From IMG/VR virus record IMGVR_UViG_3300042691_029527, positions 1 to 24,249 of that record: a stretch of DNA of 24,249 bases. One strand, written 5' to 3'. A program made the position numbers and the translations under genes. Below, piece after piece: positions 1 through 24,249 of the stretch. The stretch is from a virus. Every line of letters starts with the position of its first letter. Within the stretch, counting starts at the first letter, position 1. Below the pieces are notes generated by a model, which saw only the letters and a program-made list of their open reading frames with translations, did not search any database and was not told where the DNA came from.

Positions 1-362
1 AAACGATCGCTTCAGCCGCCTACGACAATTCCAGCCGAAGCTCCGTTGCCGAGCTTGTTGAATTCTTTGTTAAACGTCTCCGCGACTATAATAAAGATTT
101 AACCCACTGGACCGGAACGCTCACAGAGTTCCAAGTTGCTTTGCACGACATAAACAATGGCCGAGCCGTTGGGATGTCGGGAAACCTTGAGTTCGTCCGT
201 CGTGGGATGGCTACGATGGAGGAGGCTTTCCGCAGCAATACTCATGTCCGTCCGGTTCGTTCATTCGGTCAAGGCGGCGGGAAAATGTGGGAGATCAATC
301 TGGATCCAAAGTATGATATTAGCAGGAACCAAGATAGCTTCGGAGATCTTCCATCTTCTTGA
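1..362 (+). CDS. C-terminal part of a probable phage primase/helicase (partial)
   Basis: The reading frame is open from base 3 and ends with TGA at 360-362, so the gene starts left of the window; about 119 residues are visible. The visible part has a helical stretch (ELVEFFVKRLRDYNKD), then HWTGTLTEFQVALHDI, and ends near GGGKMWEINL. A W-x-G-T-x-T-E-F segment leading to a final strand containing W-x-I is the layout I associate with the winged-helix C-terminus of phage/plasmid primase-helicase proteins. That assignment is inference, because the catalytic domains lie outside the window. The last 44 bases overlap the end of the convergent nuclease gene. A rho-independent terminator stands 36 bp after the stop. 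It is the only plus-strand gene on the left side. Confidence 0.55.
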   Translation, partial: TIASAAYDNSSRSSVAELVEFFVKRLRDYNKDLTHWTGTLTEFQVALHDINNGRAVGMSGNLEFVRRGMATMEEAFRSNTHVRPVRSFGQGGGKMWEINLDPKYDISRNQDSFGDLPSS

Positions 363-873
363 GCTTTGATATCGGGATGTGGTAACCATCCACACGGTAG
401 GTGAACCCGTTACCCCCGTCGGGTTCACCTGCTTTTTTAAACTCGGAACGCCGCTTAAATGAATCTGTCTTAACCCAACCGATTAACCACAGTTTAGCCA
501 ACGAGTCGTGACAGCGGAGGAAAACAAACAGATCGTTTTCAAACATGTGAGTCCGTTTCATTTCGACCGAAGCAGAGTATTCCGGTTTTGGAATAGCGCG
601 AGTCATTTTTGTTTTAACCTCAATTGAGACATTTGAATGTGTCATCAAGTCGTAGCTTTTAGTTGCGGGGATATCCTTATCGATAAACTCGCTGAGATAT
701 TTCTCTGTGGCGATCTCACCTAAGAATCCGCTCATCCTACCAGCACCTCTGGTGTATGAGTTCGCCAGAACACCCATCTGTTCGGAGCGGTCGGCGGCTA
801 TTTTGAAGTCCTCACCAGAAGGGCGGAACTCAATGAACTTCCCGCCAGCTACTGGCTTAAATTGATCAAGCAT
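319..873 (-). CDS. PD-(D/E)XK-type nuclease-like protein
   Basis: The protein has 184 residues. The visible core is G-E at 52-53, then Y-D at 74-75, then I-E-V-K at 84-87, with helices before the first E and strands around the others. This E / D / E-x-K spacing is the signature of the PD-(D/E)XK restriction-endonuclease-like fold, which cuts or repairs DNA. Aromatic strands (FVFLRCH, KLWLIGWV) follow, as expected after the core. ATG at 873 overlaps the end of the upstream gene by 8 bp, so the two are translationally linked. It is the last minus-strand gene and converges with the primase-like gene. A role in genome processing or attack on other DNA is inference; the substrate cannot be told. 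Confidence 0.6.
   Translation of the reverse strand: MLDQFKPVAGGKFIEFRPSGEDFKIAADRSEQMGVLANSYTRGAGRMSGFLGEIATEKYLSEFIDKDIPATKSYDLMTHSNVSIEVKTKMTRAIPKPEYSASVEMKRTHMFENDLFVFLRCHDSLAKLWLIGWVKTDSFKRRSEFKKAGEPDGGNGFTYRVDGYHIPISKLKKMEDLRSYLGSC
399..438 (+). terminator. Rho-independent terminator for the plus-strand gene, inside an antisense CDS
   Basis: An 11-bp perfect stem (399-409 AGGTGAACCCG, 420-430 CGGGTTCACCT) with a 10-nt loop is followed by GC and six T residues (433-438). In the plus direction this is a complete intrinsic terminator, 36 bp after the primase-like stop. The whole element lies inside the coding sequence of the minus-strand nuclease gene, in its C-terminal GEPDGGNGF region. 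Confidence 0.75.
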
Positions 874-1171
874 TTGACTTTGCGATACGTTTTAAAAATC
901 CGTCCCATGCTGGAAAGAAGATCTCCTCCATACACCGAACAACTGGCTCCTGCTCATAGCGATCAGCGAAGCCAACGCCTGAAAGAAGCAACGCCGCCTC
1001 CATCAGTTCGTGCCGGATCGTAATCAGTTTGGCAGAATCCGGTATGGCGCGGCTGATCTCAATCGTCTTGAGATCATGCTTATACTGGCCATAAGTATCA
1101 TCGAGATCGCAGAAAAGCAGGCGGACCCGCCTACCCGCTACCATGATTGTCTTTGGCCATTTGTTTTTCAT
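866..1171 (-). CDS. Zincin-like phage metallopeptidase-related protein with HELME motif
   Basis: Small protein of 101 residues from the ATG at 1171, or 110 residues from a TTG at 1198; neither start has a good ribosome-binding site. The core is I-R-H-E-L-M-E-A-A-L-L-L-S-G followed by E-Q-E-P-V-V and a helix. The arrangement resembles small phage metallopeptidases of the SprT/ImmA type, which carry HExxH and a later glutamate. Here the second histidine is a glutamate (HELME), so zinc binding may be altered or lost. It follows the muramidase gene after about 66 bp and overlaps the nuclease gene by 8 bp. Confidence 0.5.
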   Translation of the reverse strand: MKNKWPKTIMVAGRRVRLLFCDLDDTYGQYKHDLKTIEISRAIPDSAKLITIRHELMEAALLLSGVGFADRYEQEPVVRCMEEIFFPAWDGFLKRIAKSNA

Positions 1172-1237
1172 CTGTTTAAGATACGCTGTGTAGGTCAACT
1201 GTAGCTTGATCTACCGCTCGTTTTCCCTTTCCATTTT

Positions 1238-1879
1238 TTAGGGCAGGAGTTTACTTCTACGTAGGTTGTATTCAACCGCGTCCGAAAAGTTATCCGGTTT
1301 TTCGGTGGCCATAGTAAGCGCAACTTCTTCCATGCGCGTAGCCACACCGGATTCTTTTTGTTTTGCTTCTCGATATTCCTTGTTGTCCAAATACTCTTTA
1401 GCTGCTCCCTGAAAATTTCCTTTCTTGAGCAAGGCCAATGCTTTGGGGGATCCGGTGATATCTCCACGATAAGCTCCGCTGATCAGTTGAGCCTGAAGTT
1501 TCGGGGAAAAGGAGTCGAACACTTCAGGTCCCAGTAGACGTTTGGTGAGGTCGATCTTTTTATTGATGTCGCCCAAAGCGATTTGTTTGGCTGTGTTCTC
1601 GTCGATTTTCTTTTTGTAAAACGGACTAGCTTTTAGATCCGCGTCAGTTCCCTTGCCAATCAGAGTGCCGATCCCGATAGTCCACTTATTTTTAGTATCC
1701 AAATACGGCTCTGGTTTGAAGTCTTCGTGCCTTTTGATTACTTTAAATGCGCTGTCAACGAGAGTTTTTCTGTCATACTCCGGCATCGGTTCTTCCTCGT
1801 CCGGCTTAAAGCCAAACTCGTCTCCATGCAATTCTTCTGGAGAAGGAACTCTTTTTGGTTTTACGAGAACAGGTGGCAT
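1238..1879 (-). CDS. T4-type lysozyme (GH24 muramidase) endolysin
   Basis: The protein has 213 residues. It would cut the glycan chain of peptidoglycan (N-acetylmuramic acid to N-acetylglucosamine bond) at the end of infection. The catalytic triplet of the T4 family is visible with exact spacing: E52 in KRHEDF, D61 in YLDTKNK and T67 in WTIGIGT, matching E11, D20 and T26 of T4 lysozyme. The C-terminal half (LISGAYRGDITGSPKALALL, then R-x-x-E) fits the helical lobe. About 40 acidic, proline-rich residues precede the domain; there is no signal peptide, so it should depend on a holin. ATG at 1879 lies 4 bp after the stop of a 44-aa gene, in a row with the amidase and two membrane proteins. Confidence 0.85.
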   Translation of the reverse strand: MPPVLVKPKRVPSPEELHGDEFGFKPDEEEPMPEYDRKTLVDSAFKVIKRHEDFKPEPYLDTKNKWTIGIGTLIGKGTDADLKASPFYKKKIDENTAKQIALGDINKKIDLTKRLLGPEVFDSFSPKLQAQLISGAYRGDITGSPKALALLKKGNFQGAAKEYLDNKEYREAKQKESGVATRMEEVALTMATEKPDNFSDAVEYNLRRSKLLP

Positions 1880-1883
1880 GGGA

Positions 1884-2018
1884 TTATTTCTTTGATACTT
1901 TAACTGCTCCGCTGTGTAGCTCCTTCTTCAGCTTGCCTTGTTCCTTTTCGGAGAGCGGGCTGACTTTGGAAAGCAAGTAAGCGACTTGTTTCTGTGATTT
2001 GGATTTGACTGGTTTCAC
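1884..2018 (-). CDS. Small basic phage protein (44 aa)
   Basis: A GTG start at 2016-2018 overlaps the amidase stop (GTGA), and TAA is at 1884-1886. The 44-residue product contains KSKSQKQVAYLLSKVSPL and ELHSGAVKV and is rich in lysine. I recognise the style of small lysine-rich proteins with 'VAYLLSKxSPL' found in phages but know no function. The four-base overlap upstream and 4-bp spacing to the muramidase downstream argue that it is real and co-translated in the lysis block. Confidence 0.65.
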   Translation of the reverse strand: MKPVKSKSQKQVAYLLSKVSPLSEKEQGKLKKELHSGAVKVSKK

Positions 2019-2584
2019 GGTTTCTCTGCGGATAGCCAGCTAATGATTGCGTCTGCGTAGGCTCTGGCCAGCTCTTCGCGACGGGCGGAATAGAAAGCAG
2101 TCTCTTCAACATTGCTGCCGAAGTATGGTTCCAGAATAGCTGCCGGACAATGGGTCCGTTGTAGGAACGCAGAACCTCTGTCGCCGCTGCTGATGGCTTT
2201 AAGACCTCTGGACTTTCGCTCTGGAAAGAACTTCTTAAACGAAAAATGGAAACAGGACGCCAATCGGGCAGAGCGCCCAGCACGATGCCAATGGAGGAAC
2301 TCATATCCGTTCGCCGTCGGACCAGCGGAATTAAAGTGCAGCTCGACAGCTACATCGGCGTTATACTCCCTAATCTGTTCAGCGATCCAGCTCATTGCAC
2401 TGCTGTAGCCGGATCCGCTGTATTCGGACCAGACTTTCACGTCGTGCTTCGCGTCACGCAGAAGTTCCGCTGTGCGTTCTGCAAGCGGTTTGTTGAAGGC
2501 CCATTCAGAAACACCATCGGTATTTACCGCGCCCGTGTCTCCGAATCGGCTATGGCCAACACAAATGGCGATCTTTTTTGACAT
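2015..2584 (-). CDS. N-acetylmuramoyl-L-alanine amidase (Amidase_3 type) endolysin
   Basis: From the ATG at 2584 the product has 189 residues; a GAAAGG ribosome-binding site ends 9 bases before it, better placed than for a TTG two codons upstream. It would cleave the bond between muramic acid and the first L-alanine of the stem peptide. Zinc-site residues of the Amidase_3 family are visible (numbered from the upstream TTG): H13 in CVGHSRFG, E29 in SEWAFNK, H85 in VELHFNS, and the catalytic E154 in AILEPYFGS. There is no signal peptide or added wall-binding domain. Together with the adjacent muramidase, the phage encodes two lysins with different bond specificity. Confidence 0.85.
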   Translation of the reverse strand: MSKKIAICVGHSRFGDTGAVNTDGVSEWAFNKPLAERTAELLRDAKHDVKVWSEYSGSGYSSAMSWIAEQIREYNADVAVELHFNSAGPTANGYEFLHWHRAGRSARLASCFHFSFKKFFPERKSRGLKAISSGDRGSAFLQRTHCPAAILEPYFGSNVEETAFYSARREELARAYADAIISWLSAEKP

Positions 2585-2607
2585 TGGCAAATACCTTTCG
2601 GTGAGGA

Positions 2608-2760
2608 CTACTTATCGTCCTTTGCTTTAATCAAGCCAACGCCAGCCGTAATAGCGGCAAACGCTCCGACAATATCTGGCGTTCCCCCCTTAAGGATTTG
2701 GATGCCGACGTTTGAAACGGTGGCGACAACAGTTAGGATTCCGAGTGCGGTGGTTTTCAT
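2608..2760 (-). CDS. Small membrane protein, holin-like (50 aa)
   Basis: ATG is at 2758-2760 and the stop (TAG) at 2608-2610. The product has two short hydrophobic segments (ALGILTVVATVSNVGI and DIVGAFAAITAGVGLI) and a charged tail KAKDDK. Such small 'GLIxAKD' proteins are common next to phage lysis genes, but the function is inferred from position. The leader reads CCCAATACCC before ATG, with no Shine-Dalgarno sequence. It lies 23 bp before the amidase start. Confidence 0.6.
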   Translation of the reverse strand: MKTTALGILTVVATVSNVGIQILKGGTPDIVGAFAAITAGVGLIKAKDDK

Positions 2761-2779
2761 GGGTATTGGGTGATACAGG

Positions 2780-3013
2780 TTATTGTTTTTCCTTGGTCCG
2801 CCATTTCGTAATGAGCTGGCTCACCATATTGTATAGAGAAATAAAGCTGATCGCAAGCAGGATTACGCTACCACTGAACCGCACCCACCAATCCAGTTGC
2901 TCCTGAAACGAAGTGATAACGGCCAGTAAGGAAGCCATCGCGCCAGTGACTCCGTTTGCGTAGGACCACATAGGGGATTGTGAAAGGTTGGATGTTAAGT
3001 GGTCGTGTAACAT
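2780..3013 (-). CDS. Probable holin, two transmembrane segments
   Basis: The 77-residue protein has hydrophobic stretches at about 18-36 (GVTGAMASLLAVITSF) and 46-64 (FSGSVILLAISFISLYNMV), a short hydrophilic link, and a basic tail KWRTKEKQ. Size, two membrane spans, a charged C-terminus and position just before another small membrane protein and two endolysins fit a class II-type holin that makes inner-membrane lesions for lysin release. ATG at 3013 is 5 bp after the previous stop, with AACCAAT directly before it. It could also act as antiholin to the 50-aa neighbour. Confidence 0.6.
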   Translation of the reverse strand: MLHDHLTSNLSQSPMWSYANGVTGAMASLLAVITSFQEQLDWWVRFSGSVILLAISFISLYNMVSQLITKWRTKEKQ

Positions 3014-3018
3014 ATTGG

Positions 3019-3957
3019 TTAATACATGTTGGAAGGAGCCCCGTTTCCGGAATAGGGGTCGATGGTAAAGACTTGTCTGGCCCCGCCTCTTGAAGAGTCT
3101 TTCTCCTCTTCCAGTAGCTGGCGGCAGACCTGCCAGTGGTATCCGCTTCGCTCGATGTCGGCGTTGTCCTCAGCGGTTGTGGCCAGAATCGCGCACTTGA
3201 TCGCATTCACGTTCCCCAAATAAACGATGTCGGTCTCCTCCATCAGCGGGACAAACGCCCGTTTCAGGAGCAGGAAGACCTTCTGAGTCCCCCCATTGGA
3301 TGGAGTGCTTGTGCGGTAGCGGCGGTAGCGGGCGACAAAATCACCACGTCCTTCCGCCAGTTTGTAGATACTAGTCTGTGTATCCGTGTCGATAGCCTCA
3401 AGACGGACCTTAACAGGAACGCCTTGAAACCGGATTTCCGTGATTTTTCGGATGTCGGAGTAGGGCATCGCCATCTCATCGAAACCATTGATCTCGAACA
3501 GATAGTTGCCTTTGACGCCGTTTTCCCGCTCGTATTCCACATAAACGGAGCCGTCGTTCGGCAAAAGCGTGTCGGGCGAAACCGGAACCAGACGGACCAT
3601 ATGTCCGGCGTCGTTGGGAATAACTTCCATAGCAGGCCCGTATCCGTCGTCCACGATCCCGAAGATCGGGTAGGCGCTGTAGCTATTGGGAATCCCACCT
3701 ACTTTGTAGTCGTGCCACTGAGCCCACAGATTCTTCGGTGTCCCGTCTACCGTGGCGCACATGATGGATTCGGCTTCGGCTGGCAGGGAGAAATAGCCGT
3801 TGCTGGTCGTGATCTCCAGCTCGTAGCAGAGATCTTTCCAGTAACCCATAGCGTAGAGCCGTGGCAGGATCAGGTTCAGGACAGGCAAAAACCGCTGGTC
3901 AGGTGAACAGTAGCTCGATAACTGATCAGAGAGGGACTTTACGGTCATAGCTGGCAT
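3019..3957 (-). CDS. Virion structural protein, possible tail adaptor/connector
   Basis: The protein has 312 residues with an N-terminal helical part (ILPRLYAMGYWKDLCYEL), a mostly strand-forming middle, and a helical C-terminus (CAILATTAEDNADIERSGYHWQVCRQLLEEEKD) ending in a flexible GNGAPSNMY. Helices that could form a ring, with a large beta insert, resemble head-tail adaptor proteins of podoviruses (T7 gp11-like), but I see no decisive motif. It has its own TTGAC-type promoter candidate 35 nt before ATG. Gene order between virion genes and lysis supports a structural role. Confidence 0.45.
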   Translation of the reverse strand: MPAMTVKSLSDQLSSYCSPDQRFLPVLNLILPRLYAMGYWKDLCYELEITTSNGYFSLPAEAESIMCATVDGTPKNLWAQWHDYKVGGIPNSYSAYPIFGIVDDGYGPAMEVIPNDAGHMVRLVPVSPDTLLPNDGSVYVEYERENGVKGNYLFEINGFDEMAMPYSDIRKITEIRFQGVPVKVRLEAIDTDTQTSIYKLAEGRGDFVARYRRYRTSTPSNGGTQKVFLLLKRAFVPLMEETDIVYLGNVNAIKCAILATTAEDNADIERSGYHWQVCRQLLEEEKDSSRGGARQVFTIDPYSGNGAPSNMY

Positions 3958-3963
3958 GGGAAT

Positions 3964-3992
3964 ATGCTACAGGAAAAAGGGTTCGGGGTCAA
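3964..3992 (-). promoter_or_regulatory. Candidate promoter close to the start of the connector-like gene
   Basis: On the minus strand TTGACC (3987-3992) is followed after 17 bases by TAGCAT (3964-3969), then 6 bases and ATG. The -35 is good and the -10 weak. It is listed because the spacing to the start codon repeats at four other genes. Transcription from it would give little or no 5' leader. Confidence 0.35.
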
Positions 3993-3995
3993 GGG

Positions 3996-5054
3996 TTAAG
4001 GAATCGGGTCGTTGACGATAGATCCAGCTGACTCACTATATACGGCAAGCCCGTCGGCATTCTCATAGGGCCAGAACTCAATCCCACTGACACTTAAAGA
4101 CGACGGATATGGGGGGTCAAAACTGCTCCCCCCTCCAGTAGGGTCGTATCCGTCATAGCTGGTTTTAAATCCATACAGTTTGGATGTCCCCGATACCGGA
4201 CCAAAGGTATAATTTACGGTAGTTTCGATATAGGTTACGGTTTCGGTGTATTCACTCGGTTCTCCCTCATTGTGTATTTTAGTGTGCGAATCACCTACTT
4301 CTGATAATGTAACACCGTCGAATTCAATTGCTTGCTTCGAAAGATCCATTTCAACATAAAAATTGCCGCCCCCATCATGGCCACCACGCCAAGAAAAAAG
4401 ATTAAGGAATGTGTCTCCCGAAATATAATACTTGGATAGGTCATCCACGTCAGCTACTATGAACATTTCACCTGAACCGTTACCTATTGTATATGATGAA
4501 TAAAAACCTTCAAAATTTGTCGATGTTCCGATGTCGTCTCCGACACCTTTGTATTTTGGCCGGAATAAATTTAACGGGATTTCTTCGTAGTTTTCCTCGT
4601 ATTCTATGGCACTATTAGTTATTTCTGTATAACCGTCTACTGCATACGTTTTCAATACAGAATAAATATACAAGGCATCTTGTAGCGTGAACGGACCCAG
4701 TGAGTTTGTTCCGTCTCCTATTAAAAATCTTTTCTCATTCTGCCAGTAAGGTTCCCCGTGTGTCGATGGATTATACGCGTTTACCCATTCTGGAATACCG
4801 CTCGGCATGGTGTATTCAGGGTAAATTGAATTAACGTCTTCATCATGCTCTAACCACCCAACTATTTCGGGTCTAAACTCGCCAGCAAATCCAGTATAAG
4901 ATCCGCCACCCTCTGGCGGTAGTTTCTTCCCTAAATAAACACCACAACTGATGTTACCAATATAGGGGGGATTCTCTTGAGAAGATTCAATAAGACCCCC
5001 AAAGGGGTTGTTTGCATAAAGCCCTAATGGCACGTCATGGGCTCTTCCGAACAT
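3996..5054 (-). CDS. Virion-associated protein of unknown function
   Basis: This 352-residue protein is rich in Gly, Ser, Thr and Tyr, strongly acidic, and predicted from composition to be mainly beta strand. It has no transmembrane segment and no motif I recognise. It is packed 1 bp from the 5056-5736 gene and about 38 bp before the connector-like gene, so it should be co-transcribed with virion genes. A tail spike or fibre-type role is possible. The DNA is more AT-rich than the capsid genes. Confidence 0.5.
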   Translation of the reverse strand: MFGRAHDVPLGLYANNPFGGLIESSQENPPYIGNISCGVYLGKKLPPEGGGSYTGFAGEFRPEIVGWLEHDEDVNSIYPEYTMPSGIPEWVNAYNPSTHGEPYWQNEKRFLIGDGTNSLGPFTLQDALYIYSVLKTYAVDGYTEITNSAIEYEENYEEIPLNLFRPKYKGVGDDIGTSTNFEGFYSSYTIGNGSGEMFIVADVDDLSKYYISGDTFLNLFSWRGGHDGGGNFYVEMDLSKQAIEFDGVTLSEVGDSHTKIHNEGEPSEYTETVTYIETTVNYTFGPVSGTSKLYGFKTSYDGYDPTGGGSSFDPPYPSSLSVSGIEFWPYENADGLAVYSESAGSIVNDPIP

Positions 5055-5055
5055 A

Positions 5056-5736
5056 TCAGATTTTGGATTGGTGTGTGGCGGCTACCTGTAAAATGTAAAC
5101 AGGAACTCCATTATGGAAACTCACGGCAGTCCTAAAGGATGTTGTAACGGCTTGCCACGGAGTAAGTTTTTTCCCAACTTCTGATCCGCCTTCGCCAAGA
5201 AGAGGTTCCACAGTAATCTTCCCGATTAGAAGACGAAGTTTAGTTTGTTTTCCAGCTTCAAGGAAGACTTCATTAGTCTGGTCTTCATCGACTAATTCTA
5301 TCGTGAACCCTTCGTCAGCTACTTTAAAAGGATCCGATGTAACACTAGCGGTAGCTACTACAAATTTAAAATCATTCGATGTCCCTGTAGGAAAATCGAT
5401 GTCTTCATTAAGATTCGTTATTGGAAACGGACCACCGTTTGTTCCGTTAATAATACTGGAACTGTTGAATACTTTAAAAGATGGCTGTTCACCACTTCCG
5501 TAAGTTGAGTTTTTTACGGTTATCTTAAACGGATGGTTTCCGCCGCCGCCGCCGCCCATTACGTAACCAGATACAGATGGTTTTCCGAGATTGGATTTAC
5601 TATCGCCGACTGTATTGTTGAATGACTGTTTTGAAAAAACCGTTTGTTCGGTCTGAGAATAATTCTTATCACGTATTCTTTCATTGGATCTCAAAGTATC
5701 CCGAATAAACTCATCCATGTTTATGTTTACGGCCAT
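5056..5736 (-). CDS. Virion-associated protein with glycine run, unknown function
   Basis: The 226-residue protein begins with a charged helix (MDEFIRDTLRSNERIRD), has a GGGGGG run near residues 61-66, then Ser/Thr/Asn-rich strand-like sequence, and ends with AVSFHNGVPVYILQVAATHQ. A short helical anchor, a flexible glycine hinge and a beta domain are typical of exposed virion proteins, but I recognise no family. It starts 12 bp after the stop of the 630-aa gene and has no Shine-Dalgarno sequence (ACACAAT before ATG). Confidence 0.5.
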   Translation of the reverse strand: MAVNINMDEFIRDTLRSNERIRDKNYSQTEQTVFSKQSFNNTVGDSKSNLGKPSVSGYVMGGGGGGNHPFKITVKNSTYGSGEQPSFKVFNSSSIINGTNGGPFPITNLNEDIDFPTGTSNDFKFVVATASVTSDPFKVADEGFTIELVDEDQTNEVFLEAGKQTKLRLLIGKITVEPLLGEGGSEVGKKLTPWQAVTTSFRTAVSFHNGVPVYILQVAATHQSKI

Positions 5737-5748
5737 ATTGTGTTTTAT

Positions 5749-7641
5749 TTATGCAAATTGAGACGCATCAACTACAAGAGCAAAACACTTAACCCATCCC
5801 CATTTGAACGGTTCCGCTTTGGAGCTTATTATATAGTTGCCAGTTCTTGGGATATCTGTCGGGCTTGTTGCTGGCAAAGAGATCGGGGACACACCTACTG
5901 GAGCAGTAGCGGCATTTATTTTAGTTGCGGCAGTGTTGAAGTCTCCAGTGAGCCTTGCTTTGGCGGATGCGGTGGCGAGAATTGAAGAATAAGCTGACGC
6001 ATTTAAAATTGTTATCGGACCGTGTAATGTTGGATTAATCGTGACTACATCAACTGATCTATCAATCGAGAAAGAACCGTCTTCTGTTTTAGTTCGAGAA
6101 GATCCCTCCACGCCATCTATAGTTACAAGTTTTTGTTCGGTTGCAGAAGCACTTGCTACTGCAGTTACTCTGGCTCCTCTCGTTATAATTGTATGCGCTG
6201 TCGGTTTGAATATAGGCCACGGTTGTGAACTAAAACCTGTTAAGGCATTGAGTCTCGACACTAATTCATTCTCAGATAATGAATTATTAACCGTCTTGGT
6301 GTAGAAGAAATGAGCTGTTGCCCTGATATCGCTGCCAAAAACATTTTGATATTCAATATTTAAATAAGGATTCGCGCTTTTAGCGGCGGAACCATTAGAA
6401 GACGCAGACGCTTGTAAGCTAAAGCCAGTCCCGCCATTTGCACTAATCGCTGATCCTTCTGAATCTCCGTCGGAGATCGAGTCGTCATCAGCCCAGATTA
6501 CCGAAATCGACTTCAAAACAGTCGGCATCTGAATATCAGTTCTGGTGGGCATCGCAACGTGATACTTTTCCAACGCGTCTTCGGGAACTACTTCGGTGAT
6601 CTTGAGGGATCGATCCTCATTAACAGCTTGGAAAGAAACATTTTCCTCATTAAAAGATGTTGGCGGCGGGACAAACTGCCGCTTACTGACAACTTGAGCG
6701 TTGATCAACGGATCCCATTCAGAGCTTTTGAGTTCCGGCCACGAATCAACTTCAATCGTTTCCCTGACAAAACTGCCGTCACCCAACGGTGTGGTCGTTG
6801 ACTGGACGACATTAACTCCAGTGTCTACTTCAATTTCATCTTTTGAATACGTCTCAATTATGTTGGCGGGAGGACCGCCCTCCACATAAGCCCGCCTTCC
6901 GACAAGCGAGATGTCATCCTCCGGTTCTTCTCTGGAAATAATCTTTACGACTTTGATGTCCGGATTGATCTGGTCTTCGGAAACAGAAAGCTGGGAGCCA
7001 GTTAAAACGGGTTGAGCTGCGAGCCCCTCCACAATCTGCTCTGTCGATTTCTGCGGGATCGCGACCCTGAACTTTTCGGGAACAACGTCACCTTTTTGTG
7101 TGCTATACGAGATCTTATAGTCGAGAAAAGCCTTCTCGATATACGTATGCACTTCGGCAACGAACAGTGCGTTGAGTTCCTGATCCTGTATCGGTTGTTG
7201 TTGGCGGTCGAAAAAGACGTATTCGATATCGTCGAACTTACCTTCCGGCACGTCCATCATCGGCGTGGCGAACTCGATATCCATCGGCTGGAACTTGTCG
7301 CGCAACGTGACGTAGGAACGTTGAACAACGCGAAACTCACGCCCACCAGCATTTCCGACCACGTTACGGTAGCCGGAAGAGAAGTTGTAAAGATCCTGAT
7401 TCTCACGCTCTGCGGCATAGAAGAACTCATAGATGCCGTCCCGCTCGATATCCACAGTCTTGACAAAGACCAACTTGTGGTCCGGCCACTTATTGGTATT
7501 GGGGTGCGGGGTTCCGTATTCGGGAATCTCGATACGGGTGCAGTCGCGCACTTCACTGAACAGGACATCGCCGATGATCGGCGTCGGATAAATGCGACGG
7601 TCCTGCCTGTATGGAGCTTGTGGTAGTTGGGATACGGCCAT
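5749..7641 (-). CDS. Large tail/virion structural protein
   Basis: The 630-residue protein has two visible parts. The N-terminal ~340 residues are charged (SEVRDCTRIEIPEYGTPHPNT, then repeated IEVD and acidic-basic strands). The C-terminal part is rich in Ser, Ala, Thr and Asn (ISANGGTGFSLQASASSNGS, NASAYSSILATASAKARL) and looks like a repeated beta domain. I recognise no motif; a nozzle or tail-tube role is possible given the apparent podovirus layout. Base composition falls from about 48% GC at 7201-7260 to 33% at 6001-6060, so the two parts may have different histories. It starts 1 bp after the fibre gene (CATAAT before ATG). Confidence 0.55.
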   Translation of the reverse strand: MAVSQLPQAPYRQDRRIYPTPIIGDVLFSEVRDCTRIEIPEYGTPHPNTNKWPDHKLVFVKTVDIERDGIYEFFYAAERENQDLYNFSSGYRNVVGNAGGREFRVVQRSYVTLRDKFQPMDIEFATPMMDVPEGKFDDIEYVFFDRQQQPIQDQELNALFVAEVHTYIEKAFLDYKISYSTQKGDVVPEKFRVAIPQKSTEQIVEGLAAQPVLTGSQLSVSEDQINPDIKVVKIISREEPEDDISLVGRRAYVEGGPPANIIETYSKDEIEVDTGVNVVQSTTTPLGDGSFVRETIEVDSWPELKSSEWDPLINAQVVSKRQFVPPPTSFNEENVSFQAVNEDRSLKITEVVPEDALEKYHVAMPTRTDIQMPTVLKSISVIWADDDSISDGDSEGSAISANGGTGFSLQASASSNGSAAKSANPYLNIEYQNVFGSDIRATAHFFYTKTVNNSLSENELVSRLNALTGFSSQPWPIFKPTAHTIITRGARVTAVASASATEQKLVTIDGVEGSSRTKTEDGSFSIDRSVDVVTINPTLHGPITILNASAYSSILATASAKARLTGDFNTAATKINAATAPVGVSPISLPATSPTDIPRTGNYIISSKAEPFKWGWVKCFALVVDASQFA

Positions 7642-7642
7642 A

Positions 7643-9292
7643 TTATGCGTTTACTGCTTTGATGACTGCGAAGGCGATTACGATGGCTTCTGATAAGTTA
7701 TTAACACTTCCAGCTCCAGCGGAAGCATAAGTATTTTTCACATTAATAATTGCTGATCCGTTCGCGCATTGAGCGTTTAATAGATATACTCCAGCCGTCC
7801 CTCCGCCAATGTGGTTAAGAACCAGAACATCTCCAGCCTCTATTTTAGAATTTATCAAAGTAAATGAAACAACAGTATCAAAATTTAACGTAGCGTTGTT
7901 CATCGTAATCTGGCCGTTCGTTTTGTTCAACGTCACGTTAGTTGATTTACTTGTCAGCTGAGTAACAGCACCGCCAGATCCAGTGAGATATCCGATCTTT
8001 CCGGTTCCGTTTACAGTTCCATTTTCATAAAATCTCGGAGATACATAAGCCACTCCGGCTCCATTCGTCGGAGTAATAACATATCCGATACGGACTTTAT
8101 AATCAGGAAATGACGGTTCGACTCCAACAAACGCACCAGCCGTTGTGGAAAGCCACAGTTCCTGTCCGGCAGTATATGCGGAAAGATTAAGCCCACGGAC
8201 GAGACCATAAAGTGTGACGTATCCGTCTGATCCAGCAGATATGTCTTCGGTAGCTACGGCCAATGTTTTTCTGGAATCAAGAGAACTCGAAGACGCTTTG
8301 GATATCGCTGGCAGACCAGAATTTGATCCAGAGATATAGACAACGTCGCCATTTGTGATTGCCGTGCTCGCGTGGACCCGCATCAAGAGTTCCTGACCAA
8401 CTTGCTGCGTGACGGCAGCACCAGTCATCTTGAGATCCAACGTCTTGTCGGTAGCGTTCCAACGGAGCTGTCCTTCAGTAAGCGCGGTTCCGGTATCGGG
8501 AGTCGTGTCAAAGGAAAGGGTTCCGATGCCGTCGGACCCGTAGCCAGTTCCACCGTTCGCTACTGGCAGAATTCCCGTAACATGTGTCGTAAGACCAACT
8601 TTTCCGTATGAGGGCGCGGCGTTAGTGCCGCCGGAAAGCAGCACGTTTCCGGTTGCAATATCCGTGAGTTTACCAATCGTTGTAGTGGTATTCGCGTAAA
8701 GCAAATCTCCTACAGCATATGAGCTTTGGCCAGTTCCGCCTTTATTAGCAGGAAGTGTTCCGGCCAAGGAACTAAAGTCAAAAGCCGTCCATGAAGGAGC
8801 AAGACCAGACCCGTTGGATTTCAGGACATATCCGGATGTTCCGGCGTCAAGCATGGTGGTAGCGCCGGAGCCGGATTGATAAGGAATGGATCCGGCAGAA
8901 CCGCCAACGATGTTGGTGGCGGTAGTTGCTGTGTTTGCATTACCGGTCGTGCTTTGGTTTAGTGTTGGGAAATGCTCGGCCAGTGCGAGCATCGGCGTCC
9001 CATTAACCATTCTCAGGATACCAGTCCCCAATGTAGACAGCGTAACGTTGTTGATCTTCCCAACAGTAAGAACACCGCCGACATCTGTGACATCGCCAGT
9101 ATGGGTAACGTTTGATACTTTGGCGGTATTGACGACGTGTTGGTCGTAAATGGCCGGACTCATCAGGCCGCTGGTGCTGGTAGAGGCTACAGGAATTGCA
9201 TCACTGCCTCCGGTAAGGTGGGTGCTTGCGTGAGCGGACGGGATGCTGACTCCAGCGTCTGAGATGGTAAGGGTATAGGTATCTGATGGCAT
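7643..9292 (-). CDS. Tail fibre protein
   Basis: The protein has 549 residues. Features typical of phage fibres are visible: an N-terminal HASTHLTGGSDAIP segment (residues 21-34), repeated Thr/Ser/Gly strands, and two linker modules with L-P-x-N-x-G-G-T-G (about residues 180-188 and 242-250) of the kind that occur many times in long fibres. The last 250 residues (GQELLMRVHASTAITNGDVVYI, then AGQELWLST) form a separate beta domain that may bind the host surface. No intramolecular chaperone is evident. CTAATACC precedes ATG and there is no Shine-Dalgarno sequence. It is the longest member of the host-contact block. Confidence 0.8.
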   Translation of the reverse strand: MPSDTYTLTISDAGVSIPSAHASTHLTGGSDAIPVASTSTSGLMSPAIYDQHVVNTAKVSNVTHTGDVTDVGGVLTVGKINNVTLSTLGTGILRMVNGTPMLALAEHFPTLNQSTTGNANTATTATNIVGGSAGSIPYQSGSGATTMLDAGTSGYVLKSNGSGLAPSWTAFDFSSLAGTLPANKGGTGQSSYAVGDLLYANTTTTIGKLTDIATGNVLLSGGTNAAPSYGKVGLTTHVTGILPVANGGTGYGSDGIGTLSFDTTPDTGTALTEGQLRWNATDKTLDLKMTGAAVTQQVGQELLMRVHASTAITNGDVVYISGSNSGLPAISKASSSSLDSRKTLAVATEDISAGSDGYVTLYGLVRGLNLSAYTAGQELWLSTTAGAFVGVEPSFPDYKVRIGYVITPTNGAGVAYVSPRFYENGTVNGTGKIGYLTGSGGAVTQLTSKSTNVTLNKTNGQITMNNATLNFDTVVSFTLINSKIEAGDVLVLNHIGGGTAGVYLLNAQCANGSAIINVKNTYASAGAGSVNNLSEAIVIAFAVIKAVNA

Positions 9293-9296
9293 GGTA

Positions 9297-9674
9297 TTAG
9301 CTGATTGGATCTACCGGTATTCCTTTGGTAATGTTGGCCCGCACCGTAACGGAGCCGTAGAGAAGGCGTTCCATAACGCCACCACGATTCATGAAGATGT
9401 CATACTCGTATTCTGCCGAGGGCTGCAGCAAAAGCGTGTTTGCCTCAGACAGATTAAACGACACTTGTCCGTTGTTGCCGTCGTTAAGAATAGTCGCCGT
9501 AAACGATACGATCTCTTTCTTTGTAACCGTCTCGCGGATATCCGCGTAAAACGCGTAAGGAGCGGCGGACGGAGGATCAAGATCAATAGGTTGGTTCAGT
9601 TGGTTCTGAATCGTCAGAACAAACTTATATTCCGCTGCGCGGTCTATTGTGATATCGTAGTTGGCGGCGAGCAT
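9297..9674 (-). CDS. BppU-like baseplate/fibre adaptor (paralogue of the gene at 13146-13481)
   Basis: The 125-residue all-beta protein has the pattern YDITIDRAAEYKFVLTI near the start, a YADIRE strand, a TILNDGNNGQVSFNL strand, then LLQPSAEYEYDIFM and LLYGSVTV. This is the layout of N-terminal domains of upper-baseplate (BppU) or fibre-adaptor proteins, which anchor receptor-binding proteins. The same order (AANxD, AEIRE, TYVGDGTLKFVL, LLSPSRQYKWDF, LLYGTV) occurs in the gene at 13146-13481, so the two are paralogues. It lies 4 bp before the fibre gene, which fits an adaptor for that fibre. Confidence 0.6.
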   Translation of the reverse strand: MLAANYDITIDRAAEYKFVLTIQNQLNQPIDLDPPSAAPYAFYADIRETVTKKEIVSFTATILNDGNNGQVSFNLSEANTLLLQPSAEYEYDIFMNRGGVMERLLYGSVTVRANITKGIPVDPIS

Positions 9675-9679
9675 TGTGG

Positions 9680-9934
9680 TTAGACAGATTTGTAGAAGAT
9701 CGCGGTTCCAGTAATAACGCCAGTGCCTCCGGTAATCGGAGTGTCGATGCGAAGGCGAGCCGGATATGTGATTCCGGTCTGTGTGCCACTAAGGAGTGGA
9801 GCGTTGAGAAGGGTTGTGATTGTGCCATCAGTTACCCACTGCATGGCGCAGTATTGGCCAGCAGGAACGGTTCCGGCAGTCACGATTACAGCACCGCCGC
9901 GTCCGGCGTTTTGTTTAAGGATGGTGTCAGTCAT
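9680..9934 (-). CDS. Small beta-rich virion protein
   Basis: This 84-residue protein is made of short strands rich in Gly, Thr, Ala and Val (GGAVIVTAGTVPAGQYCAMQWV and a final TGTAIFYKSV). There is no charge cluster and no membrane span. A small decoration or fibre-cap protein is possible, but I do not recognise it. It is spaced 5 bp from the BppU-like gene and 16 bp from the gene before it, inside the host-contact block. Confidence 0.5.
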   Translation of the reverse strand: MTDTILKQNAGRGGAVIVTAGTVPAGQYCAMQWVTDGTITTLLNAPLLSGTQTGITYPARLRIDTPITGGTGVITGTAIFYKSV

Positions 9935-9950
9935 AAGGGTGTTCTAGGGT

Positions 9951-10328
9951 TTAGGGTTGTTGTTCCGGCTCTGGCTCCGGTTCCGGTTCCGGCGGTGCGA
10001 CATATTCAAACACCGTGCCGTTAAAAATAATATCAGAACGCCCCGCCTCGACCGGAGCGCGGCTGGAGAATCGCGGCACATTTAGCGCGTCCAGACTGGC
10101 GTTGACCTGCGTTGCCAATGCCGTGTTCGCGGCGAAGGTGGCGAGGGTGGCGGGGATGTCGGCGTTCAGCACGGCGAGCAAACGGTCGGTTGGGAGAGAC
10201 CAGAACTGCTGATTGGTTGTGGCGAGCGTCGAAGCGAGATGGTGAGTTGCTTCTCCAGCTTGCAGGACAAGTTGTTCTTTGGCCGCGAGGTCAGATTCGG
10301 CTTGGGTGAGTGGGCGGATGATGCTCAT
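9951..10328 (-). CDS. Small structural-block protein with Pro-Glu tail
   Basis: The 125-residue protein has a helical first half (TQAESDLAAKEQLVLQAGEATHHLASTL), a conserved-looking middle (FWSLPTDRLLAVLNADIPATLATFAANTALATQVNASLDAL), a short strand segment SDIIFNGTVFEYV, and a tail of repeated P-E. Proteins of this style occur among phage tail genes; function unknown. TCCAATAACCAT precedes the ATG. It stands between the collagen-like fibre gene and the 84-aa protein. Confidence 0.55.
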   Translation of the reverse strand: MSIIRPLTQAESDLAAKEQLVLQAGEATHHLASTLATTNQQFWSLPTDRLLAVLNADIPATLATFAANTALATQVNASLDALNVPRFSSRAPVEAGRSDIIFNGTVFEYVAPPEPEPEPEPEQQP

Positions 10329-10340
10329 ATGGTTATTGGA

Positions 10341-11624
10341 TTAAGCGATTTTTGTTAAGAACAGGAACGCGCCTCTGGCACACGTAACTGGATATGATGA
10401 TCCAGCGTTTGACTTAAACTGTAAAGCCACATTTGTTTGTTGCGTCACCGTTAATATCCCACGCAGTTCGCGGGTGAAGACTAAATCTGTTGTATTGCTG
10501 TTCCGAATAAATTGTGTGCCGCTGCTGTCAATCAAGTGATCTTTAACCGCTACTCTTACAACATTTTCCAGAGTGGGGGTCGTTGGAGTGTTTATCAGGT
10601 GCGAAGAACTTGTCGATTTTGAGATATCCTCCGATCCGCTGAATCTCGCTGCGTTCTCAATACTGGCAGAAAGCCTAGCTGACATAGACAGGCTTGCCGA
10701 AGTTCTACTGAGCGCAATATAAGAATGGATCTGATAAGTTCCTACTGGCACATTAAACAATGTAAGACCGGACCAGCTGGTCCCGACTGAACCAAAGTCG
10801 GAGTATGACAACGCCCTTAAAACCTTACCGACGGAGTATCTTTCATCGCACGCCCCCATGTTAAGAATGTTATCCGCGCTTGCCGTCGAAGTGCTGCCGG
10901 AAGACACTATTTGTCCGCTGAAAGTCTGGGTTCCGCTGAACGTCTGCGTTCCGCTGGGTGGGTTGATCAGCGCGATAGTGCCGGAGGTGTTGGGGCCAGT
11001 CAGGTTGCCGAGACCGGTAGTGATGGAGCCGCCAGCGGTGGTGTTGATGTAGCCGCCGTTTTCGCTGGTGTCGATGTAGCCGCCGTTTTCGCTGGTGTCG
11101 ATGTAGCCGCCGCCATTGTGGGTGTCGATGTAGCCGCCGTTTGCGCTGGTGTTGATGTAGCCGCCCGCGTCAGCGCCACCGGTGTTAATGTAACCAGCCG
11201 CGCTGGTGGATATACTGCCAGCTGTAGCGATATACGCGTTGTCTGAGGTCTGGATGTAACCGTCTGCTCCGGTTGTGATGTTGCCGTTGAAACCCGTGGC
11301 GATTGATCCGTTTTCGCCAACGGTTATGCCATACCCGCCCGCTATCGTTAGGGTCGCGCCGTTGGCGGGCGGGGTGATGGTGACGTTGTTGATGGTCGTG
11401 AACGACGGTGAGGAAGTGTTAACCCACGCGCCGTTATTGTAGAATAGCACCTGCCCCGTGGTTGGTGTGGTGATCTGGACATCGGACAGCTCGTCAAGTT
11501 CAGTGGCTCCGCCCCCACCTCCACCCTCCCCCGGTGGTCCGGCTGGTCCTTGTGCCCCAGCATTTAGGGTAAGCTGCAACTCAGCTTCCCCAATCGCGGA
11601 TAGTTTATACTGGCTGTTGATCAT
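10341..11624 (-). CDS. Fibre protein with collagen-like anchor and beta-solenoid repeats
   Basis: The protein has 427 residues. Residues 1-32 carry an anchor module ending in LQLTLNAGAQGPAGPPGE, which the 133-aa protein at 12714-13115 shares. A glycine run leads to ATELDELSDVQITTPTTGQVL, a common fibre linker. Residues about 104-204 are short repeats of the form G-Y-I-D/N-T or G-S-I-x-T, one turn each, predicting a trimeric beta-solenoid shaft. The C-terminal 200 residues form a compact beta domain that may contact the host or be a knob. The DNA shows 27-bp tandem units. It follows the protease gene after 29 bp. Confidence 0.75.
   Translation of the reverse strand: MINSQYKLSAIGEAELQLTLNAGAQGPAGPPGEGGGGGGATELDELSDVQITTPTTGQVLFYNNGAWVNTSSPSFTTINNVTITPPANGATLTIAGGYGITVGENGSIATGFNGNITTGADGYIQTSDNAYIATAGSISTSAAGYINTGGADAGGYINTSANGGYIDTHNGGGYIDTSENGGYIDTSENGGYINTTAGGSITTGLGNLTGPNTSGTIALINPPSGTQTFSGTQTFSGQIVSSGSTSTASADNILNMGACDERYSVGKVLRALSYSDFGSVGTSWSGLTLFNVPVGTYQIHSYIALSRTSASLSMSARLSASIENAARFSGSEDISKSTSSSHLINTPTTPTLENVVRVAVKDHLIDSSGTQFIRNSNTTDLVFTRELRGILTVTQQTNVALQFKSNAGSSYPVTCARGAFLFLTKIA
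11041..11175 (-). repeat. Five 27-bp tandem units in the fibre shaft
   Basis: Five consecutive 27-bp units start at 11041, 11068, 11095, 11122 and 11149. All share the GTxGATGTAGCCGCC core; the first two differ only at one base. Each unit encodes nine residues of the type N-G-G-Y-I-D-T-S-E. Weaker copies continue on both sides. Copy number can change in frame by slippage, altering shaft length. Confidence 0.8.
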
Positions 11625-11653
11625 TTTAGGTTGTTTGGATTTGTGGTCTTATC

Positions 11654-12709
11654 CTAATAAGGTAGGCGGTTTGAGAATTCGTTGGCGAGCGTAATAGTGT
11701 AACCTGTTTGGGAGATTCCAGCGTTAGCGTCAGAAAGCGAAATCATAGTGTTAATTAGTGTTTCCCATGTAATTGTCACACCATCGTGGACTACTGGATA
11801 GAAATCAGCACCGACGCCGCCGCCCCCCACGAATCCTGCAAACAAAAGTTCATTCTGGTAGCCATAAAATTTCGGCATACCACTGTCCCCGCCCCAGCAA
11901 TAATAGCCAACCTTTGGGTCACTACTCCAAGGAAAACAACACATCGAACGGTGACGTCGGGGGTAGTTTGAAGGCGGATAATAGCCTTCAGGGTAGTATC
12001 TAGCCTGCTCTCCAAATTCATTTGGGGTAGGGGAGTCTAGCTCGATGCTTTGTGATACGAACAGAGCGTCCCATGTCCCGTAACTTTGATTAGAAATATG
12101 GAATCTTCGGTCGTCGGGGATACAACGTATTGGTATCACTGCTGCTGGAAGATCCGCGTTGAGAGTAAGTATGTTTACATCGCCTGAATACGCGACCCCT
12201 CCAATATTGACAGTGCTTGGTCCTCCGCAATATTTGAAACCAATTACAGTGCGGTCGTAGGTTTCACCATCGGTTCCAACAAAGCGGAACTTAGTTGGGT
12301 AGTTTACAGTGCCTGTTTGTAAACCTCCATGCGAACAAATCACATGTCGTGGGGTGACAAGCGTGACACCACGCTTGCTGCCCCATCCTTGATTTGGAAC
12401 AGAGTTGCCGGGATACGGCCACTCGTTAGCCACGGATACGGCGGTCAGGCTGTCGCGAAACGCATATACCCACGAAGACGGATTGAACACATACTTCTTA
12501 GACGCGCCGGGAGCGCGTTCCTGATGAAATCGGTTCTTGTCTGCCTTGAGCCAACCTGTTGCGTAGCACGGAACATCGGGGTCATCCAGATAGCGTAACA
12601 TTGCTGACTCGCCTCCGGTAGTGGCCTTATGGTATGGCCTGAGCCACCGCGTAAAAGACCGCCGCTTGTTCTTGCGAGCGATTGAAGAAGTGGCAGGAAG
12701 GAAGGACAT
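11654..12709 (-). CDS. Trypsin-like serine protease-fold virion protein
   Basis: From the ATG at 12709 the product has 351 residues; an in-frame start further up would overlap the preceding gene by 101 bp. A chymotrypsin-type triad can be placed: H127 in PRHVICSHGG (H122 is the alternative), D177 in YSGDVNILTL and S276 in CWGGDSGMPKF, with the GDSG signature intact. Order and spacing match the trypsin family. The N-terminal ~20 residues are basic (ARKNKRRSFTRWLR); eight or more Cys occur. Its place between two fibre genes that share an anchor suggests a virion protease acting on host surface proteins or fibres. The leader is CCTAATACA before ATG. Confidence 0.7.
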   Translation of the reverse strand: MSFLPATSSIARKNKRRSFTRWLRPYHKATTGGESAMLRYLDDPDVPCYATGWLKADKNRFHQERAPGASKKYVFNPSSWVYAFRDSLTAVSVANEWPYPGNSVPNQGWGSKRGVTLVTPRHVICSHGGLQTGTVNYPTKFRFVGTDGETYDRTVIGFKYCGGPSTVNIGGVAYSGDVNILTLNADLPAAVIPIRCIPDDRRFHISNQSYGTWDALFVSQSIELDSPTPNEFGEQARYYPEGYYPPSNYPRRHRSMCCFPWSSDPKVGYYCWGGDSGMPKFYGYQNELLFAGFVGGGGVGADFYPVVHDGVTITWETLINTMISLSDANAGISQTGYTITLANEFSNRLPY

Positions 12710-12713
12710 TGTA

Positions 12714-13115
12714 TTAGGCGAGTCGGAGCCAAACGTTTGGTGAGACACACTGGAAAGCATAGGGCTCATAAGCGTATGTAGTCCACGGGAGAGTTCCTTC
12801 AATGCTTCCACCACTGGCGGAAACCGTCAGCAGTTCGATATCCTTGTCCGAAACAAAGGTTACAACCTGACCAACCCGTGAGTTGGTGGCGGAGGGGAGA
12901 ACCAGTCCGATACTATCTACCGGACTGGTTGAGGAAGATTTAAGGTAAATGGTTTCGTCTAAATAAGCGGTTCCATATAGAGTTGATCCAGTGGGTGCGG
13001 TAGAGATTGTCACAATCCCCGCTGATGGTCCGGCTGGTCCTTGCGCTCCAGCGTTCAGGGTGAGCTGTAATTTAGCTCCCCCAGCTACAGATCGTTTGTT
13101 TAGACTATTGGACAT
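12714..13115 (-). CDS. Small fibre-type protein with collagen-like N-terminal anchor
   Basis: The 133-residue protein begins SVAGGAKLQLTLNAGAQGPAGP, nearly the same anchor as the 427-aa fibre protein (SAIGEAELQLTLNAGAQGPAGP). After residue 35 comes an unrelated beta domain (VTISTAPTGSTLYGTAYL, SRVGQVVTFVSDKDIELLTV) ending in YAFQCVSPNVWLRLA, a style seen in C-terminal domains of fibre proteins. The anchor probably docks both proteins to the same virion site. It ends 4 bp before the protease gene. Confidence 0.65.
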   Translation of the reverse strand: MSNSLNKRSVAGGAKLQLTLNAGAQGPAGPSAGIVTISTAPTGSTLYGTAYLDETIYLKSSSTSPVDSIGLVLPSATNSRVGQVVTFVSDKDIELLTVSASGGSIEGTLPWTTYAYEPYAFQCVSPNVWLRLA

Positions 13116-13145
13116 TAGCGGATCTTTTGTGTGGACTACCGGACA

Positions 13146-13481
13146 TTAGACGTTGCTGATGTTACTTATGGCATCAACCGTGCCGTATAGGAGCTTTGTT
13201 ACCGTGCCGAGAGAATCGGTCCAGAAGAAGTCCCACTTATATTGTCTGGAGGGACTAAGTAGTTTTGTCTGGTCGTCGGTTAAGACAAACTTGAGCGTTC
13301 CGTCGCCTACGTAAGTAATCGTAAAGGCGGCAACAAGTGGCTTCTTGTGCTCTTCACGGATCTCCGCAATGAAGGACGAACCAGTGAAATTGATTGGGTC
13401 GTCGAAGGCATTTAAGACCCGCAGCGTAAAACTGAGGTCTTCACCGCAAGCAATAGAAAGATCACAGTTGGCCGCTGACAT
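13146..13481 (-). CDS. BppU-like baseplate/fibre adaptor (paralogue of the gene at 9297-9674)
   Basis: From the ATG at 13481 the product has 111 residues; an upstream TTG would add three. The sequence order MSAANCDLSI, FTLRVLNAFDDPINF, FIAEIREEHKK, DGTLKFVL, LLSPSRQYKWDFFW, VTKLLYGTVDAISNI matches the 125-aa protein at 9297-9674 segment by segment. Its likely role is docking of the following fibre-type protein. A strong promoter ends 8 bases before ATG, so this gene opens the host-contact transcription unit. Confidence 0.6.
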   Translation of the reverse strand: MSAANCDLSIACGEDLSFTLRVLNAFDDPINFTGSSFIAEIREEHKKPLVAAFTITYVGDGTLKFVLTDDQTKLLSPSRQYKWDFFWTDSLGTVTKLLYGTVDAISNISNV

Positions 13482-13489
13482 CGTCAGCA

Positions 13490-13518
13490 AATATACTTAT
13501 TTGCCAGCTGTATGTCAA
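13490..13518 (-). promoter_or_regulatory. Strong sigma70-type promoter, probably giving a leaderless mRNA
   Basis: On the minus strand TTGACA (13513-13518) is followed after exactly 17 bases by TATATT (13490-13495), then TGCTGACG and ATG. A normal start 6-9 bases after the -10 would fall at the start codon. No Shine-Dalgarno sequence is present. It separates the host-contact genes from the genes before them. Confidence 0.7.
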
Positions 13519-13521
13519 GAC

Positions 13522-13878
13522 TTAACGCTTGGGGCGTCCTCCGAGTGCTTGCTCGATGGCAAGCATGAACCCGCCGCCTTCTTCGCCGCCGCCTTTGCCC
13601 ATCTTGCCGCAGCCGCATTTGGCTTTATCGCCGCCGCACTGCTCGCACATTTCGCCTTCTTCCATCTCGCCTTCCTCTTCCATCTCGCCTTCCTCTTCCA
13701 TCTCGCCTTCCTCTTCCATCTCGCCTTCGGCTTCGGCTTCGGCGATGGGGACTCCGGCTACGGATACAGGCATCAACATGCCGTCCACAACGAGGAATTC
13801 GACTTCAGCGGTAAAGGGTTCCGATTCCGCGTTTTTTGGCAGTTTCAGACCGTCAGGAAGGGGGATAAGGCTTTTCAT
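13522..13878 (-). CDS. Acidic-repeat protein with cysteine cluster
   Basis: The 118-residue protein has an ordered first third (FTAEVEFLVVDGMLMPVSVAGVPIAEAEAE), then a run of G-E-M-E-E-E repeats (about residues 52-75), then CEQCGGDKAKCGCGK, and a C-terminal helix FMLAIEQALGGRPKR. Four Cys as C-x2-C and C-x-C could bind a metal. I recognise no family; position between capsid and fibre genes suggests a virion or assembly factor. ATG overlaps the stop of the previous gene (ATGA), which implies translational coupling. Confidence 0.6.
   Translation of the reverse strand: MKSLIPLPDGLKLPKNAESEPFTAEVEFLVVDGMLMPVSVAGVPIAEAEAEGEMEEEGEMEEEGEMEEEGEMEEGEMCEQCGGDKAKCGCGKMGKGGGEEGGGFMLAIEQALGGRPKR
13652..13720 (-). 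repeat. 18-bp in-frame tandem repeat encoding GEMEEE
   Basis: Three identical 18-bp units (13667-13684, 13685-13702, 13703-13720) plus a 15-bp shortened copy at 13652-13666. Each full unit encodes six acidic-type residues (G-E-M-E-E-E). Unit gain or loss keeps the frame. Confidence 0.85.
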
Positions 13879-14852
13879 TTAAGTGTGCGGTAGAAGTCTA
13901 GTGCGATTTTCGTGTCAGACTTTTCGAGTCGGGACGGGTCCGATTGGACGAAGGAAGAGAGCTTGGACATATACTCCTTGTCCTTTTTCGATTTGGGGTC
14001 GAAGTCCGTTCCGGTCGCTTTACGGAAAAGGCTGGACATGCGGTTTTCGTCAACCGTTGGTTTGGGAGGCTCAATTTTTTCTGTAAAAGCAGCTGGCGTT
14101 CCCTCATCACCACCGCCTACGGGGGTGAATTGTTTTCCGCTGAACATACCCGAAAGTGACGTTTCGGATTCTTGTGGCTCGTCGGTTTCCCGCAGCATCG
14201 AGTCAAGCTTTACCGGAGCTTCGGGTTTGGCTGGCTCAGCGGGTTTGGCTGGCTCGGCGGGTTTGGCTGGCTCAGCGGGTTTGGCGGGCTCAGCGGGTTT
14301 GGCTGGCTCAGCGGGTTTGGCTGGCTCAGGAGAAGGAGTGGATGAGGTAGCTGGAGCCTCTTCCATCGGGAAACCGCCTTTATCGTAAACAACTGGTTGA
14401 GGCACGGGCGCGTTCTTATACCTTTCTCTTTCAGATTTATATCCAGTAAGGATGGCCTCCCTGCCACGCGGTGAAATTTTACTAAACTGATCTGTGATGA
14501 ATTCCGCATTACCTCCAGCATCGTTCAGTTGTTGAGCGAATTTACCCGCCGTTTCGAATTCTCCTCTATTAATAGCATTAGCCATATTGGAGGCAGCTTC
14601 CATCCGCGCAACCCGCCGTTCTATGGCGTCCTGCGTGGATAAATCGCTACCGTCGTTGCCGACACCGCTCTCAAGCATACGCTGAACTGTATCGACGTCA
14701 TATTTCTTTGAGCGTAAATTCTTAGCATTTGCTTTTGCCCCAGATGCATATCGATCTTTTTGGTTTACACCACGATATACGCTGCTTGCAGGGGTGCGTT
14801 CTGCTGCGCTAAGATTTTGCAAAAACTCAACAACTTCGCTTCGGCCAGCCAT
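13875..14852 (-). CDS. Virion/assembly protein with EPAKPA linker
   Basis: The protein has 325 residues: a helical N-terminal part (residues 1-145, many charged helices such as AIERRVARMEAASNMANAI), an EPAKPA hexapeptide linker (about 176-217), and a C-terminal helical part (DENRMSSLFRKATGTDFDPKSKKDKEYMSKLSSFVQSDPSRL). Two domains on a long extended linker suggest an internal virion, tether or scaffold-related protein; I recognise no family. ATG at 14852 is preceded by a TTA trinucleotide tract instead of a Shine-Dalgarno sequence. The stop overlaps the next ATG. Confidence 0.6.
   Translation of the reverse strand: MAGRSEVVEFLQNLSAAERTPASSVYRGVNQKDRYASGAKANAKNLRSKKYDVDTVQRMLESGVGNDGSDLSTQDAIERRVARMEAASNMANAINRGEFETAGKFAQQLNDAGGNAEFITDQFSKISPRGREAILTGYKSERERYKNAPVPQPVVYDKGGFPMEEAPATSSTPSPEPAKPAEPAKPAEPAKPAEPAKPAEPAKPAEPAKPEAPVKLDSMLRETDEPQESETSLSGMFSGKQFTPVGGGDEGTPAAFTEKIEPPKPTVDENRMSSLFRKATGTDFDPKSKKDKEYMSKLSSFVQSDPSRLEKSDTKIALDFYRTLK
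14202..14327 (-). repeat. 18-bp tandem repeat encoding the EPAKPA linker
   Basis: About seven 18-bp units, each close to GGCTGGCTCAGCGGGTTT on the plus strand, with single-base variants (CTCGGC in one unit, GGCGGG in another). They encode E-P-A-K-P-A on the minus strand. Length change would stay in frame and alter only linker length. Confidence 0.85.
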
Positions 14853-14869
14853 AATAATAATAATAATAA
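14851..14869 (-). repeat. TTA trinucleotide tract directly before a start codon
   Basis: Six or so ATA/TTA units run directly into the ATG of the 325-aa gene. On the minus strand the tract reads (TTA)n followed by TTATGG. It occupies the place of a ribosome-binding site and could change length by slippage. Confidence 0.8.
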
Positions 14870-14903
14870 AGGATTAGTGTTGTGGCAAACTAAATCAGGA
14901 GAA

Positions 14904-14939
14904 CCTGAACCCTACACTTTTCACGGTGCGGGGTTCAGG
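14904..14939. terminator. Hairpin after the 69-aa gene, possible weak terminator
   Basis: A 9-bp perfect stem CCTGAACCC (14904-14912) and GGGTTCAGG (14931-14939) has an 18-nt loop, 10 bp after the stop of the 69-aa minus-strand gene. No T-run follows on either strand, so termination is uncertain; it may stabilise the 3' end instead. Confidence 0.4.
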
Positions 14940-14948
14940 GTTGGGGGT

Positions 14949-15158
14949 TTAAGCGAGGGTGATACCAAAAGCAAAAGCGAGATCATTTACCGTGATGGTT
15001 TTGACTTTACGCTGGCTTGAATCGTAGATTTGGATCAGATCCAGTTTACTAAGCTGAGCTTCAGTTGGGGAAGCTGTTCCACCGGTAAGGCTGGAAGAAG
15101 ATACAAGTTTAGCAGATGCAAGTTTTGCGATAGTTGGCGCGTCGTCGAGCGTGGGCAT
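14949..15158 (-). CDS. Small protein after the capsid gene (69 aa)
   Basis: The product (MPTLDDAPTIAKLASAKLVSSSSL ... VNDLAFAFGITLA) has an N-terminal helix, a Ser/Thr/Gly-rich middle and a C-terminal IYDSSQRKVKTITVNDL strand-helix segment. No family is recognised. It sits between two hairpins right after the major capsid gene, a usual place for decoration or head-completion proteins. CCCCAATACGATA precedes ATG. Confidence 0.5.
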   Translation of the reverse strand: MPTLDDAPTIAKLASAKLVSSSSLTGGTASPTEAQLSKLDLIQIYDSSQRKVKTITVNDLAFAFGITLA

Positions 15159-15176
15159 TATCGTATTGGGGAAGTG

Positions 15177-15207
15177 CTAAGGGGTTCCCGTTATGGGAAC
15201 CCCTTAG
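15177..15207. terminator. 13-bp perfect hairpin between the capsid and 69-aa genes
   Basis: CTAAGGGGTTCCC (15177-15189) and GGGAACCCCTTAG (15195-15207) form a perfect 13-bp stem with loop GTTAT. It begins 9 bp after the capsid stop in the minus direction. There is no T-run, so attenuation or protection of the capsid mRNA from 3' decay is as likely as full termination. Confidence 0.6.
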
Positions 15208-15215
15208 CGGATTAA

Positions 15216-16493
15216 TTAGGCAGCGGGAGTAGTGCTGGTGCGATCAAAGATGATCGCGTAGCCGAACTCGGTCTTGATCGGTTTTGACGCGCTGGCAAGG
15301 ATGCCACGGAAGAAACCATTCGTGCCGTCGGGGTTGGCGGCTTCGCTGAGGATGTTGGTCCACTTGAAGTCACCGCGATAGTTGACGGGATTGAAGGTCA
15401 GACCGTTCGAGCCAGACATCGGGTTCGGGATCTGCGACTCCATCACTTGCGGGTGGATGATGTAGGCAGCTTCAAACTTAGCAATGTCATACTCAGAGTT
15501 GTAGCTGGTCACGCCGTTGGTAACGGTATAAGGCTGAACACGGGTGAGGGTTCCGGACACATCTTTGAAACGTGGTGCAAGATCATCAACCAGATGGTAG
15601 AAACCACGGAAGGACTTCTCGACGCCGAGCGGAGCGATGAGATCCGAGACTTTGGCGTTGTTGTAACGCACGTCGTCACGGAAACCAGCTTCGGTTTGCA
15701 GCGAGTAGGAAGCCTCAGAGCTGAGGACAAGCGCGAAGACCGGACGACCGTTTTCCTTGCCATACGATTCAGCGGCAGCGCCTTTACGCACAAGCTGGAA
15801 ATACAGCGAGTCGAGGATCTTGTTGCTGATGTTAGCGGAAGCGTTGGTAACTGCGTCGGCAGCTGCGAGAAGAGTCGTGCCTTCTTTTGTGGCTACAGTA
15901 GTTGTGCCTGTGCTGGCACAGACAACCATGTTTCCACAGAGGCGGTCATACTCGTCACGATAACGGTTTTCCCAAGTGTAGCGGCTCGACTCAGTGAGGA
16001 GATCGAGAACAGCGCGGAGTTGCTCTTGACGATGCGCGGCGAAGCGGAGGTCTTCCAGCGAGATGCGCGGCGACTCGATAACAGCACGGCTGATGCTATA
16101 CGGCTTAAGTTGCTTGCTGAACTGGACAAATGAACGCTTGTCTAGTGTGCCTGTGCCACGTCCGCCTTGGACGTTGTCAGCAGCGTCTTTGAGGGGCTGG
16201 TTGAGGTCCGAAGTGTTGAACGCGTTGTTGGCAGTGTTGACAGTTCCAAGATCGGACCATGTGACGCCAACGTTACTACCAGCAGTGTCAATAGTCGGGA
16301 TAGCGCGGTCATAGACCAGAGTCGTCAATTGATAGCCCATGCCTTCAGGGAAGGCGGACTGCTTAACGAGATCCATCCACGGCGAAGTGTGGAGGGTGCG
16401 CTTGTAGATGTCCTGACCGATGCGGTTAGCTTCCTCGGCGAGGATGGTGTTGATTGCGTCGGTTCCGGTGGAACCAAGATCGAATGCGGGCAT
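15216..16493 (-). CDS. Major capsid protein
   Basis: The protein has 425 residues. It has the size, helix-strand mix and position (just after a scaffold-like gene) of an HK97-fold capsid protein. Typical content includes an N-terminal helix (INTILAEEANRIGQDIYKRTL), SPWMDLVKQSAFPEGMGYQLTTL, a long central helix region (AVLDLLTESSRYTWENRYRDEYDRL), and a late IIHPQVMESQIPNPMSG segment where the P-domain may end. There is no sign of an N-terminal delta domain, which fits a separate scaffold. It has its own promoter about 200 nt upstream. TTTAATACT precedes ATG. Identification rests on gene order more than on a motif. Confidence 0.75.
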   Translation of the reverse strand: MPAFDLGSTGTDAINTILAEEANRIGQDIYKRTLHTSPWMDLVKQSAFPEGMGYQLTTLVYDRAIPTIDTAGSNVGVTWSDLGTVNTANNAFNTSDLNQPLKDAADNVQGGRGTGTLDKRSFVQFSKQLKPYSISRAVIESPRISLEDLRFAAHRQEQLRAVLDLLTESSRYTWENRYRDEYDRLCGNMVVCASTGTTTVATKEGTTLLAAADAVTNASANISNKILDSLYFQLVRKGAAAESYGKENGRPVFALVLSSEASYSLQTEAGFRDDVRYNNAKVSDLIAPLGVEKSFRGFYHLVDDLAPRFKDVSGTLTRVQPYTVTNGVTSYNSEYDIAKFEAAYIIHPQVMESQIPNPMSGSNGLTFNPVNYRGDFKWTNILSEAANPDGTNGFFRGILASASKPIKTEFGYAIIFDRTSTTPAA

Positions 16494-16696
16494 AGTATTA
16501 AAAAGTTGGGGTTGAAAAAGGGGTTGGTTTGGTTTGCCTTACTTCCGACTGATCATATTAGAACTGTTTTGTGGCACAGAGCGGGCCGATCAATCTTTGG
16601 CGCAGCGGTTTTTTTGTAGGTGCACAGACCCTTAATCCCGAATCCTTATAGAACTGCTTAATGGCCAGAGCAACCGTCGGAATCGTTGTCGCGAGT

Positions 16697-16725
16697 AATA
16701 TACGAAAAAAGGGGGTTGGTGTCAA
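16697..16725 (-). promoter_or_regulatory. Strong sigma70-type promoter for the major capsid gene
   Basis: Minus strand TTGACA (16720-16725), a 17-base spacer and TATATT (16697-16702). Transcription would begin near 16690 and leave a leader of about 195 nt before the capsid ATG. The -35 hexamer lies in the loop and right arm of the preceding terminator. Confidence 0.7.
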
Positions 16726-16735
16726 CCCCCTTTTT
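16705..16735 (-). terminator. Rho-independent terminator after the scaffold gene
   Basis: GGGGGTTG (16711-16718), loop GTGT, CAACCCCC (16723-16730), extended by A and T runs on both sides. Reading the minus strand, the stem ends in TTTTTT. It begins 27 bp after the scaffold-like stop. The A/T runs on both sides make it bidirectional in form. Confidence 0.8.
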
Positions 16736-16761
16736 AACATTGTTGTATAGTCGTTTAACAA

Positions 16762-17883
16762 TCACCCGCCGAAGGCTCGATCGATGGCGTCGATAAAGTT
16801 TCCTTCACCGCCAAATCGTTTGGAACCGCTGTTGGAAGAGCCGGACATTTTCGGCTCGGCGTTTTCATACTCAGCCAATTTATCGGTCAATGATTCGATC
16901 TCTTTGCGGAGCCCAACGTATTCACGCACAATGGTTGGAAGCAGCTGCGCGGAGACAGCGTTGTAGGCAAAGTCAACGGGATGGATCACTGTCGGATCGA
17001 CCGAAGCCGCTTTGCTTTGGATCGCGTTGATGTCGATTCCGTCGATCGTCTTGATGAACGGAAGTTTCTCCGCGACACGTTCCACGACATTTCGCGTCAC
17101 GTTCTGGCGCAACTGCACACGTTCGGCAAGTTCCTGTTTCTGGCGGGTTTCTTCCAGAAAGGCAGCTTCTTTTGCGGCTTCTTCCACATTGTCGAAGAGT
17201 GTCTTGCGACGTTCCAGAATAGGGTTAATCTCCTCGATAATGCGGTAGATACGGGCCTTGTCACGGTCAGACGCGTGGGGGAGGATTTCCGACAGGCGTT
17301 CGTCCTGCTGGTCCGCGTTATCCAACGCGAGCACGTCGATCAAGGCGTTAGCGTCAATCTCGTATTTATCGGCGATCTGGTCGGCCTGTTCCATCAGAGA
17401 AGCCAGCGGCTTGGTAACGGCTTCCTGATAAGCGGTGGTCTGCTCAAGATTAGTGAACATCCGCTCCTGCTCATACTCAGCGATTCGGCTCTGGAGCTGC
17501 TCGATGTCTTTGTTTTCCGCGATCGCGGAGAGTTCCTGCAACTTAGCCTCTTGCTCTTTAGAGAGTTGACGGAGTTGGTCGAGTTCGGAACGGCTTCCTT
17601 TTAGCTCCTCCTTCAGCTGCTTGAAACGGTTAGCCGCCTTCGGGGTCCAGTCAACCTCTTCGGTAAGCTGCTCAAGAGGATCTTCTTCGGTCGGTTCCGA
17701 CAGGTCATCGTTTCGTGGTTCCTGAGGTTCCGGAGCAGTTGGCTCATGGTTTTGGTCTTCGGATACAGAGTCGAGTTTCGCGAACGCGGCGTCGAGCGCG
17801 TCGGCAAAGGACGAAGGCGCGGTATCGGGGAGCTGCTCCACTGCTGGAGTTTCCGTTACGGATTCGGCGTTATGTGAGTCCAT
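16762..17883 (-). CDS. Probable scaffolding protein
   Basis: The protein has 373 residues, very acidic at the start (many Glu and Pro up to residue 75), then charged helices with heptad-like pattern (FKQLKEELKGSRSELDQLRQL and onward to about 145; again about 230-270), and a flexible C-terminus with Ser, Gly and a final amphipathic helix FIDAIDRAFGG. Elongated, helical and Glu-rich, lying between portal and capsid, it fits the internal scaffold that guides procapsid assembly. A similar helix, FADALDAAF, occurs at residues 26-34. ATG is preceded by ACCAATACTGA. Confidence 0.65.
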   Translation of the reverse strand: MDSHNAESVTETPAVEQLPDTAPSSFADALDAAFAKLDSVSEDQNHEPTAPEPQEPRNDDLSEPTEEDPLEQLTEEVDWTPKAANRFKQLKEELKGSRSELDQLRQLSKEQEAKLQELSAIAENKDIEQLQSRIAEYEQERMFTNLEQTTAYQEAVTKPLASLMEQADQIADKYEIDANALIDVLALDNADQQDERLSEILPHASDRDKARIYRIIEEINPILERRKTLFDNVEEAAKEAAFLEETRQKQELAERVQLRQNVTRNVVERVAEKLPFIKTIDGIDINAIQSKAASVDPTVIHPVDFAYNAVSAQLLPTIVREYVGLRKEIESLTDKLAEYENAEPKMSGSSNSGSKRFGGEGNFIDAIDRAFGG

Positions 17884-18158
17884 TCAGTATTGGTGGTTTG
17901 TGTTCTGGTGGTGGGGAGTTTGGTGAGTTTGAAGAGATCGTTAAACGCGTCACGGTATCCGGCATACCAAGCAAGACGAAGGTTGTTGTCGTCCGTATTG
18001 GATAAGGTAGCGTGTGTCGGTCCTGAGATCTCTTTCAAGATTGCGACCGCTGTTTGGAACGATTCAGAATCGAGTATTTGCCTCAACTCTTCAACCGCTT
18101 TAATGTCGTGGAACCACCGATCCAACGGGATCGGCAGTTGTATTTTCTTTGTTGCCAT
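17856..18158 (-). CDS. Small helical protein between portal and scaffold (100 aa)
   Basis: The product reads IPLDRWFHDIKAVEELRQILDSESFQTAVAILKEI, then NLRLAWYAGYRDAFNDLFKLTKL, and a Thr-rich tail. Helical, no Cys. Similar short proteins follow portal genes in some phages, but I know no function. It has one of the clearest Shine-Dalgarno sequences in the window: AGGAG, 9 bases before ATG, overlapping the end of the portal gene (stop at 18162). The 3' end overlaps the scaffold start by 28 bp. Confidence 0.55.
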   Translation of the reverse strand: MATKKIQLPIPLDRWFHDIKAVEELRQILDSESFQTAVAILKEISGPTHATLSNTDDNNLRLAWYAGYRDAFNDLFKLTKLPTTRTQTTNTEWTHITPNP

Positions 18159-18161
18159 ATT

Positions 18162-20429
18162 TTATTGCTCCTCTTGAGGAGGACTCATTTTTCTAAATTC
18201 GAGCGCGGCTTTGGAGTCACGGATCGCGACGTCTTGATCAGCTTTGCGCTGGCGGATTTGAAAGTCAAGCTCTGCTTTCTGTCGGGCCATGTCCATCTTC
18301 ATCTGATGTTCCTGCATCTTGAGATCCATCGGAGACGGCATCTGCTGTTGCGGCATCTCTTGGCCCTCTGCCGCCATCTGCTGTTGCGCCTCAGCCTGTT
18401 CCCGCTGCATCTTCTGGAGGGCCTTATTCGTGTTATTGATAGCCTCCTCAGCGTATTGCATGACCTGTTTGGCTTGGCTGACCAGAGATTGAAGTGTCGG
18501 GTCTCCAGCGGCAAACTGGAGCGTCTCGCCGATATGCTGGTAGAATGCTTGCAGCATCGGCAGCGCCTGTTGTGGATCTGCCTGTCCGACGTTGAGCTGC
18601 TCGATGATTTGTCCAAGGACTGGAAGATGAGTCTGCAGGTGCATCCCGTGAAACTCGTTCGGAACGACTGGAACTGGCTGTCCGGCTTGGAGCTGCTGGT
18701 TCTCGAAGTAGGCGATCTTGAGATCAACGGTCGGGCGTTCTTCGACATTAACCGGAACGTAACGGTCCGCCAGATCATGCCCGACGCGTGTGCTGACGAT
18801 GTCGCGAGTCAAGTTCCGGCGACCGACTTCGTCGAAGGATCCAGCCATCGCCTGCATCTCGCGGAGAGCGACGAGTCTGTTGGCGTGGCTGCCGTTTCCG
18901 ATAGAGCGGACAGCTTTGGTCTTGCTGATATCGAGCTTCTTGATGAAGTCGGCCTCCACCCCACGGTCGGCGCAACGCTTGTAGAATTCCTTAATAACCG
19001 CGTCCGGCCTCTTGTTCTCTACAATGCGACGGACCACCTCACGCATGAGTCGGGTCCAAGCCGCATAGAACAAGTTCAAACTCGCACCTGAAAGTCGAGT
19101 TGCGACATCCATGTCCGCAACGACTTGCATCTGGTTCCTATACGGAGACGACTGGTTCGCGCCGTATGTGGAAACGGTATCGGTGTTGAGCTGGAGCTGT
19201 CCGGTCAGATCCTGCAACGCAGGCATCACCGCTTGCGAAAGGTTCGGGATCGCCTTCTCGACGATCTTCACGTTCGGCGACACAATGGCATACGCACCGT
19301 AATAGGTGAACTGCAACTCATCCAGAGCGCGTTGCGATTCCGGCTGTAGCATGACAGCGGAACTAAGCATAGCGCCGTCGATCATCTGGCAACGGAGACG
19401 GTTGCTAGTCTGGATGTGGTTGAAGATGCGTTGGCCCAAACCACGTATGGAGTGGTAGGTTCCGTTGGAACCAACGCCGTATGTAAACATGACATACGCC
19501 TGTTCAGGCGCGGAGTAGCGTGAAAGTTTCTTGTAACAAAAGTCTTTAGGGCTGTCTTCGGCGCAGATGAAGTGCGACACCGAACCGTCCATTTCACGGA
19601 CCAGAAAGTGGAGGACGGAGACTGTCGGATTCTGAAGTCCGGTGTAAAGATCGTTGTTCTTGAGTTCCTGCTGGATAGCTTCCCAATCGGTGTAGAGCGA
19701 TCCGCCTTCCGAGTAGCGGCGTCCGGTTGTTTTAGCGTTTTTAAGAATGATGCGCTTCACTTCGTCAGGATTCCATCCGACTTTAGAAGCCACGTCTTCG
19801 TTGCGAATAAACGCGAAGAGTTCGTGGAGAAGATACTCGCGGCGAATCACGGCCACATCGACTGCGTTTTCGCTCGACGGGGTCTGCCGTGGAATGAGGA
19901 TATCAGCGAAACTGCCGACACGGAAACGCCATTCGTCAGGGTTATCGAAGTATGCGACCCCGACTCCGTGTTTGATGAAGGTGGTGCAGAGCCTCAGGTA
20001 GCTGCTGTGAAACTCCGGCCAGTTGCGGAGCATATTGGTGATCTCGTCGGCAACAATGTCTTCCTTGTATCCGATCTGGCTTTTCTCGCCGACGGTTCCA
20101 CGAACATCTACAAGTCTCTCCAAAGAGCTGTAGAGATCGACGTATGCGGAAAGGGCGATGTCCAGAAGGCGCTGGGCGTCACCGAAGTTCAAGTTGGTCT
20201 TGAGTTGTTGCCCGCTAGACGCGAGCTTGGCCGAGTCGTAAGGAGCCGCGCCGTCGAACATCGAGTCGATCCGTGCGCGGGTCACTGAGGACTTCTCATC
20301 ACCACGGCGCAGCCAGTTGAAGATGGACAGCGCGGACTGAACATCCTTAAGTCTTGTCTCAACTGGTTTGCCTTTTTCGTCCAATGCTTCGAGAGCAAGT
20401 CCGTCGATATCAAGATGCATGGCTGACAT
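18162..20429 (-). CDS. Portal protein
   Basis: From the ATG at 20429 the product has 755 residues (another ATG three codons later is possible; a TTG further up would fall in the promoter). It would form the ring at the capsid vertex through which DNA enters. It has long helices (FGDAQRLLDIALSAYVDLYSSLERLV), a central portal-like part with RGLGQRIFNHIQTSNRLRCQMIDG and VATRLSGASLNLFYAAWTRLMREVVRRIV, and a Gln/Met-rich coiled-coil C-terminus (QKMQREQAEAQQQM, then MDMARQKAELDFQIRQRKAD) like the barrel extension of podovirus portals. It is followed by the scaffold and capsid genes. Length and context make this the best call; no single diagnostic motif exists. Confidence 0.75.
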   Translation of the reverse strand: MSAMHLDIDGLALEALDEKGKPVETRLKDVQSALSIFNWLRRGDEKSSVTRARIDSMFDGAAPYDSAKLASSGQQLKTNLNFGDAQRLLDIALSAYVDLYSSLERLVDVRGTVGEKSQIGYKEDIVADEITNMLRNWPEFHSSYLRLCTTFIKHGVGVAYFDNPDEWRFRVGSFADILIPRQTPSSENAVDVAVIRREYLLHELFAFIRNEDVASKVGWNPDEVKRIILKNAKTTGRRYSEGGSLYTDWEAIQQELKNNDLYTGLQNPTVSVLHFLVREMDGSVSHFICAEDSPKDFCYKKLSRYSAPEQAYVMFTYGVGSNGTYHSIRGLGQRIFNHIQTSNRLRCQMIDGAMLSSAVMLQPESQRALDELQFTYYGAYAIVSPNVKIVEKAIPNLSQAVMPALQDLTGQLQLNTDTVSTYGANQSSPYRNQMQVVADMDVATRLSGASLNLFYAAWTRLMREVVRRIVENKRPDAVIKEFYKRCADRGVEADFIKKLDISKTKAVRSIGNGSHANRLVALREMQAMAGSFDEVGRRNLTRDIVSTRVGHDLADRYVPVNVEERPTVDLKIAYFENQQLQAGQPVPVVPNEFHGMHLQTHLPVLGQIIEQLNVGQADPQQALPMLQAFYQHIGETLQFAAGDPTLQSLVSQAKQVMQYAEEAINNTNKALQKMQREQAEAQQQMAAEGQEMPQQQMPSPMDLKMQEHQMKMDMARQKAELDFQIRQRKADQDVAIRDSKAALEFRKMSPPQEEQ

Positions 20430-20437
20430 TCGCGGGG

Positions 20438-20465
20438 ATAGTAGGCGTTGTGGAAAAAATGTCAA
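20438..20465 (-). promoter_or_regulatory. Candidate promoter for the portal gene
   Basis: Minus strand TTGACA (20460-20465), 16-base spacer, TACTAT (20438-20443), then CCCCGCGA and ATG. The start would fall at or near the first codon. It lies in the 40-bp gap after the NUMOD-like gene. Confidence 0.6.
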
Positions 20466-20469
20466 GACA

Positions 20470-20928
20470 TTATTCGTCTTCGTTAAAGCGTGTGTCGTCG
20501 CCCCATACTTGGCGAACGAATCTAGCCAAACGGATCTGGTATCGGGTTCCGTTCGGTCGGCGTATCGAGATATAGCGTTTGCCGGACGGGCCGTGCAGGA
20601 AGTCAGGCACGATGTAAATACGGTTAGCGTGTATGCCGGACTTGGAGTTACGCAAGCAGTAGACGTCTCCGTAATCTGTAACGGCGTAGTCTGTGTATTC
20701 GGGATGCGCCTTCGCGCCTTCTTTTCCGAAGATGTATTCGGTCGTCATCAGGTCACGGTCTGGATCGGCGAGCTTCTCCAGATTCACGCGGCGGCGGATC
20801 CCGTCGTCGCACACGACTTGGCCGAACACGCCGTTATCGGTTCGGCGAACACGGAGGCGTTTCCCGTCCCTATACAAACGGTTGTCGGAGTCGATCGTGT
20901 ATTTCGTAGCTGTTTTCGGTATAGGCAT
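20470..20928 (-). CDS. NUMOD4-like DNA-binding protein without a nuclease motif
   Basis: The 152-residue basic protein has a second half (residues 81-143) reading YAVTDYGDVYCLRN, then GKRYISIRRPNGTRYQIRLARFVRQVWGD. This is the strand-loop-strand pattern (Y-x-V-x-x-x-G-x-V, then Y-x-x-I-x-x-x-G, then R-x-V-x-x-x-W) of NUMOD4 modules next to HNH homing nucleases. No HNH histidine/asparagine set is present. Residues 10-50 repeat a similar order (YTIDSDNRLYRDGK, GQVVCDDGIRRRVNL). It may bind DNA or be a reduced homing-endonuclease relative. It precedes the portal gene. Confidence 0.5.
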   Translation of the reverse strand: MPIPKTATKYTIDSDNRLYRDGKRLRVRRTDNGVFGQVVCDDGIRRRVNLEKLADPDRDLMTTEYIFGKEGAKAHPEYTDYAVTDYGDVYCLRNSKSGIHANRIYIVPDFLHGPSGKRYISIRRPNGTRYQIRLARFVRQVWGDDTRFNEDE

Positions 20929-20934
20929 GGGGCG

Positions 20935-20962
20935 AGGATAGTATCGGCGGACTCGACGTCAA
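20935..20962 (-). promoter_or_regulatory. Candidate promoter for the NUMOD-like gene
   Basis: Minus strand TTGACG (20957-20962), 16-base spacer, TATCCT (20935-20940), then CGCCCC and ATG. The motif TACTATCC occurs just before the start both here and at the portal gene. Confidence 0.45.
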
Positions 20963-20994
20963 GTTTTTTTCTTAGTAGAGAAAATAATTTTTAA

Positions 20995-21009
20995 GGTCGA
21001 AAATCGACC
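20995..21009 (-). terminator. Short hairpin with T-rich tail, possible weak terminator
   Basis: GGTCGA (20995-21000), AAA, TCGACC (21004-21009). In the minus direction the stem is followed by TTAAAAATTATTTT. A 6-bp stem is short, so the call is tentative; it would insulate the late promoter from control-region transcripts. Confidence 0.3.
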
Positions 21010-21047
21010 CGCCGAATGGCTGTCAATTTATTTTCTCCCTTAGATAT

Positions 21048-21122
21048 AAAAACTTTTCTATAACTACTATAAACAGTTTGCTCTATAGAGCAAACTGTTT
21101 ATCATCATTATAGAAAGTTTTT
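21048..21122. repeat. 75-bp nested inverted repeat with a 34-bp perfect palindrome
   Basis: The centre (21069-21102) is a perfect palindrome with half-site AAACAGTTTGCTC and centre TATA. Outside an imperfect gap, AAAAACTTTTCTATAA (left) pairs with TTATAGAAAGTTTTT (right) with one bulged base. A further half-site AAACAGTTTG is found at 21307-21316. The position in the non-coding control region suits an operator; an origin, a recombination site or a resolved-telomere site are other options. Confidence 0.85.
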
Positions 21123-21295
21123 GAAGTGGGGGGTGGCTACACCCGATCCCCAATCTCCGATCCCGTATCCTGTATCCAGAATCCGTTAAGCTGTAAGGCG
21201 TTATGGCGATAATGGCGTCGTGAACGTGGGGCTGATAAACGCAAATAAGTTGCGATAATGGGCTAAAAATAAAGTAAAAAGATTAATTTTCACTT

Positions 21296-21394
21296 ATGGG
21301 CAAATTAAACAGTTTGTGCTCTGAGGGTCAAAAAAAGGCCCAAAAAAGGGCTCTTATGAAACAATTCGACATGTTACATAAGCAGGATACTTAA
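21296..21394 (+). CDS. Doubtful 32-aa basic peptide
   Basis: ATG at 21296 to TAA at 21392-21394 gives a lysine-rich peptide (SEGQKKAQKRALMKQFDMLHK) that would form an amphipathic helix. There is no clear ribosome-binding site, and the frame overlaps the AAACAGTTTG half-site, so it may be chance. Recorded because it is the only plus-strand frame in the control region with a protein-like composition. Confidence 0.2.
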   Translation: MGKLNSLCSEGQKKAQKRALMKQFDMLHKQDT

Positions 21395-21484
21395 AAAAGA
21401 AACAAACTAGATAGTGGAGCCTTTTTCTCTAACCGATTCCTGAATCTTGACTCACGGTTCGGGTCACACGAATCGGGGTTCGGG

Positions 21485-21637
21485 TCAGCCCTTTGCCGCC
21501 CAAATCAGTCCGGCATTCGCCGTCGCGTAGGACAGCCAGACCAGAGCCCACGCCGTCTCGCCCCTTACCGCATACGATACACCTACCGCCGCGTAGAGGA
21601 TCATCGCGAGACCGACGACTATCTGTTCAAAGCTCAT
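21485..21637 (-). CDS. Small two-span membrane protein (50 aa)
   Basis: ATG at 21635-21637 shares its A with the stop of the previous gene (TAATG), and TGA is at 21485-21487. The product begins MSFEQIVVGLAMILYAAVGV and has a second hydrophobic segment ETAWALVWLSYATANAGLIWA. Two membrane spans around a short VRGE loop. Function unknown; such small proteins are frequent in phages. The tight coupling to the upstream gene supports it. Confidence 0.6.
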   Translation of the reverse strand: MSFEQIVVGLAMILYAAVGVSYAVRGETAWALVWLSYATANAGLIWAAKG

Positions 21638-21906
21638 TAGGCTACACCGTCTCCCTTCACTACACTCCGAGAGTGTATCGTTGATTCCCGTTTCCTTTTT
21701 CGTTGTTCCTTGATCCGCTCTTTGTTCGCCTCGTAATACCGCTTGTTATACTCACGCATCGCTTCCCGTTCTTCAGGCTCTAGGAAATCGCGCACTTCAC
21801 GCTTTCTGACGATGATGTGTTTGTTCTTCGCGTAGTATGCCCGCTGGTATGTGATGCGTGCCTCCTTGTTTTTCCTGTAATACTCTTGTTTTTTGGCGTT
21901 TGGCAT
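21637..21906 (-). CDS. Basic protein with YYxxNK repeats
   Basis: The ATG at 21906 gives 89 residues. An in-frame start 111 bp further upstream is possible but would read through the promoter candidate. Lys, Arg and Tyr are very frequent; YY-x-x-N-K occurs at residues 9-14, 24-29 and 57-62, the kind of repeat seen beside HNH nucleases in phages, though no nuclease core is present. It probably binds nucleic acid. The stop overlaps the next ATG. Confidence 0.55.
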   Translation of the reverse strand: MPNAKKQEYYRKNKEARITYQRAYYAKNKHIIVRKREVRDFLEPEEREAMREYNKRYYEANKERIKEQRKRKRESTIHSRSVVKGDGVA

Positions 21907-21911
21907 GCCCG

Positions 21912-21939
21912 ACGGTAGCCGAAAGCCAGCTATTGTCAA
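21912..21939 (-). promoter_or_regulatory. Candidate promoter for the YYxxNK gene
   Basis: Minus strand TTGACA (21934-21939), 16-base spacer, TACCGT (21912-21917), then CGGGC and ATG. Good -35, weak -10; the same 33-37 nt distance from start codon as at the other late genes. Confidence 0.4.
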
Positions 21940-22214
21940 ATTTTTTCCCACGCACGCATATATAGAACTGTATACTCCACAAAAAACTGGTCTCCCTCCG
22001 GTGGCGTCTCGGCTCAACTTGTTACAATATAGAATAATGCGGAATTGATCGACCCTTGATCATCAATCACTTATGGCTTTTCACTGGTCAAACGGCCACC
22101 ATTCCACCGTTTCGGCCAAGGTTCCGGCCTCCTGATTCCGGAATCCGGCTCCAAGGATCAGGGCACATGGTGATGGTCGCCGGAATCGGTGGCGGTGACG
22201 GTGGCGATGGATTC

Positions 22215-22340
<126 letters not shown>

Positions 22341-22342
22341 CC

Positions 22343-22363
22343 ACTAGTGCGGCCCGCACTAGT
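22343..22363. repeat. Palindrome family, copy 1
   Basis: ACTAGTGCGG, C, CCGCACTAGT: 10-bp arms around one base. It lies directly after the minisatellite and 131 bp before the first plus-strand gene. Confidence 0.9.
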
Positions 22364-22494
22364 CGGCGGCCAGCCGCTTTCCCTTGATTTAATTGGAAAA
22401 GAAACCAGTTGGACAAGCTGTCCTGCAATGGGGAAGTGTAGGCGGTGAATGCCCCGCCATACCACTGAAAACAAACCATCAAACCACTGAAACC

Positions 22495-23019
22495 ATGAAT
22501 ACCGATAACTACACCGCCGCCCAAACCGCCGCCATTGAATCCGCCGCCGCCGCGATCACTGAAGCCGCCACCGCTTCACTTATCGCCATCGTTAAGGCTA
22601 AAGCGTCAATTGCCGCCGTGATCCGTGAGCAGGTCGCCGTCCTCTCGAAGGCGAAGATCGCCGACAAGGACATCGCCGCCATCGTGCGGGAAGCCGTTGG
22701 TGAAGCCTGCGTTCCAAGCACCATCAGCCGCACGCTCACCGAATGCGGCATCCGGCTTCGCGGCAAACGCAGCGATGCTGGCCACCTGAAAAGCGCGGAT
22801 GCTTTGCTCACCGCCGCTCTTGAAGCCAAGCCCGCAAAGGCAAAGCCGCCAGTCGATGAAGACGGCGATGGCAATGGCGATGGCGATGGCGATGGCGATG
22901 GCGATGGCGATGGCGGCGGCCATACCGCCGAAACCCTCGCGGCCCTCCTTCAGTCGATCGATCCGGAAATCGTCGCTGATGCGCTCGAACTCGCCGGACT
23001 GGCCGACATTCTCGGCTGA
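22495..23019 (+). CDS. Putative DNA-binding protein with Asp-Gly linker
   Basis: The ATG at 22495 gives 174 residues; an upstream in-frame start would add 34 residues of unlikely sequence. The first part is Ala-rich helices, then DIAAIVREAVGEACVPSTISRTLTECGIRLRGKR (about 59-92), which reads like a helix-turn-helix with a following basic wing. A flexible (DG)n linker (about 121-142) leads to a C-terminal helical pair (AETLAALLQSIDPEIVADALEL). A regulator or replication accessory role is inference. It is the first gene of the plus-strand palindrome array. Confidence 0.5.
   Translation: MNTDNYTAAQTAAIESAAAAITEAATASLIAIVKAKASIAAVIREQVAVLSKAKIADKDIAAIVREAVGEACVPSTISRTLTECGIRLRGKRSDAGHLKSADALLTAALEAKPAKAKPPVDEDGDGNGDGDGDGDGDGDGGGHTAETLAALLQSIDPEIVADALELAGLADILG
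22864..22911 (+). repeat. GGCGAT hexamer repeat encoding the Asp-Gly linker
   Basis: Eight GGCGAT units, one of them GGCAAT, encode alternating Gly and Asp (Asn once). In-frame copy changes would change linker length only. Confidence 0.85.
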
Positions 23020-23030
23020 ACATCCTCCAA

Positions 23031-23057
23031 GCCACTAGTGCAACCTGCACTAGTGGC
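23031..23057. repeat. Palindrome family, copy 2
   Basis: GCCACTAGTGC (23031-23041), AACCT, GCACTAGTGGC (23047-23057): an 11-bp perfect stem, 11 bp after one stop codon and 27 bp before the next ATG. It differs from other copies at the centre. Confidence 0.9.
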
Positions 23058-23084
23058 CTCTGAAACCAAACTGAAACATCTAAC

Positions 23085-23312
23085 ATGAAAACCGCAACAC
23101 GCCTTACGATCTCCGATATTTCCGGAGCGAGAATCACGATTCCAGCAGGAACCCGCACGGCTCCGGCTTACAACATCCCAACGCCCACCAGCGGCAAGCG
23201 TCACCGCTGGGTGGTCATGGGCCGATGGGCCACGCCGCAGCAGAAGCGGCAATGGAAATTTGGCATCCTGCTGACTCATGATGAGGTCAAGGGCTTTGGC
23301 CTCACCCGCTAG
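23085..23312 (+). CDS. Small basic protein of unknown function (75 aa)
   Basis: The product reads TRLTISDISGARITIPAGTRTAPAYNIPTP, then RHRWVVMGRWATPQQKRQWKFGILLTHDEVKGFGL. Strand-rich, basic, with three Trp; no family recognised. The final codons and stop (CTC ACC CGC TAG) lie inside the third palindrome unit, so the end of the protein is supplied by the repeat. Leader GAAACATCTAAC, no Shine-Dalgarno sequence. Confidence 0.5.
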   Translation: MKTATRLTISDISGARITIPAGTRTAPAYNIPTPTSGKRHRWVVMGRWATPQQKRQWKFGILLTHDEVKGFGLTR

Positions 23313-23331
23313 TGCGGCCCGCACTAGTGGC
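23300..23331. repeat. Palindrome family, copy 3 (32-bp unit)
   Basis: CCTCACCCG flank, then CTAGTGC, GGCCC, GCACTAG, then TGGC. This 32-bp unit is identical to copy 4. It contains the stop codon of the 75-aa gene and lies 30 bp before the next ATG. Confidence 0.9.
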
Positions 23332-23361
23332 CACAATCAACCCTTTCAATAGAATAACGTC

Positions 23362-23553
23362 ATGACCAACACCATTCAAAACAACCTCGAAAACATGCGC
23401 CAAAAGATACGCGAAACCCTCAAGAATGGAACCGTCACAAACGTGGGAACCTTTACCCACTGGGACGAGTCGGGCGCTGCCCATTTCATCACTGCGAACG
23501 GACGCAAGGGATGGACTGGGCGCAATGCCCTGCATCTGATCCAAGTCCGCTGA
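23362..23553 (+). CDS. Small protein of unknown function (63 aa)
   Basis: The product begins with a helix (NTIQNNLENMRQKIRETLKNG) followed by strands (TVTNVGTFTHWDESGAAHFIT and NGRKGWTGRNALHLIQV). An N-terminal helix with a small beta sheet. No family recognised. It ends 4 bp before palindrome unit 4. Confidence 0.5.
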   Translation: MTNTIQNNLENMRQKIRETLKNGTVTNVGTFTHWDESGAAHFITANGRKGWTGRNALHLIQVR

Positions 23554-23557
23554 CACA

Positions 23558-23589
23558 CCTCACCCGCTAGTGCGGCCCGCACTAGTGGC
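23558..23589. repeat. Palindrome family, copy 4 (32-bp unit)
   Basis: Identical over 32 bp to copy 3, including the CCTCACCCG left flank. It lies 4 bp after one stop and 23 bp before the next ATG. Confidence 0.9.
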
Positions 23590-23612
23590 GAACCTAACAG
23601 AAAGAAACCAAA

Positions 23613-24107
23613 ATGAAAATTGACCATCATATTTTGCAAGACAGCCGATCCGGTTTATACTATAACCGCGATCTCGGCGGCTTCAGTGAAGCCGAGGCGT
23701 CCAAGGCGACCCGTTTCGAGAACGCCGCGCAAGTCGCCTTCATTCAGGCCCACTTCGCCCGCCCCGAGTTCATCGTCGCCGTGCCTGCCATTGACGCGCC
23801 GCCATCGCCGGAGAACGCCGGATCGAACCCCCATCTCAACGGGACTGCGCGGATCATCCGGCATCCTCAACGCCGCTGGGACGAGAAGCGTTACACGTTC
23901 GGCGAGTGGAGCATCCGGTGCTACCTCTGGAACCAGAACAAAGGTGCTCACCCATACCTTCGCTCAACCCGCCGCGACTATGTTCCCCTGTGGGAGGCAT
24001 ACCGCGCCGATACGAAAGAAGGGTTCTTTTGTGTAGATGGCGGCATCAAAAAGGCGGTGCGGTTCCTCACTCGCCATGAGATGAAGCGTCATGGAATCGT
24101 CAGCTGA
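23613..24107 (+). CDS. Protein of unknown function (164 aa)
   Basis: The product has an N-terminal stretch DSRSGLYYNRDLGGFSEAEASKATRFENAAQVAFIQAHF, a proline-rich gap, and a second part RWDEKRYTFGEWSIRCYLWNQNKG, then GFFCVDGGIKKAVRFLTRHEMKRHGI. Several Trp, Arg and Tyr; no membrane span. I recognise no family. AACAGAAAG before ATG may serve weakly as a ribosome site. It is the longest intact gene after the first in the array. Confidence 0.5.
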   Translation: MKIDHHILQDSRSGLYYNRDLGGFSEAEASKATRFENAAQVAFIQAHFARPEFIVAVPAIDAPPSPENAGSNPHLNGTARIIRHPQRRWDEKRYTFGEWSIRCYLWNQNKGAHPYLRSTRRDYVPLWEAYRADTKEGFFCVDGGIKKAVRFLTRHEMKRHGIVS

Positions 24108-24121
24108 TCTCACCATCCAAG

Positions 24122-24146
24122 CCGTTAGTGCGGACCGCACTAACGG
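24122..24146. repeat. Palindrome family, copy 5
   Basis: CCGTTAGTGC (24122-24131), GGACC, GCACTAACGG (24137-24146): a 10-bp perfect stem. The C-to-T change in the left arm is matched by G-to-A in the right arm, so dyad symmetry was kept. Confidence 0.9.
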
Positions 24147-24184
24147 AAAAAGAATCCCAGAAAATAACATTGACGGCACGCCGC

Positions 24185-24202
24185 CCGCCAGTAAAGTGGC
24201 GG
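24185..24202. other. Small hairpin before the last partial gene
   Basis: CCGCCA (24185-24190), loop GTAAAG, TGGCGG (24197-24202). It differs from the palindrome family. Just after it, TTGACT (24211-24216) stands 34 nt before the ATG at 24245. Confidence 0.4.
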
Positions 24203-24244
24203 CTCACCGTTTGACTTAACCAACTCCAACACAGAAACAAAAAC

Positions 24245-24249
24245 ATGAA
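24245..24249 (+). CDS. Start of a further plus-strand gene (cut by the window)
   Basis: ATG at 24245 follows an A-rich leader (ACAGAAACAAAAAC) like those of the other plus-strand genes, and continues out of the window after five bases. Called only from this context. Confidence 0.35.

Follow-up and report, generated by a model that had tools for sequence, protein, structure and literature searches.

The long palindrome in the control region of this viral DNA appears to form the core of a 74-bp dyad-symmetric unit, made up of an A-tract, the palindrome and a T-tract, that would mark the late operons in a group of related phages. Sequence comparisons lead us to favor, with slightly more confidence than doubt, the reading that this unit controls the late operons as an operator-like site and co-evolves with a trans-acting protein. 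The first-pass annotation had offered three roles for the palindrome, namely an operator of an early/late switch, a replication origin and a target for a recombinase or telomere resolvase. The operator would fit best, given the copies of the element at both late operons, the −35 boxes downstream of them, the genome-specific sequence, and the adjoining protein of a DNA-binding type that appears to diverge along with the site.

The palindromic element and its genomic setting

The window, by which we mean the whole stretch of DNA analyzed, corresponds to an entire 24.2-kb virus record that is probably a fragment of a genome. Its late genes run leftward and include endolysins recognized by family match, while the early genes run rightward, starting at about 22.4 kb (Table 1). 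As first annotated, the palindrome is perfect, with 17 bp per arm and its center between positions 21085 and 21086, and it is enclosed by a second inverted repeat. The latter extends over 21049-21122 with 84% complementarity between its arms: the outer pairing comprises positions 23-31 and 34-37 from the center, and the spacers that separate it from the inner part are mostly unpaired. Among 100 sequences as long as the window, simulated under a first-order Markov model with the composition of the intergenic region around the palindrome, the longest perfect half-arm averaged 7.3 bp and never exceeded 12 bp, versus the 17 bp observed. The further half-site reported away from the palindrome is also present, and this 11-mer has three exact matches in the whole window against 0.03 expected, with a partial match at the same place in genomes G003 and G021. 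Accessory half-sites are clear in G015 and G018 and suggestive in the window, G003, G001, G027 and G006. As a general feature they were rejected, since in most genomes they do not rise above foreign half-sites.

Table 1. Positions of the element and of surrounding features in the window
Feature	Position	Strand	Remarks
Inner perfect palindrome ATAAACAGTTTGCTCTATAGAGCAAACTGTTTAT, 34 bp	21069..21102		Genome-specific
Left outer arm (A-tract first) and spacer	21049..21068		Bounds the 74-bp unit
Spacer and right outer arm (T-tract last)	21103..21122		Bounds the 74-bp unit
Extra half-site TAAACAGTTTG	21306..21316	+	Third occurrence in the window
TTGACA, −35-like box	21021..21026	-	59 nt downstream of the center, late direction
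Second promoter-like site TTGACG-16-TATCCT	20935..20962	-	Just before the next gene; consensus match only
Duplicated NUMOD4-like/I-HmuI-like protein gene, 152 aa	20470..20928	-	First gene after the element; candidate trans-acting factor
Portal-like protein, 767 aa	18162..20465	-	Next late-operon gene; named by size and gene order, no family match
Major-capsid-like protein	15216-16493	late, leftward	Named by size and order
Small basic protein gene	21637..21906	-	Conserved upstream of the element in relatives
Terminator-like hairpin GCCC TTTTTT GGGC + T7	21330..21351	-	Ordinary type, read from the sequence

The exact palindrome was absent from all 2.9 million viral contigs searched, and neither blastn with the palindrome region nor tblastn with the portal and terL proteins returned a match among 50,697 phage records. 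A search with the capsid protein, in contrast, yielded 79 related loci, and about 30 contigs were then retrieved. These relatives are phages of approximately 55-60 kb with an element of 71-78 bp upstream of the portal operon. In most of them it is built of an A-tract outer arm, a spacer, a palindrome, a second spacer and a T-tract outer arm, and precedes the portal gene by 500-1000 nt, as in the window. Their palindromes measure 26-36 bp, are perfect or nearly so, and differ in sequence from that of the window. Thus, of the possibility raised initially that close relatives with the same gene order might lack the palindrome, one part holds and the other does not: the sequence is absent from them, whereas the architecture is present in most. 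A pattern search with one version of the outer arm gave further members, in all of which the core is exactly 74 bp; a class of 62-bp hits was set aside as an apparently unrelated conserved sequence devoid of a palindrome.

Comparison of 18 representative genomes revealed that positions 1-16 from the center are paired in 13-18 of them, and each of these positions shows three to four Watson-Crick types; combining arms from different genomes gives an expected pairing of 0.24-0.42. Past position 16, pairing drops to 8-9 of the 18 genomes. Hence, the symmetry outlives sequence turnover, a stronger reason than the one first given for regarding the palindrome as maintained. The non-paired cells comprise 16 GU, 9 AC and 22 other combinations; as GU wobble is not clearly preferred, this weakly favors a DNA dyad over an RNA hairpin. 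The same behavior is seen at close range: between the window and its close relative L003 (G003), the portal proteins are 92% identical and the palindromes 74%, with almost all changes in the palindrome mirrored across both arms.

Beyond this group, the region is readable in 22 more distant relatives, none of which has such an element or the NUMOD4-like gene that follows it, and the joint absence of the two may represent a single event. Five loci (L033, L036, L037, L040 and L041) possess the gene with a degenerate or unrecognizable element. terL has relatives in MAG contigs from an Opitutae and a Blastopirellula, which provides a weak hint as to the host. The literature on conserved phage palindromes contained nothing relevant that we found, and that on Verrucomicrobia phages nothing matched to this phage group.

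Several other repeats were observed in the window. Strong hairpins at 15176-15208 and 16706-16735 (GCTAAGGGGTTCCC.. and AAAAAGGGGGTTG..CAACCCCCTTTTT) flank the capsid gene, are retained in close relatives and resemble ordinary terminators. An inverted repeat, AGGTGAACCCG..CGGGTTCACCT, at 399-430 within a 184-aa gene (319-873) also occurs in G003 and G021. The gap preceding the first early gene holds a CCTGTCT tandem repeat of about 17 units (22216-22335), and that gene itself contains a GATGGC tandem repeat (22854-22923) and, as judged by eye, a helix-turn-helix-like stretch (KIADKDIAAIVREAVGEACVPSTISRTLTECGIRLRGK). Another palindrome, with the core TAGTGCGGCCCGCACTA, appears five times among the early genes (22341-22362, 23031-23057, 23306-23331, 23564-23589 and 24122-24146), directly past a stop codon and ahead of the next start, with no T-tract; similar palindromes (TTAGTGCA..TGCACTAA) are found in several relatives.

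Additional copies and the neighboring NUMOD4-like protein

The window holds one copy of the element, and the results on paired copies come from the relatives. There, a second copy lies 20-30 kb off, with terL on one side and a giant-virion-protein operon on the other, and 18 genomes have copies at both late operons. A third copy precedes another gene in G004, G022 and G024, and tandem copies occur in G004, L172 and L173. The count is two to four per genome, and the same site stands at several promoters of one genome. Palindromes of one genome are 0.85-1.0 identical in 26 of 27 pairs (G012, the exception, was mis-centered), and those of different genomes average 0.40. The two main copies, compared in 16 genomes, have an identity of 0.83-0.96 over −39..+38 from the center, and outside this interval the identity falls to 0.2-0.5, which delineates a sharply bounded unit. 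Either orientation occurs, with the main copies inverted relative to transcription in 6 of these 16 genomes. This homogenization could be the product of gene conversion with no protein involved.

The copies are also associated with promoter-like sequences on one side. The −35 core TTGAC is found 37-190 nt downstream of the center in 26 of 35 copies, most commonly at 57-64 nt, versus only four over the same span upstream. Good −10 boxes accompany the third copies and several of the giant-operon copies (e.g., TTGACA-16-TACAAT and TTGACA-16-TATTAT); those of the portal-operon copies are mostly poor. Two further types of repeat were seen near the element in relatives. An extra inverted repeat, TGTATTTACATTGTA / TACAATGTAAATACA, flanks the terL copies beyond the 74-bp unit in G005, G016 and G021, and tandem short palindromes lie just downstream of the portal-operon copy in G014 (TGTCATAAATATGACA) and G001 (TTGCAGTAAATACTGCA), where they are possibly another operator array.

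In 40 loci the element region is followed by a gene for a protein of 140-180 aa, and in most genomes it is preceded by that for the small basic protein. By eye, the former protein consists of two similar halves. Its family profile retrieved I-HmuI (1U3E; E 0.014) as the sole match in the PDB, and Pfam NUMOD4 was matched by one member only, below threshold. An AlphaFold2 model (pLDDT 85, pTM 0.61) was consistent with this relationship: in a VIA search the single match at Z >=2 was again I-HmuI (Z 8.6, 2.4 A), with the alignment covering 68 residues of its N-terminal domain, and a viral structure library returned many HNH and homing endonucleases. From the PDB, Foldseek recovered nothing beyond weak ribosomal chains (TM <0.2). 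I-HmuI is an HNH homing endonuclease of phage SPO1, and the model suggests that the neighboring protein shares the fold of its N-terminal DNA-contacting domain. Unlike I-HmuI, the protein has two similar halves and a fixed place as the first gene after the element, and neither a conserved HNH pattern in the family alignment nor a match to an HNH family was found. Thus, as modeled, it looks like the DNA-binding part of a homing endonuclease minus the nuclease.

We then asked how far the site tracks this protein. Palindrome similarity correlates with the identity of the NUMOD4-like protein (Mantel r 0.39, p 0.0005), and the correlation persists after accounting for portal and capsid (partial Mantel 0.36, p 0.001), in a set of 16 genomes that share ancestry and in which the gene is linked to one copy of the element. 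The palindrome is not correlated with the portal (0.17, p 0.09) or the capsid (0.09, p 0.24); the small basic protein gave 0.29 (p 0.006), which fell to 0.10 (p 0.19) after the NUMOD4-like protein. Individual pairs illustrate the trend: with portals that are 0.87-0.90 alike, L005 and L018 have similar proteins (0.77) and palindromes (0.82), whereas in L016 and L018 both have diverged (0.32 and 0.35, respectively). As the distant copy co-changes too, linkage alone is an insufficient explanation, though gene conversion between the copies would suffice.

Alternative roles for the element

The main rival is a bidirectional intrinsic terminator, i.e., a long AT-rich hairpin insulating the late promoters, the copies of which stay alike via gene conversion. 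We consider this unlikely, though well short of negligible. Transcripts of both strands give stable folds (−31.9 and −34.8 kcal/mol; z −7.6 and −9.7), and the A-tract contains the stop codon of the upstream gene in G022, G019 and G024. The median T-run of the downstream arm and A-run of the upstream arm are both 5, against a control of 2, and terminal T- and A-tracts are expected of terminators too. Yet the outer stem is AT-rich and accompanied by internal loops, the outer arms are unequal between the sides in G009, G011 and G012, the late direction has TTTA only in G005/G016, and the wobble pairs show no preference. A terminator also has no need of the same 30-bp palindrome at two sites; the length of the palindrome and the ordinary GC-rich hairpins that serve elsewhere in these genomes count against it as well. 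The element is not in the list from the terminator scan; the ordinary hairpin that stands after the small basic gene (Table 1) is missing from the same list.

The sharp bounds of the unit, its occurrence in either orientation and the tandem copies would also suit a repeat spread or homogenized by recombination, such as a mobile palindrome or recombination site, with no regulatory role. This is improbable: the positions are fixed across genomes, and complete sequence turnover leaves perfect symmetry intact. Moreover, no tyrosine recombinase or integrase was found in 31 related records by searches with positive controls, which leaves host enzymes as potential agents. Among the genes of the relatives are those for a family A DNA polymerase, a helicase, a RuvC-like resolvase and a terminase. 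A replication origin, which a long AT-rich intergenic dyad between divergent gene blocks might bring to mind, is very improbable in view of the two to four copies, of which the one at terL lies between co-directional genes with no strand switch. Least credible of all is a telomere-resolvase target giving rise to hairpin ends. Sites of this kind resemble the element in length and symmetry, but several copies are present per genome, contigs cross the site uninterrupted, and no ResT/TelK resolvase was detected in the 31 related records (a control search detected the family; the window's own genome is incomplete). The initial proposal of a recombinase or resolvase target is therefore unsupported.

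An N4-like virion RNA polymerase that reads hairpin promoters was also considered. In the relatives, a giant virion-type protein of 3.5-5 thousand residues adjoins terL (e.g., L121:5606-16066 and L127:548-14590). The candidate was rejected: the giant protein of G022, the one scanned, has no convincing T7/N4-type motif, and the family profile has no match in the PDB. A search with PF00940 is uninformative, its controls being as silent as the search itself. More generally, the giant protein showed no Pfam or PDB match of note, including to polymerases; one stretch of it matches phrog_3170 (unknown).

A putative late-operon operator

Returning to the operator as the favored reading, we envisage that the symmetric site is bound by a phage protein, as a dimer or larger assembly, which then gates late transcription at both operons jointly, whether by activation, repression or a block to elongation. 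Both copies would have to fit one protein, so that they change together within a phage and differ between phages. If the element is an operator, the chances that the NUMOD4-like protein is its binder appear about even; being encoded right after the portal-operon copy, it would then control its own gene too. A bolder version, in which this nuclease-free duplicated protein is the late-gene regulator of the whole group and drives fast turnover of the 74-bp operator, with joint replacement of copies tens of kilobases apart, retention of symmetry and, as a result, a private control circuit for each phage, is possible but doubtful. For the phage of the window, the model predicts a further copy, with AAACAGTTTGCTC as the inner half-site, in the gap that separates terL from the giant-protein operon.

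By analogy, the element is reminiscent of the operator sets of Cluster A phages and the p4 repeats of phi29, and it fits the definition of neither. A dyad site common to all late promoters and located upstream of the −35 region is also known for the Ogr/Delta-type activators of P2/P4. Those sites are shorter and nearer the promoter, and the P2/P4 late promoters lack a good −35, whereas TTGACA is common near the element here. In the Cluster A mycobacteriophages (L5, Bxb1), one protein acts on several operator/stoperator sites per genome, which are alike within a genome and diverge between relatives alongside the protein (PMC6550527). Those sites, which belong to the immunity repressor, are numerous, short and without symmetry, and most of them point the same way (PMC6550527), in contrast to a 74-bp symmetric unit with two to four copies in either orientation, in genomes where no repressor or integrase was recognized. 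In phi29, A-tract inverted repeats bound by protein p4 control late transcription at the early/late switch (PMC3100819). The p4 consensus, CTTTTT-15-AAAATG, is far shorter and has no long central palindrome (PMC3100819); the outer arms of the element do not conform to it, standing about 50 bp apart around such a palindrome, and no relative of p4 was identified here.

If this picture, with the NUMOD4-like protein as the binder, is true, the element would also serve to recognize late operons in a phage group not described before. These phages would then constitute a natural set of operators matched to their proteins, with a binding specificity that has changed and a circuit that has stayed constant, making DNA reading by NUMOD4-like domains directly testable by exchange of pairs. 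They would further show how parts of homing endonucleases turn into regulators, and how distant sites within one genome change in step.
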